Origin: an uncultured Asticcacaulis sp.
GTDB lineage: Bacteria; Pseudomonadota; Alphaproteobacteria; Caulobacterales; Caulobacteraceae
Assembly (NCBI GenBank): GCA_936940865.1
Contig: CAKZJB010000005.1
Span: 1-64,000, forward strand
Reading direction: 5' to 3'
Length of the DNA stretch: 64,000 bases
Shown here: positions 1-64,000 of the stretch, in pieces
Position numbering within the stretch: the first letter of the stretch is position 1
Layout: every line of letters starts with the position of its first letter
Made by a program: the position numbers and the translations under genes
Notes under the pieces: model-generated
The model's database searches: none
What the model was told of the DNA's origin: nothing
Seen by the model: only the letters and a program-made list of their open reading frames with translations

Positions 1-1023
1 GGAGTATTGATCCGGCACTGACAGTTCGCCCAGGGCGTGGAGGATAGCGGTATAATCGCAGACCTGTGGCACGTCACGATAATGGCTCCAGGCCCCGCGG
101 CCGTCGCGGGTGTAGGCGGTGAAGCCCAGATAGATGCGACTGGCGCGGTATTGCTCGCGCCGCATACGGCGCGTGGCCTTTACCATCAGAAGCCGGGCGA
201 GGGGACGCACACTCGGCAGGGTCCGGTTCGTCGGGGGCAACATGCGCGAGTGCCCGAATTGCCCGCGCTTCGACGGTTCGGCGCGGATATCGTATCCATG
301 GAGGGCGTAGTACATTCGCCGGCCGGCGACGCTGCCCCATAGGGCGGCCATATGGCCCGGGCTGCAATCGAGCAGCTTTTCAATCGAATGGATGCCCGCG
401 TTTTCCAGACGCGCCAACATGCGTTCGCCGACACCCGGTATATCACTCAGATCCTGCGCCATAAGGTGCTGATAGAGATTACGCGGCTGCCAGACCATAT
501 TTCCGGCAGGCTTGCCGGCCTTGCACGCCATCTTTGCCAGGAGGCGGTTCGGCGCTGAGCCCATGCTCATATTTATCCACGGGCCGAAGACTGAATAAAT
601 GCGCGTTTTGATCGCCTCCCCCACTCCTTTCGGATCGTCGACCTGGTTGGCACCCAGGACGCAGCAAAGTTCGTCGATGGATTTCACCGTCTCGATCGGC
701 ACGACCATGCTGATTTCCGACAACAGTTCATTGTGAGCGCGGCGATATAGGTCTGGATGTTGCGGCCACTCAATCAGACCAGGGCAAACAAGGCGGGCCT
801 CGCCTATGGGCATCACGTTTTTAACGCCGAGAGCTTTGGCCTCGCGCGAAACCGCGATAACGCACGAGCTGCCGGTGATCATCGGCACAATGCCGACCGG
901 CAGATTCCGCAAATGCGGGTGCATGAACTGTTCACAGGACGCGAAAAAGCCGTCCGCGTCGATATACACCACCTCAGCATATTTAGCCTTACGCATGATC
1001 AAATCCACATGGCCGACAGACAT
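1..1023 (-). CDS. Y-family DNA polymerase (UmuC/DinB type), 3' end outside window
   Basis: Translation of the minus strand gives an N-terminal Y-family catalytic core. The metal-binding motif is YIDADGFFASCE and the second acidic motif is SIDE, so both catalytic acid sites are intact. A helix-hairpin-helix segment (LSDIPGVGERMLARL) follows in the thumb region. The family performs error-prone translesion synthesis. The frame is open to base 1, so the C-terminus lies outside the window. ATG at 1023 is taken as the start; an in-frame ATG at 996 (MRKAKYAEVVYID) is a good alternative. A LexA-type box 23 bases upstream of 1023 indicates SOS induction. Plasmid-borne mutagenesis polymerases of this kind are common. 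Family assignment is secure; UmuC versus DinB subgroup is not. Confidence 0.88.
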   Translation of the reverse strand, partial: MSVGHVDLIMRKAKYAEVVYIDADGFFASCEQFMHPHLRNLPVGIVPMITGSSCVIAVSREAKALGVKNVMPIGEARLVCPGLIEWPQHPDLYRRAHNELLSEISMVVPIETVKSIDELCCVLGANQVDDPKGVGEAIKTRIYSVFGPWINMSMGSAPNRLLAKMACKAGKPAGNMVWQPRNLYQHLMAQDLSDIPGVGERMLARLENAGIHSIEKLLDCSPGHMAALWGSVAGRRMYYALHGYDIRAEPSKRGQFGHSRMLPPTNRTLPSVRPLARLLMVKATRRMRREQYRASRIYLGFTAYTRDGRGAWSHYRDVPQVCDYTAILHALGELSVPDQYS

Positions 1024-1045
1024 TCTGCCATCCGCCGTCAAAAAT

Positions 1046-1060
1046 GTTCATGCTTTGTTC
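1046..1060. promoter_or_regulatory. LexA (SOS) box GTTC-N7-GTTC
   Basis: The sequence is GTTC, seven bases, GTTC, a perfect match to the alphaproteobacterial LexA operator. It lies 23-37 bases upstream of the polymerase start at 1023, where a repressor would block transcription. It supports SOS control of that gene. Confidence 0.8.
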
Positions 1061-1270
1061 TTTGTCAGAAAAGAGTCAAGCCTCCGATTGCGGATTTCAC
1101 CAAATCTGGCCGAGTTTCGCAGAGCATTTCGGCGCAATGCTAATTGGCGCTTGCGAATCTTTGGGCGGTTTTTGATAATTGGGCCATCGCGGAAAGTCGT
1201 TTGTCATGGTGTTCTGGTAGGGACCATGCAACAAAGGGCTTGCTTTTTCAGGTGAAAACTACTATTTAGC

Positions 1271-1319
1271 TCCCATCACGGGTCGCCACACGATCCCTTC
1301 GGGGAGTGCAAAAGGGCGG
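1271..1319 (+). other. Possible folded leader before the Abi gene
   Basis: Two short hairpins lie just ahead of the Abi-family gene. The first is CCC/GGG (1272-1274/1280-1282). The second is TCCC-TTCG-GGGA (1294-1305), which carries a UUCG-type tetraloop, with CGCC (1284-1287) able to pair with GGCG further down. Some AbiF-type genes are known to carry a conserved RNA near the gene, but I cannot match that model here. Confidence 0.28.
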
Positions 1320-1332
1320 CCCTTCTTCGTTT

Positions 1333-2187
1333 ATGACACGAATTCCCTACAACAAACCCCATGCCTCAGCCACGGACCGCGTTGCGCATCTGATCGGGCG
1401 GGGCTTGATCGTCGCCGACCCAGCGGCTGCCGAGCAAGAAATAGACCTGATCGGTTATGAGCGGTTGCGAATATATTTTATAAGTCGTCGGCAGATTCGC
1501 CTTCCCTCTCGGCCATTCATCGCCGGCACGACCTACGAAGAAATCATCGCCCTTTATCAATGTGATGCACAGCTTCGAGACTTGGTTTTTGGGACCGTCG
1601 GGCGGTTTGAAATCCTGCTACGCAACGCTTTGTCCGAGGTTTTGAGCGACCGATATAGCGGTCACCCATATTTTACGGCGGACGCTTTCAAAGACACAAT
1701 CTCGAATATGGTGGCGCTGAAGATGTTTTCCGAAATTTGCGGAAAATCCAAAGACGAGCGCGCTAAGCATTATTTCCGGACCTATAGTGAACCTGCACTG
1801 CCCCCGATTTGGACGGTAAAGGAATTTCTCACTTTCGGAGAGGCTAGTCGGTTGTTTCCGCTCCTCTCCTCATCGGTGCGAACGGATATTGCAGCAGCCT
1901 TTGGCGTGGCATCACACGAAACCTTTGCCAATTGGGTGGAATGCCTCGTCGATATCCGTAATATTTGCGCCCATCATGGACGACTGTTTAATCGCAGTTT
2001 CCAAAAACAACCAAGCACTTATCGGCGCGGCGGCGTGCCGACCGCGCAAAGAAACAAGCTAAAGGCTGTTCTGGAGTGCCTTGACTATATGATGTCCCAG
2101 CGCGGCGCCGGCGAAGGCATCACGGCCCAGGTAGCTTCGACTATTAATCTATTTCCAGCGATGCGCCCGGCAGATGCAGGGTACTAG
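1333..2187 (+). CDS. Abi family protein (Abi_2, HEPN-like)
   Basis: A 284-residue protein of the AbiD/AbiF type, linked in other bacteria to abortive infection against phage. Near the C-terminus it carries RNICAHHGRLFNR, containing the R-x4-H motif of HEPN ribonuclease domains, and the rest follows the Abi_2 layout. ATG at 1333 is preferred; a GTG at 1306 would add nine residues and lies in a possible RNA hairpin. It stands alone, facing away from the SOS polymerase, with a structured RNA and an XRE gene downstream. A ribonuclease toxin role is inferred from the family. Confidence 0.82.
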   Translation: MTRIPYNKPHASATDRVAHLIGRGLIVADPAAAEQEIDLIGYERLRIYFISRRQIRLPSRPFIAGTTYEEIIALYQCDAQLRDLVFGTVGRFEILLRNALSEVLSDRYSGHPYFTADAFKDTISNMVALKMFSEICGKSKDERAKHYFRTYSEPALPPIWTVKEFLTFGEASRLFPLLSSSVRTDIAAAFGVASHETFANWVECLVDIRNICAHHGRLFNRSFQKQPSTYRRGGVPTAQRNKLKAVLECLDYMMSQRGAGEGITAQVASTINLFPAMRPADAGY

Positions 2188-2267
2188 TACACACAGAAGC
2201 CTATCGTCTGGCTGTGTAAATCAATGGGACCGGCGATTTGATTTTCCGCTGTGTCTGTGCCACCGTT

Positions 2268-2490
2268 GAACCGCAGCCGCCACATGCGGTTGCGGGGCCT
2301 TAGTAAGCTCCTGCTATCAGTGGTTTGATGCCGGCCATCTCCGGCACGAGATCCTTTGACCCTATGCGGTCGGGGAGCCTATGGCGTATGCAATAGGCTC
2401 GTCCAAAGGCCATGGGGACCGTCTGATAGCGGTTTACTAACTCCCCGATCACCAAAGCAAAGAAGTCGCCCAGGCGTAACCCGCCGGGCC
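2268..2490 (+). ncRNA. Structured RNA element, copy 1
   Basis: A folded region just upstream of the XRE gene at 2516, homologous to the minus-strand region 29822-30043. Helices visible here: P0 2269-2275/2285-2291; P1 2293-2297/2443-2447 continued by 2300-2306/2434-2440; P2 2313-2320/2423-2430; P3 2329-2334/2341-2346; P4 2353-2358/2404-2409; P5 2375-2382/2393-2400; and a 3' hairpin 2468-2476/2482-2489. The second copy keeps each helix while several have different bases on both strands (GCTATCAG/CTGATAGC here against TCGTAAC/GTTACGA there). Conserved single-stretch motifs include GATGCCGGCCAT and CCCCGATCACCAAAG. Such paired change argues for a functional RNA. It could be a cis-acting leader or a guide-like RNA for the Cas9 homologue. 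Confidence 0.75.
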
Positions 2491-2515
2491 TCTTCCTATT
2501 GGAAAGGGGTTAGAC

Positions 2516-2827
2516 ATGCGTGTGCGTAAAATAGTCCGCCGTACCTCGGGCGAGAGTGCGGCGACGGACGGGCGAAATCCGGTCAATGTCCGCCTTGGCC
2601 AACTAATGAAAGAACGCCGGAAACATGTCGGCCTTTCGCGGAAGGGCCTGGCCACGATGCTCGACCTGACAAAGGCCGACATCCGTAAATATGAAGCAGG
2701 GAAAATCCCATTCGGCGCCGATATGCTGGCCGTGTTGCGTGTAGCATTGAAAATAAGCGTCGCGCACTTCACGGACCAGATCACGGGGCTCGTGCGAAGC
2801 CGGGGCGTTGAGGAATGGCAAAGATGA
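2516..2827 (+). CDS. XRE-family helix-turn-helix regulator
   Basis: A 103-residue protein with one XRE/Cro-type helix-turn-helix over roughly residues 27-80 (VRLGQLMKERRKHVGLSRKG, then DIRKYEAGK). The N-terminus is basic. A clear ribosome binding site, GGAAAGGGG, stands at 2501-2509; it could partly pair with TTCC at 2494-2497, so translation may depend on folding of the RNA upstream. Its end overlaps the next gene by 13 bases, implying translational coupling. A small XRE gene overlapping a larger unknown gene resembles toxin-antitoxin or phage-defence regulation, but the partner is not recognised. Confidence 0.72.
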   Translation: MRVRKIVRRTSGESAATDGRNPVNVRLGQLMKERRKHVGLSRKGLATMLDLTKADIRKYEAGKIPFGADMLAVLRVALKISVAHFTDQITGLVRSRGVEEWQR

Positions 2828-3654
2828 GGCCCGCGGCGAATGTCGAAAAGGCCAGGCAGTTTGCCCGCCACGTCGATCTCGATACGCTGTCCGACAAGCG
2901 TCTTTTCGAATACTTCCTACACAAGGCAGACGAGAACCGCCGGCTTCCTTACAAATTTATCGGCGAGGACTCGCGGCCGCATCTATTGGCGCGCATGGCG
3001 TTTCCCGAAAAGGACCGAGGATACCGCAATATAGACACGCTCGATCGTTCCGAACACGTGGAGGCTTTCCAAAAGCTATGCCAGGAGAACCTAACACATG
3101 AGGCTTTGCTTGAGTTGACGGAACAGGCCTACGCCTTCGTCAACCAAGACGAAAGCGGGGTTGACGCGAACTGGCGCCTGGTGCTGGAACTGTGCAAGAC
3201 CCATGTTTACCGGCGTCTCCACGACGGCGGCGCCGGCCGTTTCGCCTCGGAATATTCAAAAGCTAAAGCGATAGATTTTATCCTGCGGCGCCAGTTCGAG
3301 ACGGACATAAAGACCCTCAACGATCATCTGTATTTGCCGATGTTCTACCACTCTCAAGGCGTCGTTCCTGTCAGTGAACAGGATATCGAGTTGATGAAAG
3401 CTTGTATTTTTCTCGGCCGAACCGTCATCGCCGCCTGCGACTTGGAAAGAGAAGCCAGATTTAGCAAGATGAGGGAAATGAAGACGCAGAGTCTTGGCGG
3501 AAAATGGTGCTACGGCGAACCGCTAGAAGGTGTTCGAGCCTATCTCGGTCATGCGCTGGAATTTGAATATAAATTACGGCGTGGCGCATTCGACGACTTT
3601 ACCAAGCAGTACGAAGGAGAGCGGCACGGCATTGGCCCCGCGCCCAAATTTTGA
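2815..3654 (+). CDS. Unknown 279-residue protein coupled to the XRE gene
   Basis: I do not recognise this family. The protein is soluble, mixed in charge and rich in helix-forming residues, with no signal peptide or membrane segment. Histidines and acidic residues are scattered without a clear metal-binding motif. Its start overlaps the XRE gene by 13 bases; ATG at 2824 is an alternative start. The tight coupling, the structured RNA in front and the nearby Abi gene fit an effector under XRE control, which is inference only. Confidence 0.6.
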   Translation: MAKMRPAANVEKARQFARHVDLDTLSDKRLFEYFLHKADENRRLPYKFIGEDSRPHLLARMAFPEKDRGYRNIDTLDRSEHVEAFQKLCQENLTHEALLELTEQAYAFVNQDESGVDANWRLVLELCKTHVYRRLHDGGAGRFASEYSKAKAIDFILRRQFETDIKTLNDHLYLPMFYHSQGVVPVSEQDIELMKACIFLGRTVIAACDLEREARFSKMREMKTQSLGGKWCYGEPLEGVRAYLGHALEFEYKLRRGAFDDFTKQYEGERHGIGPAPKF

Positions 3655-3776
3655 TCCTCGCTCGGGCGAAGCCCGGGCGAAATTGGGGTTGGGTGGGTGG
3701 GACAAAAGTGACCGGAACCCATCGGTTCCGGCCTATATTGGATAGCGCAAATCGGGCGGCGAGAGAACAAATGGCG

Positions 3777-4013
3777 TTATCTGGCGCCACTTACTTCGGT
3801 TCGATTGAGGAGCCTGAGATAGCTTAGTGAGATGCCCGCTTCCCGCGCCTCGCGCTTTGCTTGGCAATGGGCCATCCAGTTGAGGACGCTGACAATATCA
3901 AGATAGGCTTCCATGTCATTGTCTCCAAATTTTTGCTGAGAAATTGAGGCTAATTCCTTTCGTGCTCGTTCCATCGCCTCGAATGTAGGTGTTCCCATCT
4001 GTTTCTTGACCAT
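3777..4013 (-). CDS. Small hypothetical protein
   Basis: A 78-residue, mostly helical protein with no recognised domain (ERARKELASISQQKF, then DIVSVLNWMAHCQAKREARE). It lies 12 bases downstream of the 302-residue plasmid gene on the same strand, so it probably shares its transcript. No transmembrane segment is visible. Confidence 0.45.
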   Translation of the reverse strand: MVKKQMGTPTFEAMERARKELASISQQKFGDNDMEAYLDIVSVLNWMAHCQAKREAREAGISLSYLRLLNRTEVSGAR

Positions 4014-4025
4014 CCGGCATACCCG

Positions 4026-4934
4026 CTATTCGCCGCCTACCGCCCGCAGGACCTCACGGGCCGCATAGATGGCGTTATTCGTAAGAACCCGTTGCCACGC
4101 ACTGTTGCGGGGCGACCATTTGAACGCGTGTCGCTTCAACATAGCGATGATCGTCGGGGAGGGCTTGTCCGGAAAAACAAGCTGCAAGCGCTGGTCTTCC
4201 CGGTTGCGGATCACGCGGACGCCGTTGATTATTTCTTCGTCGGTCGGCTTCGACTTTCTGAGGCGCAGCGCGGTCAACCGGTCTTCGGTCGCCTTAATGC
4301 GGGCAAGGCTGTTGGTGAGGAAGAATTGCGAGCGGCCTTCGCGGCTCTTTTCAGCGATTGCCCGCGACACGGTGTCGGGCGAGAGGCCCAGCTTATCCAG
4401 TTCGGTTTTCAGTTCGTCCGGATCATCAATTCGGCGCAGGATGGCGTTGCCCTGTTTCATGCTCTCATGCGTGACCTTCATGGTATGAAGGCGATTTTCC
4501 AGTTTCTCGATGGCGTCCGGATCGTTGGCGCGGATCGGATCACCATCCCGACCGAAGGGGAAGGCGATACGTTCGATCTTGCCAAAGCAGCGGGCTAGAT
4601 GCTGGTTGACGGTCTGCGCGTGCTTGTCGGCTCGGTCACGAGCTTTTCGCGCGCGGGCCACCGGAAAATTGGCGGGGCCGGTAATCATCGGACTGGCGCA
4701 ATTGCCGAGGGCGGACCAATAGGCGCGGGTGACCGCGATATGCGAGGTCTTCAAGCCGATAAGCAAAGTTGCGTTCAACTTGTCCTCCATGTCCATGCCG
4801 GCTTCGCTGGCGAAGGCGTCGATTCGGGCGAGGCGGGCCGTCAGGGCTTCGGTTTCACTGGCGGCGCGCTTGTCGGGGTCAAAGGAGGTATTGCGAAAGG
4901 TCTGATCCGGGCAGGTAGGAATAATAAGGGTCAT
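4026..4934 (-). CDS. Plasmid-associated hypothetical protein
   Basis: A 302-residue protein downstream of the large ParB-like gene. The middle is charged and helical and may form coiled coil. The C-terminus (FKWSPRNSAWQRVLTNNA) is of a type I associate with plasmid and phage proteins next to ParB-like genes, where a substrate-gripping or DNA-related module is suspected. I cannot name a reaction. The 92-base gap to the ParB-like gene and shared strand suggest one operon. Confidence 0.6.
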   Translation of the reverse strand: MTLIIPTCPDQTFRNTSFDPDKRAASETEALTARLARIDAFASEAGMDMEDKLNATLLIGLKTSHIAVTRAYWSALGNCASPMITGPANFPVARARKARDRADKHAQTVNQHLARCFGKIERIAFPFGRDGDPIRANDPDAIEKLENRLHTMKVTHESMKQGNAILRRIDDPDELKTELDKLGLSPDTVSRAIAEKSREGRSQFFLTNSLARIKATEDRLTALRLRKSKPTDEEIINGVRVIRNREDQRLQLVFPDKPSPTIIAMLKRHAFKWSPRNSAWQRVLTNNAIYAAREVLRAVGGE

Positions 4935-5026
4935 GACAGGGGTCTTTCAGACGATTGCACCAAGGGTGCGGTATGGGGAATGGTGAGAAGGGAGGCCGGG
5001 ACCGGTGCCGATCCCGGCCGGTCGGC

Positions 5027-7033
5027 CTATTCAGCGGCGGCTTGATAATCCGCCTCGACCGTAGCTGTTTGGTCCTGCACGATGGCGGGCGTGGTGCGCA
5101 GGATCGCCGGGAGCCATCCCGTTCCGGCCAGCAGGGTTTCGGCGTGGTCTGCCATGACAGGCTTTTTCAAACCCTCGATGCGCTGCGCCGCCTCGATCCC
5201 GACAGCCTCAGTCACAGTGTCGAAAATATGCGCCTTGGTGATCCGGGCGAAATAGCTGGCATTGGTCGCCTTCCAATGATCGGCCATGTTCAGGGAAAGG
5301 GCCGTCGCCAGTTTCTCGACAGTCTGCAAGCGGTCCGACTGACCGCCGAAGGGTGACTTGACGGCATTGACGCCATAGGCCACGCAATGCGCGAACAGAA
5401 GGTTTAAACTGGCAAGGTCCAGCGCCGACAGGTAGTCCCACAGGTCTTTCGTGTCCTTCGGCAATTGCTCCGCCCACGCATCATGACGGGTGCGCAGCGC
5501 CACAGCAGCGGGCGTGTCATCAATGCCGCTGGCCAAGTTCGACAGGGAGACGCTATTGAGGCGCAGTTCGACGCAATGGGCCGTGCTCGACCGGTAGAAA
5601 ACATTGATAGCCATAGCCTGCGTGGCAACGATCAGGGCCATGTCAGGGCGCTCGCCCAAGGCCAGTTGAAGGCCAAGTGTGCGATGCGCGGTCAGGTCGG
5701 CAATCAGGCTGTCCGGCAGCGGCTTCTTGACGGCGTTTGCTGGTTCTTCTTCCTCGTCGGCTTCTTCGTCGTCCGCCTGCTCGTGGTCGTCACCTTCCTC
5801 TGCATCGGTCACGTGAGCGGCTGTTTCAGTTTCCGGCTCTGCCTTCGGCGCTTCATCTTCCGGACGGATAAAGCCACGCTCGATCCGAAGAACGCCTTCA
5901 TTGTCGATCAAGACCAGCACGCCGCCCCGGTTGATGTCGTCGGCGTCATAGACCTTGGTTTTGTCTTCCAGCGTCTGGATTTGGGTATTCAGACCCTCAT
6001 AACGGCTGCGCGCCTCGTCGGTCAGATTGTCCTCGTCGCCATAGGTGGCGGCAATCTCGTCCAGTTCCTGACAGGCCGCGTCATAGCTGGCCTGATCTTC
6101 CGGGGTAAAATCCACCGCATCCGGATAAACGCGGCGCATACCGTGTCCATGCGGATATTCAAGGCAGTGCTGCACCCATTTCCAGCCTTCGCGGGCCTGA
6201 ATATCGTTGGCGATACCTTCCAGCTTTTCCAGCGCCAGACGGTCCAGCAAAAGCACGTCGCGGAAATGGCCGCCGTTGTCCTCGGTGAACAGATCGCGTT
6301 CGATATGTCCGCCCTCCGCCTTGTAGGCTTCGACCCCAACAAACTTGATGCGGTAGTCATCAGCGTCGGCATGGTTTTCCGTTAGAAGTCGGCGGATGGT
6401 ATAGGCATTGATGTTGTAGCCGTCCTTCAAACGCTCATAGACTGCTTCCTGCCGGGATTGGTTTTCAGTCAGGGCGAAAGCCATAAGCTGTTCGAGTTTC
6501 AAAGCGTCGTCCCGGTAAAGCTGCATCAGGCGGGGCGATACGGCCCCAAGGCGAAGGCGTTGCTTAACCGTGTGGGCCTTGATCCCGAAGCGTGCGGCGA
6601 TATCTTCCGCCCCGTGGCCCTTGTCTGCCAGCTTCTTGAAGGCCTCGAACTGGTCCGCCGGGTGCATGGCTTCGCGGTTCACGTTCTCGTCCAGACTGAT
6701 CTCCTCCGCATCGTTCGCCGTGTCGATGACGCAGGGGAGGGGCGTGTCTTTCTTGATTTCCTTGCGCTTAACCCGTTGAAGCTGCGCGAGCCTGCGCCCT
6801 TCACCGATGGTTACCAAATAGAAGCCGGTTTCAGCCCCTTCCGTGTTCAGTTCCGGTTCGACAACCAGATTTTGCAGGATGCCTTTCGCGGCGATACTCG
6901 CGGCCAGTCCGTCGATGGCCTCTTGCGTATGCGGAACCTGCCGGACGTTCCGGGGTGACTTTTTCAGCTTGCTCAAGGGAATCAGAACCTGAGCGCCGGA
7001 TTGCAGGGTGACTGTGTTGGTATGCTTGGTCAT
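5027..7033 (-). CDS. Large ParB/RepB/Spo0J-like protein
   Basis: A 668-residue protein with an N-terminal ParB-like domain. LSKLKKSPRNVRQ is followed by a segment that seeks alternatives (AIDGLAASIAAKGILQNLVV) and GEGRRLAQLQ, the usual ParB core. A helix-turn-helix follows near residues 155-180 (GAEDIAARFGIKAHTVKQRL). A very acidic stretch (EEADEEEEP) separates this from a long C-terminal region of unknown role. ATG at 7033 is chosen because homology begins just after it; longer openings upstream are low-complexity. True partition ParBs are about half this length and a parAB pair exists at 57.6-59.4 kb, so this paralogue probably has another plasmid role. Confidence 0.83.
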   Translation of the reverse strand: MTKHTNTVTLQSGAQVLIPLSKLKKSPRNVRQVPHTQEAIDGLAASIAAKGILQNLVVEPELNTEGAETGFYLVTIGEGRRLAQLQRVKRKEIKKDTPLPCVIDTANDAEEISLDENVNREAMHPADQFEAFKKLADKGHGAEDIAARFGIKAHTVKQRLRLGAVSPRLMQLYRDDALKLEQLMAFALTENQSRQEAVYERLKDGYNINAYTIRRLLTENHADADDYRIKFVGVEAYKAEGGHIERDLFTEDNGGHFRDVLLLDRLALEKLEGIANDIQAREGWKWVQHCLEYPHGHGMRRVYPDAVDFTPEDQASYDAACQELDEIAATYGDEDNLTDEARSRYEGLNTQIQTLEDKTKVYDADDINRGGVLVLIDNEGVLRIERGFIRPEDEAPKAEPETETAAHVTDAEEGDDHEQADDEEADEEEEPANAVKKPLPDSLIADLTAHRTLGLQLALGERPDMALIVATQAMAINVFYRSSTAHCVELRLNSVSLSNLASGIDDTPAAVALRTRHDAWAEQLPKDTKDLWDYLSALDLASLNLLFAHCVAYGVNAVKSPFGGQSDRLQTVEKLATALSLNMADHWKATNASYFARITKAHIFDTVTEAVGIEAAQRIEGLKKPVMADHAETLLAGTGWLPAILRTTPAIVQDQTATVEADYQAAAE

Positions 7034-7529
7034 TTTGTAAGTCCTTTTGGCTGGGTTTCGACTGCGCAAAGCGCGCGCGTCTGAAACCCTGCCGCCCGGC
7101 GAGGGTGGGGGTGGCAAAGGTCCAGCGTGTTGATGTTCCGCGAACATTTTTGGGGGGACCAGGTTGCGGCGCTGCGCGCCGCGAGCTGGGGGAGCCAAAA
7201 GCCCGCAGGGCCAACCGCTTGATCACGCCAGGGGCGACGCCCCTTAGGGACGAGAGCAAGAAATTATCTATCCGAATGGATTGGCACGGGGGGAGGGGAT
7301 CGTTCTGCAGGACGAGTGTGCCTGCCGGCGCCGGCCGCGGTCTCCCGCGTCATGGGACTTAGGCCGAAGGCTGAAGACCGCGAAGGGGGCTTCATTCACG
7401 ACAGGCCCGGTCCGAGCGTAGCGAAGGAGACGCCCTGACCTTCTTGTACTACCAATTGCGCTATGATGCCCTGATGCCTAGGAGCGATAGGCGCATATCG
7501 CTTGATCTTCAGGCCGGTATTTTGTACTT
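7034..7529. other. Non-coding stretch between maintenance genes and ParD
   Basis: No convincing gene is seen in these 496 bases. The region contains a short GGGGC-GAC-GCCCC hairpin near 7231-7243 that could end transcription, and an inverted repeat AGCGAT/ATCGCT at 7483-7488/7497-7502. The remaining openings lack protein-like composition. Confidence 0.5.
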
Positions 7530-7554
7530 TTTATGCATCAATTTTGCGCATAAA
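7530..7554. promoter_or_regulatory. Inverted repeat upstream of the ParD-like gene
   Basis: TTTATGC at 7530-7536 is matched by GCATAAA at 7548-7554, ending 13 bases before the ParD-like start. ParD-type antitoxins usually bind palindromes in their own promoter, so this is a likely operator. Confidence 0.45.
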
Positions 7555-7567
7555 GCGATCATAATTC

Positions 7568-7753
7568 ATGAACGTCAATTTCCCACCCGTCGACGAGGCT
7601 TATATCAAAGCCAAGGTTGCGGACGGTTTTTATAGCAATGCGACCGAATTGGTGAGGGATGCGGTTCGTCGGCTGCGCGAGTTGGACGGTTGGGACTATA
7701 CCCGGCGGATTATTGAGTGCGACGCCGGTGAGCTGGAGGGGAAGGATCGATGA
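7568..7753 (+). CDS. ParD-like ribbon-helix-helix antitoxin
   Basis: A 61-residue protein with the ParD/CopG-type fold: a short beta strand (MNVNFPPVDEAYIKAKVADG), then FYSNATELVRDAVRRLRE, which matches the ParD signature where the operator-bound dimer helix starts. ParD proteins bind and neutralise ParE gyrase poisons and repress their own operon. Here no ParE follows: the next gene, overlapping by four bases (ATGA), encodes a small membrane protein. It is either an orphan antitoxin or one half of a new pair. Confidence 0.78.
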   Translation: MNVNFPPVDEAYIKAKVADGFYSNATELVRDAVRRLRELDGWDYTRRIIECDAGELEGKDR

Positions 7754-7995
7754 ATTTACACGTTTTGCCGTTAGCTATCATAAGTTGCCTTGCTTTTGGG
7801 GGAAGCCTTTATTGGAAATTCGGCCTGTCAAACTACGAGTTTAGAAACCGAACTGGCGCCAATGTCATTCTATTCCCTAGTATCATCGGGTCTTGGCTTC
7901 ATGGTCTCTCCAAGCCGATGTCGACCATTGTTATGCTTCTGAGCGGAATCTTGGCCCTGACGGCCGTCTTCGGCGTCTTCCATCCCGGCCATTAA
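7750..7995 (+). CDS. Small two-span membrane protein coupled to ParD
   Basis: An 81-residue protein with two hydrophobic spans, one near residues 3-22 (LPLAIISCLAFGGSLYW) and one near 55-77 (STIVMLLSGILALTAVFGV). The start overlaps the ParD-like stop in ATGA, so translation should be coupled. It has no ParE features. Candidate roles are a membrane toxin held in check by the ParD-like protein, or an entry-exclusion protein of the conjugation system. Neither is proven. Confidence 0.55.
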   Translation: MNLHVLPLAIISCLAFGGSLYWKFGLSNYEFRNRTGANVILFPSIIGSWLHGLSKPMSTIVMLLSGILALTAVFGVFHPGH

Positions 7996-8016
7996 ATGGT
8001 GCGCGGGCTATGCCCA

Positions 8017-8071
8017 CGCCGCCGCTCGTTTGCCTCCTTCACTTTGGGGGTGGGAGGCGCCTCGCGGCATT
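8017..8071 (+). repeat. 55-bp direct repeat, copy 1
   Basis: These 55 bases recur at 62864-62918 in the same orientation with one mismatch (8030). The core is GCCTCCTTCACTTTGGGGGT followed by GGGAGGCGCC, which contains a GGCGCC palindrome. It lies in non-coding DNA just after a gene end in both places. Confidence 0.85.
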
Positions 8072-8150
8072 CAAGTTGCACACTTGCGGTGAAAAGGTGC
8101 GGTCTTTACCGGCAGAATAAGAAAACCAGAACGGCGCCGAGCACAATGTT

Positions 8151-8244
8151 ATTCAACTAAATTATTCGCGCCTGGTATGTAGCCATTCCACGTCCGCGCG
8201 AACCTATTGATGCGACTAATTCGCAATAATATCTTTAGTTGAAT
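8151..8244. repeat. Inverted repeat ATTCAACTAAA
   Basis: ATTCAACTAAA at 8151-8161 is exactly complementary to TTTAGTTGAAT at 8234-8244, with imperfect symmetry continuing inward (TTATTCGCG against CGCAATAA). The 72 bases between are non-coding. It may be a paired operator site or the ends of a small lost element. Confidence 0.55.
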
Positions 8245-8464
8245 CAACAATATAGTTTCCCAGGTGGCGGACACCTGCGATTGCTAGTTGGTTTCATCAA
8301 ATCTGATATCATTTTAACTGAGGTAATGCTTGGCCGGCGAGTCGATTCGCCGCGAATTTACAAGGATTGAAGTTGAGTTTGTCCACCGGTTCCCCTCTAA
8401 GGCGAAGCATCCATGGTAAGTTCGCGGAATTTACGATAAGCTTGGATTGGTGGGGAGGGCAGAC

Positions 8465-8758
8465 ATGGCCTCAATGAGTCCTCAGTATCGACCTGAACCC
8501 TGGTTCAAGGAAGTCCTCGAGCTAACGACCCCTCGTCACCTGATCATACGAGAGGTATCGACCGGGCGGTTCATTGTGTGCGCGCCACATGCGCAAGAGG
8601 ATGCGGAGTACGTGTTATCAACCGTGCGTAATCCTGATGAACCAAAGTTATACACAGATATTGGACGCGCGATTCAGTCCGCAAAGGCCCTCTCGGGCGT
8701 ATGCAGATTCCACGTAGAGTTGTCTTCAAGTGTGGAGGAAACCAACTCAAACTCCTGA
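8465..8758 (+). CDS. Hypothetical protein ahead of the T4SS operon
   Basis: A 97-residue protein of unrecognised family, counted from ATG at 8465; an upstream start at 8447 would add six residues. The composition is protein-like, with an alternating beta pattern (HLIIREVSTGRFIVC) and no membrane segment. It precedes the repeat-rich control region of the virB operon, so a regulatory role is possible but unsupported. Confidence 0.45.
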   Translation: MASMSPQYRPEPWFKEVLELTTPRHLIIREVSTGRFIVCAPHAQEDAEYVLSTVRNPDEPKLYTDIGRAIQSAKALSGVCRFHVELSSSVEETNSNS

Positions 8759-8766
8759 CAAAGCAA

Positions 8767-8914
8767 GGGATTTTCAATTCGTCCGTCGAAAATCCCAATT
8801 GTTGCAAACGAAAATACAAAAAACGTCCTACGAAATCGCCATTTTCGTACCTACAAATTTGTTGCGCGGCCCTCCGTCGTATGATTAACGTCTCGAAATT
8901 ATATAAATTTCGAG
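8767..8914. promoter_or_regulatory. virB control region with three inverted repeats
   Basis: Three separate inverted repeats lie directly upstream of virB1. GGGATTTTC/GAAAATCCC spans 8767-8796. ACGAAAAT/ATTTTCGT spans 8808-8848. CTCGAAATT/AATTTCGAG, with a five-base ATATA spacer, spans 8892-8914 and ends 19 bases before the virB1 start. The AT-rich setting suits promoters and operators. The last repeat could also form a leader hairpin. Confidence 0.6.
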
Positions 8915-8933
8915 TGCGTGGGCGTATCTTACG

Positions 8934-9593
8934 ATGGACTTTGCTGCCTTGGCGCAGGATTGCGCACCCCATGTCCATGTGGACACGCTGACCCGTATCG
9001 CTTCGGTTGAATCTAGTTTCAATCCCTTTGCTATTGGCGTTGTCGGCGGCCATCTGGAACGCCAGCCCAAAAATCTAGCGGAAGCTGTAGCGACCGCGCA
9101 GATGCTGGAGGCCAGCGGGTACAACTATTCACTCGGAATCGTTCAGGTTAACCGCAAGAATCTTGCGCCACATGGATTGTCCCTAGAGTCGGCGTTTGAC
9201 CCGTGCGCCAATCTTCGGGCCGGCGGAGCCATACTTGAGGACTGCTATAGAAGGGCAGGGGCCTCCTCGACGGCCCTGACCGATGCCTTCAGTTGTTATT
9301 ACACCGGCAATTTCCAGGCGGGTTACAAGCTGGGCTACGTGGCGAAGGTCCAACAGGCCTCAGGCTATTTGCCGTCGGCCGATGGCCTTGCCATTCCGGT
9401 TGTGCCGGCGACAACCGCGAAGGTAGCTGCGGACAAACATCGTGCGGTCAAGACACCCGCGACCACTTCTTTCATGCCCGGCGATCCATCGCCTCTCTTC
9501 GTCAGTTTGCCGCCTCGCAAGGACTTGGCCGCAAATGACGCGGCTTCTCCCCCATCTACACCCAAGGGGCCGGCTACGGCCTTGCTTTTCTAG
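8934..9593 (+). CDS. virB1: VirB1-like lytic transglycosylase
   Basis: A 219-residue protein with a soluble lytic transglycosylase domain over about residues 1-140. The catalytic glutamate sits in RIASVESSFNPFAIG, followed by the family motif YSLGIVQVNRKN and an AFDPCANLRAGG segment. VirB1 cuts peptidoglycan so that the secretion channel can cross the wall. No classical signal peptide is obvious at the N-terminus. The C-terminal third is proline- and alanine-rich and probably unstructured. It opens the type IV secretion operon, nine bases before virB2. Confidence 0.92.
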   Translation: MDFAALAQDCAPHVHVDTLTRIASVESSFNPFAIGVVGGHLERQPKNLAEAVATAQMLEASGYNYSLGIVQVNRKNLAPHGLSLESAFDPCANLRAGGAILEDCYRRAGASSTALTDAFSCYYTGNFQAGYKLGYVAKVQQASGYLPSADGLAIPVVPATTAKVAADKHRAVKTPATTSFMPGDPSPLFVSLPPRKDLAANDAASPPSTPKGPATALLF

Positions 9594-9601
9594 GAGGACA
9601 C

Positions 9602-9904
9602 ATGACGCCCATTACCAAAAAATGGATTTCCCGCGCGGGTGCGATGACCGGGTTCAGCCTGGTCCTGGCATCGCCGGCTTATGCGCAAATCAACCAACTG
9701 ACCAGCGGCCTCGACTGGATCAAAACCACCATTTCCGGTGTCGGTGTGGTCATCATCGTTATCGCCCTCATGTGGGTCGGCGTTAAGATGATGTTCCAGC
9801 ACGCGAAATGGAGCGAGGTGGCCCATATTTTCTTCGGCGGAATTCTCGTCGGTGGGGCTGCTGCCATTGGCGGACAACTCTACGGCGGCGGTTCGGGTAG
9901 CTAA
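9602..9904 (+). CDS. virB2: VirB2 major pilin
   Basis: A 100-residue pilin precursor. A long signal peptide ends near ASPAYAQ (about residue 28), leaving a mature protein with two hydrophobic helices (GVGVVIIVIALMWVGVKMM and IFFGGILVGGAAAIGG) joined by a basic loop, the VirB2 layout. It forms the T-pilus and probably lines the channel. Its position between virB1 and virB3 matches the Ti-plasmid order. Confidence 0.9.
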   Translation: MTPITKKWISRAGAMTGFSLVLASPAYAQINQLTSGLDWIKTTISGVGVVIIVIALMWVGVKMMFQHAKWSEVAHIFFGGILVGGAAAIGGQLYGGGSGS

Positions 9905-9910
9905 GCGTCC

Positions 9911-10228
9911 ATGTCGTTCCGCGACCCCGTTTTTAGAGGATGCACCCGGCCGCCCATGTTCCTCGGCGTGCCTATGGTGCCGTTCATCCTCCTGACGGGG
10001 TTCGCGGTTCTGGTCGCAATGCTGGCCCTGTTCGTCAATGCGCTCATTACTATCGTCGTCATTGCCTTGTACCTGCCGGTGTTCGTCTGGATGCGCATGG
10101 TGACTAAGCAGGACGATCAGCGCCTTGGCCAACTGCTGCTGCGCCTCCGTTTGCGAGCGAGGATGTCCGGTGCCCGCCGGTACTGGGGCGCCCTGACCCT
10201 CACGCCGATCAAGCTGAAGAAGAGATAA
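9911..10228 (+). CDS. virB3: VirB3 inner-membrane protein
   Basis: A 105-residue protein with two closely spaced hydrophobic segments (FILLTGFAVLVAMLALFVN and TIVVIALYLPVFVW) after the short N-terminal FRGCTRPPMFLGVP motif of VirB3. VirB3 works with VirB4 in the inner-membrane complex. It is followed one base later by virB4, suggesting coupled translation. Confidence 0.9.
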   Translation: MSFRDPVFRGCTRPPMFLGVPMVPFILLTGFAVLVAMLALFVNALITIVVIALYLPVFVWMRMVTKQDDQRLGQLLLRLRLRARMSGARRYWGALTLTPIKLKKR

Positions 10229-10229
10229 G

Positions 10230-12659
10230 ATGCGGTCCCGTTCAGACCTCAAATCCGCCGCGGCCGTACAGGTGCCGGTCAGCGACTATATCCCATTCGG
10301 CACGCATATCGCGCCGAACGTGATCAAGTTGCGACGGTCAGGCGACTATGTCGCCACGTGGCGGCTGGATGGGATAGCCTTCGAGACTCAGGACCCAGCC
10401 GATGTTTCCGCTAGCAAAGAGGCCTTGGTCAATCTACTGCGCGGCCTGAACGGCGGCAAATTGGCCCTTTGGTCGCACAAGCTGCGACGACAGGTTCATG
10501 AGCGCCTGGACGCGGAATACGAGAATGCGTTCGCCCAGCGGCTAGCCGACGACTATGCTGGCACATTCGACCAGCACCGGCAAATGCGGACAGAACTTTA
10601 TCTGACCGTGGTGTATCGGCCAAATGTCGGCGCCATTCCCAATATTTTCGGGAACCTATTCGGTGGCAATCGTCGCACCCTGGACGATATCCGTGCGCGG
10701 GATCGGGAAGCGCTAGATGATCTAGCTGACGTTGCCAAGATGGTTGAAAAGGCGCTCGATGCCTATAGCCCGCAACGCCTGACTACCTTTGAACGCGGCC
10801 CAGTGGTCTATTCGGGGATGCTGAGCTTTTTCGGCTACCTGGTTAATGGCGTGTGGGAAGACATACCCCTGCGCCGCGCCAGCATAGATCAGTATTTGCC
10901 GACGAGCCGCCTGCACTTCGGCGACAATAACGGCCGGGTTCAGATCGTCCATCCATCGGGCCAACGCTTCGCCGGGTTGCTCGATATCGCAGATTACCCG
11001 AAGTGGACTGAAAGCGGCATTGGCAACGCCGTTCTGTATGCCGATTACGAGTATATCGAGACGCAGTCGTTCTCGATCCTGAACCGTCGTGATGCGCAAT
11101 CTGCCCTTGAGCGCCAAAGGGGGCAAATGCACGCGGCCGAGGATGCCTCAGAATCGGAAATTGCCGAAATTACCGAGGCCCTGGACGACCTGGTGGCCGG
11201 TCAGATCGAAGTCGGCGAATATCACTATTCGCTTGCCATTCTGAGTGAAGATCAACAGAGCCTCGGCAAGGCTATGTCGGACGCGCGGGCCGCCATGCAG
11301 GATCAGGCCGGATTTAAGATGTCGATCATCGACGTCGTGCCAGAGGCGGCATGGTTTGCCCAGCTTCCAGGGAACTGGAATCTGAGGCCTCGCGCTGCCA
11401 TGCTGACCAGCCGGAATTTCGCCGGCCTGTCGCCCTTCCACAACTTTGCCACCGGCAAGCGTACTGGCAACCCGTGGGGCGAGGCCGTCGCTTTGTTCCA
11501 AACGCCTTCCGGCCAGCCATTCTATTTCAACTTTCACGTCTCGCCGGCAGGGCGGAACGTCGAAGGCGAGGCCCTGGCTGGTAACACCTTTATTTGCGGG
11601 ACGACCGGCAGCGGTAAGACCGTTCTGCAAACCGCGCTTCTGTCCTTCTCGATGAAGTTCCGCAACCTTCGGGCCGTGTGCTTCGACAAAGATCGCGGCA
11701 TGGAAATCGGCTTGAGAGCCTTAGGCGGCGAATACCGCGCCTTGGAACGGGGCGAGCCGACCGGCTTCAATCCCTTCCAGATGGAGGCGACAGAAGAGAA
11801 CATTCAGTTCTGCGAACGCCTCGTTCGCCTTCTGGCCGGCGGCGAGCTGAGCGCGCGGCAGGAAAACGAAATCTCCCAAGCGGTGCGTACCGTCATGGGC
11901 GACCATGTGCGCAGGGAAGTGCGTTGCTTGTCGCTGATCTCTCAGAACCTCGCCGTCAGCGGCGAGGAGTCGCTTCAGGACCGGCTTCGCAAATGGCTGC
12001 GCGGCAACACCTTGGGCTGGGTTTTCGACAATGATGCCGATACCCTGAACTTTGGTGCCAGCCGCATATTCGGGTTCGACTACACGGAATTTCTCGACGA
12101 CCCGGAAATCCGGACGCCGGTCATGGCTTACCTGCTGCACGCCACCGAAGCCCTGATCGACGGCCAGCCGTTTATCTACATAATGGAAGAATTCTGGAAA
12201 CCGCTCACGGATGAGCATTTTTCGGATTTCGCCCTGGATAAACAGAAGACGATCCGGAAACAAAACGGGCTGGGCGTCTTCGTGACGCAAAGCCCGTCCG
12301 ACGTGCTCGGCCACCGGATTGGCAAGACGATGGTCGAGCAAAGCGTCACCCAGATCTATTTGCCTAACCCGCGCGCGGACAGGGACGATTATGTCGATGG
12401 CTTCAAATTGACCGAGGCCGAATACGAGGTAATCCGTCACTTAGGCGAAACGTCTCGCACCTTCCTGGTCAAACAAGGCTCGAAAGCCGCTATCTGCTGT
12501 TTCGACCTAAGCGGCATGACCGACTTGCTGAAGGTCATTTCGGGCACGACGGAGAACGTCGCCCGCCTCGATCAGATTCGCGCCGTCCATGGCGACGATC
12601 CCGCCGCCTGGCTCCCAATCTTCCTGTCCCCTGATGAACGCCCGAGGAAACGCGCATGA
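10230..12659 (+). CDS. virB4: VirB4 ATPase
   Basis: An 809-residue VirB4/CagE-type ATPase, the largest motor of the secretion channel, needed for pilus assembly and substrate transfer. Walker A is GTTGSGKTVLQT near residue 455 and Walker B is the hydrophobic run ending IYIMEEFWKP near residue 650. The N-terminal half matches the VirB4 domain that contacts VirB3 and the membrane. Length is typical. The stop overlaps the next start in ATGA. Confidence 0.95.
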   Translation: MRSRSDLKSAAAVQVPVSDYIPFGTHIAPNVIKLRRSGDYVATWRLDGIAFETQDPADVSASKEALVNLLRGLNGGKLALWSHKLRRQVHERLDAEYENAFAQRLADDYAGTFDQHRQMRTELYLTVVYRPNVGAIPNIFGNLFGGNRRTLDDIRARDREALDDLADVAKMVEKALDAYSPQRLTTFERGPVVYSGMLSFFGYLVNGVWEDIPLRRASIDQYLPTSRLHFGDNNGRVQIVHPSGQRFAGLLDIADYPKWTESGIGNAVLYADYEYIETQSFSILNRRDAQSALERQRGQMHAAEDASESEIAEITEALDDLVAGQIEVGEYHYSLAILSEDQQSLGKAMSDARAAMQDQAGFKMSIIDVVPEAAWFAQLPGNWNLRPRAAMLTSRNFAGLSPFHNFATGKRTGNPWGEAVALFQTPSGQPFYFNFHVSPAGRNVEGEALAGNTFICGTTGSGKTVLQTALLSFSMKFRNLRAVCFDKDRGMEIGLRALGGEYRALERGEPTGFNPFQMEATEENIQFCERLVRLLAGGELSARQENEISQAVRTVMGDHVRREVRCLSLISQNLAVSGEESLQDRLRKWLRGNTLGWVFDNDADTLNFGASRIFGFDYTEFLDDPEIRTPVMAYLLHATEALIDGQPFIYIMEEFWKPLTDEHFSDFALDKQKTIRKQNGLGVFVTQSPSDVLGHRIGKTMVEQSVTQIYLPNPRADRDDYVDGFKLTEAEYEVIRHLGETSRTFLVKQGSKAAICCFDLSGMTDLLKVISGTTENVARLDQIRAVHGDDPAAWLPIFLSPDERPRKRA

Positions 12660-13018
12660 GAATGCTTAAATCCGCAACGCTTCCGATCGTCGGTGCCGCA
12701 GTAGTGGTGGGCCTTGCAATGTCGGATGGAACAGTGGCCGGTCCGCATAAACGCACCTTGCCGATTACCCAAGGCAAGGATGTCCTGGCGAATGATCCGG
12801 ACCTCTTTTTAGGAATCACGACCGACGCCGACTTGGGTCACCAAACCCGAGATCAAAATCTGGCCATGGCGCAGATTTACGGGAAGATCTACTGGGAAGC
12901 CTGGAATTGCAAGGACAAGCCCTGCGACGACGCGCAGAAAGCCAAGATCAGGTCCGTCGCCAAGCTCGTGCCCCGGACCAAGGAAAATTGGGGCCTTCTC
13001 TATAAGCCCGCCAGCTGA
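12656..13018 (+). CDS. Exported small protein inside the virB operon
   Basis: A 120-residue protein with a probable signal peptide (IVGAAVVVGLAMSDGTVAG). The mature part is charged and has two cysteines six residues apart (CKDKPC), likely a periplasmic disulfide. It sits between virB4 and virB6 and overlaps virB4 by four bases, so it is part of the operon. I cannot match it to VirB5 or VirB7: VirB5 is found two genes later and no lipobox is present. It may be a lineage-specific channel or exclusion component. Confidence 0.7.
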   Translation: MRMLKSATLPIVGAAVVVGLAMSDGTVAGPHKRTLPITQGKDVLANDPDLFLGITTDADLGHQTRDQNLAMAQIYGKIYWEAWNCKDKPCDDAQKAKIRSVAKLVPRTKENWGLLYKPAS

Positions 13019-13029
13019 TCGTTTTCCAA

Positions 13030-14028
13030 ATGGATCTGAATTTCCTGGAAAACTTCGAGCAAGGGATGGACGCGCAACTCGGACATTATCTGTCCGGAAC
13101 GGTGGCCAGCCTTTGCGCCATCATCGCGCCCATCGTCGCGGCCGCGATAGTCGTGTACGTCATTCTCATCGGTTATGCCGTAATGCGCGGTGAAGCCCAG
13201 GACAGCTTGCACTCGTCAATGTGGAAGGTTGTCAAATGGTCCCTGGTGGCGGCGTTTGCGCTGTCGGCGGGTGGCTTCAACACTTATGTCGCAGGTGGCT
13301 TGACGGGTATTGAGCAAGCCCTTTTCCAAGCGACGACAGGGGCCAATAGTGGCGGCCAACTCCTTGATCAGACCCTGAGCGCCTATTTCGATCTGTTCAC
13401 GAAACTCAGCCAAAATATATCAACCGGACCCGTAGGCATGTTCCCTAACGTCCCGGTTCTGCTGGCAATTCTGTTTTTGGCTGCATCGGCCATCGTCTTC
13501 TTTGGTTTCGCGGTCTGCGTGTTCATGCTTGGAAAGGTCGCCGGCGTCTTGGTCATAGCGCTTGGGCCGGCTTTCATAGTCACCTTAATTTTTCCACCGA
13601 TCCAGCGCTTTGCCGACGCCTGGCTGTCAGCGGCCTTGAACACCGTCCTCATCAAGGTCCTGGCCGGAATGGTGCTCGCAATCAGTACCTTGTTTCTCAA
13701 GAAGTTGACGCAGCAGGTCACTGGCAATTTCGACACCACGAGCATTTTGGTGAACATGCTGGAAATTCTGATCCTGTCGGTCGCCTTCGGCTTTATCCTT
13801 GGCTACATCCCCATGCTGTCGGCGTCCTTGGTGGGTGGCTCTCCCATGCCGCACATAACCATGCCGCGCCTCCGGTTACCGCAAAGAAATTCTGGCTCGG
13901 CAAAGGAATCCTCCGGCGGGTCCATTCAAAATAATAGTGGAGGCGGCGGCGCTCCCAGCCGCAACCAACCCGGACCAGCGCCCATTCAAGCCTACCGCCG
14001 CAACGTAATCGCCAACCTGCCCAAATAG
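13030..14028 (+). CDS. virB6: VirB6 polytopic channel protein
   Basis: A 332-residue membrane protein with about six hydrophobic segments, including IVAAAIVVYVILIGYAVMRG, SAIVFFGFAVCVFMLGKVAG and ILILSVAFGFILGYIPML. This matches the TrbL/VirB6 family that forms the inner-membrane passage for DNA. The C-terminal 60 residues are glycine-, serine- and proline-rich and probably cytoplasmic. The gene precedes virB5, a reversal of the Ti-plasmid order seen in some other plasmids. Confidence 0.9.
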   Translation: MDLNFLENFEQGMDAQLGHYLSGTVASLCAIIAPIVAAAIVVYVILIGYAVMRGEAQDSLHSSMWKVVKWSLVAAFALSAGGFNTYVAGGLTGIEQALFQATTGANSGGQLLDQTLSAYFDLFTKLSQNISTGPVGMFPNVPVLLAILFLAASAIVFFGFAVCVFMLGKVAGVLVIALGPAFIVTLIFPPIQRFADAWLSAALNTVLIKVLAGMVLAISTLFLKKLTQQVTGNFDTTSILVNMLEILILSVAFGFILGYIPMLSASLVGGSPMPHITMPRLRLPQRNSGSAKESSGGSIQNNSGGGGAPSRNQPGPAPIQAYRRNVIANLPK

Positions 14029-14036
14029 GTGACCCC

Positions 14037-14843
14037 ATGACACTATCGTTTAATCTGTCGGCACATCCGGCCAAGAAACTCGCGGCCATTGGCGGCGTGG
14101 TTCTGCTCTCCACGACCGCCACGTCAGCCTTCGCCATCGGCGGTCTCGGGGACGTGGTGTTCGACCCGTCAAACTACGCACAGGCGATCAAGCAGGTGCA
14201 GGCTTGGGAACAGCAATATTCACAGATGACCCAGTCGCTGCAAAAAGCGGAATCGACCCTCCAACAGGTCAAGAGCCAATATGCGTCCTTGACCGGCGTT
14301 CGGGGTTTCGGTGACTTGTTGAATAACCCGGCGCTGAAAAGCATCGTCCCGTCAGACTTGTCGTCGACCTTGAGCAGTCTCAATTCAACGGGCGTGCTTT
14401 CCGGTAAGGCTCTGCAAATCCGCAACGCAACGTCCGTCTATAACTGCGACGATATTACCGACGCGGCCGCTAAAAAGTCCTGCCAGGTCCTGCTTGGTCA
14501 GAACGCACAGGCCCAGGCCATTCAACAGGATACGATGGCGCTGCTCAACGAGCGGACGACACAGATCGAAGCGCTGCGCGCCCAGATCAGCAATACCCAG
14601 GACCCGAAGGCAATCGCCGAATTGCAGGCGAGACTTGAGGCGGAGCAGGCTCAAGTGACCAATGACCAGAATAAAATAGCGCTGGCCAACGCCATGATAG
14701 TCGCCAACCAGCAGGCCGCCGCGCAGGCGGAAGGCGAGCGCGTCAACGCGCTGATGGCGACCAATAAGCCGGACACCCTCGCCAATTTCGATTTCACCAG
14801 TGTCGGTTACGCATCGACCGGAACGGCCGCGGCGGACCAATGA
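14037..14843 (+). CDS. virB5: VirB5 minor pilin
   Basis: A 268-residue exported protein. A signal peptide of roughly 32 residues ends near TSAFAIGG. It is followed by FDPSNYAQAIKQVQAWEQQY, the start of the VirB5/TrbJ family, and long helical, glutamine-rich segments likely to form coiled coil. VirB5 sits at the pilus tip and helps in recipient contact. The stop overlaps virB8 in ATGA. Confidence 0.88.
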   Translation: MTLSFNLSAHPAKKLAAIGGVVLLSTTATSAFAIGGLGDVVFDPSNYAQAIKQVQAWEQQYSQMTQSLQKAESTLQQVKSQYASLTGVRGFGDLLNNPALKSIVPSDLSSTLSSLNSTGVLSGKALQIRNATSVYNCDDITDAAAKKSCQVLLGQNAQAQAIQQDTMALLNERTTQIEALRAQISNTQDPKAIAELQARLEAEQAQVTNDQNKIALANAMIVANQQAAAQAEGERVNALMATNKPDTLANFDFTSVGYASTGTAAADQ

Positions 14844-15577
14844 GCCTGAAAACAGTAAGTAGTAAGGACGCGCCCCGGTTTTTTGCGGAGGCCCAGGATT
14901 GGGAAGCCGACCGCATGGCGCGTATTGAGCGGAGCGAAAAGCGCGCCTGGCTGATGGTCTTCGTCATGTGTCTGGTCACGGCGATCCTTGTCGTTGCCCT
15001 GGTCACGCTTCTGCCGCTCAAGAAGGTGGTGCCCTTCGTTTATGCCGTCGATCGTCAGACCGGTGAGCTAACCTTGATGGACGCGGCGGGGCAGAGGCAG
15101 ATCGCCGCCAATCAAGACTTGCTCGATAAGCACTGGGCTGAAAGATACGTCGTGGCCCACGAAAGCTACGACTGGAAACTGCTTCAGACGGATTTTGACG
15201 ACACCGTAGCCTTCTCGTCTCCGCGCGTCGGTCAGGCTTTTGCGGCGCGATTCCAAGGCGTCCAGGCGGTCAACAAAGTCTGGGGGCCGAACACGGAACG
15301 TCGCGTGACCGTCACGTCGATCCAGTTGGCGCCCGACAGCGTGAGCAAAAAGGCGGTCGTGCGGTACACGATCCAGCAACGCGACGTTCAGAGCGGAACT
15401 TTTCAGCCCCTTGAGCACTACATCGCCACCATAGCGTATGAATATCATCCGGACCGGACAGGCAAAGAACAGGATTTGATCCGCAATCCGCTCGGATATA
15501 CCGTCACGGCTTTCCGCGCCGATCCTGAGATTGGCGGCGTCGCAGGGATTGCCCCTGGTTCGGAGGGCAATCAGTGA
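14840..15577 (+). CDS. virB8: VirB8 assembly factor
   Basis: A 245-residue bitopic protein: a short cytoplasmic N-terminus, one transmembrane helix (LMVFVMCLVTAILVVALVTL) near residues 37-56, then a periplasmic NTF2-like domain starting VVPFVYAVDRQTGE. The motif ERYVVAHESYDWKLLQ is typical. VirB8 nucleates core-complex assembly. It overlaps virB5 and virB9 by four bases each. Confidence 0.93.
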   Translation: MSLKTVSSKDAPRFFAEAQDWEADRMARIERSEKRAWLMVFVMCLVTAILVVALVTLLPLKKVVPFVYAVDRQTGELTLMDAAGQRQIAANQDLLDKHWAERYVVAHESYDWKLLQTDFDDTVAFSSPRVGQAFAARFQGVQAVNKVWGPNTERRVTVTSIQLAPDSVSKKAVVRYTIQQRDVQSGTFQPLEHYIATIAYEYHPDRTGKEQDLIRNPLGYTVTAFRADPEIGGVAGIAPGSEGNQ

Positions 15578-16371
15578 TCATGCTACTCTTAACGGCTGCA
15601 TTGGCTTCCGCGCCGTCAGTCGATATGCCGGCCGATCCCCGCATCCGGACGGTCGAATATACAGCCGATGGCGTAATCTCCGTGCCGGTCTCAAAGGGCG
15701 TCGTCACGCGGATCGTCCTTGAGCGCGGCGAAAAGATCATAGCGGCCGCAACCGGCGAGCCGTCGAAATGCGATAACGACGCTCATCAATGGTGTGTGGT
15801 CGCAGATGCTGACGCGAACGAAGTTTGGGTAAAACCCAAGGCGGGCGCGACACACAATAATCTGGAGCTGAAGACCGACCGGCGCGACTATTCGATTGAT
15901 CTGAACGTCGGGCTGGTTCGGACGTATCGCGTCGTCATTCAGTATCCGGTCGCCGCGTCTGTCGCTGGATCGCAGGGGCCTAGCGACCAGCAAATCCTTG
16001 CTGACCGGATGAAGGACAAGGCGCCTCAGCCCAGTAATCTCAACTATACGCTGGAGAGCAATGGGCGCGGCGCCGATATCAAGCCGACGGCCGTCTTCGA
16101 CGATGGCGCCTTCACTTATTTCCGTTTCCCCGGCAACACAGAACTGCCGACGATTTTCGTCCTCGGATCGGATGGCAAGGAAGCCCGGGCCAATTACAAC
16201 ATGCAGGGCGATTACATGGTGGTGCAGAAGCTGGCGCGCAAATTCGTGCTTCGCCTAGGCAATTCGGTCGTGTCCGTCTGGAATGAGAGCTTCGATCCCA
16301 AGGGTAAAGCCCCGATCGATGGCACTCGGGTGGCCGGTGTTAGCCGCGATATTGCGGGAGGCGTTCAATGA
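15574..16371 (+). CDS. virB9: VirB9 outer-membrane core protein
   Basis: A 265-residue protein with a short hydrophobic N-terminus (MLLLTAALASAPSVD) serving as signal peptide, and the N- and C-terminal VirB9/CagX domains. PRIRTVEYTADGVISVPV opens the first and the segment ending FTYFRFPGNTELPTIF lies in the second. With VirB10 and a VirB7-type lipoprotein it builds the outer ring. The start is GTG at 15574; ATG at 15580 is nearly as good. Overlaps virB8 and virB10. Confidence 0.92.
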   Translation: MIMLLLTAALASAPSVDMPADPRIRTVEYTADGVISVPVSKGVVTRIVLERGEKIIAAATGEPSKCDNDAHQWCVVADADANEVWVKPKAGATHNNLELKTDRRDYSIDLNVGLVRTYRVVIQYPVAASVAGSQGPSDQQILADRMKDKAPQPSNLNYTLESNGRGADIKPTAVFDDGAFTYFRFPGNTELPTIFVLGSDGKEARANYNMQGDYMVVQKLARKFVLRLGNSVVSVWNESFDPKGKAPIDGTRVAGVSRDIAGGVQ

Positions 16372-17729
16372 CCGTGGATGTCAACACCCCTCCGCCTGAA
16401 CGCAACACCGTCGCACCGAACACTCCGCCTGAGGATATTGTTAGCGTCAACGCTCACGGTCGCCGCAAAAATAGCCAGACGGGCGCCTTCGTCATGATTG
16501 GTTCGATTGTTCTCGTCGTTCTGGTCGGCGGGTGGTTGTCGCTGAGCGTGCTGAAACAAAAAATGAGCGGCCCGAAGGCCAAACCGACCACGGAAGCCTC
16601 CACAAAGGTGTCGATGAATTTCGACACCGACGCGGCGTCATCGTCATCGTCGCCCCCCCCTTTGCCCGGCACATCACAGGCTGGCAGCACTGCCGGCACT
16701 GTCGGCCAGGCGCTTTGCCCCGATGGCTCCCAAGGCAACGAACTGCGCGGCACGGATGGAATTATCGTCCGTAACGCTTCCGGCCAGTCGTTGAAGGTCT
16801 GCCCGAATGGTCAAGTCGTCGGTTACAATCCAGCGGCCACGGCAAAAGCCCAGCCGATCCCGGTCGTCAATTCCGGCCGCGCGCCGACCAGTGGCTACGC
16901 CCAGCGTGTTAGCGGACCTGGTCAACGCACCGATGGCTGGATGATGCTGAACGACGGTCACTATGGAGATGCACAGTCGGCCGTGAATTTGGCCAACCCA
17001 CAAGCCATGCTTCAGCAGGCCGCCCAACAGGCAAGCGCCGCCGCCACTGGGCCGAAAGGGGAGGGGCTTCTGACGACGCCCAAGGCCGATAGCCTTGAAG
17101 CTGAGCTTATGCCGTCTCGCACGCCGCTGGTTCAGGCGGCTCGGATCGGCAACCTGTCCATGCTGGTGCCGAAAGGCAAGACGATTGAATGCGGCATGTC
17201 CATGCGCATAGTCTCATCGTTGGCCGGTCAGGCGAGCTGCGTTGTGACGCAGGATGTCTATTCGGCGGACGGCAAGGTCGTGCTGCTTGAGCGCGGATCG
17301 GAGGCCGTAGGCGAATATCGCTCCGGTGTATCCATCGGGCAAAAGCGATTGTTCGTCCTATGGACCCGGATCATGACGCCATCGGGCATCGTCATCAACC
17401 TCGACTCGCCTGGCGCTGACGAGTTGGGTTCGACCGGGTTGACGGGAAAAGTGGACAATCACTGGTGGGAGCGGATCGGCTCTGCCTTCCTGCTGTCGAC
17501 GATCCAGGACGGCATTCAATACGAAATTGCCGAACAGCAGGCCAAAGCTGGCGGCTCGACCGTTGTCCTCTCCAACACGGCCCAAGCCGGGGATTCGATG
17601 GCCAATTCCGTCTTGCAGTCATCCATCAACATCCCGCCGACGATTTATAAAAACCAAGGCGACAGGGCCGTCATCTATGTCGCCCGCGATCTCGACTTCT
17701 CAAATGTCTACAAACTCCGCGCCAAATAA
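16368..17729 (+). CDS. virB10: VirB10 scaffold protein
   Basis: A 453-residue TrbI/VirB10 protein. One transmembrane helix (FVMIGSIVLVVLVGGWLSL) near residues 43-61 follows a short cytoplasmic region. A proline- and serine-rich stretch leads to the C-terminal beta-barrel domain (LVQAARIGNLSMLVPKGKTI, then SCVVTQDVYSADGKVVLLER). VirB10 spans both membranes and senses ATP use by VirB11 and VirD4. The gene overlaps virB11 by 26 bases. Confidence 0.94.
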   Translation: MTVDVNTPPPERNTVAPNTPPEDIVSVNAHGRRKNSQTGAFVMIGSIVLVVLVGGWLSLSVLKQKMSGPKAKPTTEASTKVSMNFDTDAASSSSSPPPLPGTSQAGSTAGTVGQALCPDGSQGNELRGTDGIIVRNASGQSLKVCPNGQVVGYNPAATAKAQPIPVVNSGRAPTSGYAQRVSGPGQRTDGWMMLNDGHYGDAQSAVNLANPQAMLQQAAQQASAAATGPKGEGLLTTPKADSLEAELMPSRTPLVQAARIGNLSMLVPKGKTIECGMSMRIVSSLAGQASCVVTQDVYSADGKVVLLERGSEAVGEYRSGVSIGQKRLFVLWTRIMTPSGIVINLDSPGADELGSTGLTGKVDNHWWERIGSAFLLSTIQDGIQYEIAEQQAKAGGSTVVLSNTAQAGDSMANSVLQSSINIPPTIYKNQGDRAVIYVARDLDFSNVYKLRAK

Positions 17730-18822
17730 CGCCCTTGGGCGAGACACCTCCGTGCGCGAACTCCTGCGCCCCCTTCAAGAAATCTTGGGTCTGAAGGGGG
17801 TGACGGAGATTGTCGTTAATACGCCCGGCATCGTCATGTACGAGTTGGGCGCAGACTGGGTTACGCTCCCGGTGCCGGAATTGAACCTGACCCGCCTGTC
17901 GCAACTAGTGCGCGCCATTGCGACTTTCACGGACCAAGATATCGGCCCGCGTCAGCCTATTCTCTCCGCGATACTGCCCGACGGGCAGCGGGTACAAATC
18001 GTCGTGCCGCCAGCGGTCACACCTGAAACCGTCAGTTTGTCCATCCGCCTGCCATCGAGCACGATCCGCAGTCTCGACGAATACGAAGCCGATGGGGCCT
18101 TCGACACCTTCACCTGGGCCGCGCCGGAGGTATCCGAGAAAGAACAATCCTTGGCGACAACCGACAAGGATCTAGTCGCCATGCTACGCGCCAGACGCCT
18201 GAAAGACTTTCTGATCGCCGCCGTCGCAGCGCGCCGGAACATCGCCATCGTCGGCGATACGGGCAGCGGCAAGACCACATTGATGAAGAGCTTGTGCCAG
18301 CATATCCCGACCGAGGAGCGCATCATAACCATTGAAGACGTGCGCGAGCTGTTCCTGCCGCGTCACGAAAATAAGGTGCATCTTCTCTATTCCAAAGGCG
18401 GCCAGGGTGTTGCCAAGGTCACGCCCGCCGATCTGATCGCCGCCAATATGCGGATGCGACCAGACCGAGTCTTGCTGGCGGAACTGCGCGGTTCGGAAGC
18501 TTTCGACTTTTTGAAGCTCCTGACGACCGGCCATTCCGGTTCAATTACATCTTACCATGCTGAAAGCTGCGCCTTGGCCTTTGAGCGGTATGTGCTGATG
18601 GCCAAGGAACACGGTGATGCCTCGATCTTCGATGCAGACGGCTTAAAGCGCCTGGTCACCTTGACGCTCGATATCATCGTCCATATGCGCGCGCAGGTCA
18701 TCGCCGTGGGCGACGGCGACCGCCGCAAAGTCCGCCTGGTCAGCGAGGTCCATTACGATCCCGTGGCGAAGCTGAAAGAACGCTTCGGCCACCATGACAT
18801 TATAATGGGAGGCGTAGTTTGA
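17704..18822 (+). CDS. virB11: VirB11 ATPase
   Basis: A 372-residue hexameric ATPase of the secretion superfamily. Walker A is GDTGSGKTTLMKS, with ITIEDVRELF and the histidine box TGHSGSITSYHAES following. ATG at 17704 (MSTNSAPNN) is chosen; the frame opens further upstream inside virB10 but gives unlike-protein sequence there. VirB11 switches the channel between pilus building and transfer. Overlaps virB10 at its start and virD4 at its end. Confidence 0.93.
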   Translation: MSTNSAPNNALGRDTSVRELLRPLQEILGLKGVTEIVVNTPGIVMYELGADWVTLPVPELNLTRLSQLVRAIATFTDQDIGPRQPILSAILPDGQRVQIVVPPAVTPETVSLSIRLPSSTIRSLDEYEADGAFDTFTWAAPEVSEKEQSLATTDKDLVAMLRARRLKDFLIAAVAARRNIAIVGDTGSGKTTLMKSLCQHIPTEERIITIEDVRELFLPRHENKVHLLYSKGGQGVAKVTPADLIAANMRMRPDRVLLAELRGSEAFDFLKLLTTGHSGSITSYHAESCALAFERYVLMAKEHGDASIFDADGLKRLVTLTLDIIVHMRAQVIAVGDGDRRKVRLVSEVHYDPVAKLKERFGHHDIIMGGVV

Positions 18823-20831
18823 CCGGCTCCCTTAAAACCTGGCAGCGCGTGGCGATCGCCGCCGTCATCGTCGCCTATTTGGCCGTGGCCATCCTAGCCA
18901 CCCTCTGGCTGGCCGGTGCCCTGTTCTTCATCTTACATAAAAGCCTGCCGCACAATGTCGGCATCGGGACCTGGCTGAACTACAGACACTATTATTGGCA
19001 CGACGGCCACCAACGCGGTCTGCTGATGCTGAGCATCTTCCTGGCCGGTATCGTCGCGCTTGCGCCCGGCTTTATCCTATCGACCATGTTGAGCGGCCGG
19101 GGACCTGAGCTGCACGGCTCAGCGAAGTTTGCCACGCCGCAGGATGTACGGAAGGCCGGTCTCATGGGTGATGCCGGCATTATCATCGGCAAATATCGCG
19201 GTCAGTTCCTGCACTTCCCTGGCCAGCAATTTTGCCTGCTGGCGGCGCCGACGCGCAGCGGCAAGGGCGTTTCCTTCGTTATCCCCAATCTTCTGAACTG
19301 GCCGCAATCGTGCGTCGTGCTCGATATCAAGCTGGAGAATTTTCACCTAACCTCGAAATTCCGTTCCGACCACGGCCAGGCCGTCTATCTCTTCGCGCCG
19401 TTTTCCGAGGACTACCGGACTCATCGTTGGAATCCGCTGGATGGCATAAGCCGCGATCCGACGTTCCGCGTGGGGGATTTGCAGACCCTCGCCACGAGTC
19501 TCTATCCGGCGCTGCCGGGCGACAAGGACGCCTTCTGGCAGGACACAGCCAAAAACCTTTTTTTGGGCCTGGCCCTAATGGTCATGGAAAGCCCGGACCT
19601 GCCGTTCACATTGGGCGAGATTCTTCGCCAATCTGGCGGACAAGGGCAGGGGCTAAAGACCTATATGGCTGAACGGATCAATGCCCGGCTGGCGGAGAAT
19701 AAGCCGTATTCACCTGACTGCCTCGAAGCCCTGCATAGATTCATGTCGGCCAGCGACAACACCTTGGCCAACATCATCACCACTTTTACCGCGCCGCTTA
19801 CCCTATTCGCCAACCCCCTCGTTGATGCGGCGACGTCGGCCAGCGATTTCGACATTAGGCAGGTGCGAGACAAGAAAATGTCGGTCTACATCGGTATCCA
19901 GCCGAACCGGTTAAGCGAGGCCTCGCTGCTGATCAACGTACTGTTCTCGCAACTGATCAATTTGAACACACGCGAACTGCCGTCCAAGGATCGCCATGCG
20001 CTGCAATGCCTGCTGATCATGGACGAATTCACGGCCATCGGTAAGGTCGGCATTCTCGCCAAGGCCAACGCCTTCATAGCCGGCTATAATCTCCGGCTGC
20101 TGACGATCATCCAGAGCGTGGCGCAATTGGAGTCGGTTTACGGGCCGCACGACGCCCGCACCCTGATTACCAATCATGCCATGCAGGTCTTGTTCACGCC
20201 GCGCGAACAAAAGGACGCCAACGCCTACAGCGAAATGCTCGGCTATTACACGGTCAAATCCACCAGCACCGGCCGCTCGCTGCCACGGGGTTTGGGTGGG
20301 CGGGGGACCAACAGTGAAAACGTGTCGGATCAGCGCCGGGCCTTGATGCTCCCGCAGGAACTGAAGGAGCTGCCGGATACCGACCAGATCATCATCTATG
20401 AAAACACGCGACCGATCCAGACCGAGAAGGCACGCTATTACAGTGAGCGCGCCTTTATGGACCGGCTTAAGGCCACAAGCGCGTCGCTGGAGAAGATCAA
20501 AGGTATTCCGAACAAGGAAAAGCTTGATGAAGCGGCGTTCGCCGCCGGTGAGCTGGCCATTACCGTGCCGCAGCTCGATCTCGCCACGCATATCGCCAAG
20601 GTTCAAAAACGCACTCGTCCCTTGAAGGCAGATGACATGGTCGACCTCAACAAACTCAACTTCAATGCCAGTGATGTTCCCGCCCTGGCCGATCCGGTGA
20701 ACCCCTCGGACGCGGACGCCGGCAATGTCGTTGACGGATATTTCCAGGCCGCCGGCGTTAACACCGGCCCGGTCATGCTTCAAATTTTCGGCCAGATGGA
20801 AGCCGAAGCCAATATGATGATGGAGGCGTAG
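18819..20831 (+). CDS. virD4: VirD4 coupling protein
   Basis: A 670-residue TraG/VirD4 coupling ATPase that brings the relaxase-DNA complex to the channel. Two N-terminal transmembrane helices (VAIAAVIVAYLAVAILATLW and FLAGIVALAPGFILS) precede the ATPase domain with Walker A APTRSGKGVSFVIP and Walker B CLLIMDEFTAIGK. The likely start is TTG at 18819, overlapping the virB11 stop. The C-terminal 100 residues are acidic. Its presence indicates DNA transfer rather than only protein secretion. Confidence 0.95.
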   Translation: MTGSLKTWQRVAIAAVIVAYLAVAILATLWLAGALFFILHKSLPHNVGIGTWLNYRHYYWHDGHQRGLLMLSIFLAGIVALAPGFILSTMLSGRGPELHGSAKFATPQDVRKAGLMGDAGIIIGKYRGQFLHFPGQQFCLLAAPTRSGKGVSFVIPNLLNWPQSCVVLDIKLENFHLTSKFRSDHGQAVYLFAPFSEDYRTHRWNPLDGISRDPTFRVGDLQTLATSLYPALPGDKDAFWQDTAKNLFLGLALMVMESPDLPFTLGEILRQSGGQGQGLKTYMAERINARLAENKPYSPDCLEALHRFMSASDNTLANIITTFTAPLTLFANPLVDAATSASDFDIRQVRDKKMSVYIGIQPNRLSEASLLINVLFSQLINLNTRELPSKDRHALQCLLIMDEFTAIGKVGILAKANAFIAGYNLRLLTIIQSVAQLESVYGPHDARTLITNHAMQVLFTPREQKDANAYSEMLGYYTVKSTSTGRSLPRGLGGRGTNSENVSDQRRALMLPQELKELPDTDQIIIYENTRPIQTEKARYYSERAFMDRLKATSASLEKIKGIPNKEKLDEAAFAAGELAITVPQLDLATHIAKVQKRTRPLKADDMVDLNKLNFNASDVPALADPVNPSDADAGNVVDGYFQAAGVNTGPVMLQIFGQMEAEANMMMEA

Positions 20832-21380
20832 GTGAGGGGTTTCAAAGTCGTCGCAGTCGGGCTGTCACTCTTGGCGTTGCTAGCCGCCTGTTCAAGCTCG
20901 GCGCCGGTGGCGCCAATCGGACTCGACAAGCATCCGGCCAATAGCCCGGCCACTATTGCGGAATTGTCCAGGGCGCTTGACGCTCCACCGTCGCAGGCCG
21001 CGCCAACTGCTGTCGACGTGGCCCTTGCCCCTGCACGCGCGGCTACGTCTCAATATATGACCTATCTAGTCGTATCGGACTTCAATGCGCCAGGCGGGTT
21101 GGCGTCGATGTCGGCTGATGTCCAGGCTCAAGCCGTTTTGTCGGCACAGCACGCCGCCAACATTATCGTTCGCGCCCGCACCGACTACACTTCGTCGACG
21201 GCGCGCGCTCGGTGCGATGCCATCGGCCGCGGCGCTCGCACGAAACGCTACTTCGTGGGCCATGGTGTCCCTGCCGAAAAGATCAGGGTCTTCTATCGGT
21301 CGTCGGGCGGCTTTGTGGACAGCAATACGTCAGCCGTCGGGCGGTCGAAAAACCGCCGCGTTGAAATTCAGTTTATGTGA
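20832..21380 (+). CDS. OmpA-like lipoprotein of the conjugation operon
   Basis: A 182-residue lipoprotein starting with GTG one base after the virD4 stop. The signal ends in a lipobox (LLALLAACSSS), so the cysteine near residue 20 should be lipidated. The C-terminal half resembles an OmpA-family peptidoglycan-binding domain (ARTKRYFVGHGVPAEKIRV, then GRSKNRRVEIQF). The operon has no obvious VirB7, so this protein may anchor the outer ring; that is inference. Confidence 0.75.
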   Translation: MRGFKVVAVGLSLLALLAACSSSAPVAPIGLDKHPANSPATIAELSRALDAPPSQAAPTAVDVALAPARAATSQYMTYLVVSDFNAPGGLASMSADVQAQAVLSAQHAANIIVRARTDYTSSTARARCDAIGRGARTKRYFVGHGVPAEKIRVFYRSSGGFVDSNTSAVGRSKNRRVEIQFM

Positions 21381-21387
21381 GGACGTT

Positions 21388-23079
21388 ATGGCCCAGGACA
21401 ATGATATCGACGAGTTGGCTGTATCGGTGGCCGAACGCCTGCGTGAAACGCCGTGGGAATATTACGATTCCCCTGACCCTCGGGCGCGGGAGACCGTTCA
21501 TACCCACGTCAGGGAAATCCGCGAGGATCTGGAGCGGATCGCCGACGTAGATCCTAACCGCGCCATCAAGGTGTGGGACGAAAACGTTCCCGATGAATAT
21601 GAAGCCAGGGCCGCATTGCCTGACCCGGACATAGAACCGGACTCGGAGGGGAATGCTATCGAACCAGGCCAACGTCGGCGCCGCCCTTCCGACGAGTATT
21701 TGTACGAGCCGGAGTCGGATGGCCGCCGTGAATGGCATCCAAGCCCGGTCGATGGTTTTTCCAGCCTTGAAGCCTACGAGGACGCAATCGGCCGGACGGA
21801 GGACGAAGGTATAGCTGAAGTCGAGCGCCGGATGCGTAGCGAGGAGCAACCAGACGCTAACGGACCGAAGCGGGAAGATCAGCCCGCACCTGATCAGTCG
21901 GCGCCGGCCGACAAGATTGAAGTCGTCACACCAGCACTGCCGACCGTTGCCGGACCGCGCATCGACCACGACCAGACGATTGACGACAAGCCAGAAAAGG
22001 CGACCCCGCCTTCCGATCCAGACGTGGATATCGACCCGGACGGCTCTCACCGTTCTGACCGTCAAAAGATGCTTCGTGAAGGGCTGGAAAAGCGCTACCT
22101 GCTTGCGGATGACAAATATCATTTCCGCGACGAAAAGCATGACGTGGCCTTTGAAGCCGGCGAACAACGGCTGACGACAAGGCATGACGATGCCGCTGTT
22201 ATAACGGGTATGCTCGACCTGGCCGAGGCACGAGGCTGGTCCGATCTGAAGTTATCAGGCACCAAGGACTTTAAGCGTGAGGCCTGGTTCCAAGCCAACG
22301 CGCGTGGGATTGAGGTCACCGGCTATACGCCGGATAAGCTGGACCAGGCCCGATTGGCGGAATATCGGGCGGAGTTTCCGACGCCGGCGGACCGTGCGAA
22401 CGTTAATGTCATGGAACAAGAGAAAGCTCCACCAACATCGACCCCAAAAGCTCGTTTCGACGAAACGACCGTGCCACATGAGGATGAGCCGAAAGTCGAC
22501 CTCAGTCCCGGGCAAAGGCAAGTGGTCAGCGTCCTAGAAAAGGTGATGGCGGAGAGGGGGGACAGCCCTGAAGCTATCGCCAAGGTGCGTGAAATTGCCT
22601 CTGAACGGTTCGTGTCCAACCGCGTTTACGTCGGCAAACTTGTTGAGACCGGCACGGCGCCCTACCAGGACATGAAAGGCGAGAAGCCCAGCCACTTCGT
22701 CACACTGGAAGACGACGAAGGTAAGCGGACAAAGGTGTGGGGCGTGGATTTCCCGCGCGCGCTGGAGGATTCCGGCGCCGTAACCGGCGAGAAGGTGGTC
22801 ATTGCCTTTGGCGGCCGCCGACAAGTTACGATCGACAAGGACATCAAGGACGAAAGCGGCAAGGTCATCGGCACCGAAAAGGCCGAAGTCATGCGCAATA
22901 CCTGGGATATCGCCAAATTCGACCGTTTGCGTGAAGACGCGAAGGAACGGGTCGTTCAGGCCGCGCAGAGCGTCGATAATCCGTCAAAAATGACCATCTT
23001 CGATAATTCCGCCCCCAGCCAAAGACCTTCGAAACAAGTCCCGGCGGAAAGACAGCGATCTCAGGAACGAGCTATCTAA
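21388..23079 (+). CDS. LPD7-domain conjugation-associated protein
   Basis: A 563-residue acidic protein, started at ATG 21388, seven bases after the lipoprotein stop. The N-terminal third is rich in Asp, Glu and Pro. Around residues 235-320 it carries a segment like the LPD7 domain of large polyvalent proteins (KRYLLADDKYHFRDEKHDV, then TKDFKREAWFQANARGIEVTG). Such domains occur in relaxases and multi-domain conjugation proteins. A C-terminal region (YVGKLVETGTAPYQDMKGEK, then DFPRALEDSGAVTGEKV) resembles a module found near TraC or relaxase tails. No nuclease motif is visible. It may be carried into recipients. Confidence 0.68.
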   Translation: MAQDNDIDELAVSVAERLRETPWEYYDSPDPRARETVHTHVREIREDLERIADVDPNRAIKVWDENVPDEYEARAALPDPDIEPDSEGNAIEPGQRRRRPSDEYLYEPESDGRREWHPSPVDGFSSLEAYEDAIGRTEDEGIAEVERRMRSEEQPDANGPKREDQPAPDQSAPADKIEVVTPALPTVAGPRIDHDQTIDDKPEKATPPSDPDVDIDPDGSHRSDRQKMLREGLEKRYLLADDKYHFRDEKHDVAFEAGEQRLTTRHDDAAVITGMLDLAEARGWSDLKLSGTKDFKREAWFQANARGIEVTGYTPDKLDQARLAEYRAEFPTPADRANVNVMEQEKAPPTSTPKARFDETTVPHEDEPKVDLSPGQRQVVSVLEKVMAERGDSPEAIAKVREIASERFVSNRVYVGKLVETGTAPYQDMKGEKPSHFVTLEDDEGKRTKVWGVDFPRALEDSGAVTGEKVVIAFGGRRQVTIDKDIKDESGKVIGTEKAEVMRNTWDIAKFDRLREDAKERVVQAAQSVDNPSKMTIFDNSAPSQRPSKQVPAERQRSQERAI

Positions 23080-23313
23080 TGACAGCGGGATTGCCGACAT
23101 ATCCACGGCATCTGAAGTCAGAAATTTGTCTCGCATAAATATAATTATGGGAAATATTTACAATCAAATCAATATGTTAGTATGACTTTGGTGAGGTGGC
23201 AACGTGTGGCCGTACACGAAGTTTTCTGCTAGAGTCACGCAATAACGCCCATTGACTAGCCAGCACCATCCGATGATCTAATTTACAACACAAGCGTTTT
23301 GGACAGGTATTGC

Positions 23314-24309
23314 ATGACCCAACTTGACCGCCGCCTCGTTCTGACCGCCCCAATCGCCATGGCTGCTCTCGCGGCCACTCGACCTGCCGCGGCTCTTCCG
23401 GCGGCGCCCGTCCCCTTCCACGAGCCGACCGAAACCATCCCCCTTTGGACCGGAACCGTTCCCGGGAACCTTCGGCCTGGCGTGCTCCTGAAAGAGGTCA
23501 ACGAGACGGTCCCTCTTGACAAGGACATTCCGACACGCCGGATCAGCAAGGTCAGCCGCCCGAGGATGTCGGTCTTTCCCGGCCAGCAGCCAAACGGCGC
23601 GTCCGTCCTGATCATTCCCGGCGGCGGATTCGCCTACGGATATTACGACCATGAAGGCTACGACCTGGCCTATGAGTTGGCCCAACAGGGGATTACCTGT
23701 TTCGTCCTCTTCTACCGCCTCGCCAATGACGGCTGGGAAAACCGCCCCGACATTGGCACGATCGACGCCCAACGCGCCATGCGCGTGATCCGGGCCAACG
23801 CCTCAAGGTTCAAGCTCGACCCTGAGCGCGTCGCCGTAATCGGCTTTAGCGCCGGCGGCTATATCGCGGGCTCGCTGGCCACCCGCCATGCCCAGCCACT
23901 CTACAGCGCAGCGGATCAGACGGATCAGTTGAGCGCTCGGCCAAACCTGGCTGGCCTGATGTACAGCGTGCTCTCACTTGATCCCGCCATTGCCTGGAAC
24001 GGAGCCGCGCCGTCCCTATTCGGCGGGACGCCAACTGATGCGCAAATTATGACCTACGCTCCGGATCACAACGTCTCGTCAACGACGCCGGCGACGTTCC
24101 TGGCTCAGGCTGATGACGACAATACCGTTCCGCCGGAAAATTCCCTGCGCTTCCGTGCCGCCCTACGCGCGGCTGGCATTCCCAGCGAAACCCATCTCTT
24201 TGTCAGCGGTGGACACGGCTTCGGCATGAAGCGGCGTCCCGCGGAGCCCTACCACATCTGGCCCACGCTCTTTGTGAACTTTGCCCGCCATCAGGGCCTT
24301 TTCGCCTGA
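23314..24309 (+). CDS. Exported alpha/beta-hydrolase esterase
   Basis: A 331-residue alpha/beta hydrolase of the BD-FAE or acetyl-xylan-esterase type. A signal peptide with paired arginines (LDRRLVLTAPIAMAALAA) implies export, perhaps by Tat. The oxyanion segment is IIPGGGFAYGYYDHEG, the nucleophile elbow GFSAGG, the acid lies near QADDDNTV and the histidine in SGGHGFGM. These enzymes remove acetyl groups from plant polysaccharides. ATG at 23314 is preferred over 23299. With the next two genes it forms a carbohydrate-esterase cargo. Confidence 0.85.
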   Translation: MTQLDRRLVLTAPIAMAALAATRPAAALPAAPVPFHEPTETIPLWTGTVPGNLRPGVLLKEVNETVPLDKDIPTRRISKVSRPRMSVFPGQQPNGASVLIIPGGGFAYGYYDHEGYDLAYELAQQGITCFVLFYRLANDGWENRPDIGTIDAQRAMRVIRANASRFKLDPERVAVIGFSAGGYIAGSLATRHAQPLYSAADQTDQLSARPNLAGLMYSVLSLDPAIAWNGAAPSLFGGTPTDAQIMTYAPDHNVSSTTPATFLAQADDDNTVPPENSLRFRAALRAAGIPSETHLFVSGGHGFGMKRRPAEPYHIWPTLFVNFARHQGLFA

Positions 24310-24374
24310 GTCGAGACGTGGTCTGAAGTCATTCATCTGGCCGCACTCGTGGCCCCCTCATCAGAGTCGACTCC

Positions 24375-25463
24375 ATGCAAATGAACCGCCGTCTTTTCGG
24401 TCTGTCCGCTGCTGCGGCGACCCTCGTGGGAACGGCTAAGCCGTCGCTGGCCGCCAGTGCATCGTCGCGCGAATTCGCCGCGCCCCGCGATCCCGTCCTG
24501 AGCTACGAAGGCCGAACGGCCGACATGGGCGACAATGTCGTCCGCCTGGGTTTCCCCGGTGTTGTGGTGCGGGTCCGGTTTCATGGCCCGCGCCTCATCC
24601 TCAAGACAACAGCATCGACCGACAACCTTTACGTCGACATCCGAATCGATGGCGCAGCCCCGAAGCTCGTGCACTTGTCCAAGCGCGCCCAGGACCTCCT
24701 CGTTTATGATGGCCCATCCGGCGAGCATATCGCCGAAATCGCGCGTCGCAACGAAAGTTGGGAAGGTGTCTCCGACGTCCTGGGTGCCATTGTTCCGAAC
24801 GGTCGCTTCTTGCCCCCGCCCACGCTGCCATCGAAGAAGCTTTTGTTCATCGGCGATAGCATAACCTGCGGCGCCGCTTGCGACGTCGCTCGCGACGATC
24901 CTCGCGAGGACATGTCGATCCACGATGCGCAGAAAAGCTACGGGAAACTGCTGGCGACACGGCTCGACGCCCAGTGTCATCTGGTCTCGTGCGGCGGCCG
25001 CGGCCTCATTCGTGATTGGCAGAACATACGGACCGGCATCAATGCGCAGCAGTTCTACGGCCTCGCCGCTCCCGACGAACCGTCGAAACCCTGGAATGCA
25101 GCCAGCTATGTCCCCGATGCCGTCGGCATTATGCTCGGCACCAATGACTTCAATCCGGGTATCCCGGACCAGGTTGAGTATGTGAGCACCTTCGTCGCCT
25201 TCGTTCAAAATATCCAGGCCGACGCGCCACACGCCCCCATCTTCCTGATCGACTCGCCGATTGTGACCGACGGCGACCTACCTAAACGCACGGTGCTTGG
25301 CGACTATCTCGACCAGGTGGTTCGCCAGGTGAAATCACCAACCGTGAGCCACGCGGCCATTAAGCACTATGCCGGCCGGCCGGGTAACGGACATCCAATC
25401 GCCGAAGACCACGTCGATATCGCCAATGAGCTTGAACCTCTATTCCGAAAAGCGCTGGCATAG
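24375..25463 (+). CDS. CE2-like SGNH acetylesterase
   Basis: A 362-residue exported esterase. The N-terminus (MNRRLFGLSAAAATLVG) looks like a Tat signal. A beta-sandwich domain of the CE2 type covers about residues 40-150, and the SGNH catalytic domain starts with LLFIGDSITCGAACD. A conserved block LGTNDFNPGIPDQ and a terminal GHPIAEDHVDIA supply the Asn and the Asp-His pair. CE2 enzymes deacetylate xylan or glucomannan. It lies 65 bases after the preceding esterase on the same strand. Confidence 0.85.
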   Translation: MQMNRRLFGLSAAAATLVGTAKPSLAASASSREFAAPRDPVLSYEGRTADMGDNVVRLGFPGVVVRVRFHGPRLILKTTASTDNLYVDIRIDGAAPKLVHLSKRAQDLLVYDGPSGEHIAEIARRNESWEGVSDVLGAIVPNGRFLPPPTLPSKKLLFIGDSITCGAACDVARDDPREDMSIHDAQKSYGKLLATRLDAQCHLVSCGGRGLIRDWQNIRTGINAQQFYGLAAPDEPSKPWNAASYVPDAVGIMLGTNDFNPGIPDQVEYVSTFVAFVQNIQADAPHAPIFLIDSPIVTDGDLPKRTVLGDYLDQVVRQVKSPTVSHAAIKHYAGRPGNGHPIAEDHVDIANELEPLFRKALA

Positions 25464-25967
25464 CCGCCTTCGGCTTTGTGCGTTGTGCGTTGTCGGCATG
25501 AGCGGGTTTAGACCCCAATGTGCTGGCCCACCGAACCCTCAGTCACCTTCGACTTGCAGATGTGGCGGCATGTCGGTCGTCTCGGCGGGCTCCTCAAAAG
25601 CCTGCCTGATGAGCGGCGGGCCCGGCAATTTGGCAGCGCTCAAAACACCGAATTTCCCAGCGTTATGATACCGCACAAAATCAAGCCGCGCACACCCGAA
25701 ATGCGATCAAATACAACCACTTAAGATCTCTCAGTGTACAAATTGTGCACACGGAACCGAATAAGCAATTGATTATATTGAAGAAGATGCCCAGTCCATC
25801 ACTTTTTGCACGGTTCGGCCGAGAACCCGTGAAGGCCTATAGCGCAAAAGCTTTGATCCAACCGTGAAAATTATGTCCAGATGGCGGCAAGACAGCTTTA
25901 CCTTGCCACCCAGCTTACGGAGCGCCGGAGTGTCCAAACAATAGACCCGAAAGGTCGACGCGGAATA
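25464..25967. other. Non-coding stretch with a possible transposase remnant
   Basis: No intact gene is seen. One frame near 25550-25600 reads MWRHVGRLGGLLK, which faintly recalls the C-terminus of IS4-type transposases, but no terminal repeats or other motifs support it. The second half is AT-rich. Confidence 0.3.
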
Positions 25968-27218
25968 TCATCTCGCGCTAGGCCGGGCCCAGTCGAGCAG
26001 GCCAAGCGGGACAGCTGCGGCCATGGCCGCATGACCGGCCAAGTTGGGATGCAGATGGTCGCCATGGTCGAAGGCCGGCAACAGATGTCCGGGTGACGCC
26101 GGGTCCTCGACCGCCTTTTCGAAATCGATCACCCCATCAAACACGGCCTGGCTGCGAATCCAGGCATTGATCGCTTTGCGCCGCGCCTCCTTCTCATCGC
26201 TGTAGTAGTTGGTGAAGACCGTGCCGGTGAACGGCGTCAACGTCGCGATATAGACGCGCAGCCCGCGCTCGTGGGCCCGCGCCGCCAGCTGTTCCAGGCC
26301 GGCGATCATGTCGTCGGCTGACTCGAACTCGGGTGATCCCGCCGCGCCGGCGTGGCCTAGGTCGTTGATGCCGATCAGGACGATAACGGCCGCCACATTG
26401 GGTTGCGCCAAGACGTCGCGGTCAAAACGCGCCAGCCCGGCATCGCCGAAGCGCGCCCATTGGCCGTTGTGCAGCAGGCGATTGCCACTCAGGCCCGCAT
26501 TTGCCACGGCCAAGGGATAGCCGGCGGCATGTAGCCGGCGCGCCAGTTGCTCGGGCCAGGTGCCTGCCCGGTCCTGTTCAATGCCGAAGCCGTCCGTGAT
26601 GGAGTCGCCGAAGGTCACAAGGGTCGCGGTCTCACGGCTGCCGGCCACCTCGATCTCGCTGAGGAACGGAAAGGCGCTGCCAAGGCCGATATCAGTCTTG
26701 ATTTCCGGCAGCGCTGCGGCCGCGGCCTGATTGCCCGGCGCCGCATAGAGAACGTCGCGCTGGATGTCGTGGACCGTCGCCATCTTCACCGGTCCGTTGA
26801 CATAGAGGCTAACAGCCAGTTCGCCGCCGTCTGCCACATCGAGCGCGATCGGGTCGCTGAGGGCATAGGCGCCAGGGGCTATTGTGACGCCGGACCTGCC
26901 GCCGAACGTCGCCTCATGGTCTGACGCGGGATCGATACGGCTGCCTGCTTGGCGGCGCGCCACGCGGATCTCGTCGAGATGCAAGGGCTCGGCGCCATAA
27001 GCGTTAGATAGGCGCAAGCGTACCTCTTGGCCATCGGCGGTGACGCGAACGATCTGGCGCAGGGTGGTATCGTGAATCTGCGGCGCCTCGCCACCGACCG
27101 GCTCGGGACTCGCGTACCAGGCCGGAAGCCAGGTTTGGGACGTCTGCGCCTGCACGCCCGTAGCCGACATGGCCATAATCGCCGTCGCGACCGCCAGACA
27201 TATCCGTCCGAACCTCAT
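25968..27218 (-). CDS. Exported SGNH/GDSL hydrolase
   Basis: A 416-residue exported esterase taken from ATG 27218, which begins a clean signal peptide (ICLAVATAIMAMSATGVQAQ). A beta-sandwich N-terminal part is followed by the SGNH domain: TFGDSITDGFG (block I), NAGLSGNRLL (block II), LIGINDLGHAG (block III) and HLHPNLAGH (block V). Such proteins are usually acetylesterases acting on plant cell-wall sugars. It is convergent with the CE2-like gene. Confidence 0.88.
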   Translation of the reverse strand: MRFGRICLAVATAIMAMSATGVQAQTSQTWLPAWYASPEPVGGEAPQIHDTTLRQIVRVTADGQEVRLRLSNAYGAEPLHLDEIRVARRQAGSRIDPASDHEATFGGRSGVTIAPGAYALSDPIALDVADGGELAVSLYVNGPVKMATVHDIQRDVLYAAPGNQAAAAALPEIKTDIGLGSAFPFLSEIEVAGSRETATLVTFGDSITDGFGIEQDRAGTWPEQLARRLHAAGYPLAVANAGLSGNRLLHNGQWARFGDAGLARFDRDVLAQPNVAAVIVLIGINDLGHAGAAGSPEFESADDMIAGLEQLAARAHERGLRVYIATLTPFTGTVFTNYYSDEKEARRKAINAWIRSQAVFDGVIDFEKAVEDPASPGHLLPAFDHGDHLHPNLAGHAAMAAAVPLGLLDWARPSAR

Positions 27219-27342
27219 ACTTTCTTTCCTCAATCGACTTTCCATTTCAACGCCCTATTCAGCCCGGCTAATTAAACTCGCAAGCTAGCTATTCTTTGAA
27301 CTGAGCTATCAATTCCGAGGTCATGCCGAAATAGTGGCACTC

Positions 27343-28113
27343 TCATCCTCTTTGCAGAACGCAGTCAACGACCTCGACAAAGCCCTGCCCACCAGGCCCA
27401 GTCGTGATCCAGGCAGGCGGCGCCACAAGGCAGTCGAGAGCGTCGACGACCGTACTAACGCCGAACGAATGGCGGAAGAATTGAAACATGGGACCGTCAT
27501 TCTCCGAATCCCCGACATATGCGACCCGACCAGGTTCCTGATCGATATCCAGAGCGAAGTGATTTTTCAAAACTCGTCGCGCCATCTTCAGTTTGTCGTA
27601 GTCCCCAAGCCAAGCTAAAAGCCAAAGATTGTTGACGGTTGCGCGGGCACCAGCTGCCTCGAATGACGTCAGCAACTCGGACTGTAATTTTCTGTCGGAA
27701 ACGCGGTTGAAAGCCAAACTCGTCGATCGATAGATTTGGTCTTCGGCAAATAGCAAACTTGGATGACGCGCAACCATGTCATCGCCTAACGACTTAAGCT
27801 GCCGCGCCGCCACTGTCTGGTCTTCGTGCCAGAACTCCCGGATCACCGCTCCGCTAGCACCGCGACGAAAGAATAAGCCACCGTTCTCGCCTATCACTCC
27901 ATCTACTGGCCACATCCGGGCCATCTGATCGCACCAGCCGGCCGGCGCCGCGGTATTGATAATCACCCTTATGCCGCCGCGTTGTAGGTCTTCGAGCGCC
28001 TTATAAGTCGATGCCGCCAAGCGCCCCTGGAACGTCAGGGTCTCGTCCATATCCGTAAGGATGTAGCGAATGTCGGACAGGTCAATTTCACCAAGGGCAT
28101 CGATATGTTGCAT
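27343..28113 (-). CDS. HAD-superfamily phosphatase (subfamily IIB)
   Basis: A 256-residue protein with HAD motif I DMDETLTFQG near residue 20, motif II INTAAPAGW with the usual Ser/Thr position shifted, a lysine-containing region around KMARRVLKNHF and motif IV YVGDSENDGPMF. The layout with a large alpha/beta cap fits HAD-IIB sugar phosphatases. The substrate is unknown. It is transcribed away from the esterases. Confidence 0.8.
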   Translation of the reverse strand: MQHIDALGEIDLSDIRYILTDMDETLTFQGRLAASTYKALEDLQRGGIRVIINTAAPAGWCDQMARMWPVDGVIGENGGLFFRRGASGAVIREFWHEDQTVAARQLKSLGDDMVARHPSLLFAEDQIYRSTSLAFNRVSDRKLQSELLTSFEAAGARATVNNLWLLAWLGDYDKLKMARRVLKNHFALDIDQEPGRVAYVGDSENDGPMFQFFRHSFGVSTVVDALDCLVAPPAWITTGPGGQGFVEVVDCVLQRG

Positions 28114-28238
28114 GGGGGCCTCTTTCCTCCCTCCTTAGCCGTTCAAAGCCCTTGATCAAGGCAGCGTTCGTGACGTTACTTCACCGAAAATCTAAACTGA
28201 CGATCGAATGAGCCCAAGCTCAAGGGACGTTTGGAAGT

Positions 28239-28289
28239 ACCGCCTACCAAAGCCCGCGAGGGGGGGATGCTAAGGCAATGGTAGGCGGT
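28239..28289 (+). repeat. Palindromic element, copy A
   Basis: ACCGCCTACCA at 28239-28249 pairs with TGGTAGGCGGT at 28279-28289 around an asymmetric loop containing GCCCGCGAGGGGG. The same stem and loop order occurs on the minus strand at 55063-55110. Homology of stem, loop and part of the flanks shows a shared origin. Confidence 0.6.
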
Positions 28290-28328
28290 TTTACCTCAGC
28301 ACCGGGGGGGATGGTGCCAAGGAATTTG

Positions 28329-28793
28329 TCAGGATTTCAAGCCCTTGAAAGGTGAGAGGCCAGTTGACCAGATCATGGTTTGGAAGGCCTCCAAAATCTT
28401 ATCCGGACGGTAACTGGAATGGCGAGAAAGCCGCGCAAGCCAAACCGAGATCGTGGCTCTTTCCTCCGGCGTCAATAATCGGAATCGTTGAACCAAGAAA
28501 TCCTGTGGCTCGATGGCCGACGCGGCAAGGATATCGATCAATTGGGCAGCTGCCTCTAGGCGGCGGGGCGCGATAAGATCAGAGACCACCATGACGCTCG
28601 GAAGAAAATAACAAAAGGCTTCGGGCGCCATGTCGGCCAGTAAGGCGGGGTGGCCGTGCCAGGCCAATTCCGTCAGTGCTTGCCACGACAAACCACGCGG
28701 CCAGTCGTCAGGTGCGCTCCATTCGGCGGGCAGTCTCCTTTTTTTGAAGGCCTGCTCCACCTCGGGCAATAAGGCGCGGGTCCAAATGCTCAA
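28329..28793 (-). CDS. Hypothetical protein, DUF6714-like
   Basis: A 154-residue soluble protein. The arrangement of an acidic N-terminus, a central PEAFCYFLPSVMVVSD segment and a C-terminal LTPEERATISVWL block resembles the DUF6714 type; the resemblance is from memory and not tested. No catalytic motif is visible. It lies downstream of the XRE gene at 29025 and may share its transcript. Confidence 0.5.
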   Translation of the reverse strand: MSIWTRALLPEVEQAFKKRRLPAEWSAPDDWPRGLSWQALTELAWHGHPALLADMAPEAFCYFLPSVMVVSDLIAPRRLEAAAQLIDILAASAIEPQDFLVQRFRLLTPEERATISVWLARLSRHSSYRPDKILEAFQTMIWSTGLSPFKGLKS

Positions 28794-29024
28794 ACCGACT
28801 CTCGCAGATTTTTAAAGTTCCGTTGCAGAACACGCTTTAGAGGTTCGATTACCGGCATAGTATCGAGCAATTCATTGTAAAGCGCCAGTCGGCCAAATCT
28901 ACGCTGACGCTCTGGGCGGTGGCATCTTCGAAATACCGTAGGATTAGAACTACGCCTTCGTCCCGCGCCCCTGCACGCAGCGTCGGCGTAAAGGCCATGT
29001 CGAGCGCAGTTAGCCCATTCCGTA

Positions 29025-29483
29025 TTACCGGCTTCGATCGTCATCCTCATCCCCGATCGTGCGCACAAGCGTCAAAATACGCTGACGGATTTTTGTGTTT
29101 TTAACCCGTGGAAAGGCCTCTGCCAGTTCAATACCTTCGTTCGTTGCCAGGAAGCCGTGCACCGTTTTTTCAGAGTCGGATTCTGAGAAGCCTTCCGGTC
29201 CGCCGCTTTCGTATCCATCAAAAAAGAAAGAAATGGGAGCCTTGAGGTACTTGGCGATCTCGTACAGCTTCGATGCACTGATGCGGTTAGAGCCGCGCTC
29301 ATATTTCTGCACCTGCTGGAATGTCAGGCCGATGCCGGCGGCAAGTTCCTGCTGGCTGATGCCGAGGAATTTGCGTCTTACGCGGACCTGGCCACCGACA
29401 TAGAGATCAACCGGGTTTGGGCCGTCGTTCGCCGCTGAACGGATTGGTTGGGGCATCGCTTGAGCTACTTTCTTGTCCTTCAT
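29025..29483 (-). CDS. XRE-family regulator, typical alphaproteobacterial form
   Basis: A 152-residue regulator with a helix-turn-helix over about residues 26-80 (GGQVRVRRKFLGISQQELAA, then VQKYERGSNRISASKLYEI) and the following FFFDGYE motif. The same KLYEIxKxL...FFDGY block occurs in the gene at 57253. Its start overlaps the stop of the small membrane gene by one base, and the structured RNA lies at the head of that operon. It may control the membrane gene or its own transcript. Confidence 0.85.
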   Translation of the reverse strand: MKDKKVAQAMPQPIRSAANDGPNPVDLYVGGQVRVRRKFLGISQQELAAGIGLTFQQVQKYERGSNRISASKLYEIAKYLKAPISFFFDGYESGGPEGFSESDSEKTVHGFLATNEGIELAEAFPRVKNTKIRQRILTLVRTIGDEDDDRSR

Positions 29484-29773
29484 TACTTCCTCGCCAACTC
29501 TTTATTGGTGTTTCGTCTTATCCAATGGGCAACGCGATCCCAACGCCAGGCCTCAACGACGTTGTGGCGTCGCCATGCTTCAAGGCTGTTTGCCACGGCC
29601 TTGCGTTCTGCATTGTCAATCCCGTGAAGCCGGCACAGGTTTTCGGCTGCCTCCCGGATTTCGGATTGCGGTATTAGCCAAACCTGTATTTCGGTACGCC
29701 ATACTCGCCAGACCGCATAAAGTAAGGCGGCGAAAATCACGATGAAGGTTGGATAACACCACAAAGGAAGCAT
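29483..29773 (-). CDS. Small membrane-anchored protein
   Basis: A 96-residue protein with one N-terminal transmembrane helix (TFIVIFAALLYAVWRVW) and a charged cytoplasmic tail. ATG at 29773 is chosen because a ribosome site (GGGGGCGGA) precedes it; the same frame stays open far upstream but there it crosses the structured RNA and is not protein-like. It overlaps the XRE gene by one base. Function unknown. Confidence 0.6.
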   Translation of the reverse strand: MLPLWCYPTFIVIFAALLYAVWRVWRTEIQVWLIPQSEIREAAENLCRLHGIDNAERKAVANSLEAWRRHNVVEAWRWDRVAHWIRRNTNKELARK

Positions 29774-29821
29774 TATCCGCCCCCTGCCCTGTCGGCCATA
29801 GCCAGCATGTCGTGCCCCGGA

Positions 29822-30043
29822 AGGCCTTAGCGGTACGCCCCCGCTCTTGGCCTCCTGATCTTTGGTGATCGGGGTGTTAGTAAACCGTCGTAACACGGTC
29901 CCTGGAGCTTTTGGTTCGGGTGAACCTGTTGCATGGCCACAGGCACCCCGACCCAAAGTCAGGGAGGTTCGTGCCGGAATGGCCGGCATCAACCAGTTAC
30001 GAAGGAGCTTACTAAGGCCCCGAAGCCGCGCGTATCGGCTTCG
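29822..30043 (-). ncRNA. Structured RNA element, copy 2
   Basis: Minus-strand homologue of 2268-2490. In plus coordinates the helices are: P0 30021-30028/30036-30043; P1 30018-30022/29870-29874 continued by 30009-30015/29877-29883; P2 29996-30002/29888-29894; P3 29983-29988/29972-29977; P4 29953-29957/29910-29914; P5 29939-29944/29924-29929; 3' hairpin 29841-29845/29829-29833 closed by GGCC/GGCC. P0 uses the loop end of P1 and may compete with it. P0, P2 and P5 differ from copy 1 on both strands yet still pair. It ends about 50 bases before the start of the small membrane gene and begins about 400 bases after the Cas9-like stop. Confidence 0.75.
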
Positions 30044-30445
30044 CGACGACGATAGAATAAAATCAGCAGTAAAGTCAAAGGTCGTTAGGACACGGAAGGG
30101 CTGTGCCGCACGATGGCCGTTTCCCGATTGGCCAAACTCAATCCCATACCTGCCGACATGTTTCTCATTCCCGTCATGATCGGAAGCTGGTAAGACTCGC
30201 GTCAGGTCGAAGAGATCATGTTTCCGCCGTTGTTTCCCTACCGATCTTCCAATCGTAGGCAATGTTGATCGTCGATTTGAGAACAAGCCAGACGTCCTAG
30301 CGGAAAAGGCGGCTGGCTTCGAATGCGCTTGAACGCCCATTCGGATGGCTCCATGACAATCGACGTGAACCAGTTCAAGGCGGCTGGACGGTTTGAGGGG
30401 CGATACCATTTGGGACATCGGAAAGTCTCGGATTTCCTTGATGGG
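30044..30445. other. Non-coding gap downstream of the Cas9-like gene
   Basis: No CRISPR array, tracr-like anti-repeat or gene is apparent in these 402 bases. AAGGCGGCTGG occurs twice (30306-30316 and 30377-30387), too little for an array. The promoter of RNA copy 2 should lie here. Confidence 0.5.
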
Positions 30446-33085
30446 TCAGGACAGTTCGTTGTCGACGTAAACTACCTTGCCGCGCCAAGTGCGCTGTTCA
30501 CCGACAACAAGATACCTTTTTCCAAGACGATCGACCTGGTACTTACGCATGTCAGCTAGGTTTCGCGGTCCAATACTGCGGAAAGCGACATCCAAGGTCT
30601 GATGGGGCGAAATGCAGATGCCCCCGTTGGAGCGATCTACGCCGCGGAAATACCCGGCGATTGGCTGGTCACCCGGCTTTTTGACGACTTCAATCCAGCT
30701 CTTTGGCGCCAAGCTGAATTCGAAATTATAAGCGCTCCCCATAACCGGCCATTCAACTTCTGAAGTGGAGGCTTTAATGGCCTGGTTGGGAGGGTACGGC
30801 TCCGAAGCAATCTGATGCGGGTAAATCGGCACGAGAAAGAATTGCCTCGCCCCTCTTTGCGAGGCCTTCGAAAACACGTCGACGCGGGCCATTTCGCCAC
30901 GCTCGGCGGTGCCGCCACGCACGCTTACCCCGGGCTTAATTGAGGATGCGATCACTCTGATTTTGCCAATCCTATCGCCTGTCGGCCCCAGCGGTGGAGA
31001 CGACGCCGGCCGCCCAGCTGCTTGCCAGACGAGCAGTGCTTTGATTATGGCGTGGGATCTTTCAGGTCGTTCAAATCGTTCCTCAAGCGCGCGTCGCAAG
31101 CTGGAGCGGCCGGCTTTTGCGCTCACTTGATCGAGAAGCACGGCCGGCGAAACACGTTCAAAAACCGTCTGAGTTTGGTCGTCTAAGCGATGGACTGTTT
31201 CCTTGTGACCCTGGCCCCTTCCGCGACGGCTTTCCGCCCGGGCCACGACTATCTCGGCCACACGCTGCCTTACCTCGTCACGGAACGATGGCCACGGCAG
31301 AGCAATGCACAGGCGCTCTCCCCCACTTTGAAGTTTTGACAGGCGGTCCGTAGTTGGGATGCTCGGAGTTTTAGCCAATCCCGCCACTACGAGCGCGCCG
31401 CCCGCGTCATAACGATCATCCTCAATAGAGATGCGGGTCCCCACGGATAGCGGCGGCCCCAGTTGCCATGCCCGCCGCAACGCCGAAGCGAGGGTTCCCG
31501 GGTGGGCGAAGCATCGTCTCATCCCGTCGTTCACGGGGTAGAAAAAGCTCAGCAATTCAATAAACAGGCAAGCAGCCCATCGTTTATCAAAAAGGTTTCC
31601 GTCGCATATTGCCCTTTCCAGGACTTCCGCGTTCGGTAAAAGATAGTTTCGCTTTTTCCGGGCGGCCACGTGCTGGCATACGCCGACACGCGATCGAAAT
31701 CCATCGACGTCAGGGGCACCGAGTTCACCCCCGGACATCCATTCGAAAGGGGTTCGACCCGCCTTCAACGCCTTCGCCCGCGCCAGACACAATGTCAGAT
31801 TCAAAAAGCTGTCGTCGCAAAAGCGGTCCCAGGGCAAAATATGGTCGGTTTGAATAAAATCAGCGTCAAAAATGCAAGTGGGTTCAATAGCTTGGCCCGT
31901 ATATAGACATTGCCATCCCTGCTCCTCGGCCAACTCAAATCGCAAAAGCTCGTCCGTCTCGCCTTGCGGCTGGCGCGAAAAACGCGCGATGAAGGCCTCT
32001 TCAGATGCGCGCCGTTTCCGCTCCCGTCTTGATCGGCCCAGCCTGATCCCGGCACGTTCTTCAGCGCTCTTTCCCACATCGCGGGCCAACTCGACGTGTA
32101 TCTCGCCGGGTAAGGCCCCAGCCAAAGCCGGATGATCGTTAAGGAGAGCGACAAATTGTTTGACGCCCTCCAGCAGGCATTTTCGCGTGACGGCGGACCC
32201 AAGGAAATGATGCCTTGGGTTCGTAATGAATAGCGCGAGGTGACGGCGAAGGTTCGTTGCAGTCAGTCCGACAACCTCACCCCGCAGATGCGCCACCTGC
32301 ATAGCCGCAGCCATTCGGCGGCGGCCGTGTTGTTTTTCACCGGCGCGAAAGTCTTGGACGAATGGCTCGCGATCGCCGTCGGCGTCGTCGGACCCGCTGG
32401 AAAACGCCAAGTCCAAGAACTTGGCCTCAAATTCGACGCTCGCGTTTATCCCGCCCAAATCGCGTTGCCGATCGAACAACAGGCGGACTTCATGCTGTAC
32501 CCAATCCTGCCGTGGCGTGCGGCCGTAACTGTTTGGGCCGTTGCGCTTTCTTACGGAAAGAACGGGGTCTTTAAATAAGGCTTCGCCGTAAGTGCGATAG
32601 GACGCAATCTCACGACTGAGCTGATCTACAGCTTTGAGCACCTTGTGCTCGCCGACCACGACCGCTTTTCGGGTCGATTGAAGACCGCGATGCTTGGCCA
32701 AATGATAGAGCGCGACGGCAAATTCCACTGCCGTAAGTTGCCGATCAAGGCCGTCCGCCCGGGCCGTCCACGGACAAATCCGTTGCCGGCCTTTACCCGG
32801 AGCAATAGCAGACATGCCGGTTCCGGACACCAGGCCTTCTGCCCGAAACAGCGCCAGAATGTCGTTGAGACGTCCCCGCCGTCGTTTGACAATCCTTCGG
32901 TCGATACGGGCCTTGCGCCAAATTTCGCTTTTGGGCCGCTTGTCTCTGTCCGTTTCGGGCGCATTGAAAGCCCATACGCCTGCGTCCAAGACCTGTTCGG
33001 ACACCGTATCCAACAGGCCCCATCCAATCGAGGACACGCCCACACGGAGACCCAAAACTACATTTTCTCGGATGGGATAAGACAT
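30446..33085 (-). CDS. Cas9-like protein with degraded nuclease sites
   Basis: An 879-residue homologue of type II-C Cas9, shorter than the usual 1000-1100. In order: a RuvC-I strand (VVLGLRVGVSSIGW, residues 9-22), an arginine-rich bridge helix (about 57-75, DRRIVKRRRGRLN), a recognition lobe with LAKHRGLQSTRK, RuvC-II (IHVELARD, E332), an HNH domain (CLYTGQAI, then TDHILPWDRFCDDSF), RuvC-III (about 555-568) and a C-terminal WED/PAM-type region with GHKETV. The usual RuvC-I aspartate is R14. The RuvC-III HHxxD is replaced by YDAGG. HNH keeps D414 and H415 but the asparagine position appears to be L440. RuvC cleavage is therefore unlikely and HNH doubtful. No cas1, cas2 or array is in the window. 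RNA-guided binding without cutting is the best inference. Confidence 0.88.
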   Translation of the reverse strand: MSYPIRENVVLGLRVGVSSIGWGLLDTVSEQVLDAGVWAFNAPETDRDKRPKSEIWRKARIDRRIVKRRRGRLNDILALFRAEGLVSGTGMSAIAPGKGRQRICPWTARADGLDRQLTAVEFAVALYHLAKHRGLQSTRKAVVVGEHKVLKAVDQLSREIASYRTYGEALFKDPVLSVRKRNGPNSYGRTPRQDWVQHEVRLLFDRQRDLGGINASVEFEAKFLDLAFSSGSDDADGDREPFVQDFRAGEKQHGRRRMAAAMQVAHLRGEVVGLTATNLRRHLALFITNPRHHFLGSAVTRKCLLEGVKQFVALLNDHPALAGALPGEIHVELARDVGKSAEERAGIRLGRSRRERKRRASEEAFIARFSRQPQGETDELLRFELAEEQGWQCLYTGQAIEPTCIFDADFIQTDHILPWDRFCDDSFLNLTLCLARAKALKAGRTPFEWMSGGELGAPDVDGFRSRVGVCQHVAARKKRNYLLPNAEVLERAICDGNLFDKRWAACLFIELLSFFYPVNDGMRRCFAHPGTLASALRRAWQLGPPLSVGTRISIEDDRYDAGGALVVAGLAKTPSIPTTDRLSKLQSGGERLCIALPWPSFRDEVRQRVAEIVVARAESRRGRGQGHKETVHRLDDQTQTVFERVSPAVLLDQVSAKAGRSSLRRALEERFERPERSHAIIKALLVWQAAGRPASSPPLGPTGDRIGKIRVIASSIKPGVSVRGGTAERGEMARVDVFSKASQRGARQFFLVPIYPHQIASEPYPPNQAIKASTSEVEWPVMGSAYNFEFSLAPKSWIEVVKKPGDQPIAGYFRGVDRSNGGICISPHQTLDVAFRSIGPRNLADMRKYQVDRLGKRYLVVGEQRTWRGKVVYVDNELS

Positions 33086-33201
33086 GTTCTACACTGTTGC
33101 AGAGCAATGCCGTTGAACCGTCTCCATGCGTATGCTACCAAAATCACGGAAGATCGGTAGCGAACCCACGGTAAATGGTTCTGCCATGAAAGATAACCTC
33201 G

Positions 33202-33219
33202 CCCGATGTTTCGGGCGGG
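33202..33219. terminator. Short hairpin upstream of the Cas9-like gene
   Basis: CGCCCGA and TCGGGCG form a seven-base stem around a short loop in the gap between the fluoride operon end and the Cas9-like start. It may terminate the long minus-strand fluoride transcript before the Cas9-like gene. No strong T-run follows. Confidence 0.3.
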
Positions 33220-33328
33220 GGATTCTTCCCCATCCCAAAATTGTGTCCATCCTTGTTGGGGCTTCTCGGCTCACTATAGCGATCCGGGGCCGCATATCTT
33301 TTCGTGTCTTCACAGGCATCATCTCCGC

Positions 33329-33865
33329 TCACACGATATGGAGCCAATTGCCGACGACGATCAGAACGCCGCCGATAATGAGGAGCGCCGTCGCCCATCG
33401 GAGGGGATTGGCCGATGCCACCTTGGCAAGTCCGGTTCCCAGAACGACGAGCGCGATCAAGGCGGCAACCAAAGCGAGCCAGGAATATCTCGGGAAGACA
33501 GCGGCCGGCAGCAATGGCAGCAAAGCCCCGGCGAAGCTGCACGTACCCGATACGGCCGCGCCGACCAGGGCCCGGTTGAAGGACGATCGGCCCAAGGCGC
33601 TCGCGGCTAGTTGCCCTTTGGACGACAGCCGCAGATGCATCTCCGCGACGACCAGGTCCGATCTTTGCCTGGCATATTCCGCCACGAAAAATATGAATAT
33701 GCCGGAGATCGCTCCGCCCGTAGAAATCCTGAGCGCAAGCTGAAGACTTATCGGGTCGCCGCTTCCGATGATGCGGCCGGCGGCCAGGGCCAGCGCCGTC
33801 AATATGCCGTCCATCAACCCGATGACGATGGCGAAGAGATTGTTACGCTGGTCGACCATGCTCAC
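33329..33865 (-). CDS. VIT/CCC1-like membrane protein
   Basis: A 178-residue protein with about five transmembrane helices (LFAIVIGLMDGILTALALAA, GAISGIFIFFVAEYARQ, AGALLPLLPAAVF, ALIALVVLGTGLAK, ATALLIIGGVLIVVGNWL). The GLMDGILTAL start and layout resemble the VIT1/CCC1 family of metal transporters, though cytoplasmic metal-binding glutamates are few. It is the last gene of the minus-strand operon headed by fluoride riboswitch 1 and overlaps the DUF211 gene by four bases. Confidence 0.65.
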   Translation of the reverse strand: MSMVDQRNNLFAIVIGLMDGILTALALAAGRIIGSGDPISLQLALRISTGGAISGIFIFFVAEYARQRSDLVVAEMHLRLSSKGQLAASALGRSSFNRALVGAAVSGTCSFAGALLPLLPAAVFPRYSWLALVAALIALVVLGTGLAKVASANPLRWATALLIIGGVLIVVGNWLHIV

Positions 33866-34146
33866 CGCTTGCGGCTGACGGCTTCGACGATATGGCTGCC
33901 CGCCGCGACGTGGTCCACGCTGTTGACGACAGCGCCGGCGTGCTCGATCGTCTTGACCAGCGCCGCATAATCGATCTTCTCGCCTTCGACCGTTACGTCC
34001 ATGCCGACGGTCTCCATGTCGATCTCAGTGACAGATAAGTTGACGGCTTGAACGCCGGACACGGCCTCGATGGCTCCGGCCAGGTCGATAATCGACGGCT
34101 GGGCCAGCGCCTTGTCGACGTCCAGGGTCAGTCTGCGTATGTTCAT
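33862..34146 (-). CDS. DUF211 family protein
   Basis: A 94-residue ferredoxin-like protein matching DUF211: RRLTLDVDKALAQPSIIDLA, then VSGVQAVNLSVTEIDMET and IEHAGAVVNSVDHV. The family is small, of unknown function and often next to membrane transport genes. It overlaps the VIT-like gene by four bases, suggesting they work together. Confidence 0.82.
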   Translation of the reverse strand: MNIRRLTLDVDKALAQPSIIDLAGAIEAVSGVQAVNLSVTEIDMETVGMDVTVEGEKIDYAALVKTIEHAGAVVNSVDHVAAGSHIVEAVSRKR

Positions 34147-34150
34147 GGCA

Positions 34151-34390
34151 TCAGTCTTCCTTCTTCGAGGGATCAGCGGCCGCCGCGCGAGCGCGGCTCG
34201 CCAACCACCCTCGGGTGGCGTTCAGACATTCTTCCTCGGTCAAAGGCCCCGTTCCCGGCGTCTTGGCTGGTTTAGGCTTCTCATCTGATTTGTCAGCCTG
34301 TACCGGATCGGCATCTGCGGTTCTCTGCCGCCGGCGCAGGACGTCGCCCGCCGAATGTTCCGGTATGTTTTCGTCGTTTGCCATGGCCAT
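34151..34390 (-). CDS. Small charged hypothetical protein
   Basis: A 79-residue hydrophilic protein, rich in Lys, Asp, Glu and Pro, with a short conserved-looking segment (GPLTEEECLNATRGWLASRA). It is probably partly disordered. Close spacing on both sides places it in the fluoride operon. Confidence 0.55.
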   Translation of the reverse strand: MAMANDENIPEHSAGDVLRRRQRTADADPVQADKSDEKPKPAKTPGTGPLTEEECLNATRGWLASRARAAAADPSKKED

Positions 34391-34396
34391 GTCCGT

Positions 34397-34717
34397 TCAT
34401 CCGTTCCCGTTTGATTTGTCGTTCTTGTCGTAGGCGTCCGAGGACGCGAGGTCAGGCTCCTCGTCCAACTGCGTGGGCTCGATGATATTGGCCTGGAGCA
34501 TGCGGGCGCGAGCGTGCAGCACCGGAGGCGTCAGGCTCAGGAACATGGCCAGGGCACCCGCCGCGACGATCAGGAGAATAAGCATCCAGAAGGTGCGTGG
34601 CAGCCATCCCGCCAAGGCACCTATTCCGGCGAATGCGGCCGCGGCACCGAACGCGATGACACCCGGCAGGAGACAGGTTAGCTCGTCCCGCGTGGGCATG
34701 CGCAGTGCGTACTTCAT
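34397..34717 (-). CDS. Two-span membrane protein
   Basis: A 106-residue protein with two hydrophobic helices (LLPGVIAFGAAAAFAGIGAL and TFWMLILLIVAAGALAMFL) and an acidic C-terminus. The family is not recognised. It sits in the operon between the avidin-like genes and the small charged protein. Confidence 0.6.
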   Translation of the reverse strand: MKYALRMPTRDELTCLLPGVIAFGAAAAFAGIGALAGWLPRTFWMLILLIVAAGALAMFLSLTPPVLHARARMLQANIIEPTQLDEEPDLASSDAYDKNDKSNGNG

Positions 34718-34747
34718 GGTAGGCTCCTTTCACGCGCCCCTTCCTTG

Positions 34748-35161
34748 CTAAGAAAAATGTCGTGTGAAGTCGTCCGTGCCGGCGAAGGTCGACATCCAGA
34801 AATACCGGGGCTCCTCGGGCTCGGGCAGTTCGGTAATCAGCCGCCACATCAGCACGAGCTTGGCATGCGGTGTTTCCGCGCCCAGGATCTGGCCGCACCA
34901 TTGGGTAATCGAGCCGCTCTTTTCCCAGAGGACCATGAAGGCGATCAGGTCGCCGACGACCGATCCCTTGACCTCGGCATTGCTCTCGCCGGCGTGGGCG
35001 AAGCCCTTGTTGGAGCCGTAGTACATACCTGTCAGGTCATGGCCATTGACCTGAAGCTCGAGGACGGCGCCGTGGTTGTTCGCCCAGCGGCCGGAAAAGT
35101 CGAAGGTCTTGTTCGGATTGACGGAGTGCTGGGCAATGCGAAGCGCTTTTTCATGGTGCAT
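34748..35161 (-). CDS. Avidin-like protein 1
   Basis: A 137-residue protein with an avidin-type barrel pattern: FSGRWANNHGAVLELQVNG (strands 1-2), GDLIAFMVLWEKSGSITQWC (strands 5-6), KLVLMWRLITE (strand 7) and GTDDFTRHF (strand 8). Trp at the ALW/VLW, TQW and LMW positions and the terminal Asp match biotin-contact sites, while some polar contacts differ. No signal peptide: it should be cytoplasmic. First numbered of three tandem paralogues, the most distal in the operon. Confidence 0.8.
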   Translation of the reverse strand: MHHEKALRIAQHSVNPNKTFDFSGRWANNHGAVLELQVNGHDLTGMYYGSNKGFAHAGESNAEVKGSVVGDLIAFMVLWEKSGSITQWCGQILGAETPHAKLVLMWRLITELPEPEEPRYFWMSTFAGTDDFTRHFS

Positions 35162-35171
35162 GGCAATCTCC

Positions 35172-35561
35172 TCAGGGCCGGGTGAATTCTTCCGAGCCGT
35201 GATAGTCGGCGACCCAGTAGGTGTCGTTCATCTCGGGCTCCGGCACCTCCGAGATAACGCGCCAGGCCAGTTGCAGCTTTTCCATGTGGTCGCCCATGAG
35301 TTCGCCGGTCCAACTGCTGAGCGCGCGCATGTCTTCGGAAAACGCCACAAGCGCGACCATGCCGCCCGTTGCAAAGCCGCGTAGGCTGGCCACAACCTGA
35401 TCGCCGTCATCGTCACGCGCAAACGTGCCGGTGACATCGTGGCCGTGCACGCTGAGGTCCAGGATGGAACCCTGTCGGTTGACCCACCGCCCCTTGATAC
35501 CTTCGACGTGAAGGACGGAGCTCATGCGGCGCGCACGCGTCAGCGCCTTTTCATGCAACAT
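35172..35561 (-). CDS. Avidin-like protein 2
   Basis: A 129-residue avidin-like paralogue from ATG 35561, preceded by AGGAGGG. Matching segments are IKGRWVNRQGSILDLSVHG, GMVALVAFSEDMRALSSWTG and LQLAWRVISE, ending HGSEEFTRP. The Trp before strand 6 found in the other two is replaced (VAFSED), so ligand binding may differ. It overlaps the preceding paralogue by 11 bases. Confidence 0.78.
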   Translation of the reverse strand: MLHEKALTRARRMSSVLHVEGIKGRWVNRQGSILDLSVHGHDVTGTFARDDDGDQVVASLRGFATGGMVALVAFSEDMRALSSWTGELMGDHMEKLQLAWRVISEVPEPEMNDTYWVADYHGSEEFTRP

Positions 35562-35991
35562 GATGGCCCTCCTCTCCAAACGCATCACCGCCTTCCGTTT
35601 GCCGAACAAAGTCCTCCGCACCGCCGAAGCTCGACATCCAGTAATATTTTGGCTCGACGGGCTCGGCCATTTCGGTGATCAGCCGCCACATCAGCTTAAG
35701 CATCGGCCGCCCTTCTTCTTCCGTATATTGCCCGCTCCAGGACGTGATCGAGCCGCCCATGCGCCAGAGGGCATTGATCGAGATCAGATCGCCGACGGCC
35801 ACGCCGGAGAGATCGGCAACGTGGTGGCGGGTCGTGCCTTCATAGGTGGTGAACATGCCGGTGATGAGGCTTCCGTTCATCCTGATGTCCAGGATGGCGC
35901 CGTGCTGGCCGTCCCATTTCCCGGTGAAATCCCTCGTTTCGGGCGGCCCGTCGGAGGCATGGGCGAGTTGGATGGCCTTTTCGTGCATCAT
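35551..35991 (-). CDS. Avidin-like protein 3
   Basis: A 146-residue avidin-like protein, closest of the three to streptavidin at SITSWSGQYTEEEG and LKLMWRLITEM, with FTGKWDGQHGAILDIRMNG at the start and GAEDFVRQ near the end. The first biotin-contact asparagine is not clearly kept. It begins 12 bases after the phosphoglycerate mutase stop, so it shares the fluoride operon. Confidence 0.82.
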   Translation of the reverse strand: MMHEKAIQLAHASDGPPETRDFTGKWDGQHGAILDIRMNGSLITGMFTTYEGTTRHHVADLSGVAVGDLISINALWRMGGSITSWSGQYTEEEGRPMLKLMWRLITEMAEPVEPKYYWMSSFGGAEDFVRQTEGGDAFGEEGHHVA

Positions 35992-36003
35992 GATCGTACA
36001 CTC

Positions 36004-36723
36004 TCAAAAAACGAAGCTCTCGACCGGCAGGTCGATATGCAGATCGCGTCGGGCAAAGACGTTTTGACGGTCGTCGACGCTCAGGACGATCGGCGCCGAA
36101 TTGGCGACTTCGACCGAGGCGATGTCGGTATCCGCAATCCGGGTGAGTTCCTTCAGAAGCCCCCTCAGGCTATTGCCATGGCCCACCACCAGCACATTGC
36201 CGCCCTGGTCCAGGACGGGGACCATCTTCTCGGCATACAGTTGCTCGACCCGGACGATCGTATCGCTGAGCGACTCGGCCATCGGGAGCCGGTCCCGCGG
36301 CACATGGGCGTAGCGGCGGTCGGTGGAGAGGCATTTCGCATCGCGCGCGTCCATTTGCGGCGGACGGGCATCCAGGCTCCGACGCCAGGTGCGAACCTGG
36401 GCTTCGCCGTATTCATGCTCGATCTCGGCGCGGCTTTGACCGGTCAGGGCGCCATAGTGCCGTTCGTTCATGCGCCAGTCGGCAACGACCGGCACCCACT
36501 GTTGGTCAAGCGCGTCCAGAATGATCCACGCCGTGCGGATGGTACGCTTCAAGGCCGAGGTCACGACGAGGTCGAATTCGAACCCCTCCTTTTTAAGGAG
36601 TTCGCCGACCTCGAAGGCTTCGTCCTCGCCTTCCTTGGATAGGTCGACATCGGCCCAGCCGCTGAACCGTCCTTCGCGGTTCCAGCGGCTCTGGCCATGA
36701 CGGACAAGGACGAGGTCAGGCAT
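36004..36723 (-). CDS. gpmA: 2,3-bisphosphoglycerate-dependent phosphoglycerate mutase
   Basis: A 239-residue histidine-phosphatase enzyme interconverting 3- and 2-phosphoglycerate. The catalytic motif LVRHGQSRWN holds the phosphorylated histidine. NERHYGALTGQSRAE and VVGHGNSLRGLLK are both typical. Length is normal. It overlaps enolase by eight bases, and the product feeds enolase directly. As an extra plasmid copy under fluoride control it may support glycolysis when fluoride inhibits enolase. Confidence 0.92.
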   Translation of the reverse strand: MPDLVLVRHGQSRWNREGRFSGWADVDLSKEGEDEAFEVGELLKKEGFEFDLVVTSALKRTIRTAWIILDALDQQWVPVVADWRMNERHYGALTGQSRAEIEHEYGEAQVRTWRRSLDARPPQMDARDAKCLSTDRRYAHVPRDRLPMAESLSDTIVRVEQLYAEKMVPVLDQGGNVLVVGHGNSLRGLLKELTRIADTDIASVEVANSAPIVLSVDDRQNVFARRDLHIDLPVESFVF

Positions 36724-38020
36724 TGACCGACCCCTTCTGCCAGACCTTCAGGATGCCCGTGGGGAAGTTGGCCTTGTCGCCCAACTCGTGCTCGATTTCC
36801 AACAGGCGATTGTACTTCGCGATGCGCTCGCTGCGCGACAGCGAACCCGTCTTGATCTGGCCGCCGCCCATAGCCACGGTGAAGTCAGCCAGGAAGGTGT
36901 CTTCGGTCTCACCCGAGCGATGGCTGACGACGTAATTCCATCCGGCGAAACGGCAGAGTTCAATGGCCTCGATGGTCTCGGTCACCGTACCGATCTGGTT
37001 GAGCTTGATCAGGACGGCATTGGTCGCCTCCTTGTCAATGCCCTTCTGTATGAACTTGGTATTGGTGACGTAGAGGTCGTCTCCGACGATCTGCGTGTGG
37101 CCGCCCTGCAGAACGGTCTGGGCGACAAAGGCCTTCCAGTCGTTCTCCTCAAAGCCGTCTTCGATCGAGACGATCGGATACCGCTGAACCCAATCCTGGT
37201 AGATCGACAAAAGCTCGTCGGCCTCCAGCAATTTGCCCTGGGCGGCCTGAAGTTCGTACTTGCCATCCTTGAAGAAGGACGTCGCCGCCGGATCGAGCGC
37301 AATCGCCACATCGTCGCCCGCACGCAGGCCGGCCGCGCCGATCGCTTCCACGATCAGATCGCAGGCTTCGTCATTGGATTTGAGGTCGGGCGCGAAACCC
37401 CCTTCGTCGCCCACCGAAGTGGCATAGCCCTTCTTGTGCAGGATGCGCTTCAAGGCGTGGAACACATCCGCGCCATATTGCATGGCCTGGCTGAAGCTTT
37501 CGGCCCCGACCGGCATGATCATGAATTCCTGGAAGTCCACGCTATTGTCGGCGTGCTTGCCGCCATTGAGGATGTTCATCATCGGCACCGGCAGGCGGGC
37601 GCCAAAGTCGCGGTCAAGATAGCGGTAAAGCGGATAGCCTTCGCATTTGGCCGCCGCCACCGCGGTGGCCATCGACACACTGAGGATGGCGTTGGCGCCC
37701 AGCCGGGCCTTGTTCGGCGTGCCGTCGAGTTCGATCATCGTCCGGTCGATGATCTCCTGCCCGGTCGAATCCATGCCCTTCAGCGCCGGCGCAATCTGAT
37801 GCGTGACGTTTTCGATGGCCTTCAGCACGCCTTTGCCGCCGAAGCGTGACGGGTCCCCGTCACGCAGTTCGACCGCCTCGTTTTCACCGGTCGAGGCGCC
37901 CGATGGGACGGTGGCGACACCGACCGTGCCGTCTTCAAGGTGGACCCATGTCCGGATCGTCGGGAAGCCCCGCGAGTCGAGGACTTCCAGGGAACGGATG
38001 GATTTGATGCGGCTAACCAT
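36716..38020 (-). CDS. eno: Enolase
   Basis: A 434-residue enolase converting 2-phosphoglycerate to phosphoenolpyruvate. The signature VSHRSGETEDTFLADF, metal-binding SIEDGF and DEGGFAPDL, and PSGASTGENEA are intact. ATG at 38020 (MVSRIKSIRSLEVLDSRG) is the true start; the frame opens further upstream inside ppa. Fluoride with phosphate is a classic enolase inhibitor, so a riboswitch-induced extra copy makes sense. Overlaps ppa and gpmA by eight bases each. Confidence 0.96.
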   Translation of the reverse strand: MVSRIKSIRSLEVLDSRGFPTIRTWVHLEDGTVGVATVPSGASTGENEAVELRDGDPSRFGGKGVLKAIENVTHQIAPALKGMDSTGQEIIDRTMIELDGTPNKARLGANAILSVSMATAVAAAKCEGYPLYRYLDRDFGARLPVPMMNILNGGKHADNSVDFQEFMIMPVGAESFSQAMQYGADVFHALKRILHKKGYATSVGDEGGFAPDLKSNDEACDLIVEAIGAAGLRAGDDVAIALDPAATSFFKDGKYELQAAQGKLLEADELLSIYQDWVQRYPIVSIEDGFEENDWKAFVAQTVLQGGHTQIVGDDLYVTNTKFIQKGIDKEATNAVLIKLNQIGTVTETIEAIELCRFAGWNYVVSHRSGETEDTFLADFTVAMGGGQIKTGSLSRSERIAKYNRLLEIEHELGDKANFPTGILKVWQKGSVNA

Positions 38021-38558
38021 GTTTTGCGTGCTCCAGGGACGCGAGTTGAATGGAATCAAGGACGAGATTGCGGGCGGCCTCGGCGCCGACCCAGCCGGTG
38101 ATTTCGACCCACTTGCCTTCTTCCAGGTCCTTGTAGTGCTTGAAGAAGTGCGCGATCTGATCGAGCAGGATCTGCGGCAGGTCGTGGTGATCGCGGACGT
38201 TACGATAATAGGGGTGCAGCCGGTCGATCGGGACGGCCAGGATCTTTTCGTCCTTTCCATGCTCGTCCTCCATCAGAAGCGCGCCGACCGGTCGTGAGCG
38301 TACGACCGATCCCGATGCAACCGGCTGCTGGCAGACCACGAGCACATCGCAAGGGTCGCCATCCGCGGACAACGTGTTGGGGATAAACCCGTAGTTCGCG
38401 GGATAGAACATCGAGGTGTGCAGGAAGCGATCGACGAACATGGCGCCGGACGCCTTGTCCATCTCGTACTTCACGGGGCTTCCGCCCTGCGCAATCTCGA
38501 TGATGACGTTGATATCGTCCGGCGGATTGACCCCGGCCGGAATTTTACTGAGATCCAT
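38013..38558 (-). CDS. ppa: Inorganic pyrophosphatase (family I)
   Basis: A 181-residue family I soluble pyrophosphatase hydrolysing PPi. The metal-binding signature DGDPCDVLVV is present with the usual FYPANYGFIPNTL segment. Fluoride strongly inhibits this enzyme class, which explains a copy in the island. It is followed by enolase with an eight-base overlap and lies 115 bases after the DUF190 gene. Confidence 0.95.
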   Translation of the reverse strand: MDLSKIPAGVNPPDDINVIIEIAQGGSPVKYEMDKASGAMFVDRFLHTSMFYPANYGFIPNTLSADGDPCDVLVVCQQPVASGSVVRSRPVGALLMEDEHGKDEKILAVPIDRLHPYYRNVRDHHDLPQILLDQIAHFFKHYKDLEEGKWVEITGWVGAEAARNLVLDSIQLASLEHAKHG

Positions 38559-38673
38559 AACTCGTCCTCACAACGACAGAAAAATGGGTGAGTCCGCACG
38601 GAGCATGACCCCGTACCCGGCCGGGAAACACAGGAGCCGGGTCAACCTGAGGTGGGGAAGGCGGACTCATGAC

Positions 38674-39030
38674 TTAGTGCTGATCGCCCTCCTCCCACTG
38701 CCCGGTCGGGATGATCGTCAGCTTCTCGATGGTGACCAGCGTTCCTTTGACGGCGGGCCTGATATCGTTCACGAAGGCGCGCAGCTTTTCCTCGTCGTCG
38801 ATGATCTCGACGATCATCGGCAGGTCGGTCGAAAGACGCAGGATGGTGGCATTGTGAACCTGGCTGGAATGCCCGTAGCCAAGCGGACTGCGCAGGACCG
38901 TGGCGCCGGCGATGCCGGCCTCCTTGGCCTTCAGTACCAGCCATTCGAACAGGGGCTTGCCCTTATATTTATCGCGCTCGCCAACATAGATGCGAAGCAG
39001 GGACGCCTGGTCTGTTAACCGCGTGCTCAT
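38674..39030 (-). CDS. DUF190 family protein
   Basis: A 118-residue DUF190 protein (LLRIYVGERDKYKGKPLFEW, then AGATVLRSPLGYGHSSQVH and IVEIIDDEEKLRAFV). The fold is ferredoxin-like, similar to PII regulators. DUF190 genes are often next to crcB, and here the start overlaps crcB by four bases. A second DUF190 domain is fused to the CLC antiporter at 52919-54790. A role in sensing or gating fluoride export is inferred. Confidence 0.88.
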   Translation of the reverse strand: MSTRLTDQASLLRIYVGERDKYKGKPLFEWLVLKAKEAGIAGATVLRSPLGYGHSSQVHNATILRLSTDLPMIVEIIDDEEKLRAFVNDIRPAVKGTLVTIEKLTIIPTGQWEEGDQH

Positions 39031-39431
39031 AGCTTAAGTCCTTGCGCTTGATTGATGAGGGAGGCCGCGAGGAAGCCCAGCCAGACCCCGACCAGGCACA
39101 TCACCAGGGACAGCCCGCAATTCCAGCCGGCCGCGCCCAGTTCGCCATTGCGAGCAAGGTTCAACGTCTGAAGGCTAAAGGACGAGAACGTCGTGTAGCC
39201 ACCGCAGATGCCGATCATGACAAAGGTGCGGAAATCGGCGGGGACGATCAACTTGCCGTCGGTGCCGGTCAGCGTGGCGAAGAAGCCAATGAAGATCGAA
39301 CCGGTAATATTGATGATCAGTGTCCCCCAAGGGAAAGTCTCCCCCCAGGTCGATGCGACCAGGCCCGATAGCCAGAACCGTAAAACGGTACCTGCAAAGC
39401 CACCAAGGCCAACCCATAGATAAAGCAGCAT
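39027..39431 (-). CDS. crcB: CrcB/Fluc fluoride channel
   Basis: A 134-residue four-helix membrane protein that exports fluoride as a dual-topology dimer. Key segments are GGFAGTVLRFWLSG, GTLIINITGSIFIGFFATL and GGYTTFSSFSLQTLNL, with the phenylalanine and asparagine positions of the pore kept. It is in the operon behind riboswitch 1 after cfa. Confidence 0.95.
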   Translation of the reverse strand: MLLYLWVGLGGFAGTVLRFWLSGLVASTWGETFPWGTLIINITGSIFIGFFATLTGTDGKLIVPADFRTFVMIGICGGYTTFSSFSLQTLNLARNGELGAAGWNCGLSLVMCLVGVWLGFLAASLINQAQGLKL

Positions 39432-39499
39432 GATTGTGTCTCCCGGTTAAATGAAAAGAAGCGTCGGACGGCCACCTCCAGCAGCCCGCGCCATGAACC

Positions 39500-40777
39500 T
39501 CAGTTTTTCGCCTCCACATTGCGTTGTGCCGCCACGAGTTCGGCTTGCATCACACTCGTCCGAAGCGTTGCGAAAGCGGCGATGCAGGAACTCAGATAAA
39601 GCCGCCACAGGCGGATGAACGGTTCGTCGTGGCCTTGGGCTCGGACGGCGTCGAGATTTGCCTCGAACCGCGAAAGCCAGCACTGGAACGTCTTTTTGTA
39701 ATCGAGGCCGAAGGCGAACTGTTCCTTGCAAGCCAGTCCCGCTTCCTCGGCGCGCTGCCGGAAGACCTCGGCGGATGGCAGATCACCGGCCGGAGAAATG
39801 TACGTCGCCGTGAAATCCGGCCGGGCTTGGCCAACGGGCAGAACATCATCCTGGACGAAGATGGATTGGATAAGGGCGCGGCCGGACGGCTTCAGCCGCC
39901 GGCGAACCTGACGCAGAAATTGCACCCAATTTTCAGCGCCGAGGTGCTCGAACAGGCCGATCGACACGACATGATCGAAGGTACCGTGGACGTCACGATA
40001 ATCCTTCACCAGGATGTGCACCCGGTCGGACAGATGGGCCGCCTCGATGCGTTCGACAGCAAAGTCCGCCTGCTGGTGGGAAAGCGTCACGGCCGTCACC
40101 TTGAGACCGAGGCGGGCGGCCGCTTCGGCAAAGCCGCCCCAACCGCAACCGATCTCCAGCACGTGATCGCCGGCCTTCGCGCCCAGCTTCTTGAGGATGC
40201 GGCGATACTTGGCGGCCTGGGCTTCTTCGAGGGACCGGAGCGGATCGTCATCGAACAACGCAGATGAATACGTCATCCCTTCATCGAGCCAAAGCGCGTA
40301 AAAGTCGTTGTTGAGTTCGTAGTGCGCGCCAGCGACCTTTCGGCGCCCAGCCAGATTTCCGTGGACGGCATGGCGCACGGCAATCCAGAACGAATACCAG
40401 AACCGGCCATGGATATAATGCTGAAGCGCCTTTTCGTTCCGAAGGAAAAAGGCGATGAGATCAGCGAGGTTGCCGGTTTCAATCCGCCCATCGACATAGG
40501 CGTCGGCAAAGCCGATCTGACCGCGATGGATGATCGCATCGACCGCCTTCCAGTCGCGGATCTCCAGCTGAGCGCTTTCTCCTGGCAACCTGCCCTTGAA
40601 CGAAATCACCTTTCCGTCCGGCAGTTCCACCCGCAAGCGGCCGAATCGAATCCGGCGCAAAGCTCTCACCAAAGCCTTTTGAGGCGCGGTGAGCGGCATA
40701 GCCACGGGTTCGGGATGCCACGCACGCAAGTGCTCGGCAATCGGACCGGCAACAAAACGAATGATTTCACCCGGCAT
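39500..40777 (-). CDS. cfa: Cyclopropane-fatty-acyl-phospholipid synthase 1
   Basis: A 425-residue SAM-dependent enzyme that adds a methylene bridge to unsaturated phospholipid acyl chains. The SAM site is VLEIGCGWGGFAEAAARLG and SIGLFEHLGAENW and the substrate motifs DEGMTYSSALF follow the family. ATG 40777 (MPGEIIRFV) is chosen because the other two paralogues start likewise; a start at 40792 is possible. It heads the fluoride operon, directly behind riboswitch 1, and is followed by crcB. Confidence 0.92.
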   Translation of the reverse strand: MPGEIIRFVAGPIAEHLRAWHPEPVAMPLTAPQKALVRALRRIRFGRLRVELPDGKVISFKGRLPGESAQLEIRDWKAVDAIIHRGQIGFADAYVDGRIETGNLADLIAFFLRNEKALQHYIHGRFWYSFWIAVRHAVHGNLAGRRKVAGAHYELNNDFYALWLDEGMTYSSALFDDDPLRSLEEAQAAKYRRILKKLGAKAGDHVLEIGCGWGGFAEAAARLGLKVTAVTLSHQQADFAVERIEAAHLSDRVHILVKDYRDVHGTFDHVVSIGLFEHLGAENWVQFLRQVRRRLKPSGRALIQSIFVQDDVLPVGQARPDFTATYISPAGDLPSAEVFRQRAEEAGLACKEQFAFGLDYKKTFQCWLSRFEANLDAVRAQGHDEPFIRLWRLYLSSCIAAFATLRTSVMQAELVAAQRNVEAKN

Positions 40778-40832
40778 GGGCCTGTCCCTCAATGTCTGAC
40801 GTCCGAAGACCTGTGTTCAGCGCTGAGGAGAC

Positions 40833-40872
40833 ATAAAAATACTCCTGTAGCGCCGGTTGCGCGTACAGGAGT
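40833..40872 (-). terminator. Riboswitch 1 terminator
   Basis: Minus-sense stem ACTCCTGTA/TACAGGAGT with GCG/CGC inside, followed by TATTTTTA. The 5' strand of the stem overlaps the 3' end of the aptamer, so ligand binding should block termination. Confidence 0.8.
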
Positions 40873-40915
40873 CATCAGCCCGTGAGGGCGGTTAAAGGGA
40901 AACTCCATTCCCGGG
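40862..40915 (-). promoter_or_regulatory. Fluoride riboswitch 1
   Basis: Minus-sense sequence reads GGGAATGGAGTTTCCC, TTTAACCGCC, CTCACGG, GCTGATGACTCCTG. This matches the crcB-motif fluoride aptamer: the AUGG near the start, the AACCGCC core and the CUGAUGACUCCU end with GGAGU/ACUCC pairing. It overlaps an intrinsic terminator and controls cfa-crcB and downstream genes. Confidence 0.92.
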
Positions 40916-41163
40916 CTAGATGGTAGCACCGCGCGGACGCGACCGTCAACATCACAATTGCCCCTCTTCCCCTTTAAAAAATAAGGAGTTGGTAAAGACG
41001 AAACGGTAACCGCAAGGCGACGGGAGCTTGGACGGAACGCTTCGAGCAGGCCCAGGCTTACGGCCAAGCCGGCCCAAATTACTGGCGACATCATGAGATC
41101 TTCCATTTGCTGAACACGGGTATAGGGCCGCCTTTTGGCGACCCGCTCGGCGGGGCGCCCGGA

Positions 41164-42438
41164 TCAGGTTTCGGGATCGAAACCGGTGACGACCAATTCG
41201 GCTTGCATGACGCCCGTGCGCTGGGTGGCGAAGGCTGCGATGCAGGCCGTCAAGTAAAGTCGCCAAAGCCGGATGAAGCGCTCATCATGCCCCTGGGTCC
41301 GCACCGCATCGAGCTGACCCTCGAAGCGCGCCAGCCAGTTCTCAAGCGTGCGCTTGTAGTCCATGCCGAACTTGAACTGCTCCTTGCAGGTCAGGCCCGC
41401 CCTCTCGGCGTATTGTTTGAACGCTTCAGGCGAGGGCAACTGACCGCCGGGGAAGATGTAAAGCTCGATGAAGCCGGGCTTGTTGCGGGCGCTGTGCAGG
41501 AATTCGTCCTGCGTATAGATCGACTGGATCATGGCGCGGCCGTAGGGCTTCAGCTTGCTTTTCACCTGGCGGAAGTATTCCGACCAGTGATCGGCGCCGA
41601 CGTGTTCGAACATGCCGATCGAGACGATATGATCGAACGTCCCGCCAATGTCGCGATAATCCATCACGCGGATATCGACGCAGTTCGACAGGTTGGCTTT
41701 GCGCATCCGCTCGATGGCGTAATCGGCCTGCGGTTTCGACAGTGTGACACCCGTGACCTTCAGGCCGCGGTTGGCTGCGGCTTCCGCGAACCCGCCCCAG
41801 CCACAGCCGATTTCCAGGATATGATCACCCGGCTCGGCGCCCAGCTTGTCAAGAATGCGCCGGTACTTGGCGGCCTGGGCCTCTTCGAGAGTCCGGTCGG
41901 CTTCGTTCCCGAAGATCGCCGACGAATAGGTCATGCTCCTGTCCAACCACAGGGCGTAGAAGTCGTTGCCGAGGTCGTAGTGCGCGGCGACGTTCTTGCG
42001 GCTGCCGGCCTTGCTATTGGCCCGCAAGGCGTAGCGAACAGCAAGCCAAGCCGAATACCAGAACTTGCCGTGGAAGTATTTTTCGATGGCGCGCTCATTG
42101 CGCAGGAAGAAGGCGACGAGCTTGGCGAGATCGGGGCTGTCTAAAAGACCATCGATGTAGGCATCGGCAAAGCCAAGTTGTCCACGCGATATGATCTCGT
42201 CCAGGGCCTTCCAGTCGCGGATTTCAAGCTCGGCATGATCGCCCGGGTGACCACCCCTGAAATTAAAGACCTTGCCTTCCGGTAGCACGAGACGAAGGGC
42301 GCCGTATTCCGTGGCGCTGAGCGCCTTCACCAGGGCCTTGCGCGCGCCGGTAAGATTGAACGGCTCCGGCGGCCTCTGCGACGAACGCCTCGGCTCGGCG
42401 GTCGGATCGGAAACCAGATCGGCAATTTCACCAGACAT
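41164..42438 (-). CDS. cfa: Cyclopropane-fatty-acyl-phospholipid synthase 2
   Basis: A 424-residue paralogue of the enzyme at 39500 with the same SAM motif (ILEIGCGWGGFAEAAANRG) and active-site segments (DRSMTYSSAIFGNE, SIGMFEHVGADHW). ATG 42438 is preceded by GGGAGAG and begins MSGEIADLVSD like its paralogues; the frame opens further upstream through riboswitch 2. It appears to be a single-gene unit. The gene downstream on this strand is cfa1 with its own riboswitch. Confidence 0.92.
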   Translation of the reverse strand: MSGEIADLVSDPTAEPRRSSQRPPEPFNLTGARKALVKALSATEYGALRLVLPEGKVFNFRGGHPGDHAELEIRDWKALDEIISRGQLGFADAYIDGLLDSPDLAKLVAFFLRNERAIEKYFHGKFWYSAWLAVRYALRANSKAGSRKNVAAHYDLGNDFYALWLDRSMTYSSAIFGNEADRTLEEAQAAKYRRILDKLGAEPGDHILEIGCGWGGFAEAAANRGLKVTGVTLSKPQADYAIERMRKANLSNCVDIRVMDYRDIGGTFDHIVSIGMFEHVGADHWSEYFRQVKSKLKPYGRAMIQSIYTQDEFLHSARNKPGFIELYIFPGGQLPSPEAFKQYAERAGLTCKEQFKFGMDYKRTLENWLARFEGQLDAVRTQGHDERFIRLWRLYLTACIAAFATQRTGVMQAELVVTGFDPET

Positions 42439-42499
42439 ACGTCTCTCCCAGTCCAAAAGGTCCAAAGACCGAATTCTGGCGCTAACGGGAGGTATAGAT

Positions 42500-42572
42500 A
42501 CTCCTGTAGCGCCGGTTGCGCGTACAGGAGTCATCAGCCCTGAGGGCGGTTAAAGGGAGAACTCCATTCCCT
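42500..42572 (-). promoter_or_regulatory. Fluoride riboswitch 2
   Basis: Minus-sense GGGAATGGAGTTCTCCC, AACCGCCCTCAGGGC, TGATGACTCCTG repeats the aptamer of copies 1 and 3 almost exactly. The downstream hairpin CTCCTGTA/TACAGGAG is kept, but the following T-run is TATCTATACC rather than TATTTTTATG, so termination may be weak. Confidence 0.92.
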
Positions 42573-42944
42573 ATGTTGCAGACGCTAGCATTTGCCCAAT
42601 TTAATCGTCAACCGCTCAAATCCACTTTTTGAGAAGAAACCGATAAGGATTTTTTTCATCTGGGGTCCACTTCGCACCTGCCCCTTCGATTCCAAAGGCG
42701 CTTGCGAAGTGAGGATCACTCACGACCGCGACATTCGGTCGCACGGCGTCAAAAGGGGCCCGACCTCCGGTGAGGTGAGATAGCTGGCCTGCACGCTTGA
42801 AAGAGATAGGAGCCGTGAAGGTCGTCCTTCGGAGCACAGCCACTGATACTGGCACGCTCCCGTCGAGACCTGTGCTATATGGGGCTGTCTCGCAATGTGC
42901 TTCCCAACAAGCATGCGATCGCCCCAGGCATGTGAATCAACCCT
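42573..42944. other. Divergent promoter gap between cfa2 and the HNH gene
   Basis: No gene is supported in this 372-base gap; it should hold the cfa2 promoter on the minus strand and the promoter of the HNH gene on the plus strand. Confidence 0.4.
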
Positions 42945-43778
42945 ATGTCCAATGCTCCCCCAAGCCAAAGCTGCGTCTTTTGCGGCTCCACGGAGAAAAA
43001 GACCCACGAACACATTTGGGGCGACTGGTTGAAGGACTATGTTCCAGGCCGCCTGTCCAAGCATGGATACTCTTTCCAAGAGATCGACCGCCCTGGGCAA
43101 ACGATTCCACCTAGCCACCGTATCAGAGCTGGAGACCCGTTGAACTCGCAGGTCAAAATAGTCTGCGCGAAGTGCAACAACGGATGGCTGAGCCGAATTC
43201 AGCAGGAGACAAAACCCATTTTAGGGCCCCTCACCCAAGGCCAACCGGCAGTGCTGGGCCGCGAAGCTCAGGAAAAGCTCGCGACCTGGATTACCATGGC
43301 GACCATCACGGCCGAGTACCTGAACTATAATCCTCGGCTGGTGACGACGACGCAGGACCAGCGGCAACAATTCATGGAGACCGGCAAACCACTGATTGGC
43401 TCGCGAATTTGGCTTGGATATTGGGAGCCGAACCGGCTGGCGCAGCAATGGCTACACACCTCCATTGCTGTTTACGATGAAGCTGAGCTACCAAATGTAA
43501 CTCATTACGATGGCGCGCCTCAAACCAATACGCAGGTCACAACGGTCCGGCTGGGTAAGCTTTTATTCCACGTGATGAGTTCAACCGACCCACGGAATAT
43601 TTCTCAATGGGATTGGCGAGATGACCCGCGCGCGCGGCGGCTTCTTTTCCCGCTTTGGCCGATCCGACACCAGTTAATCGCCTGGCCAATAAATGGAATG
43701 CTGGATTGGGATGTCTCGCGAATATCGCAAGCGTATATCCGTCGGCTCGATGCAATCGCGACAGCGCTAGGCGACTAA
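42945..43778 (+). CDS. HNH-endonuclease-like zinc-knuckle protein
   Basis: A 277-residue protein with two Cys pairs, CVFCG near residue 10 and CAKCNNGW near residue 74, bracketing EHIWGDWLKDY. This is the arrangement of a family of HNH-like proteins with zinc-binding pairs, where His in KTHEHIWGDW and Asn in CNNGW may serve catalysis. The rest is unrecognised. Plasmid and phage genomes often carry such genes; a nuclease function is plausible but unproven. Confidence 0.65.
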   Translation: MSNAPPSQSCVFCGSTEKKTHEHIWGDWLKDYVPGRLSKHGYSFQEIDRPGQTIPPSHRIRAGDPLNSQVKIVCAKCNNGWLSRIQQETKPILGPLTQGQPAVLGREAQEKLATWITMATITAEYLNYNPRLVTTTQDQRQQFMETGKPLIGSRIWLGYWEPNRLAQQWLHTSIAVYDEAELPNVTHYDGAPQTNTQVTTVRLGKLLFHVMSSTDPRNISQWDWRDDPRARRLLFPLWPIRHQLIAWPINGMLDWDVSRISQAYIRRLDAIATALGD

Positions 43779-43890
43779 CTTGCCTGTCGAAGGTTTGCAC
43801 CCATAAATCGGGCTGGGATTTAACCGGCTTCTTTTACAACGGGGCCGGAACAGAATTGCGAATTTGCCGACGCGTTCGGACACTCTGCCT

Positions 43891-45315
43891 ATGGCATCGA
43901 AGTTCGTCCTGAACCATGAGAACTTGAACGCGCTCGGCTCCGCCCGGCTGGCCGATCTTCTGCTGGAAGTGTCAACGGGTGATGCGGCGACGAAGCGGCG
44001 TTTGCGGCTGGAACTGGCCGCGGTCGAAAGTCCCCGAAGACTCGCCAGCGATATCCGTAAACGCCTGGTCGCGCTTCGCGATGCCAAGACGATCATCGGC
44101 TGGCGTGGGCTGAAAGGATTAGTGGCCGAACTGTCAGGACTGCAAGGTCTGATCGCAACGTCGGTCGCTCAGTTCGATGCCGGCGAGGCCGTCGAGTTAT
44201 TGTTGCTCTTCCTCGGAATGGCCGATGGCATCCTCGAACGGATCAGCGACACGGGTAATGTAGCCCTCACTCTCTTCCAGCAGGCCAGCAATGAACTGGC
44301 CTCAATAGCTGAGCGCGTTTCGCTGGGGGACCGTGAGCCGTTCTTGAAAGACCTGGTCGAGACCATCCTTTCCAACAGCTACGGACAGACCGATGGTTTG
44401 ATCACTCGCCTTGGTCCATGGCTGGGAACACAGGGCTTGCATGATCTTCAGCGCGCCTTACTTTCATCCGCGGCTAAGCCAGCCAAGCCGTCCAGCGCCC
44501 CTGCCCGGCGGACCGGCCGGTGGCGGCGCGGCCAGCGGCTGGAGCGGGACGTGGCGCTACGCCGTCCCAGGGCGGATATTATCCATCGTGCGCGCATAGA
44601 AATCGCCGACGCGCTTGGCGATGTTGACGCCTATATCGCCCTTCAATCCAGGCATAGCGATGCTGAAACGCTCGCCGAGATTGCCTCTCGCCTTTTGAAG
44701 GCAGGGCGACTTGAAGACGTCCTGGCGACGATCAATAAGTACCACGCCAAACGCCCTTCCGCCCGGCTGACATCTATTAAGGCGGATACTCTCGATGCCT
44801 TGGGACAGCCGGCCGAGGCCCAATCCTGCCGGCTGGAAGGCTATCACAACACCTTGGATGCCAACCTGCTGCGTCAGTACCTGAAGCGTCTGCCCGACTT
44901 CGACGACATCGAAGCCGAGGACGCCGCGCTTGATTTTGCGGCACATAGCGCGGATGGGGATCGCGCGCTGGAATTGCTGATAAAATGGCCAAGCCTCGAT
45001 CGAGCCGCCAGTTTTGTGCTTAGCCGCGCCTCGTCAATCACATTGAATGACGAGGATCTATTATTGCTGGCGATCGGCAAATTGGCGCCGCGTTATCCGC
45101 TGGCCGCGGTCGTTCTTCTGCGCAAACTGGTCAATGGCGTCCTTATGAACCATCGCACGCAGGACTACGGCCGTGCCGCCGAATATCTGTCGGAATCTGA
45201 ACACCTTAGCCAGCGGATCGAAGACTTCGGTGGAATTGAAACCCACAAGGCCTATCTGGCGCGGCTGCACGCCAACTTCCGCCATCGCAACGAGTTTTGG
45301 CAGTTGGCCGCCTAG
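43891..45315 (+). CDS. DUF6880-like protein
   Basis: A 474-residue, mostly alpha-helical protein from ATG 43891 (MASKFVLNHENLNAL), which resembles DUF6880. Helical repeats in the C-terminal half (AEIASRLLKAGRLEDVLATI, ADTLDALGQPAEAQ) are TPR-like. No catalytic motif is evident. It begins 112 bases after the HNH-like gene on the same strand, so the two may be linked. Confidence 0.68.
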   Translation: MASKFVLNHENLNALGSARLADLLLEVSTGDAATKRRLRLELAAVESPRRLASDIRKRLVALRDAKTIIGWRGLKGLVAELSGLQGLIATSVAQFDAGEAVELLLLFLGMADGILERISDTGNVALTLFQQASNELASIAERVSLGDREPFLKDLVETILSNSYGQTDGLITRLGPWLGTQGLHDLQRALLSSAAKPAKPSSAPARRTGRWRRGQRLERDVALRRPRADIIHRARIEIADALGDVDAYIALQSRHSDAETLAEIASRLLKAGRLEDVLATINKYHAKRPSARLTSIKADTLDALGQPAEAQSCRLEGYHNTLDANLLRQYLKRLPDFDDIEAEDAALDFAAHSADGDRALELLIKWPSLDRAASFVLSRASSITLNDEDLLLLAIGKLAPRYPLAAVVLLRKLVNGVLMNHRTQDYGRAAEYLSESEHLSQRIEDFGGIETHKAYLARLHANFRHRNEFWQLAA

Positions 45316-45403
45316 ACCTGACGCATTGTTCGCTTACCGGTCGAGGTCTAGCTTAGGCATTATGCGCGGCGACGCAGTTCGCCCATATATGGAGGATTGG
45401 TCC

Positions 45404-45568
45404 ATGGAAAACGAAAAAAAGAAAGACGTCGATGAACAGGAACGGCTCCTCGACGAAGCCCTGAAAGAGAGCTTTCCGTCGAGTGACCCGATTTCACCGG
45501 GTGTCGGACCCGGCCAGCCGATCGATCCGAAGCAACCCCGACAGCCGCAACAAAGGCGCAAGGACTAA
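45404..45568 (+). CDS. Small acidic protein with ESFPSSDP motif
   Basis: A 54-residue hydrophilic protein ending proline-rich. The motif EALKESFPSSDPIS is found in many small proteins of unknown function in Proteobacteria. ATG at 45404 is preceded by GGAGG at good spacing. Confidence 0.65.
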   Translation: MENEKKKDVDEQERLLDEALKESFPSSDPISPGVGPGQPIDPKQPRQPQQRRKD

Positions 45569-45579
45569 GCGCACGATCG

Positions 45580-46071
45580 CTAAATCGATACGCCGCCATG
45601 GCGCATGATCGCCGTTGATGCCGAAAGGCCGACGTCACCGCTTAACAGAACGATCGTCTTGCCCTCGCGAAGATGGTCCTCGGCCAAAATCGCCTGCGTC
45701 TCCGAAACACCGAGACCGGTCAAGGCGCCCGCGACACCGCCCAGCGACACACCGGCGATGGCGCCGGTAAGCGTCGCCGCGACCGGCCCGATCCCCAGGA
45801 CCGGGCCAACCCCGGGAAATGCCAGTATCCCCAAATCGGCAAGCAATGCGCCAAAGCCGCCAACGGCGGCGCCCAGCCCCGCCCCCGTCGCGCCGGCCTG
45901 ATCGGTCGTATCGCCTGCGGCGAGAGCCTCCTCGCCTTTCGCGCCGGTGAAGACACCGATCCGGGCACGGTCCCAACCGGTCTTCAGAATGTCTGTAATC
46001 GCGCTGTCGGCAGATGCCCGCGTCGAAAACAGGAAGGCGTGTCTTACCAGCCATTTTTCAGCTTGGTCCAT
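45580..46071 (-). CDS. Glycine-rich stress-type protein
   Basis: A 163-residue protein with a central glycine- and alanine-rich segment (GAGLGAAVGGFGALLADLGI, then GAIAGVSLGGVAGALTGLG) of the kind found in general-stress or low-temperature-induced proteins with a YflT-like N-terminus. The hydrophobic middle may associate with membranes. It lies downstream of cfa3 and the 131-residue stress protein gene. Confidence 0.6.
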   Translation of the reverse strand: MDQAEKWLVRHAFLFSTRASADSAITDILKTGWDRARIGVFTGAKGEEALAAGDTTDQAGATGAGLGAAVGGFGALLADLGILAFPGVGPVLGIGPVAATLTGAIAGVSLGGVAGALTGLGVSETQAILAEDHLREGKTIVLLSGDVGLSASTAIMRHGGVSI

Positions 46072-46131
46072 GTGTTCGTCTCGTTCATCTTCCAGCTCCC
46101 CGGTCCCCTGGCAGGTCGCTAACCGAATATT

Positions 46132-46368
46132 CTACTCCACGCGAGCGCGGGCGCCCTCCCGCTGCTCGACAATATGCCGGCCACGGATCTGCGCCGGTGT
46201 GGAACCGCAGCGATCAAGGAAAGCGCGACGCATCGACTTCAAACTTTCGAAACCGCAACGCACGGCGATCTCTGTCAGGCATAGCCGTGTGTCCGTAAGC
46301 AGCCGTGTAGCGGCCGCAAAATCATCCGAGGGGACAAAAGGCGTTTCCATCAACCCTGACCGCTCCAC
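46132..46368 (-). CDS. Short AraC-type DNA-binding domain
   Basis: A 78-residue protein holding about one and a half helix-turn-helix motifs of an AraC regulator (LTEIAVRCGFESLKSMRRAF, then STPAQIR). Full AraC proteins carry a second domain for ligand or dimer contact that is absent here. It overlaps the upstream gene by 19 bases. It may be a remnant or a minimal regulator. Confidence 0.55.
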   Translation of the reverse strand: MERSGLMETPFVPSDDFAAATRLLTDTRLCLTEIAVRCGFESLKSMRRAFLDRCGSTPAQIRGRHIVEQREGARARVE

Positions 46369-46745
46369 TTTTGCTTCGCCTCTTGAAGATCGGTCGGGTT
46401 GAAGGGTTTCAATAGCCGATCTACAGCCGCATGATGCTCTTGCGGCGTATGAACGGTCACGAGCGTCTGCCCCCGCCGAATGCCTTCACCCAGCAGCTGG
46501 CCATCTTCATTATCACCGAAGAAGGCTTTGACGCTTTTCCAAAAGCCGTCAGGGCTTCCGATCCCGTGCGGATCGGTGACCTCCTCGCCGTTCCAGGCGA
46601 CGTTGACCTCCTCGAACCCCGCCTCGATCAACGCCTGTTCGGCGTTGCGGGCATCATCTTCATTCTCGAACAGGGCGATCACGCCACGATCCTTGATGAA
46701 GTGCGTCCGATCCGTTGTGTTGGTCGTCACAGCCTGGTCGTCCAT
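46350..46745 (-). CDS. General stress protein-like
   Basis: A 131-residue protein starting at ATG 46745. The N-terminal half (VIALFENEDDARNAEQALIE, GFEEVNVAWNGEEV) and C-terminal LVTVHTPQEHHAAVDRLL resemble YsnF/YflT-like stress proteins with a ferredoxin-type fold. It is 83 bases downstream of cfa3 on the same strand, so it is probably induced with it. Confidence 0.68.
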   Translation of the reverse strand: MDDQAVTTNTTDRTHFIKDRGVIALFENEDDARNAEQALIEAGFEEVNVAWNGEEVTDPHGIGSPDGFWKSVKAFFGDNEDGQLLGEGIRRGQTLVTVHTPQEHHAAVDRLLKPFNPTDLQEAKQKWSGQG

Positions 46746-46828
46746 GTCGTCGCTCCTGTGCCTGTGTGTCCCTCGAAAATTCAAGCGCGGGCCGCCGCGC
46801 GAGCGGCCCGCGCCGGCGCCCGCGACAG

Positions 46829-48106
46829 CTAGTCTTCGTAGGGCTCGAAGGCTGCCTGCCGCACTTCCACCTGCATCACGCCGGCTCGCTGCGTGCCAAA
46901 AGCCGCGATACAGGAACTGAGATAAAGTCGCCATAGGCGGATGAAACGATCATCGTGGCCTTGGGCACGGATGGCGGGCAGTTCGCTTTCAAAGCGCGCC
47001 AGCCACATTTGCAGAGTCCGCTTATAATCCTGGCCGAAGATGAAAGGCTCGCCGCAAAGCAAGCCCGCTTGCTGGGCCCGCTGCTTGAACAGGCCGGGCG
47101 TCGGAAGCTCTCCGCCCGGGAAAATGTAGGTCTCGATAAACCCGGGTTGGCTCGCGGCGCGCTGGTAGGCCTCATCAGGCATATAGATCGACTCGATCAT
47201 GGCCCGGCCGTAAGGCTTGAGCCTGTGCTTGACGGTCCGGAAATAGTCCGTCCAGTATTCCGCGCCGACGTGCTCGAACATACCGATCGATACGACATGG
47301 TCGAACTTTCCTCGCACGTCTCGATAGTCCATGAGTTCCACATGAACGCGGTCGGAAAGGCCGGCTTTGCGCATCCGCTCGGTCGCGTAGTCCGCCTGGC
47401 GCTCGGAATTCGTCACGGCCGTCACCTCATATCCGAGACGGCCCGCCATTTCGGCAAAGCCGCCCCAGCCGCAACCGATCTCCAGGATATGTTGCCCGGG
47501 ATCGGGACTTAGCTTGTCGAGGATGCGGCGGTATTTGGCGGTTTGCGCTTGCTCAAGAGTGCGGCGCTTGTCATCACTGAAGATACCAGCGGAATAGGTC
47601 ATGCCGCGGTCTAGCCATAAGCCGTAAAACTCGTTGCCGAGGTCATAGTGCGCGGCGATGTTTTTGCGGCTGCCGGATTTGTTGTTCGCGTGAAGCCCGT
47701 GGAGCGTAAAGATCCACGCCGAGTACCAGAACTTGCCGTTGAAATAGCCATGAATGGCCTTTTCGTTTTTCAGGAAAAACGCAACCAGATCGGCCAGATT
47801 GTCGGATTCAAGTTTTCCGTCGATATAGCTGTCCGCAAATCCCATCTGGCCGCGCTTGACGATCTCATCGAGCGCGGTCCAGTCGCGAACCTCCAGCTGC
47901 GCCGTCTCGCCCGGCTCGCTTCCCCGGAAGGCGAAGACTTTTTCATTGGGCAGGATCAGGCGCAACCTGCCGAACCGAACGCGATTGAGAGCCCTCAAAA
48001 GCGAAGCGCGAGCACCCTTGAGTGCCGGCTCCTTCGCGATCGGGTGCCACGGGCTGTAAGGCTCCGCGACCGGATCAGAAATTAGATCGACGACTTCGCC
48101 CGGCAT
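46829..48106 (-). CDS. cfa: Cyclopropane-fatty-acyl-phospholipid synthase 3
   Basis: A 425-residue third paralogue (MPGEVVDLISDPVAEPYS start; ILEIGCGWGGFAEMAGRLG; SIGMFEHVGAEYW; DRGMTYSAGIFSD). ATG 48106 is preceded by GGGAGAG. All catalytic regions look intact. It sits directly behind riboswitch 3. Three separate copies in one island is unusual. Confidence 0.92.
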   Translation of the reverse strand: MPGEVVDLISDPVAEPYSPWHPIAKEPALKGARASLLRALNRVRFGRLRLILPNEKVFAFRGSEPGETAQLEVRDWTALDEIVKRGQMGFADSYIDGKLESDNLADLVAFFLKNEKAIHGYFNGKFWYSAWIFTLHGLHANNKSGSRKNIAAHYDLGNEFYGLWLDRGMTYSAGIFSDDKRRTLEQAQTAKYRRILDKLSPDPGQHILEIGCGWGGFAEMAGRLGYEVTAVTNSERQADYATERMRKAGLSDRVHVELMDYRDVRGKFDHVVSIGMFEHVGAEYWTDYFRTVKHRLKPYGRAMIESIYMPDEAYQRAASQPGFIETYIFPGGELPTPGLFKQRAQQAGLLCGEPFIFGQDYKRTLQMWLARFESELPAIRAQGHDDRFIRLWRLYLSSCIAAFGTQRAGVMQVEVRQAAFEPYED

Positions 48107-48161
48107 TTTATCTCTCCCTGGTCCACGGGTTCGATGACCCGATTGTGGCGCTGGAGGAGAC

Positions 48162-48243
48162 ATAAAAATACTCCTGTAGCGCCGTTTGCGCGTACAGGAG
48201 TCATCAGCCCTGAGGGCGGTTAAAGGGAGAACTCCATTCCCTG
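48162..48243 (-). promoter_or_regulatory. Fluoride riboswitch 3 with terminator
   Basis: Minus-sense aptamer GGGAATGGAGTTCTCCC, AACCGCCCTCAGGGC, TGATGACTCCTG, followed by the hairpin CTCCTGTA/TACAGGAG and TATTTTTATG, the same arrangement as riboswitch 1. It precedes cfa3. Confidence 0.92.
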
Positions 48244-48341
48244 TGACGCAACGCTACCACCATCCCGGAACAAGCGTCAACCCGCTTTTAGGCCCCTCCA
48301 TACCGGGAAAAATAAGGATTGGGTCAAAAGAGGTCGTGCCC

Positions 48342-49565
48342 TCAAACTTGCGGGTGACCGCGCGGCAAACCTCGTTCTTTTCCTGAAAGCCACAGGAATA
48401 TGGGCACGGCCAGCAACTGCGTCACCACGCAAAAAGCAACAGCCATGGTGAGGGATCGATCATACAAAAAGCCGATGGCGGCACTACCCACGAACCAGGC
48501 TGCCCCGTAGGCAGAACTGAACAATCCGAAGGCTGATGCCCGCTTCGACCTTGGCACGAGGGGCGTAAGAGCGGCGGGTATGATCGATTCATGCACGCCC
48601 ATGCCAAGTCCCCACACAGCGGCACCAAAGAGCGCCGGCCAGAAGGAGCCCAGGAAAACCAGGGGCGCGAAGGTCGCCGCCACGACGGTAAGGATGGCAA
48701 GCAATCGAAACCCGAAGCGATCGTAAAGGCGGCCGAACAGCATCGAGCCCGCACCGCTCACGGCCATGGCGACCGCGTAGAAGCCGGCGATCCAGTCCGT
48801 CGGCACGGAATGCGTCTTGGTGAAGTGGAAAGCAACCAGCGGGTAATCGGCAAATCCGATAGCGACCAGTGCGCCGGCCAGCATGTAGATCCAGAAAGTC
48901 GACGAGAAGCGCTCCGGCGCCTGGATTTCATCGGCTGAGGTCTCCATAGCCTCTGGGTTGGGATAGAGAAATTTGGCGATCATGACCAAGGCCAGATTGA
49001 TGATGGCCGGGATCAGGAGGATAGCGAAAGCTTCGTGATATTGGCCACGCCAGCCCATGATCACGGCGACGATCAAAGGCCCCAGCATAGCCCCCGCTTG
49101 GTCGCAGGCCTGGTGAATACCGAAGGTCCAGCCATAGCCGCCGATATGGCCGGCCGCGTGCGATAGCATGACATCGCGGGGCGGTATCCGGATGGCCCGC
49201 CCTGCCCGTTCCAGGATTATCAGAACGGCTGCCTCCGGCCAGGTATGGGTGAGGGCCAGAGCGGGGACAGCAGCCATCTGTACGGCGTACCCGAAAATGG
49301 TGATCGGCCAGAACTTGCCGGTCACGTCCGCCAGTCTGCCGGACACGAGACGCAATCCATAACCCAGGAATTCACCGAAGCCGGTGACCGCGCCGACGAC
49401 GAAGGCGGTAGCGCCCACGCTCGCCAGATAGGGCCCCAGAATGCTGCGCGCACCTTCGTGCGTAAAATCGGAAAACAGGCTTAGTGCGCCGATCATCAGG
49501 ACAAACCGCATGGCCACGCGCGCAATTGCTGTGTCCCCGCCTTCCTTCTTCGCCTTTGATTTCAT
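48342..49565 (-). CDS. MFS transporter A
   Basis: A 407-residue major-facilitator protein with about twelve hydrophobic helices. The first reads RFVLMIGALSLFSDFTHEGA and the loop 2-3 motif is LRLVSGRLADVTGKFW. The subfamily is close to the neighbour at 49607. The substrate is unknown. Its place in the minus-strand operon with chrB and an endonuclease in the fluoride island suggests efflux of a toxic ion or compound, but this is not shown. Confidence 0.78.
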   Translation of the reverse strand: MKSKAKKEGGDTAIARVAMRFVLMIGALSLFSDFTHEGARSILGPYLASVGATAFVVGAVTGFGEFLGYGLRLVSGRLADVTGKFWPITIFGYAVQMAAVPALALTHTWPEAAVLIILERAGRAIRIPPRDVMLSHAAGHIGGYGWTFGIHQACDQAGAMLGPLIVAVIMGWRGQYHEAFAILLIPAIINLALVMIAKFLYPNPEAMETSADEIQAPERFSSTFWIYMLAGALVAIGFADYPLVAFHFTKTHSVPTDWIAGFYAVAMAVSGAGSMLFGRLYDRFGFRLLAILTVVAATFAPLVFLGSFWPALFGAAVWGLGMGVHESIIPAALTPLVPRSKRASAFGLFSSAYGAAWFVGSAAIGFLYDRSLTMAVAFCVVTQLLAVPIFLWLSGKERGLPRGHPQV

Positions 49566-49606
49566 GGCGTGTCCTTTCGCCAGCCGATTGCGAGCATAGT
49601 ACGGGC

Positions 49607-50872
49607 CTATGGTCTTTTGACCGCAGCGAAGCTTAGCGTGCCCAGGGCCATCAGAACCGCCGCGGCGCTAAAGCCAACGACGGGGGAAATCGTCGTCCAG
49701 ACCACGCCCAGTGCCGCGCTGGCGGCAAAGGTCGTGAGGCCGTTCACGGTACCAAGCGCTCCATAGCTGATCGTCAACGTCTCCGGCGCCACCATTTCGG
49801 CGGTCACGGTCGACTCCAGGGCCTCTTCGACCGCGACGTAGATTCCGGCCAGGCCGAAGATGGCGATCAGAACCAACAGGCTTTGCGTATGAATGAGGAA
49901 GGCCCAGGCGGTCAGCGCGGCCATGGCGATGCCGACGATGTACCCGCCCATCAGGACCGGCCGCGAACCGATGCGGTCGGCCAGGTGACCGACGGGATAG
50001 GAGGCAACGACCTGTACGACATTGCGACCGACATAGAGCAAGCCTGCGAGTTGCGCTGCTTTCACGATTCCAAGCGAGGGGGTCATCAGCTGCGTCGCCG
50101 CCAGGATCAGCAGGCTATGCGAGAAGTCACCCAGCCCGAACAAACCCACGGCGGCCAGGTATTGCTTGAAGGTTTTCGGTAGGCCCTTCAGTGTCGAGAA
50201 GAATTTCAGCGCCGGATTGGGCGACTGCACCGGATCGCGTACGAGCGTCAGGAACGCCAACACGGCGAGTACACCCGGGATGAGACTTAGGAACAGCACG
50301 AACCTGAATGGACCGGCCAGGGTAACAAAATGCCAGTTGCGCGCCCAGCCAAGGATGGCGACTCCCAGCAGTGGCCCCAGGACGGCGCCAACCGTATCCA
50401 TCGCCCGGTGAAACCCGAAGGCCCTGCCCCGCGTCTGGGGCGTCACAGCCTGGATGACGATCGCGTCGCGTAATGGCCCGCGCAGGCCCTTGCCGAACCA
50501 GGAAACAATCCGACCAAGCAGTATAATAGGCCAGCCGGCGGCCAGCGCGATCAGCAGCTGCCCGACCGGCGTAAGTCCATAGCCGGCCAGGACCAGCAGC
50601 TTGCGATGCCCCAGCTTATCGGCCACATACCCGGCTATCATTTTGGTGAAGCTGGCCACGGCATCGGCAACACCCTCGATAATGCCGAGCGCGGCAGCAG
50701 GTACGCCCAGAACCGCCAGAAAGCCTGGCAGGATCACGGTCGTGGTTTCGTAGCAGAAGTCGCCTAGTGCGCTTGTCAGGCCGGCCCCGGCCACGGTGCG
50801 ATTGAACCAGGCCGCAGGTTTTCGGCCGCGGCCTGGATCGGCCTCGGTGGCGACGGTCTTTGTCTTCGTCAT
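49607..50872 (-). CDS. MFS transporter B
   Basis: A 421-residue twelve-helix MFS protein (ALGDFCYETTTVILPGFLAV, loop motif AGYVADKLGHRKLLVLAGYG). It is a distant paralogue of transporter A, 41 bases away, and begins two bases after the endonuclease-like gene ends. Substrate unknown. Confidence 0.8.
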   Translation of the reverse strand: MTKTKTVATEADPGRGRKPAAWFNRTVAGAGLTSALGDFCYETTTVILPGFLAVLGVPAAALGIIEGVADAVASFTKMIAGYVADKLGHRKLLVLAGYGLTPVGQLLIALAAGWPIILLGRIVSWFGKGLRGPLRDAIVIQAVTPQTRGRAFGFHRAMDTVGAVLGPLLGVAILGWARNWHFVTLAGPFRFVLFLSLIPGVLAVLAFLTLVRDPVQSPNPALKFFSTLKGLPKTFKQYLAAVGLFGLGDFSHSLLILAATQLMTPSLGIVKAAQLAGLLYVGRNVVQVVASYPVGHLADRIGSRPVLMGGYIVGIAMAALTAWAFLIHTQSLLVLIAIFGLAGIYVAVEEALESTVTAEMVAPETLTISYGALGTVNGLTTFAASAALGVVWTTISPVVGFSAAAVLMALGTLSFAAVKRP

Positions 50873-50874
50873 GA

Positions 50875-51675
50875 TCAGATCTCGAATTCGACTACGACCG
50901 GATAATGGTCGGAGGCAATGTCGGTCAGCGGGGTCTTGATAACGTCGTAGCTTCTGGCTTTCGCAGCCAATGCCCGGGTTGCCAACACGTAGTCGCAGCG
51001 CATCGTCGGAAACTCGGAATCCTTGTGGCCCGCCGCTGGTACCGTCGCAACCTCGCCCTGCCCCAGCCGCTGGCCCACGTCGATCCAGCCAGCTGCGTCG
51101 AGCGCGGCCATGACCGTCCCATCGGCGCTCTTTGCGTCCTCGGCCAGGTAGTGGGTACGGCGGTAAGGCGCCAGGTCAGCGAAGTCCTTCGGCTCACGCT
51201 GGAAATGCGAGATGGAGTTGAAGTCGCCCGCCACCAGGGCAAGCTTGTCCGGTTCGGCCAGGGGGGCGATATAGGCCGCCTCCAATCGCCGGACCGGCGC
51301 GCCCTTCGAGCAGAGATGAGCGCTCATGACCGTCATCTTGGCGCCACTTGGCAACATCAGGTCAAGTCGCGCCAGGGCGTGATGAAAGTGCACATTGTCC
51401 GCCTCGAACTTGCGGGGCCGCAACGGCTTGCGGATGAAGACGATTGTATGCAGACCTGTATGGGGCGCCGGCGCCAGGAAACCGCGCATGCCGATATCGC
51501 GTTCGAGCTTGAACAAAAGCGAGCTGCCGTTTTCCTCGAACCCCTTCGCCTCCTGCATCAGGAAGATATCAGGATGGACATCGTTAATCAGTTCGACTTG
51601 CTTGGCGGCCCGTGATCGGTCGCCACCATCTGCGCCGGCGTAAAGCGTATTATAGGACAATATTTTGAGAGACAT
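50875..51675 (-). CDS. Endonuclease/exonuclease/phosphatase family protein
   Basis: A 266-residue EEP-fold protein. Motifs seen are LKILSYNTLYAG (start), FLMQEAKGFEE (metal-binding Glu), LVAGDFNSIS (Asp-Asn) and IASDHYPVVVEFE (Asp-His). The family includes DNA repair nucleases and lipid phosphodiesterases. All four motifs look intact, so it is probably active, but the substrate is unclear. It lies between the transporters and chrB in one operon. Confidence 0.85.
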   Translation of the reverse strand: MSLKILSYNTLYAGADGGDRSRAAKQVELINDVHPDIFLMQEAKGFEENGSSLLFKLERDIGMRGFLAPAPHTGLHTIVFIRKPLRPRKFEADNVHFHHALARLDLMLPSGAKMTVMSAHLCSKGAPVRRLEAAYIAPLAEPDKLALVAGDFNSISHFQREPKDFADLAPYRRTHYLAEDAKSADGTVMAALDAAGWIDVGQRLGQGEVATVPAAGHKDSEFPTMRCDYVLATRALAAKARSYDVIKTPLTDIASDHYPVVVEFEI

Positions 51676-51755
51676 CGAAGTCCCCTTCTCGTCTGGTTCT
51701 TTTGATTTTGCTGCGCCGCGCGATGTGTACAGAGCGGACCCGGTTTGTTAGAAAC

Positions 51756-52007
51756 TCAAGGCGGATTCCCGGATGCGGCGGCCATCCATGTCGCAACGAC
51801 GATGGGCACGGCGTAAATCGACATGAGGCATGCAAACAGTTCAATAAGGCCGGGAAAGATGTTGGCGACCGCGCCAAGATAGATGCTGGCTATAACCGCT
51901 GTCAGGCTCCAGGCGAACACAAGGCGCAAGGGCCAATGGATCGGCTTATTCCGAACCTGGTGCGGCCATGTAAGCTCGGGTCTGCTGTCCAGCAAATAAA
52001 TCGACAT
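51756..52007 (-). CDS. Small membrane protein
   Basis: An 83-residue protein with two hydrophobic helices (FAWSLTAVIASIYLGAVA and IELFACLMSIYAVPIVVATW). Family not recognised. It starts 12 bases after the chrB-like stop. Confidence 0.55.
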   Translation of the reverse strand: MSIYLLDSRPELTWPHQVRNKPIHWPLRLVFAWSLTAVIASIYLGAVANIFPGLIELFACLMSIYAVPIVVATWMAAASGNPP

Positions 52008-52019
52008 GAGCGCCTCCGA

Positions 52020-52562
52020 TCACTTGTTTTCGTCCTGGGCGTTGAAAACACTCTGCGCGTATCCATCCAGCAACTGCTCACAGTGCTTCAGCTTGGCGCG
52101 GGCGTCTTCGCCCATGGGTGCATCGTAGAAATCCAGTTTCTGAATGGTCTCAAGCCAGGACTGAAGTTTCTTCAGGTCGACGTCGTTTTCCTCGAGTTCG
52201 GCATAGGTGAAATGCTTCGCCTCGGTCTCCTTGGCGATTTCCGCCTCGAAGTCCTGGCACTTGTCGACAAACTCCTTATAGGCTTCGTCACGGTCCGCCT
52301 TGAAGCGGCCGACGACCTTGGTCTCCTGGGAGGGATCGAGCGCCACCGTTTCGAGAAGCACGGAGTCGCCTTCCATTTCCGAGATTTCGTTCTCGATCAT
52401 CTTCAGCCGGCGGGTGTGATCGTCGGTTTTCGGCAGAAGGCAAACGCCGTTTTGCAGATAGACCGCGCCCATGCCCTTCAGGCGCCGCCACAGGGCGATC
52501 CGCTTGCGTGAGGGTTCGGCGGGAACCTTATAGGTGAGAAGAAGCCAACTCGATATCGTCAT
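52020..52562 (-). CDS. ChrB-like protein (N-terminal domain)
   Basis: A 180-residue protein matching the N-terminal part of ChrB, a regulator tied to chromate resistance (SWLLLTYKVPAEPSRKRIAL, then MGAVYLQNGVCLLP). The usual C-terminal domain is absent. ATG 52562 is chosen; 52571 is also possible. No chrA is in the window, so a chromate role is doubtful. A perfect palindrome sits just upstream, hinting that this protein represses its own operon. Confidence 0.75.
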   Translation of the reverse strand: MTISSWLLLTYKVPAEPSRKRIALWRRLKGMGAVYLQNGVCLLPKTDDHTRRLKMIENEISEMEGDSVLLETVALDPSQETKVVGRFKADRDEAYKEFVDKCQDFEAEIAKETEAKHFTYAELEENDVDLKKLQSWLETIQKLDFYDAPMGEDARAKLKHCEQLLDGYAQSVFNAQDENK

Positions 52563-52577
52563 GCGCAACATTATCGA

Positions 52578-52593
52578 TGTAACGACCGTTACA
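52578..52593. promoter_or_regulatory. Palindromic operator TGTAACG-AC-CGTTACA
   Basis: A perfect seven-base inverted repeat with a two-base centre, ending 16 bases upstream of the chrB-like start. The geometry suits a dimeric repressor. Confidence 0.6.
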
Positions 52594-52761
52594 TGTCAAC
52601 CGCAACACGTGCATTTCTTTGGGCTTGCGATTGTGCCGAATATCAGCAACCTCACGCGCGTAGGGCACGTCCGCGCGCGTACTTAATACCGCTGAATGTA
52701 AGGACGCCCATGTTGCAGGCGCGAACGCCCGGTAAACGCAAAATGCGGGTTAAGTTAATGA

Positions 52762-52777
52762 CACGAAATGGTTCGTG
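52762..52777. promoter_or_regulatory. Inverted repeat CACGAA-ATGG-TTCGTG
   Basis: A perfect six-base inverted repeat with a four-base spacer in the promoter gap of the antiporter gene, 42 bases ahead of the riboswitch. Possible operator. Confidence 0.4.
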
Positions 52778-52818
52778 ACTTGACTTTTATCCGAATTTTA
52801 TTTATTGCATGTGCTAAC

Positions 52819-52921
52819 AGGTAATGGATTTCTGCCTGGCCTGGTTTCGACCTGAGCCGAACCGCTCCAAGACGAGCTGATGATTCCTACTTCTTGCCAC
52901 GTTGCAAAAGGTAGAATCGTG
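52819..52921 (+). promoter_or_regulatory. Fluoride riboswitch 4, translational type
   Basis: Reads AGGTAATGGATTTCTGCC, then an extended stem-loop, GAACCGCTC, GAGCTGATGATTCCTAC: AUGG, AACCGC and CUGAUGA-UCCU elements of the fluoride aptamer in order. Downstream, GATTCCTAC (52880-52890 region) can pair with GGTAGAATC just before the GTG start at 52919, hiding the ribosome site. Ligand binding would keep the first segment in the aptamer and free the site. Less close to consensus than copies 1-3. Confidence 0.75.
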
Positions 52922-54790
52922 TCCGCTCTTAGACTTTTGACTTCCCCGTTTTCCTCACTCTCCGGCTTCTCCGACCGCGTCGAAGCGACAAAGACGCTTG
53001 TCCGCTGGACCTTTCTCGTCAGCGCCGTCGCCGTTGCCGTGGGCTCTGCCTGTGCTCTGTTCCTGTGGCTGCTCGACCGCGCCACCGAACTCCGGTTCCA
53101 GTTCCCCTGGCTGCTCTTCCTCCTGCCGATCGCCGGCTTTCTGATCGGCCTGGCCTATCTGTGGAAGGGCTCGTCGACGGAAGGCGGCAACAACCTGATC
53201 GTGGAACAGATCCACGAGCCGGGCGCCGGCGTCCCGCTGCGTATGGCGCCGTTCATCCTCGTCGCCACCGTCCTGACCCACCTCTTCGGCGGCTCCGCCG
53301 GTCGTGAAGGTACCGCCGTGCAATTGGGGGGCAGTCTGGCCAGCGGGGTCGGCAAGCTGTTCAAGCTAGACAGCGATGGCGTTCGTATCATCCTCATGGC
53401 CGGTATAGCGGCAGGGTTTGGCGCGGTGTTCGGCACGCCCTTGGCCGGCGCCGTCTTCGCCCTCGAAGTCCTGACCCTGGGTCGCGTGCAATATGTCGCT
53501 CTGATCCCTTGTCTGGCGTCGGCCTTGATCGCCGATATCACCTGCCGCGCCTGGGGCATCCACCACACGCTCTACAACATCAGCTACCTCTCCGGTCAAA
53601 GCCATGTGGAGTTTGATCCGATCATGCTGCTGAAGGTCGCCATCGCCGGTGTCGCCTTCGGCCTGATCGGCATGGTCTTCGCTGAGGCCAACCATACGCT
53701 CGGCGCCTTCATGAAGAAGCACATCAAGTTCGCGCCGCTGCGTCCCCTGGTCGGGGGCCTGGCCATCATCGCCCTGGTCTACATCTTCGGCACCCGCGAA
53801 TATCTGGGCTTGGGCGTCTGGTCGCCCAATCCGCATGATGTCACGATCGCCCGTCTGTTCGGCCCTGAAATCCATCCCTGGGCCTGGGCGCTGAAGCTGC
53901 TGTTCACCGTCGTGACGTTGAGCGCCGGCTTCAAGGGCGGTGAAGTCACGCCGCTCTTCTTCATCGGCGCCGCACTCGGCAACGCCTTGGCTGGCATCCT
54001 GGGTGTCCCGCCCGACCTGTTCGCCGCATTGGGCTTCGTCGCAGTCTTCGCCGGCGCCGCCAATACGCCTCTCGCCTGCACGCTCATGGGCATCGAACTC
54101 TTCGGCTCGACCCATGGCGTCTACATCGCCGTCGCCTGCTGCGTCGCCTATCTGTGCAGCGGCCACTCGGGCATCTACCTGTCGCAACGGATCGGCGTGC
54201 CCAAGACTCTTGATGGTGACCTCCCGCCGGACGCCACCCTGCGCGACGCCCGCCAAATGCGCGCTCAGCCGGCTCTGGCCACGATCGCCACCAACTTGAT
54301 TGAAAAAGTAGCCCCCGCCTCCTCCACGTCCGCATCCACATTTGTCCAGAAAGAGTCCGAGTCTATGTCTCATCATCACGCCGTCACCAGCCGTGAAATT
54401 GGTTTGGTCCGCATCTATCTGAAGCCTAACGACCGTTCGCCCCAAGCGACCAAGTCCTGGTGGAACCAAACCCCGCTCTATCGCGAGCTCGTCAAAGCGG
54501 CCAAGGCCGACGGGATCATGAACGCCACTGCCCACCATACGCATTTCGGTTATGCCAATCACGGCTCGGTTCACGCGGAAGGCGCGGAATTGGCCAACCC
54601 CGAACTGACCATGTATGTCGAACTGATCTGCGCGCGTCCGAAGCTCGAACAATTCTGCGCCAAGCACGCCGCCCTGCTGGCCAAGAAGGTCATCGTGTAT
54701 AAGCACCTGGAGCACTGGACTCTGGCGCCGCACGTAGTCGACTCAGACAATTCAACGCCACAGGCACGCGCTGCATTCACGACTGTTTAA
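52919..54790 (+). CDS. CLC-F type fluoride/proton antiporter fused to DUF190
   Basis: A 623-residue protein. The first 430 residues are a CLC transporter: [20 protein letters not shown] replaces the usual GSGIP region, followed by [18 protein letters not shown], typical of fluoride-exporting CLC-F proteins. A linker leads to a DUF190 domain (about 505-610: [16 protein letters not shown], then [16 protein letters not shown]). The start is taken as GTG 52919 because the upstream ATG at 52880 lies inside the riboswitch. A fused DUF190 beside a free one (38674) suggests it modulates fluoride export. Confidence 0.88.
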
Positions 54791-54913
54791 AGTCGGCACC
54801 TAATGTCCAAACGATAGGAAGACACAGCCGTCATGGCCGGACGGCGGACCGCTTCGACGTCTTCTTGTTCGAGTGACAATGGTTCTGACGGTTCACCCCT
54901 GGGCCGTCAGTAC

Positions 54914-54944
54914 GGGGGCAAGGCATCCTCACCGCCTTGCCCCC
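54914..54944 (+). terminator. Hairpin after the CLC-F gene
   Basis: GGGGGCAAGGC pairs with GCCTTGCCCCC around a nine-base loop, 123 bases after the stop. A very stable stem; only a weak T-rich tail follows. Confidence 0.6.
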
Positions 54945-55062
54945 ATCTCTGTGGAACAGCCGCTTAGTCTATCCGCATCCGGGATCAAGGTTCGTTCAAC
55001 TTTGTCGCGCCGGTAAGCTGAAGCTCAAAATCTCTAAGCCCCTTCCCAGGGTGTTCAGAGAT

Positions 55063-55110
55063 GCCGCCTATCAATGTTTCGGTCCCCCTCCGCGGGCATT
55101 GGTAGGCGGC
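55063..55110 (-). repeat. Palindromic element, copy B
   Basis: GCCGCCTATCAATG (55063-55076) pairs with CATTGGTAGGCGGC (55097-55110), one wobble. Read on the minus strand it matches copy A at 28239-28289 in stem, in the GCCCGCG(G)AGGGG loop and partly in the flanks (AACGT...GGAAG). It lies between the CLC-F and relaxase genes. Confidence 0.6.
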
Positions 55111-55245
55111 ACTTCCTTCCGAGACGTTCCGGCCTTGATGGAACCGATTATGACTATTGCACGTCATTGCCAAATCAAAGCTTGCTTAGGTTCCATCTTC
55201 AACCTTTTGAAGGATGAAGCGGCTAAATCTCACACTCGCTCAAAA

Positions 55246-56262
55246 TTACCGATCAATCTCAGTCTGTCGTTTAGGTGATTGAATTTTGATCGGTTGGAGT
55301 TTCGCCAACCGCTCGGTTACGGTTTTTGCCAAGGCCACCGCCAATTCTTTGTCACCGGGATGCTCGGATTCAGCCAGCGTGCGCGTTGCCGCGTAGTAAT
55401 ATTCCAGGCGGTCTTTTTCTAACTTTTCGGCACGCGAAATCCGGTCAGGGGAAATTCCACCGCTTTCCCTCTTTCGGCCCTCGGCCAACATGGACTTTTC
55501 CGCACGGTCAGGTCCGCGGTCTCGCATTAATCGGGCGAGGCGGGTTGTCGAATTTGCCTCGATACCATGCTCACGTAGAGAAGCGGCAAATCCGTCCCGC
55601 CATCGTTTCAAGTCGGCTTTGCGGGGATTGAGCCGGCGACCATCGTCACCTTCCAATTTCAAGCACAGGTGAAGGTGCGGATGATCGGGGGGATCAGGAT
55701 CCGGATCGGTGGAAGGGGTATGGTAGGCAAAGACATATTCATGTCCGTTGAATTCACTCTGGGCGAAGGCCCTAAGGGCGCGTTTCAAGCTGACTTGGTC
55801 AGTTTCGGCCGGCATGGAGAACACGACATTGATCGTATCTCGGAGACTACTCACATCTCCGATAATGGTGGCACCACTATCGCGCCAGTCGTTTTTGAGT
55901 GCCTTCAATTCCTCCTTACCACTCACCAAAAGACCGTCCTGGTCCTCAACTTCTATCTGACCTTTACGACTGATGTAGTCGATGTGCCGGCCTATCTGGT
56001 GCATCCCCTTGCAAGAGGATGTGATTTTAACGACAACCTCGGGCGCCTTCCTCGCCGTAAGCGCCAGCCGATCGCGGATCTCTTGTGCCTTCGCAGCGAC
56101 AAACTTGGGGTCATCTGCGGTATTCTTCGACTGATAGCCCCCAGTGCTCAACATGGGTTTCGAGCGCGCCGGTAGCATCTTGACCTGGGCCTTGTATTCT
56201 CCTTCAGCCCATTCGACCAGGAAGCCATCGACATAAGACTTAGGGAGACTCAATGGCGCCAC
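55246..56262 (-). CDS. VirD2-like relaxase
   Basis: A 338-residue relaxase that nicks oriT and pilots the strand. GRHIDYISRKGQIEVED is typical of the VirD2/MobA relaxase family and HPHLHLCLK is the metal-binding HxH motif III. The tyrosine nucleophile cannot be placed with certainty. It is short, ending soon after the relaxase domain, so helicase or transport domains are absent. It overlaps the mobC-like gene by 13 bases. Confidence 0.83.
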   Translation of the reverse strand: MAPLSLPKSYVDGFLVEWAEGEYKAQVKMLPARSKPMLSTGGYQSKNTADDPKFVAAKAQEIRDRLALTARKAPEVVVKITSSCKGMHQIGRHIDYISRKGQIEVEDQDGLLVSGKEELKALKNDWRDSGATIIGDVSSLRDTINVVFSMPAETDQVSLKRALRAFAQSEFNGHEYVFAYHTPSTDPDPDPPDHPHLHLCLKLEGDDGRRLNPRKADLKRWRDGFAASLREHGIEANSTTRLARLMRDRGPDRAEKSMLAEGRKRESGGISPDRISRAEKLEKDRLEYYYAATRTLAESEHPGDKELAVALAKTVTERLAKLQPIKIQSPKRQTEIDR

Positions 56263-56801
56263 CGCCTTTCATTGGCATCCAGCAGCGCTCGCACTAATTC
56301 GCGATGCGAGGCGACTTCTTTGGCGACAAAGTCGATTTGGGCAAGGGTCAGGTCGTCCTTGTCAAGGCGTTCATTTATCCGCCGCGCGATCTGGTTCACG
56401 TTGCGACCCAAGGCAATCATGGCCCTGTTTGACTCAGTCAGCGCCTTGACCTCTTCCCCGCTTAGCGGCGTAAAACCCGTTGTTAGAAGCCTGACCAAGG
56501 ACCTGAATAACCGGGCGACGGTCGTTTGCTCGCGCCGGGCAATGTCAGCCAGGTCGGCATAGTCTTGAGCCGACACTGACACCTCGAACCGTTTGCGTTT
56601 CTCCCCCCGGACGGCGTGGGACTGCCGTATAAGGGCCGCCCCCTCCCCTTGCGGGTTCGATTTCATCACTTCGGAAAGGACGCGGCGGACGGCATCCGAT
56701 GGTGTCATTCCCCTGCCCTCGCACCAGGTTTTGAAGGGCGCCTTCATGTCGCCGAGGTCGACGACGAGGGTTTGCTGTTTTTTCTTCTCGACAGTTTCCA
56801 C
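56250..56801 (-). CDS. MobC-like relaxosome accessory protein
   Basis: A 183-residue protein of the MobC type. RFEVSVSAQDYADLADIARR looks like a ribbon-helix-helix start, and the C-terminal LGRNVNQIARRINER block is the MobC signature. Such proteins bind oriT and help the relaxase open DNA. The start lies beside the likely oriT. Confidence 0.82.
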   Translation of the reverse strand: METVEKKKQQTLVVDLGDMKAPFKTWCEGRGMTPSDAVRRVLSEVMKSNPQGEGAALIRQSHAVRGEKRKRFEVSVSAQDYADLADIARREQTTVARLFRSLVRLLTTGFTPLSGEEVKALTESNRAMIALGRNVNQIARRINERLDKDDLTLAQIDFVAKEVASHRELVRALLDANERRWRH

Positions 56802-57252
56802 GGCAATCCAATCGAACCAATTTCAGGCAACATAATATATTCCCGGCCTTTGGCCTATCCTGCCTTTCAATATATTCTCTTGAGTTTTTTCGCGCGCGAA
56901 AATTTTCGACCTTCGGCACCTACGGCGTTGGGCCATCCACTACCTCGATCAAGGGGCTAAATTTCGCACACCCAAAACGGTAGGCAACGGCTATTTCGCC
57001 ATGCTATTATCCTGCGTCGCCTCGGACGTAGTAACCCTAAGCGACATGCGGTTTAGCATTAACACGGGTCCCCGCTTAGTCGGGCGGCCCACCAAATAAA
57101 ATACCCTTAGGTATCCGTCATCCCTGATGTCGGATCGGGAAATACGTGGGGCGTGCTTCCCGTGTTGCGCGTACTACCCGCCTGGCACCAGCCGGTGCCA
57201 GGCTGTATTATGCCGTCACACCTACGGAAGCGGGCTAAGAAAGGTGTGTTCT
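56802..57252. other. Probable oriT region
   Basis: A 451-base gap between mobC and the XRE gene. It contains ATTATCCTGCG at 57007-57017, matching the YATCCTG/C nic core used by VirD2 and IncP relaxases; the nick would fall between 57014 and 57015. Several short inverted repeats and AT-rich runs flank it. Position next to mobC-relaxase supports oriT. Confidence 0.6.
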
Positions 57253-57516
57253 ATGAACGATAACGGCAGACCTCGTAATCGAGTGGATTCCTACGTAGGT
57301 CACCGTCTCTGTACGCAGAGACTTTCCCGATCCCTGTCGCGAGAACAATTGGCCGAACGGCTACACACACATGGCCCGATGATCCAACGCTACGAAAATG
57401 GCCTGGAAAGGATCAGCGCGTCCCGCCTCTACGAAATCGGCAAAATCCTCGACGTGCCTGTGGCGTACTTCTTCGACGGGTACGCCGAATCCGAGTTCAG
57501 ACCCGGCGACCTGTAA
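57253..57516 (+). CDS. XRE-family regulator
   Basis: An 87-residue XRE protein from ATG 57253 (VDSYVGHRLCTQRLSRSLSR, then RYENGLERISASRLYEIG, ending YFFDGYAESEF). It is a shorter relative of the regulator at 29025. It may control the mob or par genes nearby. A hairpin terminator follows directly. Confidence 0.82.
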   Translation: MNDNGRPRNRVDSYVGHRLCTQRLSRSLSREQLAERLHTHGPMIQRYENGLERISASRLYEIGKILDVPVAYFFDGYAESEFRPGDL

Positions 57517-57536
57517 AGGGGGCTTTGCCGCCCCCT
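57517..57536 (+). terminator. Terminator after the XRE gene
   Basis: AGGGGGC pairs with GCCCCCT around TTTGCC, immediately after the stop codon, then CTTCCC. A compact, stable hairpin. Confidence 0.55.
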
Positions 57537-57640
57537 CTTCCCGCTTCGCGGCAATTCACCCTTGCAAGACCCACAAGGTGCGCGGCTCGCGCCGCCGCGC
57601 AAATTATGCGCGCGCGTTTGGCTTGGCGGAGGAAAGAAGG

Positions 57641-58603
57641 TTATTCGCGCGCGTCAGCCAAGCGCTCGATCTGCACTTTTGCGGCGGACACTTCCTCTCG
57701 ATCCGATGTGGCCTCCCACTGAATCACCACATGCAGGGCTTTTGACGGACGGGCATTCAGAACCAACACGCCTTGTCTGCCGCCGACCAAGACATGAAGA
57801 ACTGGTTGGGTGATCGGCGTTTGGTCTAAGCATGTATTCTGATCCGGTTCAGGAATGGCATCGGCCGCATGCGCAGGTTTGTCCTTCACTAGTTTCGGGT
57901 TTTCACTTTCGATAGGCGGAGCGGCAGGCGTCATAGTTGTTGAGGGTGTCGACACCCGCCGTTTAAAGGTATCGACGGATGTCCGGGTTACCTCGCCCTG
58001 AGAACTTAGCCAGGTGCGGGTTTGATCGGGCCACTTCGAAAGCAGCCCAGCCACTTCGTATAGGGTGTCCGGTGATTGGCATTTCCCGGTCGAATACAAT
58101 GTCTCGATTTCGGTCGGGCCATCGACCAAGACCAGATACTTGCTGACGGCTGCGTTTGAGATACCAAGCTTGGTGGCGACGGCGCCCTTTTTCATACCGC
58201 CATTGACCTTGGCTTGAATGAACAAGGCCATTTCCATGGGCGTCAGTCCATCACGTTGCAGGTTCTCAACGACCTGTTCAAAATCCGTATGAGCCTCATC
58301 TACGAACGCCGGAATTGTGGTTAGCCCCGCGGCCTTGGACGCCCTCAATCTTCGTGCGCCGAAATTGAGCATATAATGGCCAACGATACTCGGATGGGAT
58401 TTGACCGATACGGGCGATTTCACACCAGATTGCCGAACGCTCTCCGTCAACTCGGCCAGCGCGGCCTGATCGAAGGTCCGGCGCGGCTGATCGGGGTCTT
58501 CGTGGACGGTCTCGATATCTAGCAATAAGGGCTTGCCAGTCTGCCCAGCGCTGTCCAAGGCGGCAAATGCATCAAGAGCATCTAGGTTTAGGGTCGTGGT
58601 CAA
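57641..58603 (-). CDS. parB: ParB partition protein
   Basis: A 320-residue ParB. The N-terminal box is DIETVHEDPDQPRRTFD, followed by LAELTESVRQSGVKSPVSV and a helix-turn-helix (MKKGAVATKLGISNAAVSKY). ParB binds centromere sites and loads ParA. The start is probably TTG at 58603, overlapping the parA stop by four bases; a more upstream start would lie inside parA. Confidence 0.85.
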   Translation of the reverse strand: MTTTLNLDALDAFAALDSAGQTGKPLLLDIETVHEDPDQPRRTFDQAALAELTESVRQSGVKSPVSVKSHPSIVGHYMLNFGARRLRASKAAGLTTIPAFVDEAHTDFEQVVENLQRDGLTPMEMALFIQAKVNGGMKKGAVATKLGISNAAVSKYLVLVDGPTEIETLYSTGKCQSPDTLYEVAGLLSKWPDQTRTWLSSQGEVTRTSVDTFKRRVSTPSTTMTPAAPPIESENPKLVKDKPAHAADAIPEPDQNTCLDQTPITQPVLHVLVGGRQGVLVLNARPSKALHVVIQWEATSDREEVSAAKVQIERLADARE

Positions 58604-59424
58604 TTCAAGGCCTCGCTCGCAATCTTGAAGCCCATGCGGCTTAGGACCATATCGAAAACAGGCTGAATTTCGTTCCAAGCGTCACGCGCTGCTGTTTTTT
58701 TGAGTTCCGGTAGGAACTGCCCGACGGCCTGCGCCTCGGCAATGGCCGATCGCTTTGGAATGAAACCGTAGCGGGTCTCCCCTGCCCTCTTCTCTGATAC
58801 CAACCGCGTCCCGAACTTTTCCGTCAACGTTATCATGTTGCCGCGCTGAAAGGGCGTGGGCTCGACCAGGTTCGGCAGGATGCCCAAAAACTCCAGTTTC
58901 GGATTTAGCGCTGTCTTGATCTTGGAAAGGCCAAAGCGCGGATGCCCCAATAGCCCGGCGATACCCTCGATGGCTTCCTGGTTCAATTGAACCGGCGCCA
59001 AAGCGTAATCAGCGCTGATCAAAGCCGAAGCGTAGCGGATATCGGGGTTAGGATTCGTGTCGATAATGCAAAGGTCAAAACTTTGATCGCAGGCCTTCAA
59101 CAGATTTCGCAGTCTCGTCGCGAAAGCATTGTGGTTCCCAGCCTGCTTCTCCAACGCTGTTAGCTTGTCGTCGCCGGCTAAAAGGACGATCTGGTCCGTT
59201 GTCCTAATTTCCACCGTCGCGTCTTCTTCCAATACCGTGCCCGACGTAACGGGAAGTGTCATGACGTCGGCATGGGCCATCAAGGGTCGGCTAGTGTTCC
59301 TCTGGTGGTCCAGGTCGATGACCAACACCCGCAAGCCTATCGTGCGGCTGTAATGGGCGAGTTGCGTCGCGATCGCGCTCTTGCCTACACCACCTTTTTG
59401 GTTTGCTAGCACGAGGGTTTTCAA
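58600..59424 (-). CDS. parA: ParA partition ATPase
   Basis: A 274-residue ParA/MinD-type ATPase. The deviant Walker A is NQKGGVGKSAIATQ, the A' region LRVLVIDLDHQRNTSR and Walker B CIIDTNPN. Translational coupling to parB by a four-base overlap is typical. Together they position plasmid copies before division. Confidence 0.9.
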   Translation of the reverse strand: MKTLVLANQKGGVGKSAIATQLAHYSRTIGLRVLVIDLDHQRNTSRPLMAHADVMTLPVTSGTVLEEDATVEIRTTDQIVLLAGDDKLTALEKQAGNHNAFATRLRNLLKACDQSFDLCIIDTNPNPDIRYASALISADYALAPVQLNQEAIEGIAGLLGHPRFGLSKIKTALNPKLEFLGILPNLVEPTPFQRGNMITLTEKFGTRLVSEKRAGETRYGFIPKRSAIAEAQAVGQFLPELKKTAARDAWNEIQPVFDMVLSRMGFKIASEALN

Positions 59425-59879
59425 AGCGGCCTACCATTATTTAGGGTTGAATCAGCGCCAATACCGACTTTTAGAGGCGGCCTGCTTCGCTGACAATGCC
59501 GCTTCCTTTCCCATGGTCAATTATCCGCACTCTTGAGTGAGTTTGTCTTTCACTGACAGCCAAATCAGCCACTTAATAGCTACTTTGATGCCCAGGCCGC
59601 ATTAAGAGCGGACAAGAGCGGACAAGAGCGACAGAGAGGCAACTGTTTCAATTTGCGCAGACTAACACACCATTCTCTTGCGCCGACCTGCGCTGTTGTG
59701 GTGTATCTGACCTAATTGTGATTTATTCGCATCAAAATAATAGCGATTTGTTTACGATTGTGCACCATGAGTGTGTGTGCCACAGATTGCTATAGCCTAT
59801 GACTGTTCTGATCTATCTTGTTTCGGAGTAGCGCGGCGGGGGCACTCCTGCTGGCTATGCCCAAGGAATGGAGGACTGC
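59425..59879. other. Divergent par gap with 10-bp tandem repeats
   Basis: The gap separates two divergent partition operons. AAGAGCGGAC is repeated in tandem from 59604, with a partial third unit ending near 59632. AT-rich stretches follow. A centromere or operator role is likely. Confidence 0.5.
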
Positions 59880-60563
59880 ATGCCCGTTATTACCTTCGCG
59901 AACTCGAAAGGCGGTTCGGGAAAGACGACAAGCTCGTTATTGCTTGCCTGCGCCCTGGCTCAGAAAACCGCGACGGCTATTATCGACGCCGATCCGCGCA
60001 AGCCTTTGGCAAGTTGGAAGAAAAAATCAATCGAGAACGGGACGTTTCCAAAAAACCTAACCGTGGAATCGGACGTAAATGAAGATAACATCATCAAGAC
60101 TATCGAGGGTCTGCAATCTTCAAATACGTTTGTAGCCGTTGACCTTGAAGGGTTGGCCTCTCGCATGATGTCGTATGCGGTAGCCCGGTCAGATTACATA
60201 ATCGTTCCGTGCAAAGAACAACAACAGGACGTGGAAGCGGCCTTAGATGTTCTACGGAAACTAGGTTTAGATTTTGACATGTTGGGACGTAAAGTCCCGT
60301 TTGCATTGCTATTCACTATGACGAAATATGTGAAGTCCCGTTCATCGCGTGCGATTGTAGAGCAATTAAAGAACTCTCCAATATCTGTCTTCCGCACAGA
60401 AATCACAGAGCGGGATTCATTCAGCCAGATATTCATGCGTGGCGGCACTATCTACGACTTGGACAAGGCCACTGTCTCGAATATCGACAAGGCTATTGAA
60501 GAGGTAGACGCTTTTACCTTGGAAGCTATCGATAGATTGAAATTAACGCGAGCGGCGGCCTGA
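59880..60563 (+). CDS. Second ParA-like ATPase
   Basis: A 227-residue ParA of the short type (no N-terminal HTH): NSKGGSGKTTSSLLLA, ATAIIDADPRKPLASW and FVAVDLEGLASRM. ATG 59880 follows GGAGG; 59868 is possible. Related to VirC1/ParF proteins. The downstream 102-residue gene is the probable partner. A VirC1-like role in conjugation is the alternative. Confidence 0.85.
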   Translation: MPVITFANSKGGSGKTTSSLLLACALAQKTATAIIDADPRKPLASWKKKSIENGTFPKNLTVESDVNEDNIIKTIEGLQSSNTFVAVDLEGLASRMMSYAVARSDYIIVPCKEQQQDVEAALDVLRKLGLDFDMLGRKVPFALLFTMTKYVKSRSSRAIVEQLKNSPISVFRTEITERDSFSQIFMRGGTIYDLDKATVSNIDKAIEEVDAFTLEAIDRLKLTRAAA

Positions 60564-60573
60564 GGATTAGCTA

Positions 60574-60882
60574 ATGTCCACATCCAAAATCAACAGCCTT
60601 GACCTGAGCGACTTTACCAGCCCCAAACCAGATCGGGAAGGGCAGGGGGCTGCTCCAGAAGCACCCATTTCCAAAGAGCAAGAGCGGGCTTTGTTGTCGT
60701 CGCATTCGGCTTTTCCATCCCGGGAAGTCAAGGCCGCGACCCGCAAGGTAAACATGAATCTGTACGTTGACCCGGAATTCGCGGAACTGGTCAAAGCGAC
60801 GTCGAAGATGCATCGGTACTCGTATGGTGAACTGTTTGAAATGGCTTTGAAGCATTTGCTCGAAACCAAGGGTATTCGCTGA
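60574..60882 (+). CDS. ParG-like ribbon-helix-helix partner
   Basis: A 102-residue protein. The first 60 residues are flexible; the C-terminal part (VNMNLYVDPEFAELVKATSK, then SYGELFEMALKHLLE) looks like a ribbon-helix-helix DNA-binding fold. This organisation matches ParG-type centromere proteins that partner short ParA ATPases. It begins ten bases after parA2 ends. Confidence 0.72.
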   Translation: MSTSKINSLDLSDFTSPKPDREGQGAAPEAPISKEQERALLSSHSAFPSREVKAATRKVNMNLYVDPEFAELVKATSKMHRYSYGELFEMALKHLLETKGIR

Positions 60883-61033
60883 GTCGAGGATAGGAGGTCT
60901 CGGTGTTATGCGCCGGCGTCTCCTCATCCCCTTCTTGCCAAGCCCTATCGTGTTATTTTGTGTTAGATAGAGTGTTATAGGCTTAACTGAATTGCGTACC
61001 TCACTGATTTGATTTGCCGAATTGCGATTCCTG

Positions 61034-61616
61034 GGTGGGCGAAGTTACGAATCGCGGTGGGTATTGTGACGAGGTGTGGTGGGCAAAGTTACGCCGGGCC
61101 GGGATTTTAGTGGTGCAGGGGCGAATTGCTCCGATTTGGTGGGTGAAGTTACGAATGTGCGCCTGATTCGGTTTGCTTGCGTGAAGATCACTCGGAGCGG
61201 GCGACTATTTCAGGCGAGTCGAGCGTTTCTGGTGGGCGAAGTTACGAACTTATAGCGGTCAACGCATATTAGGTTTTTGCCATAAGTCTTTGTAATTACG
61301 CATATAAGGTTGAGTGTTAATTTTCATGCGTTTGTTCAATCGCCTTCGGGCCAGGGAGTTGGCTGTGCCGGTGGGCGAAGTTACGAAGAAAACACTTGCG
61401 CCGGTGGGCAAAGTTACGAAGAATGTTTGCAACTCCACCGATTCTCACGATCGCTTTTTTCCTTGTAAAAGCAGGATGATAGCGGTCCCCTCAGCTGGGG
61501 CGGTGGGCGAAGTTACGTATCAGAAACTGGAAATTCAAACTACGGTGGGCATTGTTACGAAAGGTGGTGCCGCCGTCGACGTTCAAAAGCCTCTTATTGG
61601 TGGGCGAAGTTACGAA
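61034..61616 (+). repeat. Ten iterons, replication origin
   Basis: Ten 18-base repeats with consensus GGTGGGCGAAGTTACGAA, all in one orientation, at 61034, 61056, 61078, 61138, 61231, 61370, 61403, 61502, 61544 and 61599. The second and ninth are the most changed. They bind RepA and control copy number. The spacing is uneven, and an AT-rich part lies near 61260-61330. The last iteron overlaps the RepA start by one base. Confidence 0.92.
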
Positions 61617-62842
61617 TGTCGGAAAAGGAAAAGATAGCGCATATGGCACGGAGGTCTAGGAACTTATCCACAGGCGGGGATATGGAAGAATTATTCCGTA
61701 TCGAGACCACACGCGGGGCCGAAGTCCCCGTATCTGGTAGCCCGGAAGAGGCGACCTCGGCGAAGGTGCCTGCCCATCTTGATACCAGTCAACCGGCAGT
61801 CCGTAGGGCGCCATTGCTGCCAGAGCGTCGCGGCATCGACCTGTTTATGATCGACCCATTATCGGGCGTGATCTTAAAGAGCGACATGCAGTCGTTGGAG
61901 CATCCGATTTTCTCCCTGTCGAAGGTTAGGGACATGTCGATCTACACCTATAGCCACAATGAGAATTGGCTGAAGGTGACACCTTCGATCATCGGTCGGG
62001 CGACCATCTATGATCGAGACCTAATCCTTTATATCACCAGCCATATCGTTCGGGCTGTAAACGAAGGTACACCGGTTAGTCAGACGGTCAGATTGACGGC
62101 GCATGACTTTCTCAAGTTCGCAAATCGTGGGAACGGCGGACGGTCATATGATCTTCTTCGGGAATCGCTCACGCGGTTAAGCGGAACGCGGATCGAAACC
62201 AATCTGAAAACGAATGATCATCAGGAATTTCGGACATTTGGCCTGATAGAGTCAGCGAGCATTCTGCGGGAAACTCGCGAAGGGCAAATGTTGGATTTGG
62301 AAGTTAAGGTATCTGATTGGCTGTTCAAGGCGATCTCTAACAGTGAAGTGCTCGCCTTACACCCGGACTATTTTCGTCTGAAGCGTCCCCTTGAGCGGCG
62401 ACTGTATGAACTGGCGAGGAAGCACTGTGGCCGGCAAGAGAGCTGGGTGGTCTCCCTGGACGTCTGTCAAAAAAAGTCGGGGTCGCGCGGGGAACTGAAA
62501 GAGTTCCGTCGCATGGTGCGGGAAATCGTAGATACGAATGCGGAAACCAACCACTTTCCCGACTACAATATCCGAATGGAAGGGGACTATCTAATCTTCG
62601 AACTGCGAGGCGGCTCTGCCTTGGCCAAGCCTATCGGTATTCCGGATGGTTCCCGGCCCAAGCTTAAAAGCGACACCTATGAAAAGGCGCGGAAGGCCGC
62701 GCCTGGTCTGGACGTGTATGCGTTGGAGGCGGATTGGATTTCGTTTTGGGAGAGTTCGGGCAGACCTAAACTTAAGACCCCGGATGGCGCTTTCGTAAGC
62801 TATTGCAAGAGCCGGGTAAGCGGCGCGAAAAAACGGGCCTAA
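61616..62842 (+). CDS. repA: RepA replication initiator
   Basis: A 408-residue RepA of the RPA type common in alphaproteobacterial plasmids (RRGIDLFMIDPLSG, then FSLSKVRDMSIYTYSHNEN, and LKRPLERRLYELARKHCG). Two winged-helix domains are expected. ATG 61616 overlaps iteron 10; later starts at 61643 or 61682 are possible and would leave the DnaA box at 61664 outside the gene. RepA binds the iterons and represses itself. Confidence 0.9.
   Translation: MSEKEKIAHMARRSRNLSTGGDMEELFRIETTRGAEVPVSGSPEEATSAKVPAHLDTSQPAVRRAPLLPERRGIDLFMIDPLSGVILKSDMQSLEHPIFSLSKVRDMSIYTYSHNENWLKVTPSIIGRATIYDRDLILYITSHIVRAVNEGTPVSQTVRLTAHDFLKFANRGNGGRSYDLLRESLTRLSGTRIETNLKTNDHQEFRTFGLIESASILRETREGQMLDLEVKVSDWLFKAISNSEVLALHPDYFRLKRPLERRLYELARKHCGRQESWVVSLDVCQKKSGSRGELKEFRRMVREIVDTNAETNHFPDYNIRMEGDYLIFELRGGSALAKPIGIPDGSRPKLKSDTYEKARKAAPGLDVYALEADWISFWESSGRPKLKTPDGAFVSYCKSRVSGAKKRA
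61664..61672 (+). promoter_or_regulatory. DnaA box TTATCCACA
   Basis: A perfect consensus DnaA box directly after the iteron array. It lies inside the longest repA frame, and may be part of the origin. Confidence 0.7.
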
Positions 62843-62863
62843 GAGAGAAGGGCGCGCGTCGCG

Positions 62864-62918
62864 CGCCGCCGCTCGTCTGCCTCCTTCACTTTGGGGGTGG
62901 GAGGCGCCTCGCGGCATT
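62864..62918 (+). repeat. 55-bp direct repeat, copy 2
   Basis: Identical to 8017-8071 except at one base (62877). It lies 22 bases after the repA stop, as copy 1 lies 22 bases after the stop of the small membrane gene. Confidence 0.85.
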
Positions 62919-63024
62919 TTTTGTCTGGTCGCTGCGCGACGGGTCAGAAATAAGATCCGCGAGCTGGCCCAGCCAGCGAGCGACGGCAAAAGGTAGGGCC
63001 GCCGACGCGACCCTACACACTTCG

Positions 63025-64000
63025 TCAGCGGATGGCAGCCATAAGCGCCTTGGCCTTGCCTTCGAGTTCAAGTCGGGCGTCTTGGTGCTTCTTTTGGCGG
63101 GCCAGGGCGGTGATCCCTTGCACAAAATCGAAAATGCTCTGCGGGGGCCTACCTTCTTCGTTCATCACCGTTTCGATGATCTTGGCCGTCTCCGGCTTGG
63201 TGAATTTCCGCTTGGTCAGAAACTCGGTGCGTTCATCGTCGGTCTTTGCGACAATGGTGTCCCGCGCCGCCTTGATCCCCTGAATGAAGCCAGCCGGTGA
63301 GGAGTCGGCAAACTGGCGCAGTGCAGGGGCCGCCTCGTGGACGAAGCGGTTAGCGGCCAGTTTGCTGTGACGAATTCGGATTTCTTCAAAGCCTTCGACA
63401 CCCCAAAGATTGCGATTCTGGCACACGGCGCGCAGATAAAAGCTTGCAATTCCAAGTGTTTTTGAGCCGACTTCGCTATTCCAGCAGTAGAAACCCCGGA
63501 AATATAAATCAGGCTCGCCATTGGGCAAACGCCCCGCTTCGATGGGGTGGGTATCATCGACCAGGAACAGAAACACGTCGCGGTCGCTCGCGTAAAGCGT
63601 TGTGGTGTCCTTGGTGATATCGACGTAAGGGTTATGGCGCATGGTGTTCCAGTCGAGCACGCCCGGCACCTTCCAGCGCGTGTCGCCGGTGCCGTTGCCC
63701 GCAATCCGACGCACGGCGCCGACAAGCTCATGATCCCAGATGCGGCCGTAGTCCGGCCCCGTCACGGCGCGCATTTCCATTCGGCCGTCGCCGGTTTCCA
63801 GCGTCTTGATCAGTTCGCCCCTATGGTCGAGCAAGCCATGTTGCAGATTAATGCCCGCGATGGGGGCGGGTAGGGTGCGCAGGTAAGATGATGGCGCACC
63901 GACAAGGGTGCAAAGCTGGCCGAAACTCCAATGGGTAGGCGCAAGCGGGTCGTCCTGGCCCGGCAGAACAAGGCGCAAGCTTTCCGTATCGTCATGTTCC
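63025..64000 (-). CDS. DUF932 plasmid protein, 5' end outside window
   Basis: At least 317 residues of a DUF932 protein, common on plasmids and phages and of unknown function (HWSFGQLCTLVGAPSSYLR, LYASDRDVFLFLVDDTHPIE, FRGFYCWNSEVGSKTLGIAS). The frame is open to the window end; a start at 63978 is possible but the reading continues upstream. It may be linked to DNA modification or anti-restriction, unproven. Confidence 0.82.
   Translation of the reverse strand, partial: EHDDTESLRLVLPGQDDPLAPTHWSFGQLCTLVGAPSSYLRTLPAPIAGINLQHGLLDHRGELIKTLETGDGRMEMRAVTGPDYGRIWDHELVGAVRRIAGNGTGDTRWKVPGVLDWNTMRHNPYVDITKDTTTLYASDRDVFLFLVDDTHPIEAGRLPNGEPDLYFRGFYCWNSEVGSKTLGIASFYLRAVCQNRNLWGVEGFEEIRIRHSKLAANRFVHEAAPALRQFADSSPAGFIQGIKAARDTIVAKTDDERTEFLTKRKFTKPETAKIIETVMNEEGRPPQSIFDFVQGITALARQKKHQDARLELEGKAKALMAAIR

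What the first reader, a model, noticed from the sequence alone, without database searches (positions are those of the whole stretch)
30446..33085. A natural, apparently nuclease-dead Cas9 homologue on a conjugative plasmid
The protein keeps the type II-C order (RuvC-I, bridge helix, REC, RuvC-II, HNH, RuvC-III, WED-like GHKETV). The RuvC-I catalytic Asp is R14, the RuvC-III HHxxD is YDAGG (559-563) and the HNH Asn position reads L440, while E332 and D414-H415 remain. No cas1, cas2 or array is present. Coordinated loss of catalytic residues in an otherwise intact frame argues for selection for binding without cutting, such as RNA-guided repression of plasmid or host genes. It could instead be decay after loss of an array.
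Basis: partly seen in the sequence, partly recalled or inferred. Interest (0 to 1): 0.93.

Follow-up and report, generated by a model that had tools for sequence, protein, structure and literature searches.

The report
Natural nuclease-dead Cas9 on a plasmid
A transferable bacterial plasmid carries a shortened Cas9 whose two cutting sites both look broken, yet its partner RNA gene and its RNA-binding end are well kept, so it probably still grips RNA (and perhaps DNA) without cutting; no target has been found and nothing has been tested at the bench.

Summary
ORF 30446-33085 (-) is a type II-C Cas9 of 879 aa. Against the 80 relatives it alone has RuvC-I D>R14, RuvC-III D>G563 and HNH N>K438 (not L440), and it has H>D560. 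E332 and D414-H415 remain. About 165 aa of the REC lobe (REC2) are also missing.

A tracrRNA gene lies divergently upstream at 33146-33236 (+): 58.4 bits, E 4.8e-17, with a model built without the window, rank 61 of 78 sources. One CRISPR repeat lies downstream at 30226-30261 (+), 32/36 identical to the nearest relative's. No Cas1 was found in the held genome.

Lineage-specific changes concentrate in the nuclease domains (41, against 10 in the intact sister pair) and not in WED/PI (5 against 5). That argues against uniform decay. A phage "II-C2" Cas9 with dead RuvC and live HNH is already in print, so this is a new variant of a known kind: plasmid-borne, both nucleases apparently lost, REC2-less. 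Whether it silences DNA with its own guide, sequesters host crRNAs or is an early relic is open; no target was found.

The parts
30446..33085 (-). cas9 homologue, 879 aa, predicted nuclease-dead type II-C Cas9 without most of REC2
   Evidence: TIGR01865 265.6 bits; relatives and catalytic columns; AF2 model mean pLDDT 80.8, pTM 0.65; best structural match Nme1Cas9 6kc8_A Z 33.1, 716 aligned, rmsd 13.8
33044..33046 (-). codon 14: RuvC-I Asp replaced by Arg
   Evidence: D in all 75 of the 80 relatives that have a residue there
31772..31774 (-). codon 438: HNH Asn replaced by Lys
   Evidence: N in 80 of 80 relatives
31397..31408 (-). codons 560-563: RuvC-III H560 is D, D563 is G
   Evidence: H in 79 of 80, D in 80 of 80 relatives
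32219..32233 (-). junction of the missing ~165 aa of the REC lobe (residues 285-289)
   Evidence: alignment A1; low-confidence stretches 232-274 and 278-295 in the model
33146..33236 (+). tracrRNA gene, divergent from cas9 (anti-repeat 33148-33172, then two hairpins)
   Evidence: covariance model R1 made without the window: 58.4 bits, E 4.8e-17; one hit just upstream of cas9 on the opposite strand in 77 of 77 relatives searched, of 80; canonical fold
30226..30261 (+). solitary CRISPR repeat, crRNA orientation GCCGTTGTTTCCCTACCGATC...
   Evidence: 32/36 to the HYPHO1 repeat; with the anti-repeat the only match in the own genome at up to 3 mismatches over 22 nt; no second repeat at +-66 or +-132
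30196..30225 (+). 30 nt directly 5' of the repeat, in the position a spacer would have; a spacer is not shown
   Evidence: position only; no second match in own genome

Best explanation
A plasmid-borne, naturally nuclease-dead type II-C Cas9 that still forms a ribonucleoprotein with its own tracrRNA and a crRNA, and acts by binding DNA without cutting it, that is as a roadblock to transcription or replication (the principle of Cas12m, type IV-A and TldR). The crRNA would most simply come from the single remaining repeat with the 30 nt before it; that guide and its target are inferred, not shown. Shown by sequence: loss of catalytic residues in both nuclease domains, loss of REC2, kept tracrRNA, one kept repeat, no Cas1 found. 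Inferred: inactivity, expression, RNA binding, DNA binding, silencing.
For: Catalytic columns invariant or nearly so in 80 relatives are changed here. tracrRNA model hit 58.4 bits, inside the range 42.2-88.2 of 77 relatives' loci; cofold of repeat plus tracrRNA gives the duplex, hairpin 1 and nested hairpin 2 of HYPHO1 although the hairpin letters differ. Lineage-specific changes, window against the intact HYPHO1 pair: RuvC-I 6:0, HNH 18:4, RuvC-III 17:6, but WED 2:3, PI 3:2, BH 4:5, REC 21:16, RuvC-II 3:4; Fisher p 0.004 for nuclease domains against BH+REC+WED+PI. Identity to HYPHO1 (L061) is 0.54 in WED/PI (L061 to other Cas9s, median 0.41) and 0.30 in RuvC-III (L061 to others 0.48). A neutral simulation at 0.1 substitutions per site gave 6.2 stops on average and no stop-free copy in 200. 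Engineered dCas9 without REC2 still represses in bacteria, near wild type for one target and less for another (PMC8476515, passages read). In the pairing part the repeat keeps 24 of 25 letters of the HYPHO1 repeat (counted).
Against: No target for the putative guide. The duplex of solo repeat and anti-repeat is weaker (-34.5) than the own pairs of five intact loci (-44.8 to -49.0), and weaker than the same anti-repeat with the HYPHO1 array repeat (-40.6). The kept REC part is also eroded (10 of 34 conserved positions changed), and REC2 loss hampers DNA unwinding in SpCas9. Three of the last 11 letters of the repeat, which would not pair, have changed. WED+PI alone against the nuclease domains is not significant (p 0.10). 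At 0.02 substitutions per site 29% of simulated frames stay open, so a recent loss could look like this. No close relative was found in the collections searched, so no dN/dS. Expression is unknown.
Confidence: 0.42

Rival explanations
1. crRNA-sequestering decoy (anti-CRISPR). The plasmid's dead Cas9 and tracrRNA capture crRNAs of type II-C systems in recipient cells and either hold them idle or cover the plasmid's own protospacers, so that the host's active Cas9 cannot cut. The solo repeat is a relic or a Racr-like lure.
For: Published precedent: phage II-C Cas9 with dead RuvC, nearby putative tracrRNA and no array, proposed to sequester host crRNAs (PMC10910872, passages; PMC11656645, passages). 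The window anti-repeat pairs better with the HYPHO1 array repeat (-40.6) than with its own solo repeat (-34.5). WED and PI are kept while REC is eroded. A conjugative plasmid can meet new hosts (inference).
Against: In the held host genome no Cas1 and no further repeat of this type was found. Only 3 of the 389 other genomes searched in the family have a related Cas9. The anti-repeat is not a perfect match to any of the repeats compared, unlike the phage case; with those of G1060, G750, G180, G582 and L036 it pairs no better (-31.5 to -33.5) than with its own. The kept PI domain is not needed for mere sequestration (inference).
Confidence: 0.3
2. Early relic. Array, cas1 and cas2 were lost, the nuclease domains and REC2 decayed, and the rest has not yet been broken.
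For: No cas1 and no array found; the duplex is weakened; REC and bridge helix show changes at conserved sites such as R56W and R77L; a match in only this one of 25 genomes of the genus.
Against: Open frame of 879 codons despite many changes; changes concentrated in certain domains; tracrRNA fold kept with altered but still paired letters; the missing REC2 is a clean in-frame loss.
Confidence: 0.22
3. A residual nickase: HNH still cuts because D414 and H415 remain.
For: The Asp-His pair is kept, as is E332 of RuvC.
Against: The HNH Asn, N in 80 of 80 relatives, is Lys; HNH with linkers carries 18 window-specific changes against 4 in HYPHO1. That the equivalent Asn is needed in SpCas9 is recalled, not looked up.
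Confidence: 0.04

Closest known systems
Type II-C Cas9 of HYPHO1 MAG (L061, L062; two loci) and other alphaproteobacterial II-C systems
   Same: Protein fold and domain order, 44-47% identity, tracrRNA gene in the same divergent place, repeat 32/36 identical
   Different: Those have 1,078-1,079 aa, intact catalytic residues and an array near cas9; the window has 879 aa, changed sites, one repeat, no Cas1 found
Phage-encoded variant II-C2 Cas9 (PMC10910872, PMC12669027; passages read)
   Same: II-C Cas9 with inactivated RuvC, putative tracrRNA nearby, no array, on a mobile element
   Different: II-C2 keeps an active HNH and has an SNF2 helicase; here HNH has lost its Asn too, REC2 is missing, the carrier is a conjugative plasmid, one repeat remains. 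Its sequence was not compared with the window's
Cas12m (subtype V-M) and type IV-A on plasmids (PMC11013384, PMC11656645; passages read)
   Same: Works-like candidate: targeted DNA binding without cleavage, plasmid-borne
   Different: Other protein families, with CRISPR arrays
TldR, nuclease-dead TnpB repressors (PMC13418256; passages read)
   Same: Works-like candidate: nuclease lost, guide and DNA binding kept, guide RNA beside the gene
   Different: TnpB family; a target is known there, none here
Solitary repeat units / Racr (PMC10651486; abstract start and passages read)
   Same: A single CRISPR repeat on a mobile element
   Different: SRUs are described as not associated with cas genes; here the repeat is 184 bp from cas9

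Membership tests
Type II-C Cas9 (protein family) | Sequence match to the Cas9 model and Cas9 fold | tested here: met
   TIGR01865 265.6 bits, cut-off 100; Z 33.1 to Nme1Cas9
Active Cas9 nuclease | RuvC D-E-H-D and HNH D-H-N residues | tested here: not met
   D14R, H560D, D563G, N438K
Functional CRISPR-Cas type II system | CRISPR array with two or more repeats | tested here: not met
   one repeat of this type in the own genome; no direct repeats in window 24-40 kb; arrays of other repeat types elsewhere not searched
Functional CRISPR-Cas type II system | cas1 in the genome | tested here: not met
   0 matches to PF01867 in G000 as held, 245 contigs
Functional CRISPR-Cas type II system | cas2 in the genome | not tested
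   -
Functional CRISPR-Cas type II system | tracrRNA gene | tested here: met
   R1 hit 33146-33236, E 4.8e-17
Variant II-C2 (phage) | inactivated RuvC, no array, tracrRNA near | tested here: met
Variant II-C2 (phage) | active HNH | tested here: not met
   HNH Asn is Lys, predicted inactive; activity itself not testable here
Variant II-C2 (phage) | SNF2 helicase neighbour | tested here: inconclusive
   none among the 40 window ORFs scanned with Pfam besides cas9; not every ORF was scanned
Natural RNA-guided repressor | guide with a matching target | tested here: inconclusive
   no second match in own genome; one 21-nt match in IMG/VR with a mismatched 3' end
Natural RNA-guided repressor | DNA binding and repression | not testable with these tools
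   -

The most novel reading that the evidence does not exclude
A natural dCas9: a doubly nuclease-dead, REC2-less Cas9 with its own tracrRNA and a one-repeat built-in guide, kept by a conjugative plasmid as an RNA-guided DNA-binding silencer or shield, reached independently of the engineered dCas9 and of the phage II-C2 form.
Probability: 0.4. Interest if true: 0.88.

Novelty: new variant of a known kind. Interest (0 to 1): 0.74.

Why it matters
Nuclease-dead derivatives of Cas12/TnpB that silence DNA are described. For Cas9 the passages read here describe only a phage form with a dead RuvC and a live HNH. A Cas9 that lost both nucleases and REC2 but kept its tracrRNA and its WED/PI end would show that nature built a compact dCas9. 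It makes a testable case of whether plasmids use dead Cas9 for silencing or against host CRISPR.

Tried and rejected
Close relatives of the window protein: none by peptide pattern in genome contigs or viral contigs. The profile found one relative in viral contigs (L142), with all seven catalytic residues intact. PLSDB showed no near copy of 24-37 kb; the tool may leave out records of the own genome. Genomes with a match, own included: genus 1 of 25 (E to 1e-10), family 4 of 390 (1e-15), order 18 of 398 (1e-15), class 10 of 385 (1e-30).

Target of the putative guide: window k-mers, own genome, plasmids (best E 0.1, a Tistrella stretch that matches the repeat part), IMG/VR (one exact 21-nt match in an ORF that looks like a tape-measure protein, by eye). 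The match stops 5 nt before the repeat, where the seed would lie, so I treat it as chance; I did not compute its chance rate.

Long-form tracrRNA as a single guide for autoregulation: the window has a 5' extension GCTACC that pairs with GGTAGC. This was not pursued.

Degenerate second repeat: local alignment to the flanks no better than shuffles (fractions 0.24 and 0.97). A compensated double frameshift in RuvC-III was considered and rejected by eye, since conserved letters stay in register.

Domain test: a first version (70 references, HYPHO1 and L133 included) gave WED/PI 0 of 31 and RuvC-III 11 of 25 changed. The stricter one (67 references; L133 dropped as an outlier, HYPHO1 set apart) gave 3 of 36 and 11 of 25; Fisher p for WED/PI against the rest 0.009, 0.004 and 0.014 at thresholds 95, 90 and 80%. 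In both, sequences of 950 aa or fewer and the six loci of the ORF filter were left out. Domain borders were set by hand from motif positions, so the p-values are post hoc.

No Rfam family covers the locus at gathering score. Paper searches listed no report of a plasmid Cas9 with both nucleases dead; the listings were capped (20 of 31, 15 of 578, 15 of 25, 25 of 36, 1 of 1 papers) and the library lacks preprints and most subscription papers.

Full report
WHAT IS THERE. The ORF at 30446-33085 (-) encodes 879 aa without an internal stop. It is a Cas9: TIGR01865 265.6 bits, HNH_4 50.6 bits; the best solved matches are II-C enzymes such as Nme1Cas9, HpaCas9, GeoCas9 and ThermoCas9. An AlphaFold2 model from 50 sequences has mean pLDDT 80.8 and pTM 0.65, with poor stretches at 232-274 and 278-295. 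A search of the own genome with the protein finds only this gene; HNH_4 also has two short partial matches on other contigs (25.1 and 24.7 bits).

CATALYTIC RESIDUES. Of the 80 relatives, 74 were aligned and the other 6, left out by an ORF filter that asked for an HNH motif, were read by tblastn. N438 and D563 are N and D in 80 of 80, E332 is E in 80 of 80, H560 is H in 79, D14 is D in all 75 with a residue. The HNH Asp is D in 77, E in 2, and one is not covered, as is its His. The window has R14, E332, D414, H415, K438, D560 and G563. So RuvC has lost three of four residues and HNH one of three. In an earlier alignment with 27 relatives, part of them distant and of another Cas9 branch, the columns of N438, H560 and D563 are also unchanged in all 27, while the HNH Asp is E in five and N in one (L022, see 'noticed').

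SHORTENED REC LOBE. Nine-way alignment A1 shows a clean in-frame absence of about 165 aa between residues 285 and 289. By recalled NmeCas9 domain borders this is most of REC2. In SpCas9 an engineered dCas9 without REC2 represses one bacterial target near wild type and another less, and binds duplex DNA weakly in vitro unless the seed is opened (PMC8476515, passages).

RNA PARTS. In the intact loci read an array lies beyond the 3' end of cas9; that the two ORFs in between are cas1 and cas2 is my reading, not a search result. In the window a 36-nt sequence at 30226-30261 (+) matches the HYPHO1 repeat at 32 of 36; the next best site of the window is the anti-repeat at 33137-33172 (25 of 36). Over the whole own genome only these two sites match 22 nt of the repeat with up to 3 mismatches; the reversed control pattern matches none. 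No second repeat stands at +-66 or +-132. A covariance model of eight tracrRNAs from seven relatives (window not included) hits 33146-33236 (+) with 58.4 bits, E 4.8e-17; its second hit, 17.1 bits, is the repeat itself. Searching 77 of the 80 relatives' loci plus the window (three were left out; their matches begin at the edge of the held DNA), each gave one hit at E up to 1e-9, just upstream of cas9 and on the other strand. Scores ran from 42.2 to 88.2, the window being rank 61 of 78; some of the 77 are sequences the model was made from. Cofolding repeat and tracrRNA gives the same layout in window and HYPHO1, with different letters in the hairpins. The repeat:anti-repeat duplex has lost pairs: -34.5 kcal/mol against -44.8 for HYPHO1 and -47.1 to -49.0 for the G582, G180, G1060 and G750 own pairs; the window anti-repeat with the HYPHO1 repeat reaches -40.6.

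SELECTION OR DECAY. Three tests. (1) At positions conserved in at least 95% of 67 references, the window departs at RuvC-I 3/10, BH 3/10, REC 10/34, RuvC-II 2/10, HNH with linkers 9/40, RuvC-III 11/25, WED/PI 3/36; the two HYPHO1 copies together depart at 2/20, 4/20, 10/68, 2/20, 5/80, 4/50, 11/72. In the other Cas9s WED/PI is the fastest part at this threshold, in the window it is the slowest. (2) Lineage-specific changes: nuclease domains 41 against 10, BH+REC+WED+PI 30 against 26, Fisher p 0.004; with RuvC-II counted as nuclease p 0.018; WED+PI alone against nuclease p 0.10. (3) A neutral simulation gives no stop-free frame in 200 at 0.1 substitutions per site, 4.5% at 0.05 and 29% at 0.02. 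Together these speak for a protein that has been kept for something other than cutting, with relaxed nuclease domains. Against: the kept REC part is also eroded; there is one gene only; domain borders were chosen by hand; a very recent loss cannot be told apart by test 3.

CONTEXT. The contig has 65,456 bp and carries RPA replication, ParA/ParB-KorB, VirC1-like, relaxase, coupling protein and VirB/Trb proteins: a conjugative plasmid. By equal contig lengths, the family members G120, G180 and G381 are records titled Caulobacterales or Phenylobacterium, so the host is probably a member of the Caulobacteraceae (inference). No Cas1 was found in the host.

MECHANISM. Nuclease-dead: about 0.95. Still binds tracrRNA: about 0.75. 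Then two nearly equal uses: own-guide DNA silencing, or capture of host crRNAs. The first explains the kept repeat and PI domain, the second the better pairing with the HYPHO1 array repeat, the eroded REC and the phage precedent. No target of the 30 nt beside the repeat was found. I put the first slightly ahead.

AGAINST WHAT IS KNOWN. A phage II-C Cas9 with inactivated RuvC, active HNH, SNF2 helicase, nearby putative tracrRNA and no array was reported with a crRNA-sequestration hypothesis (PMC10910872, passages); the 2025 classification names a phage variant II-C2 with these nuclease features (PMC12669027, passages). The window differs in HNH, REC2, carrier and the kept repeat. Hence 'new variant of a known kind'.

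Noticed in passing
Among 9 ORFs scanned there (cas9 included) none is cas1, and no direct-repeat array was found in the 19 kb. 3 of 27 other genomes of its genus have a 39-43% relative.
   Followed up: partly
40859-40921 -, 42518-42580 -, 48188-48250 -, 52811-52896 +: Four fluoride riboswitches (43.8-56.1 bits, gathering 34); the plasmid also has a CLC channel, enolase and a histidine phosphatase family gene, so it looks like a fluoride-resistance carrier.
   Followed up: no
34748-35991 (-): An avidin-family protein (34748-35161) with two neighbouring ORFs that look alike by eye; the two were not scanned.
   Followed up: no
1306-2187 (+): AbiD-like abortive infection protein (Abi_2, 133.3 bits; PADLOC AbiD 164.1 bits).
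   Followed up: no
29860-29952 (-): Sub-threshold match to Rfam sRNA-Xcc1 (28.4 bits, gathering 53, E 0.075) downstream of cas9.
   Followed up: no
29483-30418 (-): The 311-aa ORF that overlaps the solo repeat has a flat GC profile by codon position (0.59, 0.52, 0.54) and no convincing Pfam match: perhaps not a gene in its first part.
   Followed up: partly
33134-33161 (+): GCTACC (33134) just upstream of the anti-repeat pairs with GGTAGC (33156) inside it; I did not see this pairing in the HYPHO1 fold. It could give a self-paired tracrRNA form.
   Followed up: no
L141 8078-8098 (+): Exact 21-nt match of the spacer-like sequence in a viral contig, inside an ORF that looks like a tape-measure protein by eye; the last 5 nt before the repeat do not match.
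   Followed up: partly
L133: A Cas9-encoding frame of 1,587 aa with an unusually high departure rate from the family (0.196); dropped from the counts.
   Followed up: no
L138 7662-7665 (+): A relative whose Cas9 match breaks inside HNH (query 590 to 613 not covered, frame changes): perhaps a broken or mis-assembled cas9.
   Followed up: no
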